A program made the position numbers and the translations under genes. Below are positions 1 to 64,000 of a stretch of DNA of 64,000 nt, in pieces. This DNA comes from Bacteroidota bacterium (GTDB taxonomy: Bacteria; Bacteroidota; Ignavibacteria; Ignavibacteriales; Ignavibacteriaceae): the NCBI GenBank assembly GCA_021815365.1, contig JAKAGZ010000006.1, forward strand, positions 1-64,000. The letters are read 5' to 3'. Position 1 is the first letter of the stretch. Each line of letters begins with the position of its first letter. The notes below the pieces were generated by a model. It was not told the DNA's origin. It saw only the letters and a list, made by a program, of their open reading frames with translations, and ran no database searches.

Positions 1-1
1 A

Positions 2-367
2 AAGTCTTTGCTTGATTGGGATATCCTTTTTCTTATTCCTGTTCCATGGACTTCACCCTGGCTGGCACCTGCACTGTTCAGTGCGGCGCTGATCTTTGCA
101 GCAATATTAATTTTATATTTTCCCAGCAGCTTCGGAAAGAAAATATTAAAGAAAGGAGAATGGATTGCTGAGTTTCTTTGTGCGGCGCTTATTATGCTTA
201 CGTTCTTTTGGAATACTTCATCAGTATTAAAAGGCGGATCGCCGGTTCATTATCAATGGTGGCTCTTTTTACCGGCAGTAAGTATGGGGTTAATTATTTT
301 TCTCCGGCATTTTTTAAGTAGCTCACCATTGAATTTTGAGTCCAGAAAAGATGAGGCTAAGAAATGA
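2..367 (+). CDS. C-terminal part of an unknown membrane protein (cut by the window edge)
   Basis: The frame is open to the first base of the window, so this is probably the 3' end of a longer gene; the TTG at 8 is only the first possible in-window start. The visible ~121 residues hold about three hydrophobic segments separated by short basic loops (e.g. FGKKILKKGEW), then a charged tail (ESRKDEAKK). This suggests an inner-membrane protein with a cytoplasmic C terminus. I do not recognise the family. No gene follows for 460 bp. Confidence 0.6.
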   Translation, partial: KSLLDWDILFLIPVPWTSPWLAPALFSAALIFAAILILYFPSSFGKKILKKGEWIAEFLCAALIMLTFFWNTSSVLKGGSPVHYQWWLFLPAVSMGLIIFLRHFLSSSPLNFESRKDEAKK

Positions 368-406
368 TTTCTCTCCTTTAAGTTGTTTAATGTAAAGAAA
401 TTATAT

Positions 407-593
407 GAGACCTCTAAAAAATAGAAATTTTCGGAACCAAGGTATGTTTAATAGCACGCTGATGACACGCCTGCGTGCCGTAACGTCACTACGGCGTGCA
501 GGCACGGATTTGGCTGATTTTCGCGGATTAGATCAGTGTTAATCCGTTTGATCTGCGTCATCAGCGTTCTATTTTTAATTTTTCAGAGGTCTC
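407..593. mobile_element. MITE-like element with ~20-bp imperfect terminal inverted repeats
   Basis: The ends are inverted copies: GAGACCTCT at 407-415 and AGAGGTCTC at 585-593, with A/T-rich similarity continuing inward for about 12 bp. Just inside, a second inverted pair built on ACGCTGATGACRC (about 453 and 550-566) and an imperfect GC-rich hairpin (CCTGCGTGCCGTA … TACGGCGTGCAGG, about 470-502) make the whole 187 bp nearly palindromic. TAT flanks both ends (404-406 and 594-596), a possible 3-bp target duplication. There is no coding capacity. It lies in the otherwise empty gap 368-826, where I see nothing else. Confidence 0.6.
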
Positions 594-826
594 TATGTGT
601 TACTCCTTATTTTTATCTTTTACAGTTACGCGCTGAAAAACGAGAGGGTAGCTCTTCTTGACTCTGTATAACAATTTTCCAATATTCACCGGTAGTTTTT
701 CAGCCTTTGGTTTAATCCTATGACAATGCTCTGCGTTTATCAGCCCCCGATAGATATAGGAGATAAAATTTTATTCTTTATACTTTTTATAAAAATATTT
801 TTCTTACCATCAAAAAGGGACAATCT

Positions 827-1288
827 ATGAAAAAATTTCCATTATTGTTTTTTCTGGTTTTATCGGTTTCAGTTTTTTCATTTGAGTGTCATAAAGAAGT
901 GACTAAAAATAATGACACACCCAAACTAACGAAACCCGATACAATCCCGCCCGGGAGCGCAAAAGTATCTGCCGAAGTTGTTTCTATAGAACCCGTTGAT
1001 AAAAATAGCGCGGGTCCCTGTGCAAAATTCCCATGCATCGCTGTTGTAAAATTAGAATCTATAGAATACGGTTCAGCCTTTCCGGTCATGTCGGTTGGTA
1101 AAAATTTCAGAGTTAAATTTAATTTTACTTTAGAACCAACCTCAAAAGAAATGTTTCCGAATATGAAGGAAACTTATCCGGGGTTAAAAGTCGGAGATAA
1201 GTTTGAGGCGGTGGTTGGGTATATGGAAACAGCAAACGATAATGAACCCGCATATACAATTAACGCTTATTCAATTTTAAATAAATAA
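827..1288 (+). CDS. Small secreted protein, unknown function
   Basis: 153 residues. The N terminus is a clear export signal (Lys-Lys at 2-3, hydrophobic run to about residue 20). A Cys at residue 22 sits in SFEC, a poor lipobox, so lipoprotein status is doubtful. The mature part has paired cysteines (GPCAKFPC) and looks beta-rich, with alternating hydrophobic residues in KFEAVVGYM and FRVKFNF. I do not recognise the family. The start has AAGGGACAATCT just upstream. The gene ends 11 bp before the start of the 923-aa T9SS protein, so the two are probably co-transcribed. Confidence 0.65.
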   Translation: MKKFPLLFFLVLSVSVFSFECHKEVTKNNDTPKLTKPDTIPPGSAKVSAEVVSIEPVDKNSAGPCAKFPCIAVVKLESIEYGSAFPVMSVGKNFRVKFNFTLEPTSKEMFPNMKETYPGLKVGDKFEAVVGYMETANDNEPAYTINAYSILNK

Positions 1289-1299
1289 AAGGTATGATT

Positions 1300-4065
1300 A
1301 TGAAAAAAAATAATTTACTGATCTTCTTCGTTGGGGTACTCTTTACTTTCTCGGTTGCTATGGTTGTATATAAAACAGAAAGCAGCAGGAAAATTGTAAG
1401 ACCAATTTTTGAAAAAGCATCTTTCGGAGAAAAAGATGATCCTATAGCAAGAAGCGAATATGAAAACAGGATGCTGGTAGACCCGGCTACCGGTAAAATT
1501 CCTGCAAATATAAGAGAGAAGGAATTGAAGTTTGCGTCCACACTTCCAAAGGCTGAAGAATTTTCATTGTTAAAAGGGAACAAAACAGCAGCTTTAACCT
1601 GGAATGCAAGAGGTCCTATTAATAGAGGCGGGCGAACACGCGCACTTGGGATTGATGTTCGTACACAAACACCGGGGAATGTTACTATCATTGCAGGCGG
1701 CGTCTCAGGCGGAATCTGGAAATCTACAGACGACGGCACAACTTGGGTAAATAAACTTTCACCTTCATTAATTCATAATTCTACATGTATTGCTCAGGAT
1801 ACAAGAACAGGACACGAAGATACGTGGTACGTTGGTACAGGGGAAGCTTATGGTAACTCGGCTTCAGCCAGCGGCGCTGCGTTCCGCGGTGACGGTATTT
1901 TTAAGTCAATTGATAATGGCGAAACCTGGACTTTATTAAGCAACACAACAACAGGACAGCCTCAAACATATACTACAGCAACACCGTTTAAATATGTTGC
2001 CGATGTAGCAGTAAATAAAACTACCGGAAGTGTTTTTGCTGCTGCAGGAAATACAATAAGAAGAAGCACTAATGGCGGTACAGACTGGACAGCAGTACGA
2101 GGAAGCTTTACTAGCGGTATAGCTTCTGATGTTCAGATTACGAGTACCGGCGTCATCTATGCTGCTATTCCTTCCGGTTACACAGACGGTGGAATATGGC
2201 GTTCAACTGATGACGGCGGTAGCTGGACTTCAATAATACCCTCAACTTTTCCGGCAACTTATGGACGACCCGTAATAGGAATAGCACCTTCAAACGAAAA
2301 TGTAGTTTATTTCTGGGTCTATACCGGATCAGGTGCCTCGGGAACATCACTTTGGAAATACACATATCCTGGAAGCGGTAACGGCGCTGGAGATGCAAAC
2401 TGGGTTGACCTGACGGCTAATCTTCCAACAAGCATTGGCGGTAGTGTGGGAGATATGGATGTGCAGGGTTCTTATGATATGATCATTAAAGTTAAACCCG
2501 ACGATCCTAATTTTGTTGTTATCGGCGGGACTAATCTGTACAGAACAACTAACGGATTTACCACACAAATTGGTTCCGCTGGCTGGATTGGTGGTTATGC
2601 GACCGTAAATAATGTTAGTCAATATGCTAATCATCATCCTGATCAGCATTCGTTTGTATTTTTAACCTCTAATCCAAAGATAACTTATTCTGGTCACGAT
2701 GGCGGCATAAGCAGAACAACAGACATAACTGCATCACCTGTAACCTGGACAAGCTTAAATACTGGTTATGTAACTTCACAATTTTATTCAGTAGCAATTG
2801 ACCCAACAACAGCAAATGATAATACTATTATTGGCGGGCTGCAGGATAATGGAAATTACTTTACTAATTCTTCAAGCTTTACTAGTCCGTGGGTTGAGCT
2901 TCCGTTAGGAGGAGATGGTGGTTTTACTGAAATTACTGGCGGGCATACCGATTATTATTTTGAAACTCAGAATGGAAGTGTCTGGAGATTTCTGTTAGAT
3001 CCAAATGGAAATTATACAAATTTTGCTAAAGTAAAACCGAATTATGCTACCCATTATTTATTCATTAATCCATTTGTGCTTGATCCTAATGATAATAAAG
3101 TAATGTATATGGCTGCTGGTGATAGTGTGTGGAGGAATAGTGATCTTACAGGAATACCTTTGGGAAATCAATCTACAACAAGCGTTAACTGGAGTGCACT
3201 AAAGAATTCATACTCAGGCTATGCTGTCACTGCAATCGGCGTTTCTAAAACTCCTGCAAACAGGATATATGTAGGTTCTTCAGGCGGAACAATACTGAGA
3301 ATAGATGGAGCGAATGATCCTAATGCAGCATCTACTGACGTAAGCACGGGAAAGGGATTACCAATTGGATATGTAAGTTGTATTATAGTTAATCCTGCAA
3401 ACGCAGATCAAGTAATTGTAGTTTTTTCAAATTATAATATTCCAAGTTTGTTTGCGACAACTGATGGAGGAAGCAACTGGCAGGATATAAGCGGAAATCT
3501 TGAGCAATATCCTGACGGATCCGGTAACGGTCCTTCCTGCAGGTGGGCTGGTTATTATGATGATGGCGTTAACGGTGCTTTCTTTGTTGCTACGAGCACT
3601 GGGCTGTACTCTACTACAAATCTGAATGGCAGCTCAACAGTCTGGACACAGGAAGGTGCAAGCACTATCGGAAACCAGGTTTGCACTATGGTAAGAGTAA
3701 GGCAATCTGACGGGACAATTGTTGTGGGCACACACGGCAGTGGTGTTTATAGCGCTAAATATGTTAAAGTTGCCGTTGATAATTCAACTTCTTCCATCCC
3801 GACAAGCTATGCTTTATCACAGAATTACCCGAACCCGTTCAATCCTTCAACAACAATTAATTTTGCTCTTCCTTCTCCGAATCACGTGAAGCTTGCAATA
3901 TATGACGCAGCAGGAAGGAAAGTAAAAGAAGTTGTCAACAGGGATTATGAAGCAGGAGATCATTCTGTGAAGTTTGATGCATCAAATCTCGCAAGCGGAA
4001 TTTACTTCTACAGAATAGAAGCCGGAAGCTTTGTTGAATCGAAGAAGATGGTTCTGCTGAAGTAG
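1300..4065 (+). CDS. Large T9SS-secreted Asp-box (BNR/VPS10-like) beta-propeller protein
   Basis: A surface or secreted protein of about 921 residues. After an N-terminal signal/anchor come repeated Asp-box motifs (S-x-D/N-x-G-x-x-W: WKSTDDGTTW, FKSIDNGETW, RRSTNGGTDW, WRSTDDGGSW), typical of sialidase/VPS10-type propellers. The last ~90 residues are a T9SS type A sorting domain (ALSQNYPNPFNPST … GIYFYRI … KKMVLLK), which directs export through the outer membrane and cleavage or attachment. No catalytic sialidase Arg triad was identified, so enzymatic activity is not claimed. AAAAGG at 1287-1292 fits the ATG at 1300 (7-nt spacing) better than the ATG at 1294 (1 nt). Confidence 0.85.
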   Translation: MKKNNLLIFFVGVLFTFSVAMVVYKTESSRKIVRPIFEKASFGEKDDPIARSEYENRMLVDPATGKIPANIREKELKFASTLPKAEEFSLLKGNKTAALTWNARGPINRGGRTRALGIDVRTQTPGNVTIIAGGVSGGIWKSTDDGTTWVNKLSPSLIHNSTCIAQDTRTGHEDTWYVGTGEAYGNSASASGAAFRGDGIFKSIDNGETWTLLSNTTTGQPQTYTTATPFKYVADVAVNKTTGSVFAAAGNTIRRSTNGGTDWTAVRGSFTSGIASDVQITSTGVIYAAIPSGYTDGGIWRSTDDGGSWTSIIPSTFPATYGRPVIGIAPSNENVVYFWVYTGSGASGTSLWKYTYPGSGNGAGDANWVDLTANLPTSIGGSVGDMDVQGSYDMIIKVKPDDPNFVVIGGTNLYRTTNGFTTQIGSAGWIGGYATVNNVSQYANHHPDQHSFVFLTSNPKITYSGHDGGISRTTDITASPVTWTSLNTGYVTSQFYSVAIDPTTANDNTIIGGLQDNGNYFTNSSSFTSPWVELPLGGDGGFTEITGGHTDYYFETQNGSVWRFLLDPNGNYTNFAKVKPNYATHYLFINPFVLDPNDNKVMYMAAGDSVWRNSDLTGIPLGNQSTTSVNWSALKNSYSGYAVTAIGVSKTPANRIYVGSSGGTILRIDGANDPNAASTDVSTGKGLPIGYVSCIIVNPANADQVIVVFSNYNIPSLFATTDGGSNWQDISGNLEQYPDGSGNGPSCRWAGYYDDGVNGAFFVATSTGLYSTTNLNGSSTVWTQEGASTIGNQVCTMVRVRQSDGTIVVGTHGSGVYSAKYVKVAVDNSTSSIPTSYALSQNYPNPFNPSTTINFALPSPNHVKLAIYDAAGRKVKEVVNRDYEAGDHSVKFDASNLASGIYFYRIEAGSFVESKKMVLLK

Positions 4066-4200
4066 GGGTATAGGGGGTATAAGGTATAGGGATATAAAGG
4101 TATAGGGATATAAAGGAATAAGGGAAATAAGAGACTTAAAATGTTATCCCCTTATACCCTATACCATTATACCTGTATCCCCCTATACCTGTATTCCTTT
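4066..4200. repeat. TATAGGG-type repeat forming a long imperfect inverted repeat between convergent genes
   Basis: The left arm (about 4065-4125) is made of a 16-bp unit, GGTATAGGGATATAAA, tandemly repeated with variants. The right arm (about 4144-4200) contains the same words in reverse complement (CCCCTTATACCCTATACC, CCCCCTATACC). The two ~57-bp arms can fold on each other. The block exactly fills the gap between two converging genes, so it may end both transcripts. It could also be just a low-complexity dispersed repeat. Confidence 0.55.
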
Positions 4201-4549
4201 AATTCTTCTGATACAACCCGATAATATTTCCATCGGGGTCTTTTATTAAAGCATAATAACCCATCGCAGGGATGATCGTCTTTCCTCTGAAAACCTGCCC
4301 GCCTATTTCTTTAACTTTTACCAGCAGGCGATCAATATCGGGTACATTTATATGGAATGTAGTCGTGTCGCCGCTTCTGACAGTTTCAACTTTTCTTAAG
4401 CCGACAGTTATTCCTTTGTGAGTGTTATATAAAAGATAACCTCTGCCGAAAGGCTTGAAATCCCAGTTAAAAAGTTTCATAAAAAATTCAGTAGTCCTGT
4501 TAAGATTAGTGGAAGGTATTTCCACATGAGCGATGAGATCAGCAGTCAT
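4199..4549 (-). CDS. Glyoxalase/bleomycin-resistance-like (VOC fold) protein
   Basis: A single vicinal-oxygen-chelate domain of about 116 residues, the usual length. It opens with the strand IAHVEIPSTN, followed by the typical helix around TTEFFMKLFNWDF. Its second half has FHINVPDID and closes with the signature ALIKDPDGNIIGLYQ, the position of a metal-ligand Glu/Asp or Gln in relatives. VOC proteins range from lyases to resistance proteins, and substrate cannot be read here. The in-frame ATG at 4549 gives the standard N terminus (MTADLIAHVEIP); the upstream ATG at 4558 adds three residues. Convergent with the T9SS gene. Confidence 0.8.
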   Translation of the reverse strand: MTADLIAHVEIPSTNLNRTTEFFMKLFNWDFKPFGRGYLLYNTHKGITVGLRKVETVRSGDTTTFHINVPDIDRLLVKVKEIGGQVFRGKTIIPAMGYYALIKDPDGNIIGLYQKN

Positions 4550-4600
4550 TTTACACACCGTAGTTTGTATAATAAAAAAAATTCTGATTCAAACTTACCC

Positions 4601-4673
4601 AAAAAATTCATTAGAAATGAATTTTTTGCCGAAGGCAGATAGTAAAACTTTTTAAGAAAAAGTTTTACTATCT
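4601..4673. repeat. Two consecutive perfect hairpins
   Basis: 4601-4627 is a perfect 12-bp stem with a 3-nt loop (AAAAAATTCATT-aga-AATGAATTTTTT). 4637-4673 is a perfect 17-bp stem with a 3-nt loop (AGATAGTAAAACTTTTT on the left arm). They directly precede the dispersed repeat at 4674. They lie upstream of the VOC gene and are A/T-rich, so they are more likely part of the repeat cluster than terminators of a known gene. Confidence 0.6.
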
Positions 4674-4809
4674 GGGTTAACCCCGACAAGCCTTCAATGG
4701 TTTTGATGTTTGGTTTTAAAAAATAACTATTCTTCAAATTCTTTTTGTCAAAATGCTTATAGCTTGTCGGCCCGTAGGGCAAATTTTCCAATAGGAAAAT
4801 TTGGGTTAA
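4674..4809. repeat. Dispersed intergenic repeat, copy 1
   Basis: About 136 bp bounded by GGGTTAA words, containing the inverted pair CCGACAAGCC … GCTTGTCGG and a terminal hairpin AAATTTTCC-aata-GGAAAATTT (4781-4802). A second copy of the same order of words lies at 5469-5635. The open reading frames that cross both copies encode similar peptides only because the DNA is repeated, so they are not taken as genes. Confidence 0.65.
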
Positions 4810-4882
4810 AATATATTTTGCAGAAAAACTTAAATTTTCTTAAAAACAAGGCATTTTATTTTTGAACGGCTTCAGATTTTTG

Positions 4883-4911
4883 TTGACTTTAATCAGCGTA
4901 CTTAATAGTTT
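4883..4911 (+). promoter_or_regulatory. Probable promoter of the 4961 gene
   Basis: TTGACT (4883-4888), a 17-bp spacer and TAGTTT (4906-4911), lying 50 bp upstream of the ATG at 4961. The layout matches the other TTGAC-N17-TAnnTT promoters in this window. GAGGAG just before the ATG is a good ribosome-binding site. Confidence 0.45.
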
Positions 4912-4960
4912 TTTTCGTGTCCAAATTAAATAATTTGTTTAACAATCTCTGAGGAGTATT

Positions 4961-5383
4961 ATGAACAAAAAACTATGGACGGCGTTCGTTGTAGTCTTTA
5001 TCGTTTACTTTGTGCTTGACTGGCTTGTAAACGGTGTGTTGCTGCATTCGACTTATGCAGCAGAAGATGTTGCAAAACTAATGCGCCCCGAAGCCGAAAT
5101 AAAGATGTGGATCATTATTGTATGTGATCTCTTCTACGCATTCTTCTTCACATTAATTTTTTCGAAAGGCTTCGAGAACAAGGGGATTATGGAGGGGGTC
5201 CGCTACGGTCTTTATGTCGGGCTGATGGTCAGCCTGCCAATGGCTTATATTACTTATGCAGTTCAGCCGATTCCTTATACTCTTGCACTGCAGTGGTTTA
5301 TATATGGACTTCTGGTGAACATTATCTGCGGGATTGTTCTTTCTTTCATGTTCAAACCAAAAGCTGCTGCAGCCACAGCGTAA
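4961..5383 (+). CDS. Small four-helix membrane protein, unknown function
   Basis: 140 residues with about four hydrophobic helices: near 5-27, 47-68, 79-101 and 108-131. The short hydrophilic stretch LHSTYAAEDVAKLMRPEAE follows helix 1, and FSKGFENKGIMEGVRYGLYVG links helices 2 and 3. I recall similar unnamed membrane proteins in Bacteroidota with the same 'KGxxEGVRYG' loop, but no function. The gene stands alone between two copies of one dispersed repeat, with its own promoter and a strong terminator. Confidence 0.7.
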   Translation: MNKKLWTAFVVVFIVYFVLDWLVNGVLLHSTYAAEDVAKLMRPEAEIKMWIIIVCDLFYAFFFTLIFSKGFENKGIMEGVRYGLYVGLMVSLPMAYITYAVQPIPYTLALQWFIYGLLVNIICGIVLSFMFKPKAAAATA

Positions 5384-5411
5384 AACTTTTATAAAATTTT
5401 TGGGCATCAAA

Positions 5412-5447
5412 AAACCCCATTCCACTTGAAAAAGTGAATGGGGTTTG
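5412..5447. terminator. Rho-independent terminator hairpin
   Basis: A 15-bp stem (AAACCCCATTC…ACTT pairing with AAGT…GAATGGGGTTT, one bulged C) with a short A-rich loop. It starts 28 bp after the stop codon of the 4961 gene. A-tracts on the left and T-tracts on the right would let it act on both strands. Confidence 0.75.
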
Positions 5448-5468
5448 CTTTAAAATATTATTTGTATT

Positions 5469-5635
5469 GTTAACCCCGACAAGCCTTCGATGATTTCGAT
5501 GTTTGTATTTGAAAAATAACTATTCTTCAAATTCAAATTCTTTTTGTAAAATGAAATATGGCTTGTCGACCACCCGCAGGGCAAACCCGCCTGCCGCGGA
5601 CGGACAGGTTTTCCTAAAGGAAAATTTGGTTTAAT
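5469..5635. repeat. Dispersed intergenic repeat, copy 2
   Basis: Same word order as the copy at 4674-4809: GTTAACCCCGACAAGCCTTC, then AAAAATAACTATTCTTCAAATT, GGCTTGTCG and the end hairpin TTTTCCTaaAGGAAAA. It carries an extra GC-rich insert of the CCTGCC/GGACAGG type at about 5587-5610. It ends at the stop codon of the minus-strand lipoprotein gene and so supplies that gene's 3' flank. Confidence 0.65.
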
Positions 5636-7046
5636 TACTGCTTCCTGTAGCTGTAACCTTAGTGCTTCCGTTTGGTCCTGTTGATGTAACAGTAACTGTA
5701 ACCGGCGCAGCAAGAGATGAAGAAGAAGTATCAGTTACGATTACGCTGAAGTTTGTCCACTTAGCTTTGTTCTGAGTATCCGGCAGGAGTATATTAACAT
5801 CCCCCAGAGTTTTAACATTTTGTCCGTCAACTGTAACGACAATACTGGTGCCTGCTGCCAAAGGATTTCCGTTCTGATCAGAAACAGTATAGTTGAATGT
5901 CTGCGATCCTAAATTAGGGATTGTAAAAGTTGCCGGAGAAATTGAAGCCTGCGGAGTTCCAGAAAATAAAACTATAGCTGATCTGCTTATCTGATTGTAA
6001 TTTTCATCTGCTGTTGTTGCCGTAACAGTTGCAAAACCCGGACCGAGAATAGGATCGTTTGGTCTTGGATTGCCGGAAATTAATGTAACTGAGCCGAGAC
6101 CTTTGTTATCTGTTTGTGTGCTTGCTTCAATAATTCCGCCGGTAGTAGAAAAGTAAACTGATGTTTTAGGTCTTACGGGGTTAGAATATTTATCACCAAC
6201 GCTTACGCCAACGGTCATCTGCTGTCCGAAAATATCATACCCCGGAAAATTCAATACAGATGGAATAATAGAAAAATGAGCAAGGTCGGGCAGCCCGCCG
6301 TTAATTGTAATGCTGACAGGTGTGGATTTTAAAGTTACAGAGGGAAGTTTGACTTCAGCAATGATCTGCACTATACCTGCTTTAGTTCCGCTGGTAATAT
6401 TTACAGTAGCCTGTCCCAGGTTATTCGTCTGAACTACCGATGGACTTATCACTTCACCGCCGCCCGGCGACTTTGCAAGTGAAAAATTTACATTGACAGA
6501 ATGAGCTAAATCAATTGCATTACCTGATGAATCAACAACCTGGAAGACAAGGTTAGCAATTTCAGGAGAGCCGCTTCCTTTTACTCCTATCGTGGATGCT
6601 GTCTGCGATAAAAGATAAATACTCACAGGATCTCCCGACGCTGGTGTGCCTGTGCTTACAGGGCTTAATGAAATTACCGGAACGGTGACATTGCTTTGAG
6701 GTGTAACTGTTATAGTTGTCGTGTCGCTTACCATTCCTGACTTTGAGGTAATTATTGTAAAGGTGACTGCAGCAGAAAGATTAAAATCAGTTGTAAATTT
6801 ACCTTGTGCATCGGTTAATACGCTTACATTAAAAGTTGAACCTGTGATGTGCACGAGGGCGCTGTCAATTGGTATGCCGTTGACTTTATTTATTACCTGT
6901 CCGCTTACAGTAGACTTAAGCGTAGTTCCGCCTCCACCCGTACCTCCTCCTCCGCTCGAGACTATTGTTGAATCAGGTTTACAGCTATTAATTAAATATG
7001 GAATTATGAGAATAGAAACTAACAAGACAAAATATCTTAAGTGCAT
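5631..7046 (-). CDS. Ig-like (Big/invasin-type) repeat lipoprotein
   Basis: An exported protein of about 471 residues with an N-terminal signal ending in LINSC, a plausible lipobox, followed by a Gly-rich linker (GGGGTGGGG). The first domain (about 40-125) resembles a carboxypeptidase-regulatory/beta-sandwich module (VSGQVINKVNGIPIDSALVHI). Two or three invasin-like Ig domains follow, recognised from LGQATVNITSG, VSVGDKYSNPVRP and GLGSVTLISG. Such proteins are surface structural or adhesive, and no catalytic residues are seen. The ATG at 7046 (MHLRYFVLL) gives a normal signal peptide; the ATG at 7073 adds nine basic residues. Confidence 0.75.
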   Translation of the reverse strand: MHLRYFVLLVSILIIPYLINSCKPDSTIVSSGGGGTGGGGTTLKSTVSGQVINKVNGIPIDSALVHITGSTFNVSVLTDAQGKFTTDFNLSAAVTFTIITSKSGMVSDTTTITVTPQSNVTVPVISLSPVSTGTPASGDPVSIYLLSQTASTIGVKGSGSPEIANLVFQVVDSSGNAIDLAHSVNVNFSLAKSPGGGEVISPSVVQTNNLGQATVNITSGTKAGIVQIIAEVKLPSVTLKSTPVSITINGGLPDLAHFSIIPSVLNFPGYDIFGQQMTVGVSVGDKYSNPVRPKTSVYFSTTGGIIEASTQTDNKGLGSVTLISGNPRPNDPILGPGFATVTATTADENYNQISRSAIVLFSGTPQASISPATFTIPNLGSQTFNYTVSDQNGNPLAAGTSIVVTVDGQNVKTLGDVNILLPDTQNKAKWTNFSVIVTDTSSSSLAAPVTVTVTSTGPNGSTKVTATGSSN

Positions 7047-7109
7047 TATCTTCCGAAGAGTTGATCGCGTCATACTATGACTCGCAAAATATTTTATAAG
7101 TTGCGAAAT

Positions 7110-7138
7110 AAATTAGCCCGAACTGGTTTCAATGTCAA
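7110..7138 (-). promoter_or_regulatory. Probable promoter of the Ig-like lipoprotein gene
   Basis: On the minus strand, TTGACA (7138-7133), a 17-bp spacer and TAATTT (7115-7110), about 60 bp upstream of the ATG at 7046. The sequence also fits TTG-N20-TAnnTTT. A TCGCAA…TTGCGA inverted pair (7082-7106) lies just downstream of the -10. Confidence 0.45.
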
Positions 7139-7274
7139 GCCTGCATCGGAAGCAGGTATCTGCACAAGCTGCAACAGGCAAAACAGCTTTAAATGTATTA
7201 ACTCAATAGAAATGTCAATATGTTCAACTATTTAGAAATGTCAGTAATTAATTTTAAATAATAATTAAACCATT

Positions 7275-7325
7275 GCATTAGGGTAACAGAAGGAGGGCAT
7301 AGCCCAACGGGAGTTACCCTAATGC
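7275..7325. repeat. 13-bp perfect inverted repeat inside the IS remnant
   Basis: GCATTAGGGTAAC (7275-7287) pairs with GTTACCCTAATGC (7313-7325). The loop contains GGAGGGC/GCCC words. The last codons and stop of the truncated transposase frame lie in the right arm, so this hairpin marks the junction where the rest of the transposase gene was lost. Confidence 0.65.
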
Positions 7326-7574
7326 TGAACGCAAAAAATTCCTCCTCCTATCATCTTTTAGCCTTTGATTCATCTTTCTGAAAGGATGATCTTTTGAAGG
7401 CTTAATTATTTTTAAGCCTTCATCTCTTATTCTCTTTAGCACTCTATAGGTATGCCTCTGTGATAACCCTATTAGCTCAGAAGCTTCTTCTACTGTCAGT
7501 TTCTTTTTTCCCACTTGTTTTATAACCGATATTCTTTTGGCTTCTTTTTGACTCATTGTCAGTATTCCTTCCAT
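7314..7574 (-). pseudogene. Transposase N-terminal fragment (ISNCY/IS1202-like HTH)
   Basis: 86 residues. MSQKEAKRISVIKQV followed by KKLTVEEASELIGLSQRHTYRVLKRIRDEG is the typical start of ISNCY-type transposases: a helix-turn-helix that binds the element ends. Full-length relatives continue for about 300-400 more residues with a DDE catalytic domain, which is absent; the frame stops in a hairpin. The likely original start is the ATG at 7556. It sits inside the terminal repeats at 7231-7635. Confidence 0.75.
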
Positions 7575-7648
7575 ATAAAGATTCTCCTTCTTTTGAGAAC
7601 CTTAATTCCTCTGATTTTTTACTGACATTTCTAAAGAGTCATTACAGG

Positions 7649-7724
7649 TTCTAAAAAAATCAGCCATAAACAAACAATGCGATAACTTTTTTGCTATATT
7701 AAATTTAATTTGGATAGCATTGAA
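7649..7724 (+). repeat. 76-bp dispersed repeat, copy 1 (upstream of the trp leader)
   Basis: Shares about 80-85 % identity with 19515-19591, including ACAAACAATG, ACTTTTTTGCTA, AAATTTAA and GCATTGAA in the same order and spacing. Both copies lie just upstream of a promoter and read in the same direction as the downstream gene. Its role is unknown: it may be a mobile-element relic or a shared upstream regulatory segment. Confidence 0.5.
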
Positions 7725-7751
7725 AAAATTTGGTGAATAATAAAAAAGTAG

Positions 7752-7782
7752 TTGACATTATAAAAATTTAAAATTAGATTTG
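7752..7782 (+). promoter_or_regulatory. trp operon promoter
   Basis: TTGACA (7752-7757), a 17-bp spacer and TAGATTTG (7775-7782). The latter is an exact match to the TAnnTTTG element of Bacteroidota promoters. It stands 10 bp before the leader-peptide ATG, so the transcript would begin almost at that codon. Confidence 0.6.
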
Positions 7783-7792
7783 AACCAAAATT

Positions 7793-7876
7793 ATGAAGAA
7801 CTTAGCTGAGACATATAACAATTCAAAAACTTTTGCCTCTTTTAATTGGTGGTGGAGGAATAGATTTATTATATGA
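7793..7876 (+). CDS. trpL: trp operon leader peptide with three consecutive Trp codons
   Basis: A 27-codon frame beginning MKNLAETYNN and containing SFNWWWRNR: TGG-TGG-TGG at 7847-7855, ending in TGA at 7874-7876. Trp is the rarest residue in proteins, and three in a row 100 bp before trpE is diagnostic of an attenuation leader. A ribosome short of charged tRNA-Trp would stall on these codons. The stop codon lies immediately before one strand of the antiterminator, so normal completion would mask it. It is too short for automatic gene callers. Confidence 0.85.
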   Translation: MKNLAETYNNSKTFASFNWWWRNRFII

Positions 7877-7950
7877 CTCAGTTATTTTGAGAAAATAAGT
7901 TTATACAACTAAGAAACCCCTCTCAACAACTGAGAGGGGTTTTTTGTTTT
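7877..7950 (+). promoter_or_regulatory. trp attenuator: antiterminator strand plus terminator hairpin
   Basis: The terminator is a 12-bp perfect stem, AAACCCCTCTCA (7914-7925) with TGAGAGGGGTTT (7931-7942), a 5-nt loop and a T-run to 7950. The upstream segment CTCAGTT (7877-7883) is exactly complementary to AACTGAG (7928-7934), which covers the loop and the base of the terminator's right arm, so the two structures exclude each other. With Trp present, a ribosome at the leader stop (7874-7876) covers CTCAGTT and the terminator forms. With Trp scarce, stalling at 7847-7855 frees it and trpE is transcribed. Confidence 0.8.
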
Positions 7951-7960
7951 ATAGGAAAAT

Positions 7961-9457
7961 ATGGATTTCGAAGAATTTAAAATATTATCTAAATCTTATA
8001 GCCTGATCCCTGTTTATGAGATTATCACAGCAGACCTGCTAACTCCTGTAACAGCTTATCTTAAAATAAGAGAAAAAGGAAAGCTTAGTTTCCTTCTTGA
8101 GTCAGTAGAAGGCTCTGCAAGCATGGCGAGGTATTCATTTATTGGCTGCGACCCGTACAAAATTATTTTTAACAGAGGAACAAATATTACTGTAGTTACA
8201 AACGGTAATGAACAAAACTATAATGAATCTGTTTTTGATTTTGTAAGAAGAGAATTAAAGCAATACAAGCAGCCCGCAATTGAAGCTCTCCCGGATTTTA
8301 AAGGAGGGCTGGTGGGATATCTCGGCTATGAAAATATTTCTCTGATTGAAAAGGTTATAAAATTTAATAATAAAAATTCCGGCAACCCTGATTCTGTCTT
8401 TGGGCTTTATAATACTATACTTGCTTTTGATCACTATAAACACCGGATAATTTTGATAAGTAATTTGAGAATAGACAAAGAAATTAAATTAGAGCAGTTG
8501 TACGAAAGAGCTAAATCAGAGATTTCTGTTCTTAAAAAGAAACTAAAATCTGAAGCAGATTTAATTAGTGGATTTAAAATCGAAAACACCTTCGCTGACA
8601 ACATTGATGAGAATGATTTTTTCAGCCAGGTAAATAAAGCAAAACGGGATATTGAAGAGGGTGAAATTTTCCAGCTTGTTTTATCTAAAAGATTCTGTGC
8701 AGAGTTTTCAGGCGATCCTTTTAACGTTTACCGGGCATTGAGAATAATAAATCCATCACCTTATATGTATTACCTTGAACTCAACTGCGGGTCAGGCGGT
8801 CTTATAAATGATTTTAAAGTAATTGGTTCATCGCCTGAGGATCTGCTGAAAGTGAAAAACCGAAAGGCTCAGGTTCTGCCGATAGCAGGTACAAGGAAAA
8901 GAGGGGCGACTCCTGAAGAAGAAAAAAAACTTGAGAATGATTTGCGGAGTGATCCGAAAGAACAGGCAGAACACACAATGCTTGTTGACCTTGGAAGGAA
9001 TGATCTCGGCAGGGTCTGCAGGTATGGCTCTGTTAAAGTTACAAAGAAAATGAGAATACAAAAATATTCGCACGTGATTCACCTTGTTTCAAAAGTTGAG
9101 GGAACTCTTGCAGATGATAAAGATTCGATAGATGCGCTTATGTCCTGTTTCCCCGCAGGGACAGTTACAGGTGCGCCAAAGATAAGAGCAATCCAGCTAA
9201 TTGAGCAAAGTGAAAAAGTGCAAAGGAATATTTACGCCGGTGCCGTAGGCTATTTTGATTTTTCAGGAAATCTTGATATGTGCATAGCAATCAGAACTCT
9301 TTTTACTTCAGGTAATAAAATATTCTGGCAGGCAGGAGCCGGCATAGTTGCCGACAGCAAGCCGGAACTTGAGTCGAAAGAAATAAAAAATAAATCAGCC
9401 GCTATGGTAAGTGCATTGAAATATGCTGAGGAGATAAATGAAAATTCTGGTAATTGA
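7961..9457 (+). CDS. trpE: Anthranilate synthase component I
   Basis: Converts chorismate and ammonia (or glutamine via TrpG) to anthranilate, the first committed Trp step. 498 residues, normal length. The N-terminal domain holds the LLES element (FLLESVEGSASMARYSF) that forms the Trp feedback site. The chorismate-binding domain shows EIFQLVLSKRF, PAGTVTGAPKIRA and the C-terminal GAGIVADSKPE. AGGAAA precedes the ATG, which follows the attenuator by 11 bp. It overlaps trpG by 20 bp, consistent with translational coupling of the two subunits. Confidence 0.97.
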   Translation: MDFEEFKILSKSYSLIPVYEIITADLLTPVTAYLKIREKGKLSFLLESVEGSASMARYSFIGCDPYKIIFNRGTNITVVTNGNEQNYNESVFDFVRRELKQYKQPAIEALPDFKGGLVGYLGYENISLIEKVIKFNNKNSGNPDSVFGLYNTILAFDHYKHRIILISNLRIDKEIKLEQLYERAKSEISVLKKKLKSEADLISGFKIENTFADNIDENDFFSQVNKAKRDIEEGEIFQLVLSKRFCAEFSGDPFNVYRALRIINPSPYMYYLELNCGSGGLINDFKVIGSSPEDLLKVKNRKAQVLPIAGTRKRGATPEEEKKLENDLRSDPKEQAEHTMLVDLGRNDLGRVCRYGSVKVTKKMRIQKYSHVIHLVSKVEGTLADDKDSIDALMSCFPAGTVTGAPKIRAIQLIEQSEKVQRNIYAGAVGYFDFSGNLDMCIAIRTLFTSGNKIFWQAGAGIVADSKPELESKEIKNKSAAMVSALKYAEEINENSGN

Positions 9458-10004
9458 TAACTATGATTCATTTACATACAACCTGGTACAGTTACTTGGG
9501 AGGTATAAGAATGATCTCATCATTAAAAGAAATGATGAAATTACACCGGAAGAAATTTCCAGATTGAATCCGGAAAAAATTCTTATTTCACCGGGTCCCG
9601 GCAGACCTGAAGACTCAAAGATATCTTTAACAGTTATTAAAGATTTCGGCGGAGAAATTCCCGTTCTTGGTGTCTGCCTCGGGCACCAGGTTATCGGAAT
9701 GATTTACGGCGGAAAGGTTATCAAAGCACCGGTGCTTATGCACGGAAAAGTTTCTGAAATTTTGCACGATAGTAAAACGATCTTCAAAAATGTACCGCAG
9801 AAGTTTATTGCTACGAGGTATCATTCACTTATAGTGGAAAGAAAATCTGTACCGCCGGAGCTGGAAATCTCTGCTGAAACCAGTGACGGAATTGTAATGG
9901 GACTCAGGCATAAAAAATATCCGGTTGAAGGGATTCAATTTCATCCCGAATCTATTCTTACTTCCGAAGGTGAATCAATAATAAAAAACTGGCTGAAGTT
10001 ATGA
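9438..10004 (+). CDS. trpG: Anthranilate synthase component II (glutamine amidotransferase)
   Basis: Class I glutamine amidotransferase that supplies ammonia to TrpE. 188 residues. The catalytic triad is visible: Cys80 in GVCLGHQ, and His/Glu in QFHPES near residue 168. The oxyanion motif ISPGPGRPED lies near 50-59. It starts inside the end of trpE and overlaps trpD by 4 bp (ATGA). Amidotransferases of this group sometimes also serve p-aminobenzoate synthesis (PabA), which cannot be excluded. Confidence 0.96.
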   Translation: MKILVIDNYDSFTYNLVQLLGRYKNDLIIKRNDEITPEEISRLNPEKILISPGPGRPEDSKISLTVIKDFGGEIPVLGVCLGHQVIGMIYGGKVIKAPVLMHGKVSEILHDSKTIFKNVPQKFIATRYHSLIVERKSVPPELEISAETSDGIVMGLRHKKYPVEGIQFHPESILTSEGESIIKNWLKL

Positions 10005-11029
10005 ACGTTTCTGTTAAAAGTCTTATAGAAAAATTAATTGAAAAAAATGATCTCTCATTTAACGAGGCTTATGAATTGATGTGCAGTATTATGCGCGGCG
10101 AAGTGAGCGATCCTAATATTTCGGCGGTTTTAGTTTCTCTGAAAATCAAAGGTGAAACCCCGCAGGAGATTGCAGGCTTCGCAAAGGCGATGAGAGATAA
10201 TTGCATTAAAATTAATTGCGATCAGCAAACAACCATTGATGTCTGCGGCACCGGAGGAGATAATTCAGGAAGTTTTAATATTTCGACTGCAGTTGCTTTT
10301 ACCGTTGCAGGCGCAGGCATTAGAGTTGCAAAGCATGGCAACCGTTCGATATCCAGCAAGAGCGGCAGCGCTGATGTTCTTCAGGAACTTGGTGTGAATA
10401 TTAATATTACACCTCAGCAATCTGAAGAAGCTCTTGATAAGATCGGCATTGCCTTTCTCTTCGCTCCCGTTTTTCATCCTGCAATGAAACACGCTGCAAA
10501 TGTCAGAAAAGAACTTGGCATAAAAACTGTTTTTAATATGCTGGGACCTCTTACAAATCCTGCCGGAGTTAAAAAGCAAATGATCGGAGCTTTTAACAGG
10601 CACGCAGCAAAGCGGATGGCAGCAGCCGCAGAATACCTCGATTACGAAAAAGTTTGCTTCCTCTGCAGCGATGATAAATACGATGAAATTTTCCCCGGCA
10701 ATTCTACCGATATTTTTGAATATGAAAACGATAAAAAAATTAACAGCTACACGATAACAGGCGAAACTTTTGGTTATCCACCTGCAATTCACGATGAAAT
10801 AAAAGGAAACACTCCCGTAGAAAATGCAAAGATCATTTACGATGTTTTTACCGGCAAAAGAAAAGGCGGGGCTTTTACTACAATAGCAGCCAACTCTGCG
10901 CTTGCTTTATATTGTGCCGGCTTTTCAAAAGATCTGATGACCTGCAAAGATGCAGCAGAAGTTTCGATAAACAGCGGTGCCGCCTTAAAAAAAATTGAAC
11001 TGCTGAAAAATTACAGCATGGCTTGTTAA
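10001..11029 (+). CDS. trpD: Anthranilate phosphoribosyltransferase
   Basis: Joins anthranilate to PRPP. 342 residues, standard length. The PRPP loop GTGGDNSGSFNIST and the following KHGNRSISSKSGSADVLQELG segment are intact, as is the N-terminal helical domain (EAYELMCSIMRGEV). It overlaps trpG by 4 bp. A separate protein, not fused to TrpG as in enterobacteria. Confidence 0.96.
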   Translation: MNVSVKSLIEKLIEKNDLSFNEAYELMCSIMRGEVSDPNISAVLVSLKIKGETPQEIAGFAKAMRDNCIKINCDQQTTIDVCGTGGDNSGSFNISTAVAFTVAGAGIRVAKHGNRSISSKSGSADVLQELGVNINITPQQSEEALDKIGIAFLFAPVFHPAMKHAANVRKELGIKTVFNMLGPLTNPAGVKKQMIGAFNRHAAKRMAAAAEYLDYEKVCFLCSDDKYDEIFPGNSTDIFEYENDKKINSYTITGETFGYPPAIHDEIKGNTPVENAKIIYDVFTGKRKGGAFTTIAANSALALYCAGFSKDLMTCKDAAEVSINSGAALKKIELLKNYSMAC

Positions 11030-11043
11030 TAAAGGGTTTTAAT

Positions 11044-11844
11044 ATGAGCATCCTGGATAAAATACTTGAAAGCAAAAAAGAAGAAATAAAAAATCTTAAA
11101 AAGAAATTTTCAGCTTCTTCTTTCGAAGGTATGGAACTTTTCAGTGGACATAAAATCAGTTTTATCGAAAGGACGAAAAACAATAAAAGTATTTCGCTCA
11201 TCTGTGAAATTAAAAAAGCAAGCCCATCAAAAGGAATTATAAGGAACGATTTCAACTACAGGCAAGTTGCAGAAATTTATTTCAGGAACGATATTGAAGC
11301 TGTCTCTGTGCTTACTGATAAAATCTTTTTTCAGGGCGATATAATTTACCTGAGAGAAATTGCTGAAAATAAAAAAGCACCCCTGCTGAGGAAGGATTTT
11401 ATCATAGATGAACTCCAGGTTTATGAATCAAAAGCTAACGGCGCTGATCTGATCCTGTTGATAAGTGAAGTGTTATCAAAAACACAGATCAATGAGTTTA
11501 CAGATATTGCAAACAGGATCGGGCTTGATGTTCTTTTAGAGGTCCATTCTGAAGATCAGCTTGAGAAAATTAATTTTGATATGAATTACCTGATTGGTAT
11601 TAACAACAGGAATTTAAAAGATTTCTCAGTTTCTCTCGGGACTACAAGCCGGTTAAGGAAATTAATTCCTCCAAATGTTTTTGTAGTCTCTGAAAGCGGG
11701 ATCTCTAATCATGCAGACGTTTTATTCCTCAAGAATACGGGTGTAAATGCCTTGCTTGTTGGAGAGTCTATTATGACAGAAAAAGGAATCGAAAATAAAA
11801 TTCGTGAATTTAAAAAATGGTGCAGCAGCACCGAAGGTGTGTAA
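11044..11844 (+). CDS. trpC: Indole-3-glycerol phosphate synthase
   Basis: Closes the indole ring from CdRP. A (beta/alpha)8 barrel of about 266 residues. The N-terminal helix ILDKILESKKEEI, the catalytic-Lys region CEIKKASPSKGII, RKDFIIDELQV and the phosphate site SESGISNHADV are present. The ATG at 11044 (preceded by AAAGGGTTTTAAT) gives the standard N terminus. The upstream ATG at 11023 would lie within the end of trpD and add seven residues. TrpC and TrpF are separate proteins here. Confidence 0.95.
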   Translation: MSILDKILESKKEEIKNLKKKFSASSFEGMELFSGHKISFIERTKNNKSISLICEIKKASPSKGIIRNDFNYRQVAEIYFRNDIEAVSVLTDKIFFQGDIIYLREIAENKKAPLLRKDFIIDELQVYESKANGADLILLISEVLSKTQINEFTDIANRIGLDVLLEVHSEDQLEKINFDMNYLIGINNRNLKDFSVSLGTTSRLRKLIPPNVFVVSESGISNHADVLFLKNTGVNALLVGESIMTEKGIENKIREFKKWCSSTEGV

Positions 11845-11846
11845 AA

Positions 11847-12464
11847 ATGAAAGTTAAAATTTGCGGTATTACAAATTACAAAGACGCTCTGCTCTGCCAG
11901 GATTATGGCGCAGATGCTATAGGCTTTATTTTTTATCCGAAGAGTAAAAGATATATTACGCCGGCAAAAGCAGCATTGATCATCAATCGTCTCTCACCGT
12001 TCATTGTTAAGGTCGGCATCTTTGTCAATGCAAAGCTTTCATTCGTAAATGAAACGGCTGAATTGACCCGCATAAATATCGTGCAGCTTCACGGCGATGA
12101 AGATGAAAATTATTATGCCGGAATAAACCTGCCGGTAATTAAAAGCTTCCGCGTAAAAGATAATTTTGATTTCAGGGAAGTTTATAAATATAAAAAGGTC
12201 GGCTATTTGTTAGATTCATATTCAGATAACAGCTACGGCGGAACAGGTAAAAAATTTAATTGGGATTTGATCCCGGATTATCTTAAAGATAAAATAATTC
12301 TTTCCGGAGGTGTCAGCGAAAAAAATATTGAATACATATTTCATTCAATAAATCCTGCTGCTGTTGATCTTTCATCTTCTCTCGAAAGCAGGCCGGGCAA
12401 AAAGGATGAAAAAAAAGTAAAAGCATTTTTTAAGAAAGTAAACAAGCTGAGGTATTTATGCTAA
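11847..12464 (+). CDS. trpF: Phosphoribosylanthranilate isomerase
   Basis: Isomerises PRA to CdRP. About 205 residues. The signature KICGITNYKDAL with the catalytic Cys is at the N terminus, IGFIFYPKSKRYITP follows, then VQLHGDED, and the phosphate-binding LSGGVSEKNIEYI is near the C terminus. The ATG at 11847 yields exactly MKVKICGIT; an ATG at 11817 would start within trpC. Overlaps the DAHP synthase gene by 7 bp. Confidence 0.95.
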   Translation: MKVKICGITNYKDALLCQDYGADAIGFIFYPKSKRYITPAKAALIINRLSPFIVKVGIFVNAKLSFVNETAELTRINIVQLHGDEDENYYAGINLPVIKSFRVKDNFDFREVYKYKKVGYLLDSYSDNSYGGTGKKFNWDLIPDYLKDKIILSGGVSEKNIEYIFHSINPAAVDLSSSLESRPGKKDEKKVKAFFKKVNKLRYLC

Positions 12465-13483
12465 TATTGATGGGGCTGAATACGCCGAGAGAGGACATTG
12501 AAAAAGTAAAGCAGAAAATAATTTCAAAAAATTGTACACCGCATGAAATTCCCGGTTCATCAAAGCTTGCGATAGGCATAACCGGTCCTTCAAACAATTT
12601 AAATGAAGAGGATTTTTTATTAATGGAATCAGTAGAAGAAGTAGTTCGTATTACCAAACAATATAAGCTTGTCAGCCGCGAAATGAAGCCGGAAGACACA
12701 ATAATTAATATCGGTAAAGAAAAAATTGGTGGAGAAGAACTCACTATTATTGCAGGTCCCTGTTCTGTTGAAAGCCGTGAACAGCTTTTTGAAGTCGCAG
12801 GTCAGCTTAAAGAAATAGGAATAAATTTTTTGAGGGCAGGTGCTTATAAACCCAGAACGAGCCCATATTCTTTCCAGGGATTAAAAGAAAAAGGGCTTGA
12901 ATTTCTGAATGAAGTAAAAAAAGAACTTGGAATGATAATAGTTACAGAAGTAAAAGATACACAGACTCTGCCGCTGATTTTTGAAGTCGCAGATGTAATT
13001 CAGATTGGCGCGCGCAATATGCAGAATTTTTCTCTGCTCGAACAAGCCGGACGGCTTTCAAAAACAATTTTACTTAAGAGAGGTCTGGCTGCTACGGTTG
13101 AAGACCTTTTAATGAGCGCAGAGTATATTCTTTCCCAGGGGAATTATAATGTCATTCTTTGTGAACGCGGAATAAGAACTTTTGAAACAAGCACAAGAAA
13201 CACGCTCGATCTTAACGCTATCCCCGTCATAAAAAAGAATACGCATCTGCCTGTTATTGTTGATCCTTCACACGGAATTGGAATGTGGGATAAGGTTTCA
13301 CCGATGGCAATGGCTTCAGTAGCCTGCGGCGCCGATGGGTTAATGATTGAAGTGCACAGTCACCCAGAGCAGGCTTTGTCGGATGGATTCCAGTCGTTAA
13401 CACCGGAAAATTTTAAAAAGTTATTAATTAAATTAAAACAATTAGCACCTGTTGTTGATAAAAAGGTAAAGCTCAATGTATAA
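12458..13483 (+). CDS. aroF: 3-deoxy-7-phosphoheptulonate (DAHP) synthase
   Basis: Condenses PEP and erythrose-4-phosphate, the first step of the shikimate pathway. 341 residues: an N-terminal ferredoxin-like regulatory domain (about 1-70, starting [17 protein letters not shown]), then a type I-beta barrel. Barrel motifs are [39 protein letters not shown] and [14 protein letters not shown] (metal and PEP/phosphate ligands). Its place between trpF and trpB puts pathway entry under the trp attenuator. Overlaps both neighbours by 7-8 bp. Confidence 0.93.
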
Positions 13484-14675
13484 TCCAATCAAATATAATT
13501 TGCCTGATAAGGATGGAAAGTTTGGCAGGTACGGCGGAAAGTTCGTACCGGAAACACTTATCACTCCGTTGCAGGAATTGGAGAGAACCTATCTCGGATT
13601 AAAAAACAATCCTCGTTTTCTTTCTGAGCTTAATAAGCTGAACAGAGAATATTCGGGAAGACCTACTCCGCTGACTTTTGCGGAGAATCTTACAAAATAT
13701 TTCGGTAAAGCAAAGATCTATCTTAAGCGCGAAGATCTTTGCCACACCGGCGCTCACAAAATCAATAATGCGCTTGGACAAATCCTGCTTGCCCTGAGGC
13801 TTGGCAAAAAAAGAATTATTGCTGAAACCGGTGCAGGGCAGCACGGTGTTGCGACTGCTACTGTTTGTGCAAAATTTGGATTGAAGTGTGTTGTGTATAT
13901 GGGCGAAGTTGATATCGAAAGACAAAAACCAAATGTGTTCAGAATGAAATTGCTTGGTGCAGAAGTTGTTCCTGTTAAATCCGGCAGCCGGACTCTTAAA
14001 GATGCAGGCAATGAAGCTATCCGTGACTGGGTAACAAATGTTAAAGACACTCATTACATAATTGGTTCTGTGGTCGGTCCGCATCCATACCCGATGATGG
14101 TGAGAGATTTTCAATCCGTTATCGGAACAGAAACAAAAGAACAGATATTAATACTTGAAAAAAAACTCCCGGATTTTATCATTGCCTGCGTTGGCGGCGG
14201 CAGCAATGCTATCGGAATTTTTTATCCGTTCATTGATGATGATGTGCAGCTAATTGGAGTTGAAGCTGCGGGACTGGGGCTGGATACAGACAAGCACAGT
14301 GCAACGCTGACTCTGGGAAGGGAAGGAATCTTTCAGGGAATGATGAGTTATCTGCTGCAAAGCAAAGAAGGACAAATTTCGGAAGTGCATTCCATTTCTG
14401 CGGGACTCGATTATCCCGGCGTTGGTCCTGAACACAGCTACCTGAAAGATATTTCGAAAGCCAAATATTTTTCAGTTACAGATGAAGAAGCATTGAACGG
14501 CACAAAACTGCTTTCAAGACTCGAAGGAATAATCCCTGCTCTTGAAACTGCTCATGCAGTTGCCGGGATTGAAAAAATAATTCCTGAAACAAATAAGGAA
14601 CAGGTAATTATAATAAATATCAGCGGCAGGGGAGATAAAGATCTGGATACGATTAGAAAGAATGCAGGCTTGTAA
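13476..14675 (+). CDS. trpB: Tryptophan synthase beta subunit
   Basis: PLP enzyme joining indole and serine. 399 residues, standard TrpB1 length. The PLP lysine lies in [13 protein letters not shown] near residue 93. [20 protein letters not shown], the phosphate loop GGGSNAIG and GPEHSYL are all present. The start overlaps the DAHP synthase stop by 8 bp. The alpha-subunit gene is not adjacent: 1 kb with an MNT/HEPN module intervenes. Confidence 0.97.
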
Positions 14676-14803
14676 AATTGATAAATCAGGATATCGGAAA
14701 CTCTGCTTTGCAAAATTGAATCTATAAGGATATTTTAGTATTGAAATTATGGCAGCGGAGGTCATAATCCGGTTATTCTGCTTTTTATTGTTAAGGAGCA
14801 TCT

Positions 14804-15238
14804 GTGAAAATTCAGTACGAAAGCAAAAATCTTTTAATAGAAAAGGTGTCTGATATAATTAGATACAAAGAGGATATTGAATTTGCTTATATCTTTGGTT
14901 CCTTTGCTTTAGTGGAAAGAGATCATCTAAATAGAAATGATTTTAATGATGTTGACATTGCGGTGTATCTTTCTAAAGATAAAGTTGAAAATATTCTCTC
15001 CTTTGAAATGGAAACAGAAGCACAGCTTGAAGAACTTTTTCATCTCCCGTTTGATGTAAGAGTTATTAATGAGGCACCCTTATCTTTTCGGTTTAATGTA
15101 ATAAAATCCGGCATCGTAATTTTGGATAAGAATAAATCACTGAGAACTGATTTTGAAGGATTGACATTGAAGGAATATTTTGATTTTGTACATTTGAGAA
15201 ATGAGTATTTGAGGGAAATAATAAATGCCCCTGTTTAA
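14804..15238 (+). CDS. MNT-type minimal nucleotidyltransferase (antitoxin-like)
   Basis: 144 residues with the nucleotidyltransferase core AYIFGSFALVERD … NDFNDVDIAVYLS, i.e. a GSF motif and a D-x-D metal pair, plus a second acidic strand FDVRVINE. In MntA/HepT systems such proteins modify the HEPN partner RNase and neutralise it; here the partner gene follows with a 14-bp overlap but is broken. GTG start with AAGGAG five bases upstream. It lies inside the trp operon between trpB and trpA. Confidence 0.8.
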   Translation: MKIQYESKNLLIEKVSDIIRYKEDIEFAYIFGSFALVERDHLNRNDFNDVDIAVYLSKDKVENILSFEMETEAQLEELFHLPFDVRVINEAPLSFRFNVIKSGIVILDKNKSLRTDFEGLTLKEYFDFVHLRNEYLREIINAPV

Positions 15239-15639
15239 TTCAGATAAAATTGCCAAGTTAATTTCTGAAATGCGTAAAGCATTTGAGCGCTTGCAAATTT
15301 TAAGCTCAAGTGAAAAGAACAAATTTCTGGAAAACCTGGACAGGGTTGACAGCGCAAAATATAACTTTATCGTTGCAATCGAGTCGGCTATAGGCATTTG
15401 TAACCATAAAATGGCTTCAGGATACCGGAGAATTACGGAGATGCTTTTCAGGTTTTGTTTGAACAAGGTGCTTTTGATTCTGAATTTATAAAAAATCTAA
15501 AACGATGGCAAAATTCAGAAACAGATTAGTTCATATTTATTGAGAGGTAAACAACGAACAGATTTATGACTTTCTCCAAAATAATCTGAAAGATTTCAAA
15601 ACTTTCCTGAATAAAATTTCAGAATATCTGCGGCTATAA
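15225..15639 (+). pseudogene. HEPN-domain toxin gene (hepT-like), inactivated by two frameshifts and a nonsense codon
   Basis: The intact first part (DRVDSAKYNFIVAIESAIGICNHKMASGY) is a typical HEPN helix pair. After about 15423 the sequence continues in another frame as PENYGDAFQVLFEQGAFDSE, and after about 15504 in a third as MAKFRNRLVHIY, which holds the Rx4H catalytic motif. The Trp codon expected after HIY is TGA (15541-15543). Downstream EQIYDFLQNNLKDF reaches a stop at 15637-15639. Each frameshift is explained by a 1-bp loss. The toxin should be non-functional, while its nucleotidyltransferase partner remains open. Confidence 0.85.
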
Positions 15640-15676
15640 ATTATTCGATCTTATTCAAATTAACTTATTTCAACCG

Positions 15677-16462
15677 ATGCTTCCTATTTCAGATTTTATA
15701 AAGGGAAAAAATAGTGAGGGCAAAAAAGTGCTCTCTGTTTTTTTGACCAGCGGATTCCCCGACCCAAAAAGTTTTACCGAACTTGCATTAAAAATTCTGG
15801 ATGCCGGAGCGGATATGTTAGAGATTGGTTTTCCTTTCAGCGATCCCTTAGCTGATGGTCCTGTTATTCAGCACTCATCGAATACAGCGCTGCAGAAAGG
15901 AATAAACCTTGAAAAGACTTTTGGATATGTAAAACAGATCAGGGAGAAAACCGAAAAGCCATTAATACTTATGGGATATGCAAATCCTGTGATGAGTTAC
16001 GGAATAAAAAAATTTGCCGAAGACTGTAAATCTTCCGGTGTTGACGGGCTGATAATTCCTGACGTACCCCTTGAAGAATATGAAAGTTTCTTTACACCCG
16101 ATTTTAATGGATTGGAAAAAATTCTTCTTATAAGTCCAACTACAAATGATGAAAGGATAAGGTTAACTGATGATAAAAGCAGCGGGTTTGTTTATTGCGT
16201 AAGTGTTAGCGGAACCACAGGAAATGAGAAAGCAGAAAAGGATATTGAGTTCATTGAACATAGCCGTTCTATCTTAAAAAAGAATAAGATGCTTGTTGGT
16301 TTTGGAATTTCATCTGAAGAGGACGTTAGAAAATATTCTCCATTCTGCGATGGTGTGATAGTTGGCAGTGCTGTTATCAAATCACTGATGGAAGACGATG
16401 ACACAACTGAAGCTGTGAAAAGGACACTGAACCTTGTTAAGAGATTGAAAGCAGCTCTTTGA
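15677..16462 (+). CDS. trpA: Tryptophan synthase alpha subunit
   Basis: Cleaves indole-3-glycerol phosphate and channels indole to TrpB. 261 residues. The catalytic Glu is in MLEIGFPFSDPLADGPVIQ and the catalytic Asp in GLIIPDVPLEEYE. The phosphate site GFGISSEEDV and VGSAVIKSL are present. It is last in the trp operon and separated from trpB by the MNT/HEPN module. No clear terminator follows; the histidine kinase gene converges from the right. Confidence 0.95.
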   Translation: MLPISDFIKGKNSEGKKVLSVFLTSGFPDPKSFTELALKILDAGADMLEIGFPFSDPLADGPVIQHSSNTALQKGINLEKTFGYVKQIREKTEKPLILMGYANPVMSYGIKKFAEDCKSSGVDGLIIPDVPLEEYESFFTPDFNGLEKILLISPTTNDERIRLTDDKSSGFVYCVSVSGTTGNEKAEKDIEFIEHSRSILKKNKMLVGFGISSEEDVRKYSPFCDGVIVGSAVIKSLMEDDDTTEAVKRTLNLVKRLKAAL

Positions 16463-16507
16463 AATTTATGAACCTGCTTCACAAAGTTTACCAGCTAGGG
16501 TTAAATT

Positions 16508-17962
16508 TTAATTCAAAGGAGCTGATTTAGGAATAATAAAATAAAAAATTGTTCCCTCGTCTTTCTTTGATTCTACCCAGATTCTCCCGTTGTGAAATTC
16601 AATGATTCGTTTTACAATCGCCAGACCGATACCCGTGCCTTCATATTCCTGCCCATGAACTGCGCGTTGAAACGGCATAAAAATTTTATCAAGATAACTT
16701 GCTTCGATCCCTATTCCGTTATCTTTTATAAAAAAACAATACTCTGTTTGTTGTTCGTGATTTTCCTTTAAGCCTATCTCTATGCATGGTGCAGGGTTGT
16801 TGTTATATTTTATCGCATTTGAGATCAGGTTCCTCCATACTTGTGGAAAGCGGACAGGGTCGCATATACAGGACGGAAGATCCGGCTGGACTACAAGCTT
16901 AACGTTTCGTTTTTTCAGAGTATACGCAAACTCTGTTTGTATATCATTTAACATATTGTTCATAGAAATCGGTTCTTTTGAAAATTCTACCTGACCAGAA
17001 GTGGCAAACTCTAACAGATCGCTTATAAGCAGAGACATACGCTTCCCCGAAGCAATTATATTTTGCAGGAATTGTTTTCCTTCATCTTCAATCTTGTTTT
17101 CATATTCGGTAATTAAAGCTTCTGCGGATCCTATAATGCCATTCAAAGGCGATTTAAGATCGTGAGCTACTATATATGAAAAATTTTCCAATTCTTCATA
17201 TCGTTTGCGGATTTCTGTCACCATTGTATTGAATGCTATAACGAGTATCCCTATCTCGTCTTTTGTTTTGGGCTGCAGTTCTACTGAGAAATCGCGCCCT
17301 GCAATACGCTGGGCAATTTTTACAAGTTCAAGAATTGGTTTCGAAAACTTTTGTATTGTCAGTATCACTACTGCAATTGCAATAATTATTGCAAGTAAAG
17401 AACCTGTAAGGATCATTGATAACGCTTCGTCCCTTTTTTCTTTTACTGTAATGTGTGCAGAATTGACTTTTCCCTTAACTGAATCAATTATAACGGCAAC
17501 GTCTTTATATAGCTGTTCGCCGTAACGGTAGTCCATTTCTTCCATTAATGCGGCAGCCTTTGGATTTATTTTCACATTTTTTAGCTCAAAAATTTTGTGT
17601 GCAACAATGTGTATGCTGTCGATATAATTATTAATATCGTGGAGTCTTTGCTGTTCTTCAGGAGCCGATAAGTTTTTTTTCAGTTCCACAATTCTCTGCT
17701 CGATGGAGGCATTGATATTTTCATAATCATCAAAATATTTCTCTTTTCCCGTAATGATATAGTCGTTCACAGCCATCAACAGGTCGGAAGCGCTTGATTG
17801 AAGGTGGTAAGCAATGTGCTGTTTTACTGTTTCTTCCTCAAGTTGTTTAAGGCTATTGTTTGCAGTATTCAGTCCTATTAAAGCCACTGTTCCAATTACA
17901 ACCATTAAAAAAATAAGAAATATAAAAGGCAGCATGATTTTTTTAGCGATAGTTAAACGCAT
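16508..17962 (-). CDS. Membrane sensor histidine kinase with HAMP domain
   Basis: 484 residues. TM1 is about 8-30, a helical periplasmic sensor about 31-181 (four-helix-bundle or CHASE3-like), TM2 about 182-203, HAMP about 204-256. The HisKA domain has the phospho-acceptor His267 in IVAHDLKSPL. The ATPase domain has N-box NLISNAIKYN, G1 DNGIGIE, F-box FMPFQRA and G2 GTGIGLA. All catalytic motifs are intact. No response regulator is adjacent, so it is an orphan kinase; its signal is unknown. Convergent with trpA. Confidence 0.9.
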   Translation of the reverse strand: MRLTIAKKIMLPFIFLIFLMVVIGTVALIGLNTANNSLKQLEEETVKQHIAYHLQSSASDLLMAVNDYIITGKEKYFDDYENINASIEQRIVELKKNLSAPEEQQRLHDINNYIDSIHIVAHKIFELKNVKINPKAAALMEEMDYRYGEQLYKDVAVIIDSVKGKVNSAHITVKEKRDEALSMILTGSLLAIIIAIAVVILTIQKFSKPILELVKIAQRIAGRDFSVELQPKTKDEIGILVIAFNTMVTEIRKRYEELENFSYIVAHDLKSPLNGIIGSAEALITEYENKIEDEGKQFLQNIIASGKRMSLLISDLLEFATSGQVEFSKEPISMNNMLNDIQTEFAYTLKKRNVKLVVQPDLPSCICDPVRFPQVWRNLISNAIKYNNNPAPCIEIGLKENHEQQTEYCFFIKDNGIGIEASYLDKIFMPFQRAVHGQEYEGTGIGLAIVKRIIEFHNGRIWVESKKDEGTIFYFIIPKSAPLN

Positions 17963-18104
17963 ATATTTCTCCTCAATAATTTCATGATTTTAAAATGCGA
18001 ATACTGCTTATGCTTCCAAAGTTTTTTAATGACTTTGTGAAGTAAAGCTACAAATAAAAAGTTAATTAAAACATAACAAAAAAATTTATTTAGGATGTAA
18101 AAAG

Positions 18105-19049
18105 TTGAAAAATATAAACACGGGGAACATAAGTTTAACAAACAATATTTGCCTAGGTGCAATGTACCTTGGAAGTAAAACCGATAAGCTGACTTCCGAA
18201 AAAATATTAGATACGTTTACAGAGAACGGCGGATCGTTTATTGACTCAGCAAACATTTATGCACACTGGATTACCGGATGTAAAGGCGGGGACAGTGAAG
18301 CTTTTCTCGGCGAATGGATCCGGAAAAGAAAAAATCGTGATAAACTTTTTATTGCAACCAAAGTCGGCATAGCTTATCCGGGTGTTGAAAGAGGTTTAAA
18401 AGCAAACCAGGTAAAAACTGAATGCGAGAAAAGTTTAAAACGGCTCGGAGTTGAAACAATAGATCTTTATTATTCTCACGCTGATGATCCCGCAACCCCG
18501 CTTGAAGAAACCCTGAAGGCTTTCGATGAGTTAATTAAGGAAGGAAAAATCCGTGGTATCGGTGCGAGCAATTACAATACGGAAAGGTTTAAAAAGTCGC
18601 TGATGATCAGCAGGCAAAATAGTTTTGCGGAATTCTGCTGCATTCAGCAAAGGCATTCTTACTTACGACCAACGAAAGATTTTAAGTTCGAGACACAGGT
18701 TTTAGCTGACGAATTTCTTATGGAGCTTTGTAAATACGAAAATATTGCTCTGCTTGCTTACTCTCCTCTGCTCTCAGGGATTTTTACAAGTGACAATAAA
18801 ACTCTACCACAATTTTACAACACGGAACAAAACAGGGGAAGACTAAAAATATTAAAAAATATTTCCGGCGAAACTAATTTTACTGTGAACCAGATTGTTC
18901 TTGCCTGGATGCTGAATTCAGAGCCCCCTGTTATTCCTGTCATTGGGGTCAGTTCTTTGGAGCAGCTGGAAGAAAATTTAAAAGCTGTGGAAATAAAACT
19001 GGATGAAAATCACAAAAAAATTTTAGATCAGTATTTTTATCAGAAATAA
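18105..19049 (+). CDS. Aldo/keto reductase
   Basis: NADPH-dependent oxidoreductase of AKR fold, 314 residues. The catalytic tetrad is visible: Asp and Tyr in FIDSANIYAHW, Lys in IATKVG and His in LYYSHADDP. The cofactor part near the C terminus shows PVIPVIGVSSLEQLEENL. The predicted start is TTG at 18105 with AGGATG upstream. An internal ATG at about residue 20 would delete the first strand, so TTG is preferred. The substrate is unknown. Divergent from the histidine kinase. Confidence 0.88.
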   Translation: MKNINTGNISLTNNICLGAMYLGSKTDKLTSEKILDTFTENGGSFIDSANIYAHWITGCKGGDSEAFLGEWIRKRKNRDKLFIATKVGIAYPGVERGLKANQVKTECEKSLKRLGVETIDLYYSHADDPATPLEETLKAFDELIKEGKIRGIGASNYNTERFKKSLMISRQNSFAEFCCIQQRHSYLRPTKDFKFETQVLADEFLMELCKYENIALLAYSPLLSGIFTSDNKTLPQFYNTEQNRGRLKILKNISGETNFTVNQIVLAWMLNSEPPVIPVIGVSSLEQLEENLKAVEIKLDENHKKILDQYFYQK

Positions 19050-19514
19050 TCTCTTTGCGATCTCTGCGTCCCTGTCTGCCTTGTCGGTATCTCTGTTGGA
19101 TCTGCTATTATGTTTCTGAACCATTTGCTTTCCAGTTCTCTATGTATCCAGTATCCACAGAAACCAGCTTCATATACACTATTGTACCCTCCGCCCGGAT
19201 ATGTATTTGCTTAATTCCTCTGGCGATGGGTTCATTGACATTGTTTTCAATTCCATCTTGTTTGTTCTTATTGTTACTGTCCACTGTTTTTTGTGAACAT
19301 CTTTTAACTTCCCGGACAATGCTTGTCCTTTCTACTTTTAAACATAACTTCTTAGTAAAAGAAGCAAAGCATAACAGCAAACCTTATTACATTATTGTGA
19401 CATAAGCGTCGCCAATAATTGCCATAGTCCACGCTGTAACAGAACGATTATAATTTAGCAGCCGGCAGTTGCTGGACTAAACCGGCAGTTTCGTGAAAGA
19501 GGATTTAAACCCGG
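19050..19514. other. 465-bp stretch without a convincing gene
   Basis: Frames cross this stretch on both strands. The best is a 90-codon minus-strand frame at 19108-19380 with a TTG start and no recognisable motif, too weak to call. The right part holds a direct repeat, CCGGCAGTT (about 19462 and 19481), and A/C-rich words such as AAACCGG, and looks like decayed sequence. The 76-bp dispersed repeat follows at 19515. Confidence 0.4.
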
Positions 19515-19591
19515 TTTAGAAAAAATCAGTCCAAAACAAACAATGTGACAACTTTTTTTGCTAGCCTAAATTTAATTTTGGCAGCATTGAA
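19515..19591 (+). repeat. 76-bp dispersed repeat, copy 2 (upstream of the GroES-like gene)
   Basis: Matches 7649-7724 nearly throughout (AAAAAATCAG, ACAAACAATG, TTTTTTGCTA, AAATTTAA, GCATTGAA). It ends 14 bp before the TTTG element of the promoter at 19606, much as copy 1 ends 27 bp before the trp promoter. Confidence 0.5.
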
Positions 19592-19605
19592 TTCTATATT
19601 AAGAA

Positions 19606-19636
19606 TTTGTTCTTTATTTTTGCATACGTAATTTTG
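19606..19636 (+). promoter_or_regulatory. Bacteroidota-type promoter of the GroES-like gene
   Basis: TTTG (19606-19609), a 19-bp spacer and TAATTTTG (19629-19636), an exact TTTG-N19-TAnnTTTG match. The ATG at 19642 is only 5 bp further, so the mRNA would be leaderless or nearly so. Confidence 0.6.
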
Positions 19637-19641
19637 CGGGT

Positions 19642-20016
19642 ATGGAATTGAAATTAAAAAACATAGAAAAGTTTGTTGTGATCGGCGACCGGGTTTTGAT
19701 CAGACCGGAAGAAAGCTCTGACAGAACTGCAAGCGGGTTATATCTTCCTCCGGGTGTTTCTGAAAAAGAAAAGATTCAAAGCGGTTATGTAATAAAAGTG
19801 GGCCCGGGTTATCCTATCGGCTCACAAGGCGATGATGAGCCCTGGAAAGAACCCAAAGAGCCAATAAAATTTATTCCTCTTCAGATCAAAGAAGGCGACC
19901 TCGCAATTTTTCTCCGCAAAGAAGCTTACGAAATAGAATTTGAGAAAGAAAAATTTCTGATCGTTCCTCAATCCGCAGTGCTTATGCTGATCAGGAATGA
20001 TGATGTGGTATTTTGA
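19642..20016 (+). CDS. Divergent GroES-like co-chaperonin
   Basis: 124 residues with the Cpn10 fold: IGDRVLIRPEE at the N terminus, a mobile loop SDRTASGLYLPPG resembling the GroEL-contacting loop, GYVIKVGPGYP, and the end strand EKFLIVPQSAVLMLI. It is about 25 residues longer than canonical GroES, with an insert (GSQGDDEPWKEPKEP) where the roof loop lies. No groEL gene is nearby, so it is likely an accessory paralogue. Whether it still caps GroEL is unknown. Confidence 0.85.
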   Translation: MELKLKNIEKFVVIGDRVLIRPEESSDRTASGLYLPPGVSEKEKIQSGYVIKVGPGYPIGSQGDDEPWKEPKEPIKFIPLQIKEGDLAIFLRKEAYEIEFEKEKFLIVPQSAVLMLIRNDDVVF

Positions 20017-20020
20017 TTGC

Positions 20021-21028
20021 TTATTCCCACCAGCTTAATATCTGAAAACGTGATGATTTAATATTATTCTTTGCATTGGTTATTGCCTGGCTGCTGTAAT
20101 AAAGCTGTGCATTTCCGGTTGCCTGCATATCAACACTTTGACCAACGAAAATTGAAGCGCCGTAAATTCCGGAGTTGCCTGTGGTTTTAGTAGTAATAGT
20201 AGATTGACCGTATGCAATAACAATACCGTGAAAAGTAAAATTCCCGCTCATTGATAAATTGCCGTTCACAATAAGAATCCCATAGCCTGAAGCATTTCCG
20301 GAAAAGCTGACATCTCCGGATGCGTAAGTAATTTTGGGGTCGGTAGCTGTTCCAAGTACAGTTCCGTTTGAATATGTGCCGGAGGGAAGGGTAATATCGG
20401 ATGCAAAAATATAATTTTCAGTCAGAGCAAGCCAGTTAGTAGAATCATTGACACAATATACGCTTGGCTCCTCTCCCGCTCCCTGGATTGCATCACTGAC
20501 CTTTGGTTTTATATTGTTAACTATGTAAGCACTGTCTGCGGGTGAATCCACTCCAAAACCAGGCAGAGGTGTACCCGGTATCTGGGTTCCGTTTATGTCA
20601 TGGTCATTCCCGTTAATATCTATATTACCGTTTAGATTTAAACTTAAATTGTTTGATGATACGTAAATGGATGAATTTATATTCGGCAGAGTAATCTGGC
20701 TTCTTATTGCAGTTGCTATGCTTGTATGATCCACTCCGTTAAAATGCCCGACAGATTTAATTTTTAAAGTATCGGCACCCCAGATGTAAATGTCATAAGA
20801 GCCTTCCATTAAGGAATTATTTAAAAAATTTCCGGTAAGTGATTTATTCCTTCGTAGTTTTTCAAGATATATTTCTATACCTGAATTTGCGATCAATCTT
20901 GCGTTAGTTTCCGAATAAGAATCAATAGCTGTTTTTAACCCATTGTCAGTATTTTTATTCAGGCTGAATATCAGGATCGAAATTATTACTGATATACCAA
21001 TTGCAAGTATTATTACAGCTTTACCCAT
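20021..21028 (-). CDS. PilX-like pilus-assembly/minor-pilin-type protein
   Basis: 335 residues. One N-terminal membrane helix (about 3-22, KAVIILAIGISVIISILIF) leads into a long helix with NARLIANSGIEIYLEKL, the pattern of PilX-type minor pilins. The rest is beta-rich with repeated Gly/Asn turns (ASGDVSFSGNASGYGILIVNGNLSM in part), resembling the C-terminal domain of PilX-like proteins. No classical G/xxxxE prepilin cleavage site is visible. Last of three co-directional genes spaced 2 bp or less apart. Confidence 0.65.
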   Translation of the reverse strand: MGKAVIILAIGISVIISILIFSLNKNTDNGLKTAIDSYSETNARLIANSGIEIYLEKLRRNKSLTGNFLNNSLMEGSYDIYIWGADTLKIKSVGHFNGVDHTSIATAIRSQITLPNINSSIYVSSNNLSLNLNGNIDINGNDHDINGTQIPGTPLPGFGVDSPADSAYIVNNIKPKVSDAIQGAGEEPSVYCVNDSTNWLALTENYIFASDITLPSGTYSNGTVLGTATDPKITYASGDVSFSGNASGYGILIVNGNLSMSGNFTFHGIVIAYGQSTITTKTTGNSGIYGASIFVGQSVDMQATGNAQLYYSSQAITNAKNNIKSSRFQILSWWE

Positions 21029-21030
21029 GG

Positions 21031-21591
21031 TCAGATGTTCCTTGGATTAATAGTTAATTCCCAATAAGTGAAGAGATATTTATACTCCTGTCCTTCATAA
21101 ACTTTCGAAGGCGATTGTACCCATATTTCTGCTTTTATGTATTTGATGCTGTCAAGTGTCGAAGTCACATTTCCCAAAATGTTTTTATAAGTAAATCTCA
21201 GGTCAGTTATTCCCAATGATGGACCTTTTGAAGTATCACTGTTGACAACTCTGTACAAAATCTTATCACTTGGATTTTCAGTATTTGAAACTACTGTCGA
21301 ATCGCTGAGTAAATAAGTTAAAGTATCCACTACACCATTCGAGTCAATATCAGAGTAAAATTTGATCTTGTTTGGCATAGCAGTAATTATTGCTGTGTTG
21401 TTATATCCATAACCAACTTTTCCCAGGTCATTTCCCAGTATATCTGCAATTGTTTTCGCATTCTGCAGAAGCTGAAGATCAGAGTTTGATTTAAATTGCA
21501 TCTGTGAAGAATATATATTTATGTTAGCAATGCCAAGCATAAACAGGCCTGCTATTACTGCAGCTCCAATTAAATCTATTATTGTATCCAT
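21031..21591 (-). CDS. PilW/PulJ-like pseudopilin-type protein
   Basis: 186 residues. A hydrophobic helix (about 5-27) runs into a long amphipathic helix with QLLQNAKTIADILGNDLGKVGYG, the typical layout of PilW/PulJ minor pilins. A beta-rich C-terminal domain includes KIKFYSDIDSNGVVDTLTYLL. The canonical prepilin motif (GFTLIE) is lacking. The start codon overlaps the stop of the preceding gene (TAATG). Confidence 0.6.
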   Translation of the reverse strand: MDTIIDLIGAAVIAGLFMLGIANINIYSSQMQFKSNSDLQLLQNAKTIADILGNDLGKVGYGYNNTAIITAMPNKIKFYSDIDSNGVVDTLTYLLSDSTVVSNTENPSDKILYRVVNSDTSKGPSLGITDLRFTYKNILGNVTSTLDSIKYIKAEIWVQSPSKVYEGQEYKYLFTYWELTINPRNI

Positions 21592-22070
21592 TATTTAAGA
21601 GTAAAAATAAATGATAATGTTACTGCATGATTCATATACGGACTTGTAACTGTTACTGTCGCTTTTTTATAAAAAGTTTGTGTTGAACTCACAATATCAG
21701 GATGATCGCCATCTACATATTGTACTGTGCAGCTAACGTTGTAGCCTTCTGCATGAGGTGCATCAATTACCCTTGAATAGCCATTAAAATCATCAACATC
21801 ATTATAATTCGGATAAACCTCACCTGAGTCAGCGCCCAGAGTTAGGGACAGAGATGCAACATTATTAGTGGGAAACTGGATCGTATTTTGGTCGAAACTT
21901 TTTACTTTAATTTCTTCAATCAAATCATTTGCAAGTGAAAATGCAGTCAGATAAACTTTGTTTTGCATATCTGCTGTTGAGGTTTCCAATATCGCCTGGT
22001 TAAACCTCAGCGAAGTAATTGAAAGTAATAATAATCCGCCGATCGTCAAAAAGGACTGTATATTTTTCAT
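21591..22070 (-). CDS. PilV-like pseudopilin-type protein
   Basis: 159 residues, first gene of the sigma-54 controlled unit. The hydrophobic segment FLTIGGLLLLSITSL is followed by a helix with KVYLTAFSLANDLIEEIKVKSFD, matching PilV/PulI-type minor pilins ('AxxLAxxLIEEI'). The rest is beta-rich, ending AVTLSFIFTLK. No GFTLIE cleavage motif is seen, so processing by a prepilin peptidase is uncertain. The ATG lies about 60 bp downstream of the -24/-12 promoter. Confidence 0.6.
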   Translation of the reverse strand: MKNIQSFLTIGGLLLLSITSLRFNQAILETSTADMQNKVYLTAFSLANDLIEEIKVKSFDQNTIQFPTNNVASLSLTLGADSGEVYPNYNDVDDFNGYSRVIDAPHAEGYNVSCTVQYVDGDHPDIVSSTQTFYKKATVTVTSPYMNHAVTLSFIFTLK

Positions 22071-22129
22071 CGCTTATCTGGTAAGCAGTAAAAGTAAAGT
22101 TAATTAGAAAATAATCGCTGCTTTAGTGA

Positions 22130-22145
22130 TGCAACAAGTGTGCCT
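22130..22145 (-). promoter_or_regulatory. Sigma-54 (-24/-12) promoter of the pilin-like operon
   Basis: On the minus strand AGGCAC-ACTTG-TTGCA, matching the consensus TGGCAC-N5-TTGCA at all but the first base, with the invariant GG and GC correctly spaced. It is 60 bp before the ATG of the PilV-like gene and downstream of an NtrC-type activator gene on the same strand. Confidence 0.85.
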
Positions 22146-22228
22146 GATGTTCAATAGAGAAGAAGATGTGATTAATAGTCAGGAGGTAAATATTTTTCGA
22201 AGATTAAAATTGTTTTTCCGTAGACCAC

Positions 22229-22252
22229 GTCAAATCTGACGTCACAAATGAC
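22229..22252. promoter_or_regulatory. Tandem enhancer-binding sites, two abutting GTCA-N4-TGAC palindromes
   Basis: GTCA-AATC-TGAC (22229-22240) is followed at once by GTCA-CAAA-TGAC (22241-22252). The pair sits about 85-110 bp upstream of the -24 box and immediately past the activator's stop codon. This is a usual distance for NtrC-family upstream activator sites, and two adjacent dyads suit a protein that must oligomerise. Confidence 0.65.
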
Positions 22253-22258
22253 GCCTTA

Positions 22259-23635
22259 TTATTTTTTCTTTCGTATTTCCTGGAGTCTTCTCTGGAGAGT
22301 TCTTTCGCTTATGCCAAGTATAGCAGCAGCCTTCTGAATATTTTGATTAGTGTATTCCATTATTTTAATTATGTGCTTTTTTACAGCTTCATCAATAGTA
22401 AGCAGTAAGTCCTCTTCGTTCTTATACCCCGATAATTTTTCATTAGCAGAAAAAGGCAGCAGGTTAACTTTTTCGATGAACGTCTTGTCCTTTGTTTTTG
22501 CAACGCAGTTTAAAATTATGTTTTCCAGCTCCCTTACGTTGCCGGGGAAAGGGTAGCTGTTTAATTCCGCGAGAGCTTTTTCAGTAAATCCCATAATGTT
22601 TTTATTATAAATTAAATTGCCTGCTGTAAGAAAATAATTGGCCAGAAGCCTGATATCCCCGTTTCTTTTTCGTAAAGGGGGTAAATTGATGAACCCGCGC
22701 GTTAGCCGGTAATAAAGATCAGCCCTGAATTCGTTTTTGTTTATAGCTTCCATCAGGTCTTTATTTGTTGCAGCAATAATTCTTGTATTCAGCTTCACGG
22801 GTTTTGAACTGCCTATTCTGTAAATTTCATTGTACTGGATTGCTCTTAATAATTTTCCCTGAAGTTCCTTTGGCATTTCCCCGATCTCGTCAAGAAAGAT
22901 CGTTCCCCCGTTTGCCGATTCGAAATATCCTATCTTCTCATTTGACGCTCCTGTGAATGAGCCTTTTTCGTAACCGAAAAGTTCACTCTCAAAAAGTGTA
23001 GGTGTGATCGAAACGAGATTAACAACTACAAAAGGTTTTGAGCTTCGTGGAGATAAGTTGTGTATTTTTTTAGCAATAAGATCTTTGCCGGTCCCTGTTT
23101 CACCTGTAATTAGGATTGTTTCGTTTGTAGGTGCGAATATAGCGGCGAGTTCAAAAACCTTGTGCATTAAGGGAGATTCTGTAACGATATCTGCAAAATC
23201 TTTTTTCCATTTTTTCCTGTGCAGCTCGCGGATTTCACGCAGTGTATCACGCTCGAGTGAAAGCAGTCTGTGTTCAAGCGCCCTGTTTATAGTTAAAAAA
23301 AGTCTGTCTATATCAGGCGGCTTAGTGATAAATTCATAAGCTCCCCTGTCTATTGCTTTTAAGGCTGTCTTAACATCGTTCACTGCAGTAACCATAATTA
23401 CCGGGATGTGGGGAAATTTTTCTGTAAGCTTTTCAAGTAATTCCATGCCGTCCATTTCGGGCATGTAAATATCGCACAGAACCAGGTCAATATTTCTTGA
23501 GTCAAGAATATCAAAGACTTTCAGAGGGTTTGTTTCTGTAATTATATCTTTGTAACCTTCATCATTCAGCAGCCCCTTAAGAAGGTCCAGGTATGATGAT
23601 TCATCATCAACGATCAGAATAGAATTTGTGTTCAT
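22259..23635 (-). CDS. NtrC-family sigma-54-dependent response regulator
   Basis: 458 residues. The receiver domain (about 1-120) has phospho-acceptor Asp55 in LVLCDIYMPEMDG. The AAA+ domain (about 140-375) has Walker A GETGTGKD, the sigma-54 contact loop as GSFTGA (Ser for the common Ala), Walker B GGTIFLDEIGEM and RELENIILN. The C-terminal Fis-type HTH reads AAAILGISERTLQRRL. It activates sigma-54 RNA polymerase when phosphorylated. It lies upstream, on the same strand, of a sigma-54 promoter with tandem dyads, so the pilin-like genes are its likely target. No cognate kinase is adjacent. Confidence 0.93.
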   Translation of the reverse strand: MNTNSILIVDDESSYLDLLKGLLNDEGYKDIITETNPLKVFDILDSRNIDLVLCDIYMPEMDGMELLEKLTEKFPHIPVIMVTAVNDVKTALKAIDRGAYEFITKPPDIDRLFLTINRALEHRLLSLERDTLREIRELHRKKWKKDFADIVTESPLMHKVFELAAIFAPTNETILITGETGTGKDLIAKKIHNLSPRSSKPFVVVNLVSITPTLFESELFGYEKGSFTGASNEKIGYFESANGGTIFLDEIGEMPKELQGKLLRAIQYNEIYRIGSSKPVKLNTRIIAATNKDLMEAINKNEFRADLYYRLTRGFINLPPLRKRNGDIRLLANYFLTAGNLIYNKNIMGFTEKALAELNSYPFPGNVRELENIILNCVAKTKDKTFIEKVNLLPFSANEKLSGYKNEEDLLLTIDEAVKKHIIKIMEYTNQNIQKAAAILGISERTLQRRLQEIRKKK

Positions 23636-23825
23636 TTGTAGTACAGTAATTTATGTAACAGTTAAAAAGTAAGAATTATAAGAATAAATGTATATACTTC
23701 ATTTCAGAATATCTTTTTCAGTTATCAATATATATTTTAAACTGAAAATTTAAATAATATCGTTTTAAAATTTTGTATTTTAAAGATCAAATTTACTGTA
23801 AATAAATTATCCAGGAAATTAAATT

Positions 23826-26087
23826 ATGGCTGCAAATATAGATATGATTAAAAAAGTTTATTCTGAATTTGAGGATAGGCTTAATAAGGCAAGAAAAATT
23901 TTGAACAGACCGCTTACTTATTCTGAAAAGATACTGTACACACACCTTTGGGAGAATCCTTCAAAAGAGTTAGCAAGGGGGAAAGATTATTCTGAATTAG
24001 CTCCTGATCGTGTTGCAATGCAGGATGCAACTGCACAGATGGCGCTTTTGCAGTTCATGTCTGCAGGAAGAAAAACCACCGCCGTGCCTTCAACAGTTCA
24101 CTGCGATCACCTGATCCAGGCGCAGGTTGGTGCAAAGGATGATCTTATCAGAGCAACTGAAGAGAATAAAGAAGTCTATGATTTTCTCGAAAGCATTTCT
24201 CAAAAATATGGGATCGGTTTCTGGAAACCAGGTGCAGGAATTATTCACCAGGTCGTTCTGGAAAATTATGCTTTCCCCGGTGGAATGATGATTGGTACTG
24301 ATTCTCACACTCCAAACGCCGGCGGTTTGGGAATGCTCGCAATCGGCGTCGGCGGCGCAGATGCTGTGGATGTAATGGCTGGTATGCCTTGGGAACTTAA
24401 ATGGCCTAAATTAATTGGTGTAAAATTAACCGGCAAAATGAACGGCTGGACTTCTGCAAAAGATGTGATCTTAAAACTTGCAGGTATCCTTACTGTAAAA
24501 GGTGGAACAGGCGCAATCGTGGAATATTTTGGCGAAGGTGTTTCTTCCATTTCCTGCACGGGGAAAGGAACGATCTGTAATATGGGTGCTGAGATCGGGG
24601 CAACTACCTCTGTTTTCCCTTTTGATGAAAGGATGTCCTCTTATTTAAGAATTACCTACCGTGCTGATGTTGCTTCTCTGGCAGAGAAAAATTCAGCCTT
24701 GTTAAAAGCTGATAAAGAAGTTCTTGAAAATCCTGAAAAATATTATGACCAGGTAATAGAAATTAATCTTTCAGAATTAGAGCCTCATCTCAACGGTCCT
24801 TTCACACCTGATAAAGCCTGGCCCATTTCGAAAATGAAACAGGCTGTTAAGGAAAATAATTTTCCTGATAAAGTCAGTGTTGCATTGATCGGAAGCTGTA
24901 CAAATTCCAGCTATGAAGATATTGACCGTGCAGCAAGTGTTGCGAAGCAGGCTCTCGCAAAAGGATTAAAGGCAAAGTCACAGTACACAATTACTCCCGG
25001 CTCTGAACAGGTTCGAGCAACAATCGAAAGAGATGGTCTTCTTGAGATATTAAATGAAGTGGGCGGCATTACACTCGCAAATGCCTGCGGACCCTGCATA
25101 GGAATGTGGAAGAGAATGGATATTAAAACAGGAGATAGAAACACCATCGTAACTTCCTTCAACAGGAATTTTGCAAAGAGAAATGACGGCAATCCCGAAA
25201 CACTTGCCTTTGTTGCCAGCCCTGAAATTACGACTGCGATTGCCATTGCCGGAAGCTTATCTTTTAATCCGATTACGGATGAACTTGTAAATGAAAAAGG
25301 TGAAAAAGTAAAACTCGATCCGCCGACAGGGGAAGAACTGCCTCCGAAAGGATTTGCCAGAGGTGAAGATGGATTTATTCCACCTGCAAAAGACGGATCA
25401 AAAGTTGAAGTGATCGTAAAACCTGATAGTGAAAGACTGCAATTGCTTAAACCTTTTGATCAGTGGGACGGGAAAGATTTCACAGACCTCCCGCTTCTGC
25501 TGAAGGCAAAGGGCAAATGTACAACCGACCATATTTCTATGGCGGGGCCCTGGTTAAGATTCAGGGGACATCTCGATAATATTTCCAACAATATGTTCCT
25601 TGGTGCAATAAACGCTTTTACTGGTGAAGCAGGGAAAGTAAAAAATATTTTTACCGGGGAAATAAAATCGGTCGCTGAAGTTGCGCGTGAGTATAAAGCG
25701 AAAGGAGTGAACTGGATTGTTGTCGGTGATGAAAACTACGGTGAGGGTTCAAGCCGCGAACACGCTGCGATGGAACCAAGATTTCTTGGCGGCAGGGCGA
25801 TCATCGTAAAAAGCTTTGCAAGAATTCACGAAACAAATCTGAAGAAACAGGGAATGTTGCCGCTGACTTTTGTAAATCCTGCCGACTATGATAAAATCCT
25901 CGAAGACGACAGATTGAGTATAATCGGTCTTACCGGCTTAGCTCCTGATAAACAACTGAAGCTTGTCATCAAACATAAAGATGGTTCGGCAGAAGAGTGT
26001 TTGCTGAATCACACGATGAACAAAACACAGATAGAGTGGTTCAAGGCAGGCAGCGCATTGAATCTGATTGCAAAGATGAATAAGTAA
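23826..26087 (+). CDS. acn: Aconitate hydratase, mitochondrial type
   Basis: TCA-cycle enzyme interconverting citrate and isocitrate. 753 residues, the length of eukaryotic mitochondrial aconitase rather than AcnA or AcnB. The three [4Fe-4S] ligands are Cys358 ([10 protein letters not shown]), Cys421 and Cys424 ([11 protein letters not shown]). The swivel domain carries [13 protein letters not shown] and [19 protein letters not shown]. Monocistronic: its own terminator follows at 26102. The 185-bp upstream gap holds a TTTTCAGTT…AACTGAAAA inverted pair (23715-23748) of unknown role. Confidence 0.95.
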
Positions 26088-26101
26088 TACAATGAAATGT
26101 A

Positions 26102-26135
26102 AACCTTCGATGTTACTGGCAAAACATCGAAGGTT
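26102..26135 (+). terminator. Terminator after aconitase
   Basis: Perfect 13-bp stem AACCTTCGATGTT / AACATCGAAGGTT with an 8-nt loop, starting 14 bp after the aconitase stop and followed by a short T-rich stretch (GCTTTATAAAATATT). Confidence 0.7.
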
Positions 26136-26267
26136 GCTTTATAAAATATTAACCTACCCCCTTTCCCTGGTGGCACCATATTTTTTTATCCGGTTCTGAA
26201 TTTTCGGAAACAGTTTTTTTATTTTAAAAAGCCCTCAAATTAATCAAATATTGTTATTTATAAAATA

Positions 26268-26307
26268 ATTATTGTTTATCAATAAAAATAACTTGACAAA
26301 CGATAAT
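26268..26307. promoter_or_regulatory. Likely operator: 15-bp inverted repeat over the -35 of the DUF2975/XRE genes
   Basis: ATTATTGTTTATCAA (26268-26282) and TTGACAAACGATAAT (26293-26307) are inverted copies at 13 of 15 positions, separated by 10 bp. The right half contains the TTGACA box. The nearest regulator is the XRE protein of the same unit, so autoregulation is the simple reading. Confidence 0.5.
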
Positions 26308-26321
26308 TTAATTATTATTAT
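26293..26321 (+). promoter_or_regulatory. Promoter of the DUF2975/XRE operon
   Basis: TTGACA (26293-26298), a 17-bp spacer and TATTAT (26316-26321), 27 bp before the ATG at 26349. GGAG lies just upstream of that ATG. The rest of 26136-26348 shows only A/T-rich sequence. Confidence 0.6.
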
Positions 26322-26348
26322 ACCTCTGTAAAAATTAATGGAGTTAAT

Positions 26349-26942
26349 ATGAAAACATTATTAAAAGATAATTTCTTTGTGAAAAGTTCTTACAGTTATG
26401 TAAACCTTTTCTATATGCTTTTTCCAGTTTTAATTGTCGTTTTATTTCTTCCGATGATATTTGGCTTTCCATTGACCGGTCATAAATCTCCTGTTGCACT
26501 GCTCAATGTTGATTTGTTTAATCTTTTCGGAAAGGAAAAATTTATAGACGAAATCAATCTTGGGAATATTCTGTTCTGGCTTTTAATTCTGGCTGCTAAT
26601 CTTACAGTTGGTTTGGGAATATTCTTTGGTTTAAAAAAACTTAAAAGATTTATGAAAAATGTTTATGAAGATAAGCCTTTTATTGGAGAGAACGGAGAAT
26701 ACCTGAAAACGACAGGCATAATTATTATGCTTCTTTCAACTATTATCTACTTAAGTCATGTATCATCACAATTTATTTCACCACCCCCTGTCTCTGCATG
26801 GATAAAAATTCTATATTTTGTTTCAATCCTTATAAGTACTCTTTTCAACCCTTATCTAGTTGTTGGGCTGTTAATATTTGTTATCGGTGAAATAATTGTT
26901 CGTGCTGCAGAGTTGAAAGAAGAACAAGACCTTACGGTGTGA
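26349..26942 (+). CDS. DUF2975-type membrane protein
   Basis: 197 residues with four hydrophobic helices (about 19-40, 73-95, 119-140, 151-180). The loop after helix 2, LKKLKRFMKNVYEDKPFIGENGEYLKTTG in outline, is the DUF2975 pattern ('…F…FxxxNxxxLrxxG'). Its role is unknown. Such genes are very often followed, as here (7-bp gap), by a small YozG-like XRE regulator, suggesting a membrane protein/repressor pair. The first gene behind a strong promoter with a probable operator. Confidence 0.8.
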   Translation: MKTLLKDNFFVKSSYSYVNLFYMLFPVLIVVLFLPMIFGFPLTGHKSPVALLNVDLFNLFGKEKFIDEINLGNILFWLLILAANLTVGLGIFFGLKKLKRFMKNVYEDKPFIGENGEYLKTTGIIIMLLSTIIYLSHVSSQFISPPPVSAWIKILYFVSILISTLFNPYLVVGLLIFVIGEIIVRAAELKEEQDLTV

Positions 26943-26949
26943 GGCAGCT

Positions 26950-27159
26950 ATGGCAATAAGAGTAAACCTTGATGTAATGATGGCTAAAAGAAAAATCTCT
27001 TTAACTGAGCTGGCTGATAAAGTTGGTATTACCTTGGCAAATCTTTCAATACTTAAAACTGAAAAAGCAAAGGCAATCAGGTTTTCGACATTGAATAAAA
27101 TCTGCGAAGTATTGGAATGTCAGCCGGGAGATATTTTAGAGTTTATTACTGATAAATAG
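26950..27159 (+). CDS. Small XRE/Cro-type regulator (YozG-like)
   Basis: 69 residues, almost entirely one helix-turn-helix: MMAKRKISLTELADKVGIT, with recognition helix around LANLSILKTEKAKAIRFSTL, then ICEVLECQPGDILEF. It is typical of the compact regulators partnering DUF2975 proteins. Probably binds the inverted repeat at 26268-26307 and represses its own operon. No DNA-binding data can be inferred beyond that. Confidence 0.85.
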   Translation: MAIRVNLDVMMAKRKISLTELADKVGITLANLSILKTEKAKAIRFSTLNKICEVLECQPGDILEFITDK

Positions 27160-27222
27160 TAGAGAGGGGGCATCCTCCAAAGGCGGACAAGTTACCTCGT
27201 CTCTCTGCAACGACAAGAAGAA

Positions 27223-27702
27223 TTATGCTACGGCTGATTCCTTTTTATTTTTGGTTGCAATTATTTTATCAACCGAAAAATTTCCTCCGCCTTTTATCAT
27301 AAGGGCTAATAATAAAGCAAGCGCAAGCAAATGGTATTCGAAGCCCTCACCTGTAGCCTGTCCTGTCCAGTTCATAAAAAATCCATTGTGAATATGGATC
27401 ATAAAAACAGCAACAAGCATTACAACAGTCAATCCGAAAGCGGAAATCTTTGTGAGTGTGCCGGTTATTAATCCAAGTGCACCGAAAAACTCAGCTACAA
27501 TATCAAGAAAAACAAAAATTGCCGGGATGCCCATGTTGTGCGTAAAATATCCCATCGTCCCTTCGAAGCCAAAACCTCCGAACCATCCTAATACTTTTTG
27601 TGCACCGTGCGGGAAGAAAACTATTCCGGTTACAATTCTTTGAAAAGTAAGTGCTGTGCTGTCAGGTGTTTCAAATAACCAGTGGAAAAATTTGTTCTTC
27701 AT
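27223..27702 (-). CDS. DoxX family membrane protein
   Basis: 159 residues, four membrane helices. The family signature RIVTGIVFFPHGAQKVLGWFGG is at the N terminus, followed by FLDIVAEFFGALGLITG and the last helix YHLLALALLLALMIKGGG with FSVDKII. DoxX-like proteins are linked to quinone/thiosulfate or redox membrane complexes, but most, including this one, have no assigned activity. Convergent with the XRE gene. The AGAGAG…CTCTCT words at 27161-27206 are the only structure in the short gap. Confidence 0.85.
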   Translation of the reverse strand: MKNKFFHWLFETPDSTALTFQRIVTGIVFFPHGAQKVLGWFGGFGFEGTMGYFTHNMGIPAIFVFLDIVAEFFGALGLITGTLTKISAFGLTVVMLVAVFMIHIHNGFFMNWTGQATGEGFEYHLLALALLLALMIKGGGNFSVDKIIATKNKKESAVA

Positions 27703-27943
27703 ATCAACCTCATTTATTGTTTGACAAATTAATTAAGCTGACGCATTTTTAAGAAATTTATTCGAAGAAAATTAGCATTTAAAATCATTAAAAAGCTACA
27801 CTTAATTTAATTCTTATATTTTACACTATGTATGCTTAAAAAGCATCCGGATTAGTTGTGTTGAAGCTTAGTGTGGTATTCTGTTTTTTATATCTTTATT
27901 TTATCCATCAATAAAAACGAACATCGGGACAATTTATAATTAA

Positions 27944-30121
27944 ATGATCTTCCTTAATCCAGCGGTACTTTTTGGTTTATTAGCCGCCTCAATTCCTGTT
28001 CTGATTCATTTGCTGAATCTCAGAAAATTAAAACGGATAGATTTCAGCACACTTGCCTTTTTAAAAGAATTACAGAAAAACAAGATCAGGAAAATAAAGC
28101 TGAAGCAGTGGCTGCTGCTTGCTCTGAGAGTACTCATTATTTTATTTCTTGTGATGGCTTTTGCAAGACCAACAATAAAAGGGATTGCCATAGGCGGCAC
28201 AACTTCGGCTGCAAAAACCACGGCAGTTTTTATTCTTGACAACACTTTCAGCATGTCTGTTGTTGATGCCAAAGGCTCTTATTTAAATCAGGCTAAGTCA
28301 ACAATCCAGGAATTGCTGAAACAGTTTCAGGAAGGTGATGATGCTGCGCTGGTTCTGGTCTCTGATAAAAATAATAAAGAAATAAAAACCACCGGCAATC
28401 TTGCTGAATTTGAAAAAGAAATTAATTCTGTTCAGATTTCCCATACGACAGGATTTTTGCATAACGCAATTGTTAAAGCTGCAAGAATTTTAGGCGAATC
28501 AAAAAACTTTAATAAAGAGATTTATATTTTTTCAGATTTCCAGTCGGGAAGATTATTTCAGGAAGGTTCCCTTTCTGACCTGAGCCAGCTTCTGAACGAT
28601 AAAGTCAGGCTGTACACATTTAATTATTCGGGTAAAGAAGTTTTCAATGTTGGAATAAACGAGTTGAAAATTGATAACCAGATATTCGAAAAAGATAAGC
28701 CTGTTAATTTTAGTGTGACAGTTACAAATTACTCTTCACGACTAGTTGAAAATGAAGTTGTCTCTTTATACCTGAATGGTGAGAGAAGCAGCCAGGAAAG
28801 TGTTACAATTGGTGCAGGCGAGTCGAGGGTTGTTTCTTTGCAGGCAGTTCCAAAGCGAACCGGCTTTATAAATGTTAGTGCTGAAATTGAGGATGACGAC
28901 ATAAGACAGGATAACAAACGATACGCAAATTTTTTTGTGCCTGATAAGATCCCGGTAATAATTTTTGCAGACGACCTGTCTGATTCAAAATTTATTGAGC
29001 TTGCTTTAACAGCGGGTGAAGAGCAGGGTACAATAAAAATAACAAAGAAAAATTTAAGCCAGCTTTCTTCTTTCGATTTAAATCAATATGATGTTGTTAT
29101 AATTACCGGCTCAAAAAATATAACAGGCATTGACAGGTTAAATTCATTTATAAAGAACGGCGGCAGCTTATTCCTGATGCCGGGTTCTTCCTCTTCGCTG
29201 CAGGACTTTAAATCTTTATTAACAGGTTTAGGTTTACCTGCACCAACCGGTACTTTGGGGGAAATAAATTCTTCCGATAATATCATCTCTTTTGATAAAA
29301 TAGAATTTGATCACCCGTTGTTTAAGGATATTTTTTCAAATCAGAATAAACAAAAGATAGAATCACCCGATGTTTATCATTGTTTTAAAATAAAACCGGC
29401 GGGCAAAGGCAACAGCATTATTACTTTAATGGATGGCTCTTCTTTCCTCAGCGAATATCGTGGAGCCTCTGCTGGAATCCTTTCTGGTACGCCTGTCGGA
29501 AAGACCAGCACGGGGAGAATTTTGCTAATGAATACAGCCCCTGTTTTAAGCTGGTCGAATCTGCCATTAAAAGGAATATTTGTCCCACTGATGAATAAAG
29601 CTGTGTATTATCTTGCGGCGAAGGATAATCCGGAAAAGGAATATTTATCAGGCGATGAAATTGCCATAAATTTAGGAAGGATTGACCGCTTTGCCGGCGG
29701 CAATATTTCATCACAGGTTAAAATAGAACGACCGGATAATTCGGACGAGTACCTGAATCTTGATAAGCAGCTAAAGAACAATTATATAAGCTATGGTAAT
29801 ACAGAACAGGTTGGTAATTATAAGATTTTTTCAGGTTCAAAAATTGTGAACGAGATTTCCGTGAATACTGATCCCGCTGAGTCAGTTACAAAATATTTAA
29901 CCACGACAAGCGGGGACGGTTTTAATGATTATCTTAAGAAAATTAATTTTAAAGGAAGACATATTGAAATTCCTAAAAACCAGGACCCTGCTAAAGTAGT
30001 GCTGCAATCCAGGTTCGGTTCGGAACTGTGGAAATATTTTATTCTCATTGCTCTGATTCTTGCTCTTGTTGAGATGGCGGTTGCAAGAAATGCCAAGAAA
30101 GAAATAATACAGGAAGTATAA
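27944..30121 (+). CDS. BatA-like membrane protein with VWA domain
   Basis: 725 residues. N-terminal BatA_N region: TM1 about 5-25, the motif IPVLIHLLNLRKLKRIDFSTLAFL, TM2 about 55-73. Next a von Willebrand A domain whose metal site reads D99-N-T-F-S103 (DxSxS with Thr for the first Ser). Large beta-rich and GATase-like periplasmic regions follow, and a TM near 700-717. In Bacteroidota such proteins sit in MoxR/Bat operons with DUF4159 and DUF4175 proteins; those two are 6.5 kb further on. Likely a membrane-bound stress or envelope complex subunit. Confidence 0.85.
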   Translation: MIFLNPAVLFGLLAASIPVLIHLLNLRKLKRIDFSTLAFLKELQKNKIRKIKLKQWLLLALRVLIILFLVMAFARPTIKGIAIGGTTSAAKTTAVFILDNTFSMSVVDAKGSYLNQAKSTIQELLKQFQEGDDAALVLVSDKNNKEIKTTGNLAEFEKEINSVQISHTTGFLHNAIVKAARILGESKNFNKEIYIFSDFQSGRLFQEGSLSDLSQLLNDKVRLYTFNYSGKEVFNVGINELKIDNQIFEKDKPVNFSVTVTNYSSRLVENEVVSLYLNGERSSQESVTIGAGESRVVSLQAVPKRTGFINVSAEIEDDDIRQDNKRYANFFVPDKIPVIIFADDLSDSKFIELALTAGEEQGTIKITKKNLSQLSSFDLNQYDVVIITGSKNITGIDRLNSFIKNGGSLFLMPGSSSSLQDFKSLLTGLGLPAPTGTLGEINSSDNIISFDKIEFDHPLFKDIFSNQNKQKIESPDVYHCFKIKPAGKGNSIITLMDGSSFLSEYRGASAGILSGTPVGKTSTGRILLMNTAPVLSWSNLPLKGIFVPLMNKAVYYLAAKDNPEKEYLSGDEIAINLGRIDRFAGGNISSQVKIERPDNSDEYLNLDKQLKNNYISYGNTEQVGNYKIFSGSKIVNEISVNTDPAESVTKYLTTTSGDGFNDYLKKINFKGRHIEIPKNQDPAKVVLQSRFGSELWKYFILIALILALVEMAVARNAKKEIIQEV

Positions 30122-30165
30122 ATTTTACGCATAACTTATATTAAAACGGAGGATGCAGAAATAAT

Positions 30166-31443
30166 TTGACGGACAGAATGATCGAAATTATAAAGAAGAC
30201 AACCGAGCGCGCAATGCTCGTTGCACTGATTACAAAAGATGCTGACAAACATCTCGTTGAAGAGCATCTGTCTGAGCTTGCTGAACTTTCTTTGACTGCA
30301 GGAGCTGAAACAATTTTAAAAATAATTCAGCAAAAATATTCAGCCGATCCTGCATTTTACGTTGGCAAAGGCAAAGCTGAAGAAATGAAACAGTTAATTG
30401 AAATGAATGACATCAACATAGTAATTTTTGATGATGACCTTTCACCTGTGCAGGTAAGGAACCTTGAAAAATTATTTGAAAGAAAAATTGTAGACCGCAG
30501 CGGATTGATACTCGATATTTTTGCATTGCGTGCAAAAACCAAAGAAGCGAAAACTCAGGTTGAACTTGCCCAGCTTCAGTATATGCTGCCGAGACTGACC
30601 CGTGCTTGGACACACTTATCGAAACAATATGGGGGTATCGGAACGAAAGGTCCCGGTGAAACTCAAATTGAAACTGACAGAAGAACTATCCGTTACAGGA
30701 TAAATCTGTTAAAAGAAAAACTTGATAAAATTGAATCACAAAGATTAACACAAAGCAGCAGCAGAAAGGATTTTTTAAAAATCTCCCTTGTTGGTTATAC
30801 CAATGCGGGGAAATCAACTTTATTTAATCTGCTTACAAAGGCAAATGTTTTTGCTGAAGATAAGTTATTTGCAACTCTGGATTCAACAACAAGAGCTTTG
30901 AACTTAGGGAAAAATCAGAAATTACTTTTGAGCGACACAGTAGGATTCATCAGGAAACTTCCTCCGCACCTGGTTGCTTCTTTTAAAAGCACACTTAATG
31001 AAGTCAGAGAAGCAGATATTATTTTGCACGTGATTGATCTTTCTCATCATTATTTTGAAGATCATATTCTTGTTGTGGAAGATACATTAAAAGAATTAAA
31101 TTGCGAAAAGAAAACCAGGCTTAAAATTTTTAACAAAGCTGATGCTGTTGAAGAGAAAGCAAAAATTGACTACGTAAGAAATAAATATAAAGATGCCCTG
31201 GTCATTTCAGCAAAGAGGGGAATAAATATTACTGGTTTAAAAGACAGGTTACTTAAATCAACTGAAGAAACTTTTGTGGAGGAAGAAATAGACCTCGAAA
31301 TAACAAATTCTAAGGCAGCCGCAGCTGTTCACTCACTTGCAGAAGTTCTCGATAAAAAATATGATGAGAATTCAATTCATATTACTTACAAAACAAATAA
31401 AGAAAATTCTGAAAAAATAAAAAAGATAGTTTATGGCGGTTAA
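30166..31443 (+). CDS. hflX: HflX ribosome-associated GTPase
   Basis: 425 residues. The N-terminal HflX domain has the glycine-rich GTKGPGETQIETDRR motif. The G domain has Walker A GYTNAGKST, DSTTRAL, G3 DTVGFI and G4 NKAD. HflX binds the 50S subunit and splits stalled ribosomes under stress. The start is TTG at 30166 (GGAGG 13 bp upstream) or ATG at 30178; either leaves the domain whole. Overlaps the downstream lyase gene by 11 bp. Confidence 0.93.
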   Translation: MTDRMIEIIKKTTERAMLVALITKDADKHLVEEHLSELAELSLTAGAETILKIIQQKYSADPAFYVGKGKAEEMKQLIEMNDINIVIFDDDLSPVQVRNLEKLFERKIVDRSGLILDIFALRAKTKEAKTQVELAQLQYMLPRLTRAWTHLSKQYGGIGTKGPGETQIETDRRTIRYRINLLKEKLDKIESQRLTQSSSRKDFLKISLVGYTNAGKSTLFNLLTKANVFAEDKLFATLDSTTRALNLGKNQKLLLSDTVGFIRKLPPHLVASFKSTLNEVREADIILHVIDLSHHYFEDHILVVEDTLKELNCEKKTRLKIFNKADAVEEKAKIDYVRNKYKDALVISAKRGINITGLKDRLLKSTEETFVEEEIDLEITNSKAAAAVHSLAEVLDKKYDENSIHITYKTNKENSEKIKKIVYGG

Positions 31444-33001
31444 AAAATTAATAATTGACGGAAGCTCACTAAATTTTGATAAGATAAAATTCTTTCTCAC
31501 CGAGAACCCGGAGATCACTCTTTCACCAAACTCTGTAAAAGCCGTTGAGCAGTCACGTTCACTTGTTGAAAAGTGGGTGAAGGAAGGTGAAGTTGTTTAT
31601 GGAGTTACAACGGGATTCGGTGAATTTGCGAATGTTAATATTTCCCGAAAAGATCTTAAAAAACTACAGCAGAATCTTATTCTCAGCCACGCTGCAGGCT
31701 GCGGTGAAAATCTTCCTCCGCACATTGTAAAGATCATGATGCTGCTCAGGCTGAATGCGCTTGCGAAAGGGTACTCGGGTATTCGTCTTTCCATACTTCA
31801 GCTTTTGATTAACATGATGAAGTATAATATTATTCCTGTTGTTCCTTCTCAGGGTTCGGTTGGTTCAAGCGGAGACCTGGTTCAGCTTTCGCATCTGGTT
31901 CTCGCGATGATCGGTAAAGGCAAAGTGCAGATAGTTAAAGATATTCTTGATGAAAAAGCTCCCGGTACAAAAATAATTTCTTCAGCAACGGCGTTGAAAA
32001 AATTTAAGCTGAAGCCAGTCGAACTAGAAGCCAAAGAAGGGCTTGCTCTGATCAACGGCACGCAGATGATGACGGCTTTTGCAGCATTTGTTTGTCTGAA
32101 GGCACAGAGATTAATTAAACTTGCAGATGTTTGCGCTTCACTTTCGCACGAAGCACTACGCGCAACCGATAAAGCATTCGACAAAAAACTTCACCAGCTT
32201 AAACCATTCCCCGGACAAATAACAACCGCTAAAAATATTCTTGAATTAATCAAAGGAAGTGAAATACGGATATCTCATCTTGAAAACGATCCGAGAGTTC
32301 AGGATGCGTATTCTATCAGGTGCATTCCGCAGATTCATGGCGCCTCGAGGGATGCGATTGATTATGTTTCTTCTCGTGTGTTGATAGAAATGAACTCGGT
32401 AAACGATAACCCGGTAATTTTTCCCGGGACAGAAGAACATATTGAAGGCGGAAATTTTCACGGGCAGTCGATGGCACTGGCAATGGATTTTATGGGCATA
32501 GCTCTTTCAGAACTTGCAAATGTTTCTGAAAGAAGAACAGAAAGAATGGTCAATGGTGCTTTAAGCTATGGGCTTCCGAGATTTTTGACAAAAGAAGGCG
32601 GGTTAAATTCCGGTCTGATGATTGCACAATATACAGCAGCAAGTCTTGTTTCAGAAAACAAAGTTTTAGCTCATCCTGCAAGCGTTGATTCAATCCCAAC
32701 ATCAGCAAACCAGGAGGATCATAATTCGATGGGATCTATAGCCGCGCAGAAGTGCTATAAAATTATGCAGAACCTGGAAAACGTTCTGGCGATTGAACTG
32801 CTTACTGCAGCGCAGGCGCTCGAATTTCTGAAACCGCTGAAACCGGGAAGAGGCACTTTTGCAGCTTATAATGAAATCAGGAAAGTAGTGAGGCCGCTGA
32901 AAAAAGACCGGCTGATCTTTGATGATTTAAAAAAAGTTGGTGATATTGTCAGGAATGATTCTCTTCTGCTTGCTGTTGAGAGAAAGGTATCATTAAAGTG
33001 A
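31433..33001 (+). CDS. hutH: Histidine/aromatic amino acid ammonia-lyase with Ser-Ser-Gly MIO triad
   Basis: 522 residues, MIO-lyase family. Catalytic features: Tyr in YGVTTGFGEF, His in LSHAAGCGE (as in histidine ammonia-lyases), Arg in YSIRCIPQIHG, and Glu in SANQEDHNSMG. The triad that cyclises to the MIO electrophile is Ser145-Ser146-Gly147 (GSVGSSGDL) instead of Ala-Ser-Gly. No hutU, hutI or hutG is present; neighbours are hflX and rmuC. The HAL-like His and Glu favour histidine, but substrate preference is not certain. Confidence 0.85.
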   Translation: MAVKKLIIDGSSLNFDKIKFFLTENPEITLSPNSVKAVEQSRSLVEKWVKEGEVVYGVTTGFGEFANVNISRKDLKKLQQNLILSHAAGCGENLPPHIVKIMMLLRLNALAKGYSGIRLSILQLLINMMKYNIIPVVPSQGSVGSSGDLVQLSHLVLAMIGKGKVQIVKDILDEKAPGTKIISSATALKKFKLKPVELEAKEGLALINGTQMMTAFAAFVCLKAQRLIKLADVCASLSHEALRATDKAFDKKLHQLKPFPGQITTAKNILELIKGSEIRISHLENDPRVQDAYSIRCIPQIHGASRDAIDYVSSRVLIEMNSVNDNPVIFPGTEEHIEGGNFHGQSMALAMDFMGIALSELANVSERRTERMVNGALSYGLPRFLTKEGGLNSGLMIAQYTAASLVSENKVLAHPASVDSIPTSANQEDHNSMGSIAAQKCYKIMQNLENVLAIELLTAAQALEFLKPLKPGRGTFAAYNEIRKVVRPLKKDRLIFDDLKKVGDIVRNDSLLLAVERKVSLK

Positions 33002-33031
33002 AAATTATAAATCCTTCAGGTAAACAGTAAT

Positions 33032-34342
33032 ATGGAAATAATTTTTTTAGTGATTGGAATTTTAATAGGTGGTGTCGCTGCTTTTCTCATTGCAAAATTT
33101 AAATTTGAGGGCAATGCAGAAAAAGCTGCTGAGAGAAATTCTATTCTCCAAGAGGATCTGGCAAAAGCTGAAAAGGAATTGAATGCTGAAAGAGAAAAAG
33201 TTATTAAACTTAACTCTGAAAATTCAGCTTTAAATTCTGATTACAAAAATCTGCAGGAAAAACTTGTAGAACAGAAATCAGAGATTGAAGTGCTGCAGGA
33301 AAAATTCGCAAAAGAGTTTGAAAATCTTGCCAACAGGATCTTCGACGAAAAAGGAAATAAGTTCACAGAACAAAACAAGGAAAAATTAAGTGAGATACTT
33401 AATCCACTAAAAGAAAAAATCGCTGACTTCGAAAAAAAAGTTGAAGAAAGCAGTAAAGAAAGTATAAAAGGTCACGCCTCATTAAAAGAGCAACTGCAAA
33501 TGCTGAAGGATATGAATCAGCAGATAACACAGGAAGCAAAAAATCTTACCAATGCGTTAAAAGGGCAAACAAAAACCCAGGGAAATTGGGGAGAGTTTAT
33601 ACTTGAAAGTATTCTCGAAAAATCAGGACTGGTTAAGGGAAGAGAATATCTTGTTCAGGAAAGCATTACTTCAGAATCGGGAAAGAGATTTCAGCCGGAT
33701 GTAATTATCAAACTCCCGGAGAATAAAAGTGTAGTTATTGATTCCAAGGTTTCATTAGTCAGTTATGAGAAATTTGTTTCTTCAGATGATGATCGTGAAA
33801 AGCAGCTTGCGCTTCGCGACCATATAAATTCAATACGTGCACACATAAAAAATCTCAGCGGGAAAAATTATCAGGACCTCTATCAGATCGAGAGCCTTGA
33901 TTTTGTTCTTATGTTCATGCCTATAGAGCCGGCTTTTGCAGTTGCAGTTCAGTCAGACAGTTCTCTTTTCAGCGACGCTTTTGAAAAAAATATTGTGATC
34001 GTAAGTCCTTCGACTCTGCTCGCTACTCTACGTACAATTGCCAGCATCTGGCGGCAGGAAAAACAAAATAAAAATGCCCTTGAGATTTCCAGGCAGGCTG
34101 GAGAAATGCGTGATAAATTTACTGCTTTCGTTGAAGACCTTCTGGCTGTTGGCAAAAGCCTCGTTTCTACAAAAGACAATTATGACAAAGCAATGAATAA
34201 ATTAGTAGATGGCAGAGGGAACTTAATTAATCGTGCTGAAAAAATTAAAGAGCTTGGTGCAAAAACTTCCAGGGCTCTGCCCAAAGCGATCCTTGACCGG
34301 GCTGACGAAGATGATGACGAACAGAATTTGTTGAAGGATTAA
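33032..34342 (+). CDS. rmuC: RmuC-family DNA recombination protein
   Basis: 436 residues: TM anchor about 2-21, a coiled coil to about residue 180, then the RmuC nuclease-like domain. Recognisable are LKGQTKTQGNWGEFILESIL, FQPDVIIKLPENKSVVIDSK (PD-(D/E)xK-like core) and LVSYEKFV. RmuC limits inversions between short repeats and helps restrain DNA rearrangement, notable in a genome with so many palindromes. Gap of 30 bp after the lyase gene and 9 bp before the GNAT gene suggests one operon. Confidence 0.92.
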   Translation: MEIIFLVIGILIGGVAAFLIAKFKFEGNAEKAAERNSILQEDLAKAEKELNAEREKVIKLNSENSALNSDYKNLQEKLVEQKSEIEVLQEKFAKEFENLANRIFDEKGNKFTEQNKEKLSEILNPLKEKIADFEKKVEESSKESIKGHASLKEQLQMLKDMNQQITQEAKNLTNALKGQTKTQGNWGEFILESILEKSGLVKGREYLVQESITSESGKRFQPDVIIKLPENKSVVIDSKVSLVSYEKFVSSDDDREKQLALRDHINSIRAHIKNLSGKNYQDLYQIESLDFVLMFMPIEPAFAVAVQSDSSLFSDAFEKNIVIVSPSTLLATLRTIASIWRQEKQNKNALEISRQAGEMRDKFTAFVEDLLAVGKSLVSTKDNYDKAMNKLVDGRGNLINRAEKIKELGAKTSRALPKAILDRADEDDDEQNLLKD

Positions 34343-34351
34343 ATTCTTAAA

Positions 34352-34783
34352 ATGACGATCACTCAACCGCAAACTCCTGAAGAATTTGAAAAATATTACG
34401 ATCTCCGCTGGAGGATTTTGCGAAAGCCCTGGAATCAGCCGAAGGGAAGTGAAAAAGATAACAAGGAAGAAAAAGCAATCCACGTAATGGTTTGTGAGAA
34501 AGACAGGATCCCTGTTGGGGTCGGCAGAGCACACTTTAATTCTGCAGAAGAAGCACAGGTGAGGTTTATGGCTGTGGAAAAAAATATGCAGGGAAAAGGA
34601 ATCGGCGCCGCACTGCTGAAAGAGCTTGAAAAAAAATCTAAAGAAAAGGGAGCGAAATATATTATTTTAAATGCACGCGATTCTGCGATTCCGTTTTATG
34701 AAAAATACGGTTACAAAGTTGTGAAGCAATCTCACACTTTATTTAACTCAGTTGTACATTTTGAAATGAAGAAGGAGTTATGA
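34352..34783 (+). CDS. GNAT-family N-acetyltransferase
   Basis: 143 residues, a single GNAT domain. The acetyl-CoA loop is FMAVEKNMQGKGIGAALLKEL (Q-x-x-G-x-G/A), followed by ARDSAIPFYEKYGYKVV, the usual end of the fold. The N terminus begins ITQPQTPEEFEKYYDLRW, like the ElaA/PhnO-type 'thioesterase-GNAT' subgroup. Acceptor unknown. Stop overlaps the next start (ATGA). Confidence 0.88.
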   Translation: MTITQPQTPEEFEKYYDLRWRILRKPWNQPKGSEKDNKEEKAIHVMVCEKDRIPVGVGRAHFNSAEEAQVRFMAVEKNMQGKGIGAALLKELEKKSKEKGAKYIILNARDSAIPFYEKYGYKVVKQSHTLFNSVVHFEMKKEL

Positions 34784-35550
34784 AAATGAAAAACGAAAAG
34801 AAAGAATACATATCCGGGATTTATAATTACTGCGACAGGTGGTGCGAAAAATGCAGGTTCACTGCAAACTGCAGGCTGTTCAGCACTGAGTCAAAGATAG
34901 ATACTTACAGAATCATGAACAACGGCAAGCTTCCCGAAGCCGAAGATATTTTTGATATGGAATTTAATGATATTGAGAACAATGAAAATGAATTTGATGA
35001 GGAGGACTTCTGGGACGACGAAGAGGATTTTGATGTTGAGGAAGATGAAAATGAAGAGAAAATATTAAAAGGCTTAGAGGGAAAAAAAGAGTGCCCTGTA
35101 GAAAAGCTCTCCGTTGAATATTTAAATAAAGCACATTCTTTTGTAAAAGCGCTTGATGAAAAATTTAATTTTACTGAAGCCAGCGCTCAAAGAAAGGATG
35201 ACCCCCGGTTTAAAAAATTGCTCGATGCTTTTGATGTTATCAATTGGTACCACATGTTCATTATGGTGAAAATAAAGAGAGCGATTGACGGCAAAAGTGA
35301 AATACAAATAGGAATGGATGAAGAGGACAATGAATTTCAATCTTACGATATGAACGGCAGTGCAAAGATTGCAGCTATAGCAATTAACAGATCGCAGGAT
35401 GCACTTAATGACCTGCTCTCTCTTACAGAAGAATTTAATTTTGAAATAGAAGAGCTGATGGTGCTTCTCGGAAAAATATTAAATGAGGTTGACAGGGAAT
35501 TCCCGGATTATAAAAAATTTACAAGACCGGGGTTTGATACTGACCATTAA
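34780..35550 (+). CDS. Unknown protein with N-terminal Cys cluster and acidic linker
   Basis: 256 residues (254 from the second ATG at 34786). Near the N terminus Cys18, Cys22, Cys25 and Cys31 (YCDRWCEKCRFTANC) form a C-x3-C-x2-C-x5-C pattern suited to zinc or an iron-sulfur centre. A strongly acidic stretch follows (EEDFWDDEEDFDVEEDENEE), then a helical domain with a conserved-looking core (VINWYHMFIMVKIKRAI). I do not recognise the family. Translationally coupled to the GNAT gene by a 4-bp overlap. Confidence 0.75.
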   Translation: MKMKNEKKEYISGIYNYCDRWCEKCRFTANCRLFSTESKIDTYRIMNNGKLPEAEDIFDMEFNDIENNENEFDEEDFWDDEEDFDVEEDENEEKILKGLEGKKECPVEKLSVEYLNKAHSFVKALDEKFNFTEASAQRKDDPRFKKLLDAFDVINWYHMFIMVKIKRAIDGKSEIQIGMDEEDNEFQSYDMNGSAKIAAIAINRSQDALNDLLSLTEEFNFEIEELMVLLGKILNEVDREFPDYKKFTRPGFDTDH

Positions 35551-35996
35551 ATCCAAATTATACATTAGAAAAATATAAAATGGTTTAACTCTAATGATCA
35601 AAGCAATTTGTTATTGTCATTACATCCAAGCAAAATGTGTTGTTAAAATCTAATTTGGTTTTGTAAATCCTCTACGAGGATTTGGGTATTATGATTTTTT
35701 TGTTGCTGCAGTTGCTACAAAAGTATGACCCTGCCTACCGAAGGCAGGCTCTACGAGGTCAATCATATTATAAAAAACATCGTAGATGTTTTATTATTGC
35801 CTGTCTGCCGACAGGCAGGTAGAAATTCAGAATAAACACAATTATTGATCCTTGTAGAGGATCAACAAATTATAACAAAACAGTTATGCCCCGGAGTCCC
35901 AATATCGGGGCAAATAAGAATTATATTTTGCTTCCATAGTTAACTTATTATTTATTCCAACTGAATAAATCGGGTTTAATAGCTTCCTATATTGAT
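35551..35996. repeat. Intergenic hairpin array
   Basis: A 446-bp gap between convergent genes with at least six perfect hairpins within 250 bp: 35665-35683 (AAATCCT/AGGATTT), 35730-35748 (CCTGCCT/AGGCAGG), 35774-35792 (AAAACATC/GATGTTTT), 35800-35815 (CCTGTC/GACAGG), 35847-35863 (GATCCT/AGGATC) and 35888-35911 (GCCCCG/CGGGGC). Recurrent loops such as CTACG and TGTAG suggest related units. No coding sequence was seen. Confidence 0.7.
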
Positions 35997-36482
35997 TTAT
36001 TTTCCCATTCTCAATATCTCTTCCCACTCATTTTTTTCAACGGGCATAACAGAAAGCCGGTTTCCGCGCTGCACGAGTCTCATCTTCTTTAATTTTTGGT
36101 TGGATTTTATATCTGCAAGTGTAACCGGATATTTAAATTTCTTCACAAATTTTATATCGACCATAAACCAGGTCGGATTTGCCCGCTTCGCCGAATCGAG
36201 GCGAGTGGGATCGGCTTTGGGATCAAAGTGAGGATTATCAGGATCAAATTGTGTATGGTCAGGATAACTTTCTTTTACTACTTCGCAGTAACCGACAACT
36301 GCATTTGGTTCAGTGCTGCTGTGGTAGAATAAAACTCCGTCGCCCTTTTTCATTTCATCACGAATAAAATTTCTTGCCTGGTAATTTCTTACCCCATCCC
36401 AATAAGTGGTTGTGCATTTCTCAAGATCATCAATTGAGAATACAGCCGGTTCAGATTTTACAAGCCAGTATTTCTTAGCCAT
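35997..36482 (-). CDS. EVE-domain protein
   Basis: About 161 residues, one EVE (PUA-like) domain: KKYWLVKSEPAVFSIDDL, TYWDGVRNYQARNFIRDEMKKGD, VLFYHSS, VVGYCEVVKESYPD and the end LSVMPVEKNEWEEIL. EVE domains bind modified bases in DNA or RNA. GGAG six bases before the ATG at 36482 makes that the likely start rather than the ATG at 36509. Stand-alone gene; no restriction partner adjacent. Confidence 0.9.
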   Translation of the reverse strand: MAKKYWLVKSEPAVFSIDDLEKCTTTYWDGVRNYQARNFIRDEMKKGDGVLFYHSSTEPNAVVGYCEVVKESYPDHTQFDPDNPHFDPKADPTRLDSAKRANPTWFMVDIKFVKKFKYPVTLADIKSNQKLKKMRLVQRGNRLSVMPVEKNEWEEILRMGK

Positions 36483-36672
36483 GTTTACTCCGTTATCTTT
36501 GTTGGTCAAAAATTAAAGATAAAATTCTAATATTTCTAATGCCGGGAAGAAAAGTATATATTAAATAAGTCTGAGGTTAAAATTACAGGAAGAATAAATA
36601 CCAGGCATACCCGGTAAAACAAATTAAATTGATATTCGCTTGCTTCAATTATATATTGACACGGGAAAATAA

Positions 36673-37341
36673 ATGAATATGAAAATAATTTTTTTATTGA
36701 CAGGATTACTGCTCTTAACTTCGTCAGGTGTTTTTGCACAAAGCAGCGGAGCTTTTCAGATTGCAAGATTAAAATATAACGGCGGCGGAGATTGGTACAA
36801 TGGCCCGACTGAAGAGCCTAACCTCTTAAACTTTATAAAGCAAAACACCGACATCAGAGTGAAGGCAGAATATACTTATGTTGATATTGCTTCGGACGAT
36901 ATTTTTTCTTACCCGTTCCTTTTTATGACGGGACACGGTAATATTGTCTTTTCGAAAGATGAAGCAGAAAGGCTAAGAAAGTATCTTGAAGGCGGCGGCT
37001 TTCTTTATGCCGATGACGATTATGGGATGGATAAAGCTTTTCGCAGGGAAATTGAAAAAGTTTTTCCCGATAAAAATCTCGTCGAGCTTCCATTCAGCTA
37101 TGGTTTATATCACGACTTCTACGAATTTCCGAATGGTGTGCCGAAAACTCACGAACACAATGGCAAACCCGCGCAGGGCTTTGGGATTTTTATTGGTAAA
37201 AGATTAGCCGTCTTTTATACCTACGAGTCAAATCCAAGTGACGGGTGGGACGACCCGGAAGTTCATAATGATCCCCCGGACAAAAGACTCGAAGCACTTA
37301 AGTTCGGAACTAATATCGTAGTTTGGGCTTTAAGTCAGTAA
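36673..37341 (+). CDS. DUF4159 protein (Bat-cluster associated)
   Basis: 222 residues with a cleavable signal peptide (cut near FAQSSG). The mature part is a DUF4159/GATase-like Rossmann domain: RLKYNGGGDWYNGPTEEPNLLNFI, LFMTGHGNIVFS, LEGGGFLYADDDYGMD and the C-terminal EALKFGTNIVVWALSQ. Function not established; in Bacteroidota it accompanies MoxR/BatA and DUF4175 genes. It precedes the DUF4175 gene by 31 bp. Confidence 0.88.
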   Translation: MNMKIIFLLTGLLLLTSSGVFAQSSGAFQIARLKYNGGGDWYNGPTEEPNLLNFIKQNTDIRVKAEYTYVDIASDDIFSYPFLFMTGHGNIVFSKDEAERLRKYLEGGGFLYADDDYGMDKAFRREIEKVFPDKNLVELPFSYGLYHDFYEFPNGVPKTHEHNGKPAQGFGIFIGKRLAVFYTYESNPSDGWDDPEVHNDPPDKRLEALKFGTNIVVWALSQ

Positions 37342-37372
37342 ATAGATAAAATTTTAAAATGTAATTTCTAAT

Positions 37373-40300
37373 TTGAAGAAATCGAAATTGGGAACGGAGT
37401 CAAAATATTATAAAGAGATAATTTCAAAGCTGGAAAAGCTTGTGAAGAGAGAATATTCTTTCTTTGCTGTAATCGGCTTGCAGTCAGTTTTACTGATCGG
37501 AGCTTTGACTTATACAACATTTACAATATTAGAAGCGCTGTTTCACTTTAACACGTTTATCAGAACAGTTTTCTTTTTCATTTTTCTGCTGTTTACCGGC
37601 GCAGCTTTTGTTATAATGCTGGTGAATCCTCTTCTTAAATATTTTAATATTTTCAGAAAAACAAATTACCATAAAGTAGCTGAGAAAGCCGGAAACAATT
37701 TTCAGTTTATTAAGGATGATTTACTCAATGCGATGCAGCTTGTTTCCGGTGAAACAGACAAAAAAAATTATTCCTCGCTTTTAATTGATGCAGCTTTTCT
37801 GAACATTTATAACAGAACAAAAGCCATTGAATTTGAATCTGTTGTCAGCTTCAAAAAAGCCAGGGAGTTGTTCAGGTATCTTTCTGTTGTAATTGCAGTC
37901 TGCCTGTTATTATTTGTTCTGGTCACACCGCTGCAGGCAGCAGCTTTCAGGTTAATTCATTTTAACCGGGAATTTATTTCTCCCGTAAAATATACTTTTG
38001 AAGTACGTCCCGGCAATACTCAGGTTACAAAAGGAAGTGATGTTCCAATTTTTATTAAGGTTAATGGAGCTATCCCGCAGGAAGTTTCAATTGCGATAAA
38101 AGAAAGTGATCAGACAAAATTTGAATATCAGCATTTGAAACGTGACTCACTCGGCTTTTATAATTATGAGCTGAAGTCGGTGAGGTATGGATATAAATAC
38201 TTTGTGAAGGCTGATGATATTTCAAGCGAAGAATTTACTATCGGGGTTATAGACCAGCCTGTAATTAAAACTCTTGAGGTAAATGTAACTTCTCCGGCGT
38301 ATTCAAAAATTCCTGTGCTGCAGCAGAAGGATAATGGAAATGTTACTGCACTGCCGGGCAGTATTGTTGAATTAAGAATAAATTCGACAAAGAACCTGCA
38401 ATCAGCAAAAATCGTTTTTGATGATTCTATGGCAGTGCCTTTAAGAATAAACGGCAGTGAAGCCCGCGGCAGTTTTAAGATTAAAAAAGATAATGCTTAC
38501 AGGATAATAATAACTGACAGACATAAAAATGAAAATCTTTCACCGATTACTTATTCTGTTAAAGCGATGCAGGACTCTTACCCTTCGATAGATATTATTG
38601 CCCCGAATGATAATATTAATCTTCCTGCTGACAACAGGATCACACTGCTGTCAAAGATATCAGATGATTATGGTTTTACAAAACTTACTTTAAACTACAG
38701 ACTTGCATCATCCGGATTCAGAGAACCTGAGGCAGATTTTAAAACCGTCGAAATTCCTATTGATAAAAATTTAACGGAACAGGATATAAACTACATCTGG
38801 AATCTTTCACAAATGCAGTTGTCTGAAAACGATGTCGTTAGTTATTTCCTCGAAGTTTTTGACAACGACAACGTGAACGGACCAAAATCAACAAGGTCGC
38901 CGCAGTTTACTGTGCGCGTTCCCTCACTCGGTGAATTGCTTTCTCAGTCCGATGAAACACAGGATAACGCAGTAAATGATCTGCAGGAAACTCTTAAACA
39001 GGCTGAAGATCTGAAAAAAGATATTGAGAAAATTTCTCAGGAGCTGAAGCAGGATAAAAAAGATATTAACTGGGATGAAAAACAAAAAATAGAAAAGACG
39101 CTGGAACAATTTAAAAAATTACAGGAGAAGTCAGAAGAAATCGGGAAGAAAATTGATCAGTTGAGAAATAACCTTCAGCAAAATAACCTCCTTTCAAAAG
39201 AGACTCTCGAAAAATATACCGAACTGCAGAAGCTGTTTGATAATCTTTCCGGTGAAGATATGAAGAAGGCAATGGAGAATATGCAGAATGTTCTTCAGAG
39301 CCTCGACAGGCAGCAGATCCAGCAGGCTTTGGAAAATTATAAGTTTAATGAAGAACAGTTCAAGGCGAGTATTGAACGAACTATGAATTTGCTCAAAAGG
39401 ATCCAGGCTGAACAAAAAGTAAATGACCTGCTCAACAGGATTGAAGAGCTTACAAAAAAGCAGAATGAGCTTCAGAAGGATACCAAAGGAAGCAATGAAA
39501 AAAATAAAAACGACTTAAGCAGAAGACAGGACCAAATTTCCAAAGAGCTGAATGATCTGAAAAAGGAAATGAAAAAATTGTCGGAGAAAATGAGTGAGTT
39601 AAAAGATCTCCCCAAAGATCAGCTTGATACTTTACGGCAGGAGTTTGAAAAACAAAATAATGAAGGATTGTCGAAAGAGGCTTTGCAGCAAATTCAGCAA
39701 AGCCAGAAGCAGCTTGCGATGCAGAACCAGCAGCAGATCATAAATAACATGCAGGAAATGAAAAAAGGTATGCAGCAGCTCCAGCAGTCAATGCAACAGC
39801 AAAACCAGGTGCAGACTTTTCTTGATATGATGAAGCTCACGGACAACCTGATTACTCTTTCCAAAGAGCAGGAGAGTTTAAAGGGAGAATCTGAAAAAAT
39901 GGACCCAAATTCTTCAGCATTTAACCGGAACTCCGAAAAACAAAATAACATTCAGAGAAATCTTGATAAAATCTTCAGGCAGATGTCTGAGCTTTCGCAG
40001 AAAACATTTGCAATAACCCCGGAGATGGGAAAAGCTTTGGGCGATGCGCAAAGAGCAATGATGAGATCGCTTGAAGCGATGCAGAACAGGAACGGGAGTC
40101 TTGCATCCGGTAACCAGGCTGAAGCGATGAAAGGTCTGAATGAAGCAGCCGCAATGATGAAAAATTCTATGGAACAAATGATGAGCGGAAAAGGACAGGG
40201 AGGAATGATGTCGCTTCTTCAGCAGATGGGTATGATGGCTCAGCAGCAATTGGGGCTGAATAATCTTACTCAAATGCTTCAGCAGTCAATGCAGGGCTCA

Positions 40301-40771
40301 CTGACAATTGAACAACAGGCTCAACTGCAAAGACTTGCGCAGCAGCAGGATGCTATCAGGAAAACACTTGAGCAGTTGAATGATGAAGCGAAAGCTTCCG
40401 GGCAGTCAAAAACTCTTGCTGCAAATATGGATAAAATGCTTGAGCAGATGCAGGAAGTAGTTAAAGATATGCAGACGCAAAAATTGGATGACAATGTTGT
40501 TCAGAAACAGGAACATATTTTATCAAGGATGCTCGACGCACAAAAATCAGTTAACGAAAGAGATTTTGAAAGGAACAGAGAATCGTACACAGGAAAAAAT
40601 ATTATCCGCCAGTCACCTTCTGACCTGAATTTATCCTCTGAAAAAGGGAAGAATAAATTGAGAGACGAACTTAATAAAGCAGTGCAGGAAGGATTTTCAA
40701 AAGATTATGAAGAGCTGATAAGAAAATATTACGAAGCACTGCAGAAAGAGAAGATAAAAAATAATAATTAA
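37373..40771 (+). CDS. DUF4175-type giant coiled-coil membrane protein
   Basis: 1132 residues, TTG start at 37373 (MKKSKLGTESKYY). Two helices near 31-55 and 63-86, and one near 168-190, anchor it. A beta-rich periplasmic region follows to about residue 515, then some 600 residues of Gln/Lys/Glu-rich coiled coil (QQIQQALENYKFNEEQF, MQQLQQSMQQQ, MMAQQQLGLNNLTQ). The order matches DUF4175 proteins of Bat clusters. Probably a long periplasmic scaffold working with the DUF4159 and BatA-like proteins. It ends 4 bp into the convergent CDF gene. Confidence 0.85.
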   Translation: MKKSKLGTESKYYKEIISKLEKLVKREYSFFAVIGLQSVLLIGALTYTTFTILEALFHFNTFIRTVFFFIFLLFTGAAFVIMLVNPLLKYFNIFRKTNYHKVAEKAGNNFQFIKDDLLNAMQLVSGETDKKNYSSLLIDAAFLNIYNRTKAIEFESVVSFKKARELFRYLSVVIAVCLLLFVLVTPLQAAAFRLIHFNREFISPVKYTFEVRPGNTQVTKGSDVPIFIKVNGAIPQEVSIAIKESDQTKFEYQHLKRDSLGFYNYELKSVRYGYKYFVKADDISSEEFTIGVIDQPVIKTLEVNVTSPAYSKIPVLQQKDNGNVTALPGSIVELRINSTKNLQSAKIVFDDSMAVPLRINGSEARGSFKIKKDNAYRIIITDRHKNENLSPITYSVKAMQDSYPSIDIIAPNDNINLPADNRITLLSKISDDYGFTKLTLNYRLASSGFREPEADFKTVEIPIDKNLTEQDINYIWNLSQMQLSENDVVSYFLEVFDNDNVNGPKSTRSPQFTVRVPSLGELLSQSDETQDNAVNDLQETLKQAEDLKKDIEKISQELKQDKKDINWDEKQKIEKTLEQFKKLQEKSEEIGKKIDQLRNNLQQNNLLSKETLEKYTELQKLFDNLSGEDMKKAMENMQNVLQSLDRQQIQQALENYKFNEEQFKASIERTMNLLKRIQAEQKVNDLLNRIEELTKKQNELQKDTKGSNEKNKNDLSRRQDQISKELNDLKKEMKKLSEKMSELKDLPKDQLDTLRQEFEKQNNEGLSKEALQQIQQSQKQLAMQNQQQIINNMQEMKKGMQQLQQSMQQQNQVQTFLDMMKLTDNLITLSKEQESLKGESEKMDPNSSAFNRNSEKQNNIQRNLDKIFRQMSELSQKTFAITPEMGKALGDAQRAMMRSLEAMQNRNGSLASGNQAEAMKGLNEAAAMMKNSMEQMMSGKGQGGMMSLLQQMGMMAQQQLGLNNLTQMLQQSMQGSLTIEQQAQLQRLAQQQDAIRKTLEQLNDEAKASGQSKTLAANMDKMLEQMQEVVKDMQTQKLDDNVVQKQEHILSRMLDAQKSVNERDFERNRESYTGKNIIRQSPSDLNLSSEKGKNKLRDELNKAVQEGFSKDYEELIRKYYEALQKEKIKNNN

Positions 40772-41685
40772 ACCGGGTCAATGTGTACAAAAGCTTTTTG
40801 TATTTCCTCGATTGATTCTATCGCTCTCTGAACTTTCTTCCCCACATCGTGCGACTGACCTGTCAACATATTTTTATCAACTTCAATATGAATTTCAATA
40901 TGGAACTTATTCCCTACGTAATGTGACCTCAGATCGTTCATTCCTTTTACGCCGTCAATTCTCATTGCACGGTTCGCAATTTCAAGGACAAGGTTTTCAC
41001 CTGCAGCTTTTCCCATCAGGTAATCAATATTTTCCCGTGCAATCTTGTAACCGGAAGCAAGAATGAAGAATGAAATTATTATTCCTGCAATCCCATCAAT
41101 GTAAGGCAGACCGATCTGCACACCGATAACCCCGACAATAGAAAGAGATGAAACAAGGACATCATTCATGCTGTCAACTGCGCTTGCAGATAAGCCGGGG
41201 CTTCGGAAAGTTTTTCCCACTTTCGACTGATACCTTGTTAAAATTAATTTTACAAATACTGTAACGCCAAGGATTGAATATACCAAAGCATTTATCTTGT
41301 GCTCTTCAGGCTGGAGTATCCGGTTTACTGATGCTTGTATTAAATTTATAGCAACAACTGCAGTGAATAGGGCAATTAAAAAAACTGCGATCGGCTGTGC
41401 TGCATTATGACCAAACTGATGGTCCTCATCAGGCTTCTTTAAGGAAATCTTTACACTGAACATAATCGCTGCCGATGAAACAATATCCGTAAGGGAGTTT
41501 ATAGCATCAGAAATGACTGCAATTGAATTTGATATTATCCCTGCTATAGCTTTTATCACAAAAAGGAAAATATTAATTACGAAGGAAATATTAGCAGCTC
41601 TTTTTAAAAGTTTAGCCATAGCCAAAAATAAATTTATTCCTGTAAAATCAAAAAAATGGATCAGCTTTTTAGTTTTTTTGAGCAA
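40768..41685 (-). CDS. Cation diffusion facilitator, probable manganese exporter
   Basis: 305 residues, six TM helices and a C-terminal cytoplasmic metallochaperone-like domain (HYVGNKFHIEIHIEVDK, GKKVQRAIESIEEIQKAFVHIDP). The transport site reads N63-x3-D67 in TM2 (DAINSLTDIV) and D171-x3-D175 in TM5 (VDSMNDVL). The His that marks zinc CDFs is absent, and the N-D-D-D set matches manganese transporters such as MntE. A shorter start at 41619 (MAKLLKRAA) is possible. Specificity is inferred from motif only. Confidence 0.85.
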   Translation of the reverse strand: MLKKTKKLIHFFDFTGINLFLAMAKLLKRAANISFVINIFLFVIKAIAGIISNSIAVISDAINSLTDIVSSAAIMFSVKISLKKPDEDHQFGHNAAQPIAVFLIALFTAVVAINLIQASVNRILQPEEHKINALVYSILGVTVFVKLILTRYQSKVGKTFRSPGLSASAVDSMNDVLVSSLSIVGVIGVQIGLPYIDGIAGIIISFFILASGYKIARENIDYLMGKAAGENLVLEIANRAMRIDGVKGMNDLRSHYVGNKFHIEIHIEVDKNMLTGQSHDVGKKVQRAIESIEEIQKAFVHIDPV

Positions 41686-41784
41686 TAAACTTCCCTCTCT
41701 TGATTTTCAGAAAGGATTTGCTATTTGTGATTATTTCTAAATTGCTTATTTTGAGACACTAAAAATTTACACGTGCTTAACTAT

Positions 41785-41905
41785 GAGTCCACTCCGCAAA
41801 GGTCATTCCCGTGAAAACGGGAATCTAAAAATCCATATATTTCAAATAGATTCCCACTTTAGTGGGAATGACATTCCGGTTATTCTAACTTTTCGGGGTG
41901 GACTC
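41785..41905. mobile_element. 121-bp MITE with 17-bp terminal repeats and a 6-bp target duplication
   Basis: GAGTCCACTCCGCAAAG at the left end and the inverse of GAGTCCACCCCGAAAAG at the right (15/17). Identical AACTAT flanks both ends (41779-41784 and 41906-41911). Inside are two mirrored hairpins, TCATTCCCGTGAAAACGGGAA and the inverse-oriented TTCCCACTTTAGTGGGAA. No gene is encoded. It inserted about 30 bp before the kinase start at 41935, where it could affect its expression. Confidence 0.8.
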
Positions 41906-41934
41906 AACTATATAATCTTCAAAAGAACTAAAAT

Positions 41935-43152
41935 TTGCCTGAATTAAATTGTTTAATATTGGATTCTAATAGAGTTATCACTTTGTCAAAAGGAGATGAA
42001 AAATTTAATCTGCTGCTTGAAGCATCAGATGATTTAATATTCATTCTTGATAATAAAGGATGTTTCAGACAGGTTAACAGCAACGGGGCGGCATTGCTTG
42101 ATTATAGTCCGAAAGATTTATTTGGCAGACATTTTTGGGAATTTGTTGATCCTAAAAGCGATGCAGTAATTGCTCAATCCTTCCATGAAATTTTGAACTC
42201 CGGCGAACTGACTACTTTTGAAGTAACGATGACATCAAAATTCGGGCGTGAAGTAATTTTTCAGATGACAGCGAAAGCTCTTAAAGAAAAAAATAAAATA
42301 ACCGGTTTGCTTGCTGTGGGAAAGGACATTACAAAAATCCGCTATGAAGCTGAACGTGCTAAAGACCTTTCTGTAAAACTTGTCGAGGCTAAAAGGTTAA
42401 TTTCGATAGAACGGAACAGAGCAAATCAAAGAAGCACTATCCTGGAAGAACTTGCCCGGCTTAAGAATGAATTTGTTTCTAACATTTCTCACGAGATGAG
42501 AACTCCGCTGGCTTCAATTATTGGTTTTTCCGAAACTCTCGTCTCTGACCCTGAAATGCCAAGGGATATGCAGCTCGAATTCAACAACATAATTTTAAAG
42601 GAGAGTAAAAGATTAGCAAACTTAATAAATAATGTTCTTGACCTTAATAAAATTGAAGGCGGGGAAATCCAGTTGAACAGAAGCAATTTTAATATAGTTA
42701 AAATTCTTAATGAGGTCATTGAGAGAAATAAACCTCTTATAAAGGAAAAAGGATTAACCCTGGTTTGCGATATTCCGGTTGAGGAAATTTTTATAAACGG
42801 AGACGAAGAAAAATTAAGCCAGGTTTTTGAAGGGTTAATTAGTAACGCAATAAAATTTACCGATACTGGCGGAAGAATAGCCATCAGCGCGCAAAGTTTA
42901 TATAAAGAATTTGAAATAATTATCAGTGATACCGGCGTGGGGATACCGGAGAAAGATCTGCCAAATATCTTTCAGAAATTTTACAGGGTCAGCAGACCCG
43001 GGACAGAAATACCAGGCACTGGTCTGGGCTTGGTTTTTGTAAAACAAATTGTAGATTTACACAAAGGATTAATTACAGTTAACAGTGATATAAATATGGG
43101 CACATCCTTTGTAATTAAATTACCAAAAGGTATTAAACTAGTAACGAAGTGA
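41935..43152 (+). CDS. Cytoplasmic PAS sensor histidine kinase
   Basis: About 405 residues without TM helices. A PAS domain (about 23-135: LLLEASDDLIFILDNKGCF, GRHFWEFVDP) is followed by a short coiled coil, then HisKA with phospho-acceptor His186 in SNISHEMRTPL, N-box GLISNAIKFT, G1 DTGVGIP, F FQKFYRV and G2 GTGLGLVF. The start (TTG 41935) is uncertain; a TTG at 41983 is also possible. The following sigma-54 response regulator, 59 bp downstream, is the natural partner. Confidence 0.88.
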   Translation: MPELNCLILDSNRVITLSKGDEKFNLLLEASDDLIFILDNKGCFRQVNSNGAALLDYSPKDLFGRHFWEFVDPKSDAVIAQSFHEILNSGELTTFEVTMTSKFGREVIFQMTAKALKEKNKITGLLAVGKDITKIRYEAERAKDLSVKLVEAKRLISIERNRANQRSTILEELARLKNEFVSNISHEMRTPLASIIGFSETLVSDPEMPRDMQLEFNNIILKESKRLANLINNVLDLNKIEGGEIQLNRSNFNIVKILNEVIERNKPLIKEKGLTLVCDIPVEEIFINGDEEKLSQVFEGLISNAIKFTDTGGRIAISAQSLYKEFEIIISDTGVGIPEKDLPNIFQKFYRVSRPGTEIPGTGLGLVFVKQIVDLHKGLITVNSDINMGTSFVIKLPKGIKLVTK

Positions 43153-43211
43153 TGTCCGAATGTCGTTGACTCCTTCGGAGAATTTCTAAAAATAAATTAT
43201 ATGGATTAATA

Positions 43212-44594
43212 GTGAATAAGTTAGTTTTTATAGTTGATGACGAGCAGGCTATTTCCAAACTTTTGTCATACTGGGCAAAGGATAAATGGAAATATGACGT
43301 GGAAGTATTTTCCAACGGCGAAGATGCACTGAAGAAGCTTCACCTTCGCCCGGATATTGTTCTGCTTGATATTATGCTGCCAGGGCTCGACGGAATAGAA
43401 ACCTTAAAACGCATCAAACAATTTGATGAGAACCTGCCTGTTATTATGCTTTCTGCACAAGGCAGTATAGAGGTTGCAGTTGAATCGCTCAGATTCGGTG
43501 CTTTCGATTATTTCCCAAAACCGATTGACATGCAAAAACTTGAGCCTGCCTTGAAAAATGCGATCAGGGCTTATGACCTTGTGAAAGAGCTTGAAAACTT
43601 AAAAGAGAATGTCAAAAAAGAATACAGCTTTGAGAATATAATTTCTTCTGACGGCAAAATGCAGGATGTTTTCAAACTTGTTTCGAAAGTATTGAATAAT
43701 GATATAACTGTACTTATTCACGGTGAAAGCGGAACCGGGAAAGAGCTTGTGGCAAGAGCGATCCATTATAATGGTAAAAGAAAAGATAAACCCTTTATTG
43801 TTGTTAACTGTGCATCAATCCCGCGTGAGCTTCTCGAAAGTGAATTGTTCGGTCACGAAAAGGGATCATTTACAGGTGCGCACCAGCGAAAGCTGGGTAA
43901 GTTTGAATTAGCAAACGAAGGAACGATTTTTCTTGATGAAGTCGGTGAGCTTGAAATGCTTCTGCAGGCAAAACTCCTTAGGGTTATCCAGCAAAAAGAA
44001 TTTGAAAGAGTCGGCGGAACTGAATTAATAAAAACAGATGTAAGAATTATTTCAGCAACGAACAGGGAACTGAAGAATGCGGTTGAAAACAAAGAATTCC
44101 GGGAAGATCTTTACTACAGGTTGAACTCCTTCCCGATCACTATCCCTCCTTTGCGGCATAGGAAGGGGGACATTCTTGTTTTAGCTGAACATTTTCTGAA
44201 GGAATTTAACCAGAAGTTAGGGAAGAATATCAAAGGCTTTACTAAACGAGCATTGAAACTGATTTATGAATATAACTGGCCCGGCAATATCCGCGAGATG
44301 GAAAACACAATTGAACGCTGCCTGATCATTGCTGAAAAAGATACTATAGATGTAGATGATCTTCCTGCACATATCAGGAGCGCAGACCCCTCATATTCGA
44401 TGGAGTATTCAGGCTCGTTGTTCGGAGATGAAACGATAATACCTTTTGAAAAATTAAAAGAAGAGTCAATAAGGCATGCATTAAAAGTAACGAATGGGAA
44501 TATTGTTGAAGCTGCAAAAAAATTGCAGCTCGGCAGGGCAACAATTTACAGACTGATGGAGAAATATAATATTGAAAACCGTTCATCAGAGTAA
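43212..44594 (+). CDS. Sigma-54-dependent response regulator (NtrC/AtoC type)
   Basis: 460 residues, GTG start. Receiver with Asp53 (VLLDIMLPGLDG). AAA+ domain: Walker A GESGTGKE, GSFTGA loop, GTIFLDEVGEL and NWPGNIREMENTIERC. C-terminal HTH: AAKKLQLGRATIYRLMEKY. Follows the PAS kinase and is followed by STAS and PP2C-type genes, so the block links phosphorelay to a partner-switch output. Shares its architecture with the 22259 protein but has a different recognition helix. Confidence 0.93.
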   Translation: MNKLVFIVDDEQAISKLLSYWAKDKWKYDVEVFSNGEDALKKLHLRPDIVLLDIMLPGLDGIETLKRIKQFDENLPVIMLSAQGSIEVAVESLRFGAFDYFPKPIDMQKLEPALKNAIRAYDLVKELENLKENVKKEYSFENIISSDGKMQDVFKLVSKVLNNDITVLIHGESGTGKELVARAIHYNGKRKDKPFIVVNCASIPRELLESELFGHEKGSFTGAHQRKLGKFELANEGTIFLDEVGELEMLLQAKLLRVIQQKEFERVGGTELIKTDVRIISATNRELKNAVENKEFREDLYYRLNSFPITIPPLRHRKGDILVLAEHFLKEFNQKLGKNIKGFTKRALKLIYEYNWPGNIREMENTIERCLIIAEKDTIDVDDLPAHIRSADPSYSMEYSGSLFGDETIIPFEKLKEESIRHALKVTNGNIVEAAKKLQLGRATIYRLMEKYNIENRSSE

Positions 44595-44618
44595 GTCATA
44601 ACTTAGCCAGGATATTAA

Positions 44619-44957
44619 ATGGATTTTACGAAAGAAAAATACGCTGATGTTTTAGTAGAAGTAGTAAATCTCACAAGGGCTACACTTAAAGAAGCCGAAG
44701 AGTTTAAGCTTACTCTTTCACAGGATATTGAAGAAGGTGCAAAAAAAATAGTTGTTGATATTTCTCAGTGTGAGTTTATTGATTCAACTTTTCTTGGAGC
44801 CCTTGTTGTCTCACTTAAAAAAATTACTGGTCTCGGCGGCGACCTGAGATTAGTAGGGTTTCAGCCTGCTGTTCATTCTATGTTCGAACTTACAAGAATG
44901 TACCGCGTCTTCGAATCATATAAAACAAAAGAAGAGGCAATACAAAGTTTCAGTTGA
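44619..44957 (+). CDS. STAS-domain anti-sigma-factor antagonist
   Basis: 112 residues, a single STAS domain. The phosphorylatable Ser is in CEFIDSTFLGALVVSLKKI, preceded by the strand KIVVDIS and followed by GDLRLVGFQPAVHSMFEL. Such proteins bind an anti-sigma kinase when dephosphorylated. No HPK-type anti-sigma kinase (RsbW) gene is adjacent, but a PP2C phosphatase that could dephosphorylate it follows 94 bp downstream. Confidence 0.9.
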   Translation: MDFTKEKYADVLVEVVNLTRATLKEAEEFKLTLSQDIEEGAKKIVVDISQCEFIDSTFLGALVVSLKKITGLGGDLRLVGFQPAVHSMFELTRMYRVFESYKTKEEAIQSFS

Positions 44958-45051
44958 GGATTTTTCCGTAAACCCCAGCATAAAATTTAATTCGTAAGTT
45001 TCATTCTAACTAATGCCATTAGCTATCAGGTAAAAAACAGATCATAAGTAA

Positions 45052-46620
45052 ATGCAGGAAGAGCAAAAATCAATTCTTATAATAGATGACGATGTAACAG
45101 TCCGCAAACTTATCGAACATCACTTAAAAAAGAACGGCTATAATACCCTCGTTGCAGATGGTTCAGAAAGCGGGTTTAAGCATTTAAATGAAAGTAAAGT
45201 AGACCTCGTTCTGTGTGATGTAACTATGCAGGGGATGGACGGATTTACTTTCTGTAAACAGGTGAGAGTAAATGAAAAGTTCAAAACCTTGCCTTTTGTA
45301 TTTGTAACAGCAAAAACCTCTCTTGAAGATAAATCATCGGCTCTTGAAGCGGGGGGCGATGATATAATTACAAAACCTTTCGACATTAATGAACTTATAC
45401 TTAAAGTCCGCGCCCTGATTCGTAAAGCTGACATTTACAAAGCATACGGCGGTGCTGCGAAAAAAAATGTTGAAGAAGCATTTCAGCAGGATAAAACAAA
45501 AATTCTTCTTGTTGATGATGATAATACTATGTCAAGATTATTCCAGTATAATTTGAACAAGGAAGGTTTTGAATGCTTAACTGCTTCCAGCGCAGAAGAA
45601 GGTCTTGAAAAAGCGAAGTCTTTTCAACCGGATATAATTATTTCTGATATAATGATGCCTAAAACAGATGGGTTCGAGTTCAGAAAAATGATCCTTAAGA
45701 ATGACGAACTAAAAGGAATACCGTTTGTTTTTCTTACTGCAAAAGGAGATGAGAGCGATATACTTGACGGCTATGGATTGGGAATTACGGATTATGTGAT
45801 AAAAACAGCAGGACCCCGCATAGTAGTTGCAAAAGTTAGTGCAATAATCCAAAGCCTTGGCAAAGAAAGACAAAAAGCTGTAAGCGAATTGCACCAGGCG
45901 GCAGACTCAATGAGAGTGAAAGTTGTTCCTGAAGAAAGCCCGAAGTTTGAAGGATTTGAAATCAAACAATGGCATCAGCCTTTCCAGGGAATTCCCGGAG
46001 GTGATTTTATTGACTACTTCAATTTAGATGATGAACATCTTGCAATAATACTTGGTGATGTTATGGGCAAAAAATGGGGAGCGTGGTATTTTGCTTTTGC
46101 CTATGCAGGTTATGTCAGAAGCGCAATCCGGGTGGTTCTTCAAACCGAAAAAGATTTAAGCCCGAAAACAATTTTACAACAGGTGAATAAATCAGTTTAC
46201 CAGGATGCAAAAATTTCTGAGGTTTTTGCAACGCTTTCCATTCTGGTTCTGAATAAGAAAAGCAAGGTTGTTGAATATACCGGCGCCGGCGACCTGCCTG
46301 TTCTTTACAAGGAATCTTCGGGTGGAGAAATTAAAAAGATGCAATCAAAAGGCTTGTTGCTTGGATTTGCTGCTGATGGAAACTACGAAAATATCTCGGT
46401 GCAAATGGAAAAAAATGATTGCCTCTTTCTGACCACAGACGGGATTATGGAAACGAGAAATGCTGCCGGTGAACAGTTCGGTGCAAAAAAATTAAATGAA
46501 GTTTTGAAAAGTATTTCACCGGAAGATGATCCATTTGTTAAATTGAAAAAAGAATTTATAGATTTTACAGGAAGTAAATTTGAAGATGATATTAGCCTGA
46601 TAACAATAAAGTCTGTTTAA
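45052..46620 (+). CDS. REC-REC-PP2C (RsbU/SpoIIE-like) response-regulator phosphatase
   Basis: 522 residues. Receiver 1 has Asp56 (LVLCDVTMQGMDG) and the usual Lys-Pro (ITKPFD). Receiver 2 has Asp199 (IIISDIMMPKTDG), but the conserved Lys is followed by Thr (VIKTAG). A C-terminal PP2C/SpoIIE phosphatase (about 300-522) has the metal residues in PGGDFIDYF, LGDVMGKKWGAW, TTDGIMETRN and FEDDISLITI. Likely dephosphorylates a STAS protein, plausibly the one encoded just upstream. Ends head-on against prfA with no gap. Confidence 0.92.
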   Translation: MQEEQKSILIIDDDVTVRKLIEHHLKKNGYNTLVADGSESGFKHLNESKVDLVLCDVTMQGMDGFTFCKQVRVNEKFKTLPFVFVTAKTSLEDKSSALEAGGDDIITKPFDINELILKVRALIRKADIYKAYGGAAKKNVEEAFQQDKTKILLVDDDNTMSRLFQYNLNKEGFECLTASSAEEGLEKAKSFQPDIIISDIMMPKTDGFEFRKMILKNDELKGIPFVFLTAKGDESDILDGYGLGITDYVIKTAGPRIVVAKVSAIIQSLGKERQKAVSELHQAADSMRVKVVPEESPKFEGFEIKQWHQPFQGIPGGDFIDYFNLDDEHLAIILGDVMGKKWGAWYFAFAYAGYVRSAIRVVLQTEKDLSPKTILQQVNKSVYQDAKISEVFATLSILVLNKKSKVVEYTGAGDLPVLYKESSGGEIKKMQSKGLLLGFAADGNYENISVQMEKNDCLFLTTDGIMETRNAAGEQFGAKKLNEVLKSISPEDDPFVKLKKEFIDFTGSKFEDDISLITIKSV

Positions 46621-47700
46621 TCAAACCTCATTGCTTGCCTGAAGCTTTTCTGTTCTGTCTGCTAATTTCAATTGTTCAATAAGTTCGTCGAGTTCGCCTT
46701 CAATAATATTGGAAAGATTATAAAGTGTCAGACCAATCCTGTGATCGGTGACGCGGTTCTGCGGGAAATTATACGTTCTGATCTTATCGCTTCTGTCACC
46801 GCTGCCAACCATTGATTTTCGTTGTGCTGAAAGTTCTGCGTTCTGCTCTTTTAATTTCATATCATAAAGACGTGCGCGTAAAACTTTCATTGCTTTCTGC
46901 CTGTTCTTTAGCTGTGATCTTTCGTCCTGGCACTGGACGACAATTCCCGTAGGCAGGTGAGTGATTCTTACGGCGGTCTCAACTTTGTTAACATTTTGCC
47001 CGCCGGCACCGCCTGAACGAAAAATATCTGTCCTTAAGTCATTCGGATTAATATCTATCTGAACATCTTCCGCTTCCGGCAAAACAGCAACAGATGCAGC
47101 AGAAGTATGCACCCTTCCGCTCGCTTCAGTTTCAGGTACTCTCTGGACTCTGTGTACGCCGCTTTCAAATTTTAAGCTGCCATAAATATGTTCACCGTTA
47201 ATCGAGAAGACAGCTTCTTTAACTCCGCCTCTCCCTGTATCGCTGATGTCCATTAGCTCAACCTTCCAGCCTTTTTTTTCTGCGTAGCGTGTATACATTC
47301 TGAAAAGATCTCCTGCGAAGAGAGCAGCCTCCTCGCCACCCGTACCGGCGCGGATTTCCATTATGATATTTTTATTATCATTCGGATCTTTTGGCAGCAG
47401 CAGGAATTTTATTTTCTCTTCCAGACTTTCTTTTTGTTCTGCAAGCTCATCAAGTTCATATTTTGCCAGTGAAACCAGGTCTTTGTCTGATGACGAATTT
47501 ATTATTTCCCTGTTACCATCAATATTTTTTAAAATTGCTGAATAGTCTTCGTATGCCTGCACTATTTCAACAAGCTCGCTTCTTTCCCTGCTCAGGCTCA
47601 CGATTTTTTCTCTGTCATTCATGAACGAAGGATCGGAAAGCTGCTGATTTATTATCTCAAACCGGTCTTTAACTTTTTTTAGTCTTTCGATTAAGTCCAT
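46621..47700 (-). CDS. prfA: Peptide chain release factor 1
   Basis: 359 residues, normal RF1 length. The catalytic GGQ loop is [19 protein letters not shown]. The codon-recognition domain with [19 protein letters not shown] and the RF1-type N-terminal helices are complete. It reads UAA and UAG stops. An upstream TATATTTG on the minus strand (47729-47722) fits the TAnnTTTG -7 element 21 bp before the ATG. Confidence 0.96.
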
Positions 47701-47760
47701 TTCTTTTTTTTATATGGGCATCAAATATAGTAAAGGGAGGGGTTAAAATCTAAATATGGT

Positions 47761-48210
47761 CTAATGTGAATAAATGGTTTTCAGCGAGTAGTTTTCGGTT
47801 GGTCCTTTAACCGACCAGCTTAATACAGTGTTTTCATCATTCATACTTAACTCTGCGGAATAAAGATCGTTATTGCAATTATGCGGCTCAATACTTTCCC
47901 AGGTATTTTTTTTAACCTTTGAGAGTTCAACTAAAAAGAGTGGTTTGTTTTCTCCAAACCGCAGATGTTCGAGTTTTATTTTGCCGGGGCTAATGAATGT
48001 CCACCTGTAAATGTTCCTGGCATTGATCAGCAAACTGTCTTCGTTCTCCCAGCGAATATGTTCATAGAAAATAATTTCTTTCTCAGATGGTCTTTCGGTT
48101 TTCACCTTACCTGAAAATCTGTGCGTTATTATTCCCATTGAATCGTAACTTTCAGTATATAGCTTTTTTATGCTGATCAGTTTCTCTATTATTTCTTTTC
48201 GCGAAAGCAT
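47761..48210 (-). CDS. DUF6314-like protein
   Basis: 149 residues, beta-rich with no signal. The order FSGKVKTE, IFYEHIRWE, NIYRWTF, KIKLEHLRFG, HNCNNDLYSAEL, and the end WSVKGPTENYSLKTIYSH follow the DUF6314 pattern ('…G.W…Y.E…W…H.C..D.Y…W.V.GP.KDY…Y'). Function unknown; lipocalin-like fold is likely for this family. Divergent from the next module. Confidence 0.65.
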   Translation of the reverse strand: MLSRKEIIEKLISIKKLYTESYDSMGIITHRFSGKVKTERPSEKEIIFYEHIRWENEDSLLINARNIYRWTFISPGKIKLEHLRFGENKPLFLVELSKVKKNTWESIEPHNCNNDLYSAELSMNDENTVLSWSVKGPTENYSLKTIYSH

Positions 48211-48290
48211 AAAACAAATTTATAGGGCTAATGGTTATGGTTCAACAATCCTATATTTTATATATTAACAATGACAATACTTTCAACTAA

Positions 48291-48557
48291 ATGAAAAAAC
48301 CTCTATCAGATACTAGCCCGGCAGCAGAGAAAGCTCTTATTGCTCTGATACGAAGCAAGAGCGTAGCGGAAAGATTATCACAAGTATTTTCAATGAGTTC
48401 ACTCGCACTGCGTCTTTCAAAGAGGGCGATAGCCCGCAGAAATCCTGGTCTGACAAAAAAAGAAATTGACCTGCTGTTTGTAAAGTATCATTACGGCGAG
48501 GATATGTATAAAAAAGTGAAACAGTATCTATCGAAATACCCAGATGAAAAGAAATGA
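48291..48557 (+). CDS. Small partner of a nucleotidyltransferase module
   Basis: 88 residues, helical. Characteristic segments are FSMSSLALRLSKRAIARRNPGLTKKEIDLLFVKYHYGED. I recall similar ~90-residue proteins encoded just upstream of AbiEii-type nucleotidyltransferases in many genomes, without a named function. It overlaps the nucleotidyltransferase gene by 14 bp, so the two are probably translated together; the pair may be a toxin-antitoxin or accessory module. Confidence 0.75.
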   Translation: MKKPLSDTSPAAEKALIALIRSKSVAERLSQVFSMSSLALRLSKRAIARRNPGLTKKEIDLLFVKYHYGEDMYKKVKQYLSKYPDEKK

Positions 48558-49134
48558 AATAAACGATGCTCTCGAACCGTTGATCAACGCCTTTGACGAA
48601 TTGGGTATTTTGTATTACGTCGGTGGTTCGGTTGCAAGTTCTGCTTATGGAACTGCCCGTACGACTCTTGACGTAGATGTTGTTTTGAATATATTGCCCT
48701 CTCACATTAAGCCTCTTGTGGATAAACTTAAAGACAAATACTATATAGATACAGAAATGATTGCTGATGCCATAAAATCACGATCATCTTTTAACCTGAT
48801 TCATACACAAACGATGATAAAGATTGACTGTTTTATCTTAAAAGATCAGCCTTATTCAAAAGCTTCTTTCGAAAGAAAAAGAAAAGATAAATTGGAAGAA
48901 TTGCCCGATGCGATCAGTGTCTATTTATGTTCACCCGAAGATATAATTCTGAATAAACTGGAATGGTTTAAAATGGGAGGTGAGGTTTCGGAAAGACAGT
49001 GGTCAGATATACTTGGGGTAATAAAAATACAATCCGAAACCCTTGACAGAGAATACTTAAAAACCTGGGCAAAGGAGCTGAACGTTTTTAGTCTGCTTGA
49101 AAAAGCATTTATCGAATGCGGTGTAGAACTGTAA
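48544..49134 (+). CDS. Nucleotidyltransferase of the AbiEii-like group
   Basis: 196 residues. The nucleotidyltransferase core is YYVGGSVASSAYGTARTTLDVDVVLN: a GGS motif and D-x-D metal pair, with a further acidic strand MIKIDCFIL. The C-terminal helical part includes YLCSPEDIILNKLEWFKMGGEVSERQWSDILGVI, typical of this group. Intact, unlike the related gene at 56274. Role inferred as antiviral or toxin-antitoxin by family; not proven. Confidence 0.82.
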   Translation: MKRNEINDALEPLINAFDELGILYYVGGSVASSAYGTARTTLDVDVVLNILPSHIKPLVDKLKDKYYIDTEMIADAIKSRSSFNLIHTQTMIKIDCFILKDQPYSKASFERKRKDKLEELPDAISVYLCSPEDIILNKLEWFKMGGEVSERQWSDILGVIKIQSETLDREYLKTWAKELNVFSLLEKAFIECGVEL

Positions 49135-49243
49135 ATTTTTTATCCACGTTTCTTCTTTTAACCTTTTCATATTCATATTTACATAATTATTCAAACAAAT
49201 ATTTTATATTTTAACGGATAACTTTTAAAGAAATCAGTCTTAA

Positions 49244-50464
49244 ATGAAAAAATTCGATATACCTCAATTCTACAGAAGTTCAATCATATCAAGAATAAAA
49301 GAAACAAGAAAGGACAACGATCCGCGTAAGAAAGATTTTACCCCAACCCTCCTTGATTTCGGACCAGTGCGTTTTTACGTTGCCCGGCATTTTGGATTTT
49401 GTTATGGAGTAGAAAATGCAATTGAGATCTCATACAAAACTGTAGAGGAAAATCCCGGCAAAAGAATTTTTCTTTTAAGTGAAATGATTCACAATCCCGG
49501 CGTGAATGATGACCTTAAAAGCAGAGGTGTAAAGTTCATAATGGATACTTCTGGTAAACAGCTTATTAATTGGAGTGAATTAAATTCAGATGATATTGTA
49601 ATTATTCCGGCATTCGGCACAACTTTGGAGATTGAAAAAAAACTTTCTGATATTGGGCTTGACGCTTACCGTTATAACACGACCTGCCCTTTCGTAGAAA
49701 AAGTCTGGAACCGCTCGGCGCAGCTTGGGAAAGAGAATTACACAATTATTATTCACGGCAAACATTATCACGAGGAAACCCGCGCAACTTTTTCTCACAG
49801 TGTTCAAAATTCACATTCGGTGATAGTAAGAAATCTTGAAGAGACAAAATTTCTGTCACAAATTATCCTTGGCGAAAGACCTGAAGAAGAATTTTATTCA
49901 TTCTTTCAGGGGAAATATTCCGCCGGGTTTGATGTAAAAAGAGATTTAAGAAAAATCGGGGTTGTGAATCAAACCACAATGCTTGCAACGGAAACGCAGA
50001 CAATTGCTGATCAATTAAAAGATACGATGATAAAAAAATATGGTAAAGAAAATCTGCCCGACCACTTTGCCGATACACGCGACACTTTATGTTATGCTAC
50101 AAACGATAACCAGGAAGCCACTTATGCTCTTCTGAAAAAGAAGGCAGATTTTGCAATAGTTGTAGGCGGGTATAACAGCTCAAATACAGGTCACATTGTT
50201 GAATTGTGCGAAGAAAAAATTAAAACATATTTTATTTCTTCAGCAGAAAAAATAATTTCGGAAAGTCAGATAAGCCATTTTGACATTCACAAAAAAGAAG
50301 AAGTAATAACAAAAAATTTTCTTCCTGATAAAAAACCTGTTGATATTTTGCTTACCAGCGGCGCTTCCTGCCCCGATGCAGTTGTAGACCAGGTGTTGCA
50401 GAAGGTACTTTCTTTATTCGATGGTGTAAAGGATTTGGAAGATGTTTTTTCGTTAAGTCTATAA
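49244..50464 (+). CDS. ispH: 4-hydroxy-3-methylbut-2-enyl diphosphate reductase (long form)
   Basis: Last step of the MEP isoprenoid pathway: reduces HMBPP to IPP and DMAPP. 406 residues, the long form also found in cyanobacteria and plastids. The three Fe-S Cys ligands lie in FGFCYGVENA (Cys53), TTCPFVEKVW and TSGASCPDAVVDQV. The substrate-contacting Thr/Asn/His region HGKHYHEETRATFSH is present. Single gene with a structured terminator region after it. Confidence 0.94.
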   Translation: MKKFDIPQFYRSSIISRIKETRKDNDPRKKDFTPTLLDFGPVRFYVARHFGFCYGVENAIEISYKTVEENPGKRIFLLSEMIHNPGVNDDLKSRGVKFIMDTSGKQLINWSELNSDDIVIIPAFGTTLEIEKKLSDIGLDAYRYNTTCPFVEKVWNRSAQLGKENYTIIIHGKHYHEETRATFSHSVQNSHSVIVRNLEETKFLSQIILGERPEEEFYSFFQGKYSAGFDVKRDLRKIGVVNQTTMLATETQTIADQLKDTMIKKYGKENLPDHFADTRDTLCYATNDNQEATYALLKKKADFAIVVGGYNSSNTGHIVELCEEKIKTYFISSAEKIISESQISHFDIHKKEEVITKNFLPDKKPVDILLTSGASCPDAVVDQVLQKVLSLFDGVKDLEDVFSLSL

Positions 50465-50472
50465 CCCCCTTC

Positions 50473-50544
50473 TTCTTGATCTTGCTCCTGCCTGCCGGCA
50501 GGCAGGCTTAATCTTAAACTATTCCTGTCGAGCAAGATGAAGAG
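50473..50544. terminator. Stem-loop between convergent genes with a perfect 20-bp palindrome nested in its loop
   Basis: The outer stem pairs ATCTTGCTC (50479-50487) with GAGCAAGAT (50530-50538), extended by CTT/AAG bases. Its loop holds the perfect palindrome CCTGCCTGCC/GGCAGGCAGG (50487-50506). It lies between the convergent ispH and DsbD-N-like genes and may terminate both. The inner palindrome belongs to a family seen elsewhere in the window. Confidence 0.55.
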
Positions 50545-50554
50545 TAAAAACGTC

Positions 50555-51055
50555 TTATTTTAGATTGACAGATATGCTGAATGGCTTACTCACAGGAAAA
50601 AGACAGGTCTGATCGTTACACGGCTGGTATTGCAGCTTTCCCGTAACATTTAATTTTTTATCTCTGAGTTTTTTATCTACCAACAGTACGGCTTTAATTT
50701 TTGCCTGAGTTTCATAAAGAGCAAGCTCAGAATTTGAAAATGGCAGCTTTACCATTTTAGCAGGTGGATAAATTATTTTCTGAATGGCAAAATCTTCTGA
50801 CTTGTCAAACCTTATTACCGTTGGCATCAGTGATTCTTCGGGTAGTTTGTTTGCATTTATGTGCCAGGATTTTTTTATGTTGAGGATAATGTCAATGTTT
50901 ATTTTCTTCCCTTCCGCAGTTTTTTTTATTGTATGCGTGAAAGAGAGATCAACTATTGATTGAGGCGAAATACTTTGACTGAAAATATTAACATTTCCAA
51001 ACAGCAAAACCAGCAGTATGATAATAAATTTCGGTAATATCTTTTCCTTTTTCAT
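50555..51055 (-). CDS. DsbD N-terminal-domain-like periplasmic protein
   Basis: 166 residues with a signal peptide (cleavage near NIFSQ). The mature domain resembles the DsbD alpha/'DsbC' corrector domain: KKSWHINANKLPEESLMPTVIRF, then KLQYQPCNDQTCLFPVSKPF with a C-x4-C pair. In DsbD this domain passes electrons to periplasmic thiols. Here it stands alone without the membrane and thioredoxin parts. Its ATG overlaps the stop of the upstream oxidoreductase gene (TAATG). Confidence 0.82.
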   Translation of the reverse strand: MKKEKILPKFIIILLVLLFGNVNIFSQSISPQSIVDLSFTHTIKKTAEGKKINIDIILNIKKSWHINANKLPEESLMPTVIRFDKSEDFAIQKIIYPPAKMVKLPFSNSELALYETQAKIKAVLLVDKKLRDKKLNVTGKLQYQPCNDQTCLFPVSKPFSISVNLK

Positions 51056-52020
51056 TATGCCTCCGTTTGATTTGAAATAATTTTTATTCTTTGAGAAGCC
51101 TGCCGGAATTCATCCAAAAGTTTTTTAAATAATTCTTCGACAGTAAGAATTTCTTTTACCAGCCCTGAACTTTGTCCTGCTTCCATTTCACCCTCTGTTT
51201 CATCGCCTTCAAATATTCCCAGGCGCTCTCTTTTTTTGCCGAGCAATTCTCTTAATTTATTTTCGTCCCATCCTTCTTCTTCAGCTTTTACAGAGCGCAG
51301 GGCAAAATCGTTCTTCATCATTCTTACCAGTCCGATTTTTTTATAAGCCAAAACAGTATCACCATCTTTCGATTCAACAACTTTTCTTTTATAATTTGGA
51401 TGAGCAGATGATTCAACAGTTGCGGCGAATCTTGTACCAAGCTGTACACCCTCTGCGCCAAGAGAAAGTGCAGCAAGAATCCCTCTTCCGTCTGCAATTC
51501 CTCCCGCTGCAATCACAGGAATTTTGACAGCGTCTACTATCTGTGGAATAAGACACAATGTTGTTGTTTCATCAATTCCGTTGTGACCGCCGGCTTCTAC
51601 CCCTTCGCCTACCACTGCATCACAGCCGGCGCTTTCTGCTTTCAAAGCAAATTTTGTTGAAGGGACAACGTGCACAACAATAATATTGTTTTTTTTCAGT
51701 ATGTCAATAAATTTTGCCGGGTTTCCCGCAGAAGAAAAAACAATTCTTACCCCTTCTTCAATTACAACATTTACTAATTCTTCGGCATCGCCGCGAAGCA
51801 GAGGAATATTAACACCGAAGGGTTTATCAGTTGCGGCTCTACACTTTTGAATATGTTCGCGCAGAAGCTCAGGCTTCATCGAACCCGAACCGATTAATCC
51901 CAGCCCCCCGCAGTTAGAAACTGCCGAAGCTAACTTCCATCCCGAAACCCAGACCATTCCAGCCTGAATTACCGGGTATTCAATGTTAAATAATTTTGTG
52001 ATCCTTGTGTCAAATTTCAT
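51055..52020 (-). CDS. Nitronate monooxygenase-like FMN oxidoreductase
   Basis: About 321 residues from the ATG at 52020 (MKFDTRITKLFNIEYPVIQ); the reading frame extends to 52098 but adds an atypical N terminus. TIM barrel of the 2-nitropropane dioxygenase family: QAGMVWVSGWKLASAVSNCGGLG, GVEAGGHNG (FMN/His region), PVIAAGGIADGRG and LGAEGVQLGTRF. May oxidise nitronates, or act as an enoyl reductase (FabK-like). The C terminus is longer than FabK by a helical tail. Confidence 0.85.
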   Translation of the reverse strand: MKFDTRITKLFNIEYPVIQAGMVWVSGWKLASAVSNCGGLGLIGSGSMKPELLREHIQKCRAATDKPFGVNIPLLRGDAEELVNVVIEEGVRIVFSSAGNPAKFIDILKKNNIIVVHVVPSTKFALKAESAGCDAVVGEGVEAGGHNGIDETTTLCLIPQIVDAVKIPVIAAGGIADGRGILAALSLGAEGVQLGTRFAATVESSAHPNYKRKVVESKDGDTVLAYKKIGLVRMMKNDFALRSVKAEEEGWDENKLRELLGKKRERLGIFEGDETEGEMEAGQSSGLVKEILTVEELFKKLLDEFRQASQRIKIISNQTEA

Positions 52021-52179
52021 AATAGTTCTTTGTTCAATATTGGTTTTTAATTTGGTATAACAATATAAAGACTTCCTGCAAAAGATTTTGCTGAACATTC
52101 ACACACGCATTTAGTTGTTATTCGGAAGGAGTTTAAGTATTTTTACAATTCACGAAGAGATAAATAAAATTATAATTTT

Positions 52180-53157
52180 ATGCGAGCAATTATTCCTGTT
52201 GCCGGTATTGGAAGCAGACTTAAACCACATACTTATTCTACGCCGAAAGTGCTTCTGAACGTCGGCGGGAAACCTATTCTCGGACATATCCTTGATAAAT
52301 TAGCTGAAGAAGGGATCAGGAAAGCAACCTTTGTTATTGGTCATCTCGGCGAAATGATAAAAGAATATGTCGGCAGGAGCTATTCTTCTTTCAGGTCAGA
52401 TTTTGTTGAACAGGAAGAAATGCTCGGGCTGGGTCACGCAATTTATAAAGCTCTTCCTACTGTTGACGAGAAAGAAATATTTATTATTCTCGGTGATACA
52501 GTTTTCGATGTCAACCTTAAAGGAGTTTTTAAAAACAAGCAATCATCTCTTGGTGTAAAAGAAGTTGATGATCCGAGAAGGTTCGGAGTTGCTGTTACTG
52601 AAAATGGGTTTATTAAAAAAGTTATTGAAAAACCTCAGGAGCTTATCAGCAGGCTGGCTTTGGTTGGTCTTTATTATTTTTCTGATTCAGAAGTTCTTGC
52701 AGGAAGTTTAAAAAAGTTGGTAGAAAAAAATATCAGAACGAAAGATGAATTCCAGCTTACAGATGCAATTCAACTGATGATTGAAAATGGTGCAAGACTA
52801 ACAACTTTTCCTGTCGAAGGCTGGTATGACTGCGGCAAGCCTGAAACGCTTCTTTCAACTAACAGGTTTCTACTCGGCAGGAACGGCAAATATAAAAAAT
52901 ATAAAAATGTTGTTGTTGTTCCCCCTGTTTTTATTGCTGAGGATGCTGTTGTTGAAAATTCAGTAATAGGTCCTTATACAACGATTGATAAAGAATGTGT
53001 TGTTGAAAGCTCAATCATTAAAAATTCGATAGTAGGTTCAAATGCAAAAGTAACAAATGCACTGCTGGAAAATTCGATCATAGGGAATAACACAGTAGTG
53101 AAGGGTACGTATAAAAGATTGAACTCAGGTGATTCTTCTGAGATAGAATTTTATTAA
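52180..53157 (+). CDS. Sugar-1-phosphate nucleotidyltransferase
   Basis: 325 residues. The nucleotide-binding signature is IIPVAGIGSRLKPHTYSTPK, followed by FIILGDTVFD (metal Asp), FGVAVTENGFIKKVIEKP and EGWYDCGKPETLL. A left-handed beta-helix-like C terminus (VENSVIGPYTTIDKECVVESSII) suggests a bifunctional-type or trimeric pyrophosphorylase. Close to glucose-1-phosphate thymidylyl/uridylyl transferases, but the sugar and nucleotide are not determined. 36 bp before metK. Confidence 0.88.
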   Translation: MRAIIPVAGIGSRLKPHTYSTPKVLLNVGGKPILGHILDKLAEEGIRKATFVIGHLGEMIKEYVGRSYSSFRSDFVEQEEMLGLGHAIYKALPTVDEKEIFIILGDTVFDVNLKGVFKNKQSSLGVKEVDDPRRFGVAVTENGFIKKVIEKPQELISRLALVGLYYFSDSEVLAGSLKKLVEKNIRTKDEFQLTDAIQLMIENGARLTTFPVEGWYDCGKPETLLSTNRFLLGRNGKYKKYKNVVVVPPVFIAEDAVVENSVIGPYTTIDKECVVESSIIKNSIVGSNAKVTNALLENSIIGNNTVVKGTYKRLNSGDSSEIEFY

Positions 53158-53193
53158 TTAAATTAACATAAAAAAGTAAGGTTGGAATAATTT

Positions 53194-54336
53194 ATGTCAT
53201 ATTTTTTTTCATCGGAATCAGTTTCCGAAGGTCATCCGGATAAAGTAAGCGATGCGATATCCGACGGTATTCTTGATGCAATTTTTAAAACAGATCCAAA
53301 CGCCCGTGTAGCATGCGAGACTTTCGTTACCACAGGTCTTGTGCTTGTCGGAGGCGAAATAACTACCAAAGCATATATAGATGTTCAGGATGTTGTGCGC
53401 AGCACAGTAAAAAATATCGGCTACACAAAAGCAGAATATAAATTTGATGCAGAATCCTGCTCGGTAATTAACGCAATTCATTCACAGTCTCCTGATATCG
53501 CTTTGGGAGTTGATACAGGCGGCGCAGGCGACCAGGGAATTATGTTTGGGTATGCCTGTGATCAGACGCCTGAGCTTATGCCTATGCCGATTATGTATGC
53601 ACATAAACTTGTTAAGAAGCTTGCAGATATCAGGAAAAGAAATAATGGGCTGATGCCTTATTTGAGACCTGATGGTAAATCTCAGGTAACGATCGAGTAT
53701 GATGAAAATAATAATCCGTTGAGAGTTGATACAGTGGTTGTTTCGACCCAGCACGATGCAGATGCAAAACAGAGTGTTATCAAAGAAGACGTGATTGAAA
53801 ATGTTGTTAAGTCTGTAATACCGGAAAAATACATTGATAAAAAAACAAAATATTACGTTAATCCCACAGGAAGATTTGAAATCGGAGGTCCGCATGGAGA
53901 CAGCGGCTTGACCGGCAGAAAGATCATAGTTGATACTTACGGAGGCTGGGCGCCTCACGGCGGCGGTGCTTTTTCGGGCAAGGATCCTTCAAAGGTTGAC
54001 AGGAGTGCCACTTATGCCGCAAGACATATTGCTAAAAATGTTGTCGGCGCTAAACTTGCAAAGGAATGTTTAGTACAGCTTGCTTACGCTATCGGTGTTG
54101 CCGAACCTGTTTCTGTTTTTGTAAACACGAAAGGCACAGGAGTTATACCCGATGAAGAAATTTCCAAGATGATCCGTAATGAAGTTGATCTGACTCCGAA
54201 AGGAATAATTAAAAGATTAAAATTAAGAAGACCTATTTACCAAATGACATCTGCTTATGGTCATTTCGGAAGGAACGAAAAAGAATTTACTTGGGAACAT
54301 CTTGATCTTGTTCCTGCATTTAAAAAATATGCTTAA
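53194..54336 (+). CDS. metK: S-adenosylmethionine synthetase
   Basis: Makes SAM from Met and ATP. 380 residues. [19 protein letters not shown] at the N terminus, the hexapeptide [12 protein letters not shown], and the P-loop-like [18 protein letters not shown] are complete. Next to ahcY (29-bp gap), which recycles the SAH left after methylation, so the pair forms an activated-methyl-cycle unit. Confidence 0.97.
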
Positions 54337-54365
54337 AGTTTTGTAAAAAATAAAAGGGTAAAAGA

Positions 54366-55691
54366 ATGAGCGAAGCAGCAATGAAAGACACAAAGTATAT
54401 TAAGTACAAAGTTAAAGATATATCACTTGCAGAATGGGGTCGGAAAGAAATAAAACTTGCCGAAGCAGAAATGCCGGGTCTTATGGCGATCAGAAAAGAG
54501 TATGGTCCGAAGAAACCATTGAAGGGAGCGAGGATAGCCGGCTGTCTGCATATGACAATTCAGACTGCTGTATTAATTGAAACCCTTATCGAGCTTGGCG
54601 CAGAAGTTACATGGTCTTCCTGCAATATTTTTTCAACCCAGGACCACGCCGCCGCTGCAATTGCTGCAGCCGGAATTTCTGTTTATGCGTGGAAAGGGAT
54701 GACCACCGAAGAGTTTGACTGGTGTATCGAACAAACGCTCTTCTTCGGTGAGGAAAGAAAACCGTTGAATATGATTCTCGATGACGGCGGTGACCTTACA
54801 AATATGGTGCTCAATAAATATCCCGAACTAGTTGCGGGAATTAAAGGCATCTCTGAAGAAACTACAACTGGTGTTCACAGATTATATGAAAGAATGGAGA
54901 ACGGAACTCTTCCGCTTCCTGCAATAAATGTTAATGATTCGGTTACAAAATCCAAGTTCGATAATAAATACGGATGCCGTGAATCATTAGTTGACGCTTT
55001 GAGAAGAGCCACTGATTTAATGATGGCGGGCAAGGTCGCAGTAGTTTGCGGATACGGTGATGTAGGTAAAGGTTCTGCGCAGTCATTAAGAAGTGCCGGT
55101 GTAAGAGTGATAGTTACCGAGATCGATCCTATATGTGCACTGCAGGCTGCTATGGACGGCTATGAAGTCAAGAGGCTTGAGAATGCAATCCCCCGTGCAA
55201 ATATTATTGTGACTGCTACCGGTAACAGAGACATTGTTACAGAAAAACATTTCAGGTTAATGAAACATAATTCAGTGGTTTGTAACATCGGTCATTTCGA
55301 TAACGAAATTGATATGGCGTGGCTGAATAAAAATTATGGAAACACAAAAGACACGATCAAACCGCAGGTTGATAAATACACTATAGATGGAAAAGATATC
55401 ATTGTTCTTGCTGAAGGAAGACTTGTAAATCTTGGCTGTGCAACCGGTCATCCTTCGTTTGTTATGTCGAATTCATTTTCAAATCAAACTCTGGCACAGA
55501 TAGAATTGTGGAATAATTCAGATAAATACGAGAACAAAGTTTACACACTGCCAAAACATCTCGATGAAAAAGTAGCAAAGCTTCATCTTGCCCAGCTCGG
55601 CGCTGAGCTTGAAACGTTAACACCTGCGCAGGCAAAATATATCGGCGTTAAGGTTGAGGGTCCGTTTAAGCCGGATTATTACAGGTATTAA
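54366..55691 (+). CDS. ahcY: Adenosylhomocysteinase
   Basis: Hydrolyses S-adenosylhomocysteine to adenosine and homocysteine. 441 residues. The NAD-binding loop is [17 protein letters not shown]. Substrate motifs include [30 protein letters not shown] and [12 protein letters not shown]. The C-terminal cap KPDYYRY is intact. Follows metK. Confidence 0.97.
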
Positions 55692-55763
55692 TAAAAAGAT
55701 GGCATCTCTAATTTGCATTATGTGAAGTGTTTATAAATCAGGAATGATAACCGGGTCTGTTAG

Positions 55764-56008
55764 ATGGATAAACGAGAGAAATATATTTTGCCGGTAAATA
55801 ATTACGATGCAGTAAGAGAAAGGCTGGAAACAACCTACCACAAGCCCACAGAAGAAGATATACAAAGATTCCTGATATTTTGGAATGATGTTTATCAACT
55901 ATGGAGAAAAAATTATCCCGATAAATATGATAGGGAAAAACTAGAGCAAAAATGAAAGTTCGGAAAGAGCTGATTGAAAAGTTCAACATCAGATACTCAA
56001 GGACTTAA
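55764..56008 (+). pseudogene. Frameshifted paralogue of the 56048 small gene
   Basis: Reads 63 codons to a TGA at 55953, ending EKLEQK. In the next frame, starting at 55952, it continues VRKELIEKFNI, which lines up with GRRELISKLGI at the end of the intact gene at 56048. A single lost A in the CAAAAATG run explains the break. The body RERLETTYHKPTEEDIQRFLIFWNDVYQLWRKN in outline matches REKLGEYKTLPSEQEKREFLEFLDDIYDVWKKN of its neighbour. Function unknown. Confidence 0.65.
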
Positions 56009-56047
56009 AATACTTATTCTAACAAACGTAGATGAACCATTAAAAAT

Positions 56048-56281
56048 ATGGACCCTAAAAAATTATTTACAACTGCACAAAATTTCGGATTATTAAGAGA
56101 GAAGCTGGGAGAATATAAAACTTTGCCCTCTGAGCAGGAGAAAAGGGAGTTCCTGGAGTTCCTTGATGATATTTATGATGTGTGGAAGAAAAATAATCCG
56201 GCTTTCGATCATAGCTCCCTTGAAAGAAAAGCGAAAGGCAGAAGAGAACTCATTAGTAAATTAGGAATAAAGGATGACTAA
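56048..56281 (+). CDS. Small helical partner of a nucleotidyltransferase (paralogue pair)
   Basis: 77 residues, charged and helical, no signal or membrane segment. The core LREKLGEYKTLPSEQEKREF is shared with the broken copy upstream. It overlaps the start of the nucleotidyltransferase frame (56274) by 8 bp, the same arrangement as at 48291/48544 although the small proteins differ. Not a family I can name. Confidence 0.65.
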   Translation: MDPKKLFTTAQNFGLLREKLGEYKTLPSEQEKREFLEFLDDIYDVWKKNNPAFDHSSLERKAKGRRELISKLGIKDD

Positions 56282-56828
56282 ATACGAAAAAGCTCTTTCG
56301 AATTTAGACCATTTTTGTTCCAAGCACTCCATTGAATATGCAATCATTGGCGGCATCGCAGTCATTATGTATGGTTACCAACGTACTACCAACGACATCG
56401 ATGCAACGATTTTAGTTAATTTGTAAGACCTGGATTTCATTCACAATATGATCAGCCAAGAATTCAAACCTGCTTTCAGCGACACACTGGAATACTTTAA
56501 AAGAAACTTCATACTTCCTGTTGATGAACCTGAGACTAATTTAAGAATTGATTTCGCAGCAGGATTAACAGTGTTCGACAAGGAAGTCATCTCAAGAAGA
56601 ACAAGAAAATCTTTTGGAGGAGCGGAGGTTTTCGTTTGCACCTTAGAAGATCTTATTATTTACAAGCTATTTGCCGGCAGGTATGCGGACCTTAGCGACA
56701 TCGAATTTCTCCTTGAGAAAAATATATCCACAGTAGATAAAAAATATCTGCTTCAAACTGCAGAAAGTTTCGTAGAGCTTGAAAGAGAAGACATGCTTGA
56801 AAACCTGAACAAACTCTTAAAGAAGTAA
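56274..56828 (+). pseudogene. AbiEii-type nucleotidyltransferase interrupted by an in-frame stop
   Basis: From the ATG at 56274 the frame reads YAIIGGIAVIMYGYQRTTNDIDATI, the nucleotidyltransferase core with GG and D-x-D. It then meets TAA at codon 51 (56424-56426) and continues in the same frame for 134 codons (DLDFIHNM … LEDLIIYKLFAGRYADLSDIEFLL). One base change (e.g. AAA, GAA or CAA to TAA) explains it. The active site would be separated from the rest. The 3' end overlaps the convergent epimerase by 12 bp. Confidence 0.8.
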
Positions 56829-57728
56829 ATCCCTCAGCGCGTCTTCCAGATTCCCAAATTTAAATTTATAACCCGAGCTTAAAATTTTCTCAACCGATGT
56901 TCTCTGGCTCATAACTATATATTCTGCAATTTCCCCGGCTGCAATTTTCATTATTAGTTTCGGCACTGGAAAAATTGAGGGACGCCTTAAAATTTTTCCA
57001 AGTGTTTTGGCAAATTCTTTCATCAAGACAGGATTTGGCGAAGCAGCATTTACAGCTCCTTTAATATTTGGATTCTCAAGCGCATAAAGATAAATGTTGA
57101 TTAAATCTTCAATATGGATCCACGGGAACCATTGTTTGCCATTACCAATAGGTCCACCAAGAAAAAGCTTAAACGGCAGAAGCATTTTTTTTAATGCCCC
57201 GCTTTCTCTGCTTAAAACAATACCTGTTCTTAAGCTTACTCTTCTAACACTAATTGCTTCAACTTTACCGGCTTCCCCTTCCCATTCTTTGCATAGATTA
57301 GAAAGGAAATCTTTACCTGCTGGTTTTTCTTCTGTTAAAATTTCATTACTGCAGTCTCCGTAATAACCGACAGCAGAAGACACAATAAAGACTGAAGGCT
57401 TCAAGGAAACTTCTTTGATCGCATTGACTAAATTTCTTGTGCTGATTATCCTGCTGTCAAAAATTTCTTTCTTGTAATCTTTATTCCATCTTTTGCCGGA
57501 AATATTTGCCCCTGCAAGATGGATTACAGCGTCTTTACCATTCAGTTCATCTGTCCATTCAGCCATTCTTTTATTATCCCATTCGACAAAATTCTTTATG
57601 TACGGTAATGATCTTGCTGCTTTTTTTACATCTCTTGTGAAAACAATTACTTCATTTTTTCTTTCAACTAATTTTTTACAAAGCTCTTTCCCAACCAGTC
57701 CAGTTGCGCCGGTTACCACAATTTTCAT
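56817..57728 (-). CDS. TIGR01777-family NAD(P)-binding epimerase-like protein
   Basis: About 303 residues, extended SDR. The N-terminal Rossmann motif is IVVTGATGLVGKELCKKL. VIHLAGANISGKRWNKDYKKEI and SSAVGYYGDCSNE are the family signatures, with RTGIVLSRESGAL and WIHIEDL further on. Similar to YfcH/SULA-like proteins; substrate unknown. The ATG at 57728 (MKIVVTGATG) is preferred to the one at 57737. Confidence 0.9.
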   Translation of the reverse strand: MKIVVTGATGLVGKELCKKLVERKNEVIVFTRDVKKAARSLPYIKNFVEWDNKRMAEWTDELNGKDAVIHLAGANISGKRWNKDYKKEIFDSRIISTRNLVNAIKEVSLKPSVFIVSSAVGYYGDCSNEILTEEKPAGKDFLSNLCKEWEGEAGKVEAISVRRVSLRTGIVLSRESGALKKMLLPFKLFLGGPIGNGKQWFPWIHIEDLINIYLYALENPNIKGAVNAASPNPVLMKEFAKTLGKILRRPSIFPVPKLIMKIAAGEIAEYIVMSQRTSVEKILSSGYKFKFGNLEDALRDLLL

Positions 57729-57894
57729 AATCCACACAAATTTTTGTTTATGAGATTTTTTTGTTGCTATTTAAAATATGGCTTTTTATATTGAGTTACC
57801 TCAATAAGGGGAGCTTCTGAATATTTGCTACTCCCAAAATAAGTGCTAAATAAAAAAAGAGGACTATTTTCTATTTCATTAAGCGAGGGACGTT

Positions 57895-59217
57895 ATGAAA
57901 AAAGTAGTGGTGTTCTTTTTATTATTTTTCTTTTCTAATGCTGTTGGTCAAACTCTTCTCTTGGAAGAAAATTTTGATTATTCATTGGGGACGCTTACTG
58001 TAGTTGGTACAAATTGGGCAGAAGACCCTATCGGTTCTCTAGACATACAAGTAGTTTCTGGTAGTTTATCATTTTCAAATTATTCTTCTTCCGGTATTGG
58101 AAATAAAACAGTTATTCACGGAGGAGCAAGCGGAAGATCTGGAGTAATTCATTCATTCACTGCACAATCTGCTAATGGGTCGACTGTTTATTTTTCATTT
58201 TTATTAAAAGTAGATAGTACTAACAATATGGATACTAATATTTCTGGTGGAGATTATTTTGCAAATTTTAATGGGACACAGATAAAAAACCGAATTATGG
58301 TAAGGCAAGGTTCCGGTTCAGCGAAATATTCTATAGGCCTTGCCAAAACAACTTCTTCAACGAGTACAATATGGTACAGTAATGAATTAGATGTAAATAC
58401 CACTTATCTAATAGTAACTTCGTATCATTTTCTGACGGGAAATAGTAATGATGAAGTTCGTCTATGGGTTAATCCAGTTTTGACTGAAACAGAACCTACC
58501 TCAGATGTTTCAATCACTTCAGGTGCAGATGCTGATGCACTATATCAAATTCAATTCAGACAAAACCCCAAGTCAGGTGACATGCAAGTTGATGGTATCA
58601 GAGTAGCAACTTCCTGGTCCCAAGCTCCTCTTCCTGTGGAGTTATATTTCTTTAAAGGATTTTATTTAAACGGCAAAATAATTCTAAACTGGCGTACTGA
58701 AACCGAACTCAACAATTACGGATTTGAAGTTCAGAGGTCAGTGATCAGAGGTCAGAAGTCAGAGGTCAGATGGGAGAAGATTGGTTTTGTAAATGGGAAT
58801 GGAAATTCAAATTCGAAAAAAGAATATTCCTTTGAAGATAAGATATCAACTGCCGGCAAATATTTTTACAGGCTAAAGCAAATAGACTTTGACGGTAATT
58901 TTAAGTATTCAGGAGTTATAGAAGTAAATATTCCTGTGCCTGCTGATTTTAGTCTGAACCAAAATTATCCGAATCCTTTTAATCCCGCAACAACTATTTC
59001 TTTTAATCTTCCAAAACAGCAGTATGTAACTTTAGAGGTTTTCAATATTCTGGGACAGAAAATCGTAACGCTTTTAAATGAAATAAGACCAGCAGGAACT
59101 CACACTGTTAATTTTGATGCTTCATCTGCCGGAGGCGGGCTAAACAGCGGGTTTTACGTTTATAAATTAACGACAGAGAATTTTGTGCAGGTAAAAAAAA
59201 TGACGCTGATCAAGTAG
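57895..59217 (+). CDS. T9SS-secreted jelly-roll/LamG-like protein
   Basis: 440 residues: signal peptide (to about FSNAVGQ), a beta-sandwich domain about 20-250 (EENFDYSLGTL, GDMQVDGIRVATSW), then a fibronectin-like linker with LPVELYFFKGFY, ILNWRTETELNNYGFEVQRS. The type A sorting domain starts near 349 (FSLNQNYPNPFNPATTISF … KKMTLIK). A 42-bp tandem repeat (58733-58774) is inserted in frame inside the linker after FEVQ. Carbohydrate or surface binding is possible but unproven. Confidence 0.85.
   Translation: MKKVVVFFLLFFFSNAVGQTLLLEENFDYSLGTLTVVGTNWAEDPIGSLDIQVVSGSLSFSNYSSSGIGNKTVIHGGASGRSGVIHSFTAQSANGSTVYFSFLLKVDSTNNMDTNISGGDYFANFNGTQIKNRIMVRQGSGSAKYSIGLAKTTSSTSTIWYSNELDVNTTYLIVTSYHFLTGNSNDEVRLWVNPVLTETEPTSDVSITSGADADALYQIQFRQNPKSGDMQVDGIRVATSWSQAPLPVELYFFKGFYLNGKIILNWRTETELNNYGFEVQRSVIRGQKSEVRWEKIGFVNGNGNSNSKKEYSFEDKISTAGKYFYRLKQIDFDGNFKYSGVIEVNIPVPADFSLNQNYPNPFNPATTISFNLPKQQYVTLEVFNILGQKIVTLLNEIRPAGTHTVNFDASSAGGGLNSGFYVYKLTTENFVQVKKMTLIK
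58733..58774 (+). repeat. Three 14-bp tandem repeats inside the T9SS gene
   Basis: AGAGGTCA begins at 58733, 58747 and 58761: period 14, with six variable bases after each. Three copies make 42 bp, exactly 14 codons, so the frame is kept. The encoded SVIRGQKSEVR replaces a stretch that is normally short in related T9SS linkers. Confidence 0.75.
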
Positions 59218-59305
59218 GATTCCAGGCTTTTGTTTCTTTCATAAAAGTAGAGATAATTTTATTTTTAGTCTGTCTATCATAAATTTTAGAAAGAAACAGA
59301 AGCTG

Positions 59306-60565
59306 ATGTGCAAGCACGAAAAATTTCTTTACCTTCTGCTGTGCTTATTTTTCATAAGCAATTTTACTTTCGCACAGGATACAGCAAAAGTAATGTGCTA
59401 TAATCTTGAAAATTATACTCCCGCGGATACTTCCAGGAATATATACTTCAGAACTATACTAAGCGCGATAAAACCCGATATACTCGTTGTTGAAGAAATT
59501 ACTTCACAAACCTCAGTTGATATTTTTCTAAATAATGTTTTAAAAGCAGTTGATCCAAATTACCAGGCGGGAAGATTCATAAAAAGCCGTGAGTATTATT
59601 ATAAAGATTCCACCAGCAACGCTTTGTTTTTTAACCCGGCTAAGTTTGATTTCATTTCTAACACCCCGATCACAACTGACCAGAGAGATATAAATGAATT
59701 CAGGCTTGTGCATAAAACAACTCAGGACACGATAATTGTTTTCGGTGTTCATCTTAATGCTGGGATTTCCGATTCGGCTTCGCGGGCAATTGAAATTGAT
59801 AGTCTTCGAGCAGTTACTGATAAATTTCCGCCAGGCACGAACTTTCTTGCAGCCGGTGATTTTAATGTATATACAGGAAGCGAAGCAGCAGTTCAAAAAT
59901 TAATTGATAAGACAAATGCGGGTTATTTTTTAGATCCGATAGACCAAATAGGTGACTGGCATGAAAATGCTGGTTATGCAGCAATTCATACTCAGTCAAC
60001 CCGGAGAAGTTCAGGCGGGCTTGACGACAGATTCGATCTGATATTTATTTCACAGGCTGTGAATGATGCGGGTGGAATTACTTACATTAATAATTCTTAT
60101 ACTGCTTATGGAAACGACGGTCAGCATTTTAATAAATCAATTAATGAGGCTCCACAAAATACTGCAGTACCCGCCGAAGTAGCATATGCTCTCTATTCTG
60201 CCTCTGATCACCTGCCCGTTTACGCCTTGTTTGAGTTTGATAAAACTACCGGTATAAAAAACAATAAAAATATAACGCCGCAATCTTTTGAACTCTTTCA
60301 GAATTATCCGAACCCTTTTAACCCCTCTACGAATATCGGATTTCGGATTTCGCATTTCGGATTTGTTACGCTGAAGGTATATGACCTTTTGGGAAGAGAG
60401 ATTGCAACACCTGTAAATGAATTCAAACAACCGGGAGAATACGAGATAACTTTTAATGCAGCTAACCTCAATGGAAGAGCAGCATACCTTTCCAGCGGAA
60501 TTTATTTCTATCAGCTTAAAGCGGGGGATTTTATTCAGACTAAAAAATTTGTTCTGATCAGGTAG
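59306..60565 (+). CDS. Secreted endonuclease/exonuclease/phosphatase-fold protein with T9SS domain
   Basis: 419 residues: signal peptide (cut near TFAQD), then an EEP (DNase I-like) domain about 24-310. Catalytic signatures are VMCYNLENY, VVEEITS (metal Glu), VFGVHLNAG, AAGDFNVYTGSEA (Asp/Asn), LDDRFDLIFIS and SDHLPVYALF (Asp-His pair). A type A sorting domain (FELFQNYPNPFNPSTNIGF … KKFVLIR) occupies the last ~97 residues. Likely an extracellular nuclease or phosphodiesterase; substrate not shown. Confidence 0.88.
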   Translation: MCKHEKFLYLLLCLFFISNFTFAQDTAKVMCYNLENYTPADTSRNIYFRTILSAIKPDILVVEEITSQTSVDIFLNNVLKAVDPNYQAGRFIKSREYYYKDSTSNALFFNPAKFDFISNTPITTDQRDINEFRLVHKTTQDTIIVFGVHLNAGISDSASRAIEIDSLRAVTDKFPPGTNFLAAGDFNVYTGSEAAVQKLIDKTNAGYFLDPIDQIGDWHENAGYAAIHTQSTRRSSGGLDDRFDLIFISQAVNDAGGITYINNSYTAYGNDGQHFNKSINEAPQNTAVPAEVAYALYSASDHLPVYALFEFDKTTGIKNNKNITPQSFELFQNYPNPFNPSTNIGFRISHFGFVTLKVYDLLGREIATPVNEFKQPGEYEITFNAANLNGRAAYLSSGIYFYQLKAGDFIQTKKFVLIR

Positions 60566-60726
60566 TTCCCTCTGTTTTTAATAAATCTGTCCAAAACAAC
60601 TCGTAAGTATTATCAGATGATTGACACCATGGGAATAAGGAATATGGGAATAAGGTTATCAAGGTGTTCGTTGAACTCCAGCCATTTAAAATTTATATTT
60701 ACACCTCAATATTTAACATAGTATGA

Positions 60727-62106
60727 ATGGGAAAAAGTAATATATATATAGAAACCTACGGCTGCCAGATGAATCTTGCCGATACCGAACTCGTGCTTGG
60801 CATTCTTAAAAAGCATGGCTACGATGTAACGAAACAGGCAGATGAAGCAGATGTAATTTTGTTGAATACCTGTAGTATCCGTGACAATGCTGAACAAAGA
60901 ATTTATGGCAGACTTGGAAATTTTAAGACGCTAAAAAATATTAAACCCGGACTTATTGTTGGCGTACTTGGCTGCATGGCTGAGCGCCTGAGAAAAGATC
61001 TGATCGAAGACCTGCCTACCGGCAGTCAGTCAGGACAGGCGGGAAAAAAAATTGTTGATCTTGTTGTTGGTCCCGATGAATACAGAAGACTGCCTGAATT
61101 TCTTGACACAGCTTTCAACGGTGAAAAGGGAATCGGGGTAAAATTATCGCGTACAGAAACATACGATGATATTATTCCGTTCAGAGAAGATGGACTGCAG
61201 GCATGGCTTTCAGTAATGAGAGGCTGTGATAAATTCTGCACTTTCTGTGTTGTTCCTTTTACGAGGGGAAGAGAGAGAAGCCGTTCGCTGAGTTCTGTAG
61301 TAGAAGAAGTAAAACAGCTTTCTGAGAGAGGATTCCGCGAAGTTACACTTCTCGGGCAAAATGTAAATTCTTATGTAGACGGTCAGAATGATTTTGCAGA
61401 TCTTCTCGCTGCGTGTGCTCAGGTCAGCAGGAAAACAAGAATACGATTTACAACATCGCATCCTCAGGATCTTTCGGACAAATTACTCTATACAATAGCG
61501 GCTCATCCGAATATTTGCAACTACATTCATCTGCCTGTTCAATCAGGTTCAAACAGGATCCTCGAATTGATGAACAGAACTTACACTGTTGAACACTATC
61601 TTAGTTTAATTGATAAGGCGAAAAGAATAATCTCCGGCGTAAGTTTTTCTACTGATATAATTTCAGGATTTCCAACAGAGACTGACGAAGATCACGCGAT
61701 GACTCTCGACCTGATGAAGAGAGTAAGATACGACGGGGCATATATGTTTAAATATTCTCCGCGGGAAGGTACAAAAGCTTATAAAATGAAAGATGACGTT
61801 GTTGATGAAGTCAAAACAAAAAGGCTTCAGGAGATAATAGAATTACAGCATCAGATCTCCTATGAAATAAATCAATCTTTAATTGGTAAAGAAGAAGTAA
61901 TATTGGTTGAAGGTTTCAGCAGAAAATCTGATCAGTTCCTCTCCGGCAGGACAGACACTAATAAAGTTGTGATAATTCCTGCAGAGGGAAAAATTAAAGA
62001 GGGTAATTACGTAAAAGTAAAAATCAACCGCGCTACTTCAGGTACTTTGTTTGGTGACTTCCAGGAATTTTATGATCCCGAAGAACAATTAGCTTTAACA
62101 GCATAA
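60727..62106 (+). CDS. miaB: tRNA-2-methylthio-N6-dimethylallyladenosine synthase
   Basis: Radical-SAM methylthiotransferase acting on A37 of tRNAs. 459 residues. Auxiliary-cluster Cys are in TYGCQMNLAD, LNTCSIRDNAEQ and LGCMAER; the SAM cluster is RGCDKFCTFCVVPFTRG. A TRAM domain closes the protein (GRTDTNKVVIIPA, GNYVKVKINRATSGTLFG). A 12-residue insert, DLPTGSQSGQAG, lies between RLRKDLIE and KKIVDLVVGPDEY and is encoded by a small palindromic repeat (61011-61043). First gene of a probable operon. Confidence 0.95.
   Translation: MGKSNIYIETYGCQMNLADTELVLGILKKHGYDVTKQADEADVILLNTCSIRDNAEQRIYGRLGNFKTLKNIKPGLIVGVLGCMAERLRKDLIEDLPTGSQSGQAGKKIVDLVVGPDEYRRLPEFLDTAFNGEKGIGVKLSRTETYDDIIPFREDGLQAWLSVMRGCDKFCTFCVVPFTRGRERSRSLSSVVEEVKQLSERGFREVTLLGQNVNSYVDGQNDFADLLAACAQVSRKTRIRFTTSHPQDLSDKLLYTIAAHPNICNYIHLPVQSGSNRILELMNRTYTVEHYLSLIDKAKRIISGVSFSTDIISGFPTETDEDHAMTLDLMKRVRYDGAYMFKYSPREGTKAYKMKDDVVDEVKTKRLQEIIELQHQISYEINQSLIGKEEVILVEGFSRKSDQFLSGRTDTNKVVIIPAEGKIKEGNYVKVKINRATSGTLFGDFQEFYDPEEQLALTA
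61011..61043 (+). repeat. Palindromic CCTGCC-family repeat inserted in frame in miaB
   Basis: CCTGCCTACCGGCAG followed by TCAGTCAGGACAGGCGGG: the same GC-rich words found in intergenic hairpins at 5587-5610, 35730-35748, 35800-35815 and 50487-50506. It adds about 11-12 codons between two domains of MiaB without breaking the frame. Confidence 0.65.
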
Positions 62107-62117
62107 TTCTTTAACGA

Positions 62118-62855
62118 ATGAGCAAAGTTAAAATTATATTGTTGTTTCTTTTTCTCAGCCTGCTTACAGGAATTCCTCTCGCACAAGAAATAAATATAGT
62201 TCCTTATCTTAAACAAATTGAAGCTGGTAAAAAGGATGCTGTGCTAGAAAAGCTGCCCGAATTAAAAAGCGATCATCCGAATGATCCGTCTTTGCTGTTT
62301 CTTGAAGGCGTGCTGACAGAGGATGGACAGAATGCTGTCGCAATCTACAAGCATATAATTGATAAATATCCCCAAAGCAGATACGCAGATGCTTCTGTAT
62401 ATAGGATTTATTCATACTATTACGCACTTGGACTCTATCAGACTGCAAAAACTTATTTTAACATTTTGAAAACAAAATACCCAAGCTCACCTTACGTAAG
62501 TATAGCCGAAAAGAAAATTCCGATGAAGGACGACGCAGGTAATGAGAATACGGTAACTAAAGAAAATCTGCCTGTAAGCCAGGGACAAAATATTTCAAAA
62601 GAGAGCAATAAAAATTTAGATTATAAGTTTACAATTCAGGCTGGGGCTTTTAGTAATGCAGCAAATGCAGAGTCATTAAAGAAAAAGTTTGAAGAGGCTG
62701 GTTTCTTTTCGGAAATTAAAGAGAAAAATGTTGCGGGAACCATTTTTCATGTCGTCTTTGTAGGGAAATTTTTAAGTGACGATGAAGCAAAAAATTTTCT
62801 CGATGTTATTAATAAAAGATTCAACCTGAACGGCAGGGTAGTCACAATAAATTGA
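62118..62855 (+). CDS. Periplasmic SPOR-domain protein with TPR-like region
   Basis: 245 residues with a signal peptide (cut near PLAQE). A helical TPR-like region about 22-135 (LFLEGVLTEDGQNAVAIYKHI, YALGLYQTAKTYFNIL), a low-complexity linker, then a C-terminal SPOR domain (YKFTIQAGAFSNAANAESLKKKF … FHVVFVGKFLSDDEA). SPOR domains bind denuded peptidoglycan at division sites, so the protein probably works at the cell wall. 11 bp after miaB and 9 bp before the MBL gene. Confidence 0.88.
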   Translation: MSKVKIILLFLFLSLLTGIPLAQEINIVPYLKQIEAGKKDAVLEKLPELKSDHPNDPSLLFLEGVLTEDGQNAVAIYKHIIDKYPQSRYADASVYRIYSYYYALGLYQTAKTYFNILKTKYPSSPYVSIAEKKIPMKDDAGNENTVTKENLPVSQGQNISKESNKNLDYKFTIQAGAFSNAANAESLKKKFEEAGFFSEIKEKNVAGTIFHVVFVGKFLSDDEAKNFLDVINKRFNLNGRVVTIN

Positions 62856-62864
62856 GAACTTATT

Positions 62865-63635
62865 TTGGAAATAAAATTCATAGGAACAGGCTCCGGTAAA
62901 ACATCCCTTAAAAGGTTTCACTCCTCTTTTATAATTCTTGCCGATGATTTTAATCTTCTTGTTGATGCAGGGGACGGAATTTCAAAAGCGCTTCTTCACA
63001 ATAAAATATCTTTTGAACAAATTGACGGCATCCTTTTTACTCATTTACATCCCGATCATTTTTCCGGTTTCGCCGCATTAATAGTACAAATGAAATTAAT
63101 AAACAGAACAAAAAAAATAAAAATATTTGTTCATGAAAGTTTATCAAAATTTACAAAAGACTTCCTTTTCAATTCTTATTTGTTTGAAGAGAAGATGGAT
63201 TTTGAGATCGACTATGAACTATTTCAACACAATGTTCAGGTTTTGGTAAGTGATAAAATTAAATTCATCTCGAAACAAAACTCGCATCTTGATCAATACA
63301 TCAGGTATGACAAAGAAAAGAAGTTAAGTTTTATCTCCAGCAGCATCCTTTTTGAATTGGACAAAAAGAAATTATTTTACAGCGGTGATATTGGTTCAGT
63401 CAAAGATTTATTTTTATTTGAAGACAACCACGTAAGCAGGATCATTACAGAAACAACTCACCTTAACAAAGCTGAATTGCTTACTGTCCTTGAAAAATTT
63501 AAACCAGAAGAAATATATTTAACGCATATCAGTGATGAGGGTGAGTATTACCTGAAAGAGTGGAAAGATTCTCTTTCGGAGGGAATTCGCAATAAATTTG
63601 TTATTGCTTATGACGGAATGGCAGTCAGGATTTAA
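62865..63635 (+). CDS. Metallo-beta-lactamase-fold hydrolase (RNase Z-like subgroup)
   Basis: 256 residues, TTG start at 62865. The metal site THLHPDHFSG (HxHxDH) is intact; IKFIGTGSGKTSLKRFHSSF and LLVDAGDG open the domain. Further ligands are probably SGDIG (Asp) and the late THISDEG His. The order resembles RNase Z and related phosphodiesterases rather than beta-lactamases, but the exosite arm of RNase Z is lacking. Substrate unknown. Confidence 0.85.
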   Translation: MEIKFIGTGSGKTSLKRFHSSFIILADDFNLLVDAGDGISKALLHNKISFEQIDGILFTHLHPDHFSGFAALIVQMKLINRTKKIKIFVHESLSKFTKDFLFNSYLFEEKMDFEIDYELFQHNVQVLVSDKIKFISKQNSHLDQYIRYDKEKKLSFISSSILFELDKKKLFYSGDIGSVKDLFLFEDNHVSRIITETTHLNKAELLTVLEKFKPEEIYLTHISDEGEYYLKEWKDSLSEGIRNKFVIAYDGMAVRI

Positions 63636-63728
63636 GAGCATCCTTAAGATTTCCCTTTAATACAATTATGTAATGTAATATATTTAGTACTACAGTTTTA
63701 TGTATGTCAAATAGTCAGACACAAAATT

Positions 63729-64000
63729 ATGACCATTGATGAGTTTAAAAAACAATTCGGAATAATTGGCAAGGCAAAAGAGATCCGTGATCTTGTGGAT
63801 ATTTCGATGCAGGTAGCAAAGACAGATATTTCAATTTTAATTTACGGAGAAAGCGGAGTTGGTAAAGAAATATTTGCACGGGCAATTCATGGATACAGCA
63901 GCCGGGCTGACAAGCCCCTTATGAGTGTAAACTGCGGAGCTATACCTGAGGGAATTTTAGAGAGTGAATTATTCGGTCATAAGAAGGGTTCTTTTACAGG
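63729..64000 (+). CDS. Sigma-54-interacting AAA+ activator without receiver domain (truncated by the window end)
   Basis: 90 codons are visible from the ATG at 63729. Already at residue 36 the AAA+ domain begins: Walker [18 protein letters not shown], then [24 protein letters not shown], the sigma-54 contact loop as GSFTG. There is no N-terminal receiver, so it is not a classical response regulator; it may be controlled by another protein, as PspF is. It follows the MBL gene by 93 bp. The 3' part lies beyond the window. Confidence 0.85.

Follow-up and report, generated by a model that had tools for sequence, protein, structure and literature searches.

A predicted leader-peptide transcription attenuator upstream of the trp-aroF operon in an Ignavibacteriaceae bacterium and its relatives

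The trp-aroF locus and its leader region

The window, meaning the whole stretch of 64,000 nucleotides that was analysed, carries on its plus strand a set of tryptophan biosynthesis genes that were named by NCBIfam families, each over its cut-off: trpE (7961-9457; TIGR00564), trpG (9438-10004; TIGR00566), trpD (10001-11029; TIGR01245), trpC (11044-11844; NF001377), trpF (11844-12464; NF002298), a DAHP synthase gene of the aroF type with a ferredoxin-like domain (12458-13483; NF006421 and TIGR01361, with PF00793 and PF18152), trpB (13476-14675; TIGR00263) and trpA (15677-16462; TIGR00262). From trpE through trpB, the genes overlap or are separated by gaps of <20 nt. The interval between trpB and trpA holds an mntA-hepT pair (14804-15491), in which the mntA antitoxin gene is intact and the hepT-like gene is frameshifted. 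A scan of the stretch found no terminator-like site between trpB and trpA, and trpA may therefore still be read from the same promoter. These assignments agree with the expectation, in a preliminary description of the sequence, that an attenuator would front the whole trp pathway plus a DAHP synthase.

A TTGACA box (7752-7757, plus strand; -33/-35 box) was located upstream of trpE by sequence and consensus scan. It is followed, after a spacer of 17 nt, by TAGATTTG (7775-7782), which from its sequence and from near matches in relatives is better read as a -7 box of the Bacteroidota type TAnnTTTG than as a -10 box; the promoter of the preliminary description was thus retained in its first half and re-read in its second. 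TTGA-type boxes lie 5' of most homologous leaders, and TAnnTTTG or a near match ends 4-13 nt 5' of the leader ATG in most of the 42 trpE loci collected from the host and its relatives (see below). The TAnnTTTG box of Flavobacterium psychrophilum covers -12 to -5, according to PMC9723704, which would place the transcription start of the window near 7787 and give a 5' UTR of ~6 nt. Since the gap between box and ATG is 4-13 nt in most relatives, the near-5' position of the start codon appears to be conserved, and the earlier estimate that the leader starts about 5 nt from the transcript end is backed by this gap, the 5' end itself being a predicted one. That leader start codons would lie almost at predicted transcript 5' ends is a new point. 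Divergent from the trp promoter, on the minus strand (7314-7574), an 86-aa HTH protein is encoded that is like the N-terminal part of IS481-type transposases.

The leader peptide ORF, MKNLAETYNNSKTFASFNWWWRNRFII (7793-7876, plus strand), has homologous leaders in relatives and comprises 27 codons, with a TGA stop at 7874-7876. Its three Trp codons (TGG x3, 7847-7855), which are invariant or nearly so in the family alignment, form the presumed ribosome stalling site. ORF, Trp run and stop all lie where they had been described, and the predicted translation product is a short peptide with a run of residues corresponding to the product of the operon.

An intrinsic terminator (7911-7945) lies between the leader and the first structural gene, with a left arm, C, at 7911-7925, a loop at 7926-7930, a right arm, D, at 7931-7945 and a U-run at 7940-7945. 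The 12-bp stem with T-run noted previously was recovered at 7914-7925/7931-7942, and it extends to 7911/7945 to give 15 bp (-22.1 kcal/mol). Segment B1 (CTCAGTT, 7877-7883), the 5' strand of the antiterminator, adjoins the leader stop codon and is complementary, as already reported, to AACTGAG at 7928-7934, which spans the loop and the first part of the right arm; both strands were assigned from pairing and covariation. Segment B2 (TTGAGA, 7887-7892) was assigned from folding, with weaker comparative support, and pairs with TCTCAA (7921-7926), the end of the left arm plus the first loop base, lengthening the antiterminator to 13 bp (-10.9 kcal/mol). Segment A (7803-7818; leader codons 4-9), the anti-antiterminator strand identified by folding and covariation, pairs with 7869-7884 in a stem of 8 bp plus 7 bp (7803-7810/7877-7884 and 7812-7818/7869-7875). 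This A:B stem, which resembles a 1:2 stem in competing with the antiterminator, is compatible with the terminator, while B:CD is incompatible with both. The preliminary description had regarded the device as reduced to one mutually exclusive pair; that was wrong, since the covarying A:B stem and the second antiterminator helix (7887-7892/7921-7926) make it a full multi-segment attenuator. The leader region of 163 nt folds at z = -5.7 relative to shuffles. The window's own B:D pairing is only 7 bp long, and it is not significant against shuffles by duplex energy alone (p 0.08) and significant as a contiguous helix (p 0.01).

Conservation and covariation in the Ignavibacteriales

Using the window TrpE as query, 42 trpE loci were collected from 59 genomes, those of the host and its relatives, and a Trp-rich leader together with a terminator was present 5' of trpE at all 42. 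The same arrangement was found in 3 further genomes of the order and in five named records (Bacteroidetes, Ignavibacteriales and Ignavibacteriaceae MAGs), with TrpE identities to the named relatives of 64-68%; on the basis of these relatives, the host was taken as belonging to the Ignavibacteriales. ORFs started by ATG, of 15-45 codons, with at least 2 Trp codons and at most 250 nt from trpE, occurred at 41/42 loci and in 245/4200 shuffles; when Trp-Trp was required, the counts were 37/42 and 17/4200. At one locus (L005), a foreign-looking, repeat-like insert of ~200 nt lies between terminator and trpE. One match of the R1 searches (L169) was rejected as a leader, being a plain terminator without one.

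Across the 42 trpE loci, the leader peptides are 20-32 residues long and variable at the C-terminus, and the Trp run comprises 2 to 5 codons. The only residues that the peptides have in common are those of the Trp cluster and, close to the N-terminus, a T-Y that is lineage-specific. A short Trp-rich peptide 5' of Trp-related genes could also point to TnaC-like arrest, in which the nascent peptide itself would stall the ribosome on sensing free Trp; however, no conserved sequence of the TnaC kind was found in peptides whose length, C-terminus and Trp run all vary, and induction by Trp would be senseless for biosynthetic genes. We consider arrest of this type very improbable.

Control by another known Trp device, with the short ORF incidental, was weighed in the same way. 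TrpR, TRAP and T-box elements regulate trp operons in other phyla, but none was above cut-off in the host genome while controls scored, and the Trp ORF is present at 42/42 loci. TrpR (PF01371) was not found over cut-off in any of 21 genomes (host plus 20 relatives), T-box (RF00230) exceeded its gathering score in 0/21, and a gene for TRAP (PF02081) was not found in the host genome; such control is barely credible here. An Rfam scan of the window returned no family over threshold. Trp_leader (RF00513) reached 16.2 bits against a gathering score of 41, and His_leader (28.8 bits against 49) was dismissed as a weak, terminator-driven match.

The B:D helix was supported by a z of 20 relative to shuffled B across the 42 loci, and at 36/42 loci the own D paired better than the D of other species. 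This statistic counts related loci separately, and a rerun without near-duplicates gave the same result. Named structures were then tallied on alignment A1, which comprises 15 members of the window's family, as RNAalifold on the family alignment recovered the terminator alone, which is accounted for by A:B and B:D being mutually exclusive and competing helices being penalised. On A1, the antiterminator (B:D/B2:C) had 85% of cells paired and 6 double-changed pairs, with a covariation score reached by 0/500 shuffles; A:B had 82% of cells paired and 7 double-changed pairs, and the terminator had 96% of cells paired. A:B, B:CD and the terminator each carried double compensatory changes, exceeded every shuffle in covariation score and also lay above all slid controls. 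B2:C alone, with 77% of cells paired and z values of 4.7-5.5, was found in only part of the relatives. Exchanged pairs among relatives include CTCAGT/ACTGAG, CCCAGT/ACTGGG, CCAAGTGA/TCACTTGG and CCCGGTGAAT/ATTCACCGGG, and the A:B stem is kept in the other two families with wholly different sequence (for example, 16 bp in L013). Conservation of the Trp run and of the pairing in relatives, on which the preliminary description had staked its reading, was thus found within the order, together with compensatory changes.

Ribosome position, folding and the proposed mechanism

For each of the 42 loci, folding was computed on the RNA 3' of the leading edge of the ribosome, at lengths that expose 5-8 nt of the right arm. 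When the A site was occupied by the last Trp codon, the mean terminator probability was 0.12; when it was occupied by the stop codon, the value was 0.80, compared with 0.57 without a ribosome and 0.68 for a stalled ribosome with shuffled spacer. Stalling lowered the terminator probability by >0.1 at 38/42 loci, a count to be read with the provisos that at L008 the last Trp codon adjoins the stop, which makes its 'last Trp' state uninformative, and that at L039 the automatic finder chose a short hairpin, so that the values for this locus are unreliable.

In the window, B1:D at the decision length had a probability of 0.97 for a ribosome whose A site is at the third Trp codon and of 0 for one at the stop codon, and changing B1 in silico restored the terminator; the antiterminator is mutually exclusive with the terminator and is exposed or hidden, in silico, according to ribosome position. 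The result was robust over masking lengths of 10-16 nt; only a stall at the first Trp codon, combined with short masking, left a narrower antiterminator window. The antiterminator was dominant only while the emerged RNA ended at ~7932-7936, which corresponds roughly to polymerase at the U-run, and the fully extruded terminator was more stable than the antiterminator in every ribosome state. Antitermination must therefore be kinetic, with a narrow favourable window. Kinetic control is usual for attenuators.

The greater strength of the terminator at full length would also suit a fixed partial terminator that follows a small gene and is unregulated, with the pairings arising by chance. Against this stand the covariation of three helices (A:B, B:D and the terminator) and the shuffled-spacer control, and we regard a fixed terminator as highly unlikely.

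The locus is best explained, with high confidence, by ribosome-mediated (leader-peptide) attenuation of transcription into the trp-aroF operon. The elements of such an attenuator are present and conserved, three of its helices covary and its folding in silico depends on the state of the ribosome; the conserved Trp run and the covarying pairing lend support, in silico, to the earlier proposal that Trp leader-peptide attenuation operates here.

Ribosome stalling, the sequence of steps and the Trp response would then be as follows. Transcription would start near 7787 and leave ~6 nt of RNA before the leader ATG, for an almost leaderless translation. If Trp-tRNA is plentiful, the ribosome would reach the stop codon and cover B (7877-7892), or A would pair with B after release; by either route the terminator (7911-7945) would form and transcription would end before trpE. 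With scarce Trp-tRNA, the ribosome would stall on 7847-7855 and cut A (7803-7824) off from B, leaving B free. Given the position of A, 5' of the Trp codons, the stalled ribosome would occlude it sterically rather than by direct coverage. Free B2 would pair with TCTCAA (7921-7926) and B1 with AACTGAG (7928-7934) as both leave RNA polymerase, the terminator would be unable to close in the time that polymerase spends on the U-run, and transcription would go on through trpEGDCF-aroF-BA.

Captured arm, related leaders and known systems

In the E. coli trp attenuator, the antiterminator holds the 5' arm of the terminator, which is the textbook layout. In the Ignavibacteriales, the antiterminator would engage mainly the loop and 3' arm: B is complementary to loop plus right arm with z 15.7 and to the left arm with z 3.3, and duplex energy favours loop plus right arm at 39/42 loci. 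Raw comparison of duplex energies between arms is biased by base composition, and shuffled controls were added for this reason. Outside the order, 16 leaders of the class and phylum show a B that matches the left arm by complementarity (z 11.2) and not the right (z -2.0), with duplex energies in agreement, as in GCAGTGGGCTG/CGGCCCACTGC of L112 and GACCGGTGGGCG/CGCCCACCGGTC of L121; families f20 and f23 (n=4) were assigned to neither arm. This reversal of the captured arm, read from sequence complementarity, is the main new point, and the preliminary description does not remark on it.

The window also has a 6-bp contact of the antiterminator with the terminator 5' arm, and a ribosome-mediated attenuator of textbook geometry, in which B2 and the 5' arm (TTGAGA/TCTCAA) are functional and B1:D is secondary, has points in its favour. 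This 6-bp B2:C pairing comes earlier than B1:D in transcription order and forms first in the ensemble, and pairing of B with the left arm is what prevails elsewhere in the phylum sample. However, the arm preference within the order is the opposite by both measures, many relatives that have long B:D helices lack B2:C, and B2:C formed to the same extent whether the ribosome was at the stop codon or not present at all, so that it cannot by itself discriminate Trp states. The textbook geometry is accordingly judged unlikely, and capture of mainly the loop and 3' arm is preferred.

Trp leaders were also recognised by eye, as a Trp-rich ORF plus terminator, at 10/37 trpE loci sampled from the class beyond this order and, likewise by eye, at 12/20 trpE loci from the wider phylum, among which L118 and L122 were weaker; at leaderless loci, trpE mostly lies inside another gene context. 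The leaders elsewhere in the phylum sample (L052, L067, L082, L109-L126) are like that of the window in having a WWW leader, a terminator, a near-5' start and trpE next, and unlike it in that B pairs with the 5' arm.

R1 searches and codon-run patterns served to look for further leaders. A second putative attenuator in the host genome consists of a His-rich leader, MTTKRTHIAHHHHNRISSAGMC (L172, G000:C98:19500-22500, at 377-445), with a TATGTTTG promoter and a terminator, directly 5' of hisG (from 511), and G018 has a His-rich leader 5' of hisG. The R1 search of the host genome, with E up to 10, gave no other convincing leader, the next match (0.012) being an ordinary terminator, and other TGGTGGTGG sites in that genome were rejected as leaders.

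Several leaders of other composition were encountered. L166 (G044:C46:53000-54600, minus strand) has a leader, MKTMNSTYYFNFTWSFYGFSRFYICPWILVN, that is rich in Tyr, Phe and Trp and lies 5' of a stand-alone DAHP synthase; it is possibly one attenuator sensing all three aromatic amino acids. Cys-rich leaders with terminators (SCCCTPANMMSSEVFV; MCLCAVGCCKTSAEVFV) were seen at L171 (G043:C19:114300-116200, minus strand), where the leader precedes a cysK-like gene, and at L170 (G017:C12), and the two have a common C-terminus, SSEVFV/TSAEVFV. At L167 (G002:C390:7700-9600), a WWWW leader and terminator lie 5' of a TrpB2-like gene in a genome, G002, with no trpE match, a candidate for Trp control of possible indole salvage.

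A motif, ACATAT (7811-7816, plus strand; CATAT at +19 from the leader ATG), is conserved and in the window's family forms part of segment A. CATAT was counted in 26/40 leaders of the order, against a shuffled mean of 3.3 and a maximum of 9, and in every case stands at +16 or +19 relative to the leader ATG. CATAY was counted in 12/20 leaders elsewhere, against a shuffled mean of 3.8 and a maximum of 8, with nearly all cases at +16 to +19; on inspection, the two his leaders and the aroF leader have it at +18 or +19. CATAT joins A:B in the window's family, and its pairing partner is missing elsewhere. As the reading frame of CATAY differs between clades and its position stays, a nucleic-acid signal such as a polymerase pause may be suspected, which we offer as speculation.

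Ribosome-mediated attenuation is classical, and the window has in common with the E. coli trp attenuator (trpL; RF00513) a short leader with tandem Trp codons, a 1:2-like stem, an antiterminator, an intrinsic terminator and trpE as first gene. It differs in that segment A lies upstream of the Trp codons and not over them, in an antiterminator mainly on the terminator loop and 3' arm, in its near-leaderless start, in its Bacteroidota promoter and in the presence of aroF in the operon. A 2010 study (PMC2965389) held that leader-peptide systems had not been shown outside Proteobacteria and Actinobacteria and added Firmicutes; the working principle of those attenuators is common to the window. In Bacteroides thetaiotaomicron, short ORFs reminiscent of leaders have been described (PMC7366714). 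For F. psychrophilum, the main text of PMC9723704 gives strong clues for leader-peptide attenuation 5' of amino-acid operons, in the same broad phylum group and with the same TAnnTTTG promoter; that main text leaves trp unnamed, the helices undescribed and the Ignavibacteriales untreated. No paper on Ignavibacteriales was found in the open literature that was searched, and the Lopatovskaya 2010 survey may list some Bacteroidota cases.

A wider reading, towards which we lean slightly less than against, is that the Ignavibacteriales inverted an ancestral attenuator, with B mimicking the 5' arm and capturing loop plus 3' arm where the phylum elsewhere captures the 5' arm, and that a CATAY signal ~24 nt into the RNA, independent of reading frame, is common to trp, his and aroF leaders, where it may be a polymerase pause by which a first ribosome is loaded on an almost leaderless message. 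With start codons so close to the 5' end, it may be asked how that first ribosome stays abreast of polymerase. The two related groups have Trp codons as sensor and a terminator as output in common and capture opposite arms, and would amount to a natural experiment in the design of attenuators. Capture of the 3' arm has to beat a hairpin whose arms are neighbours, which makes the order of cotranscriptional folding and loop-nucleated strand capture directly testable. Control of trp by ribosome position is indicated as widespread in a large phylum with little-studied RNA regulation.
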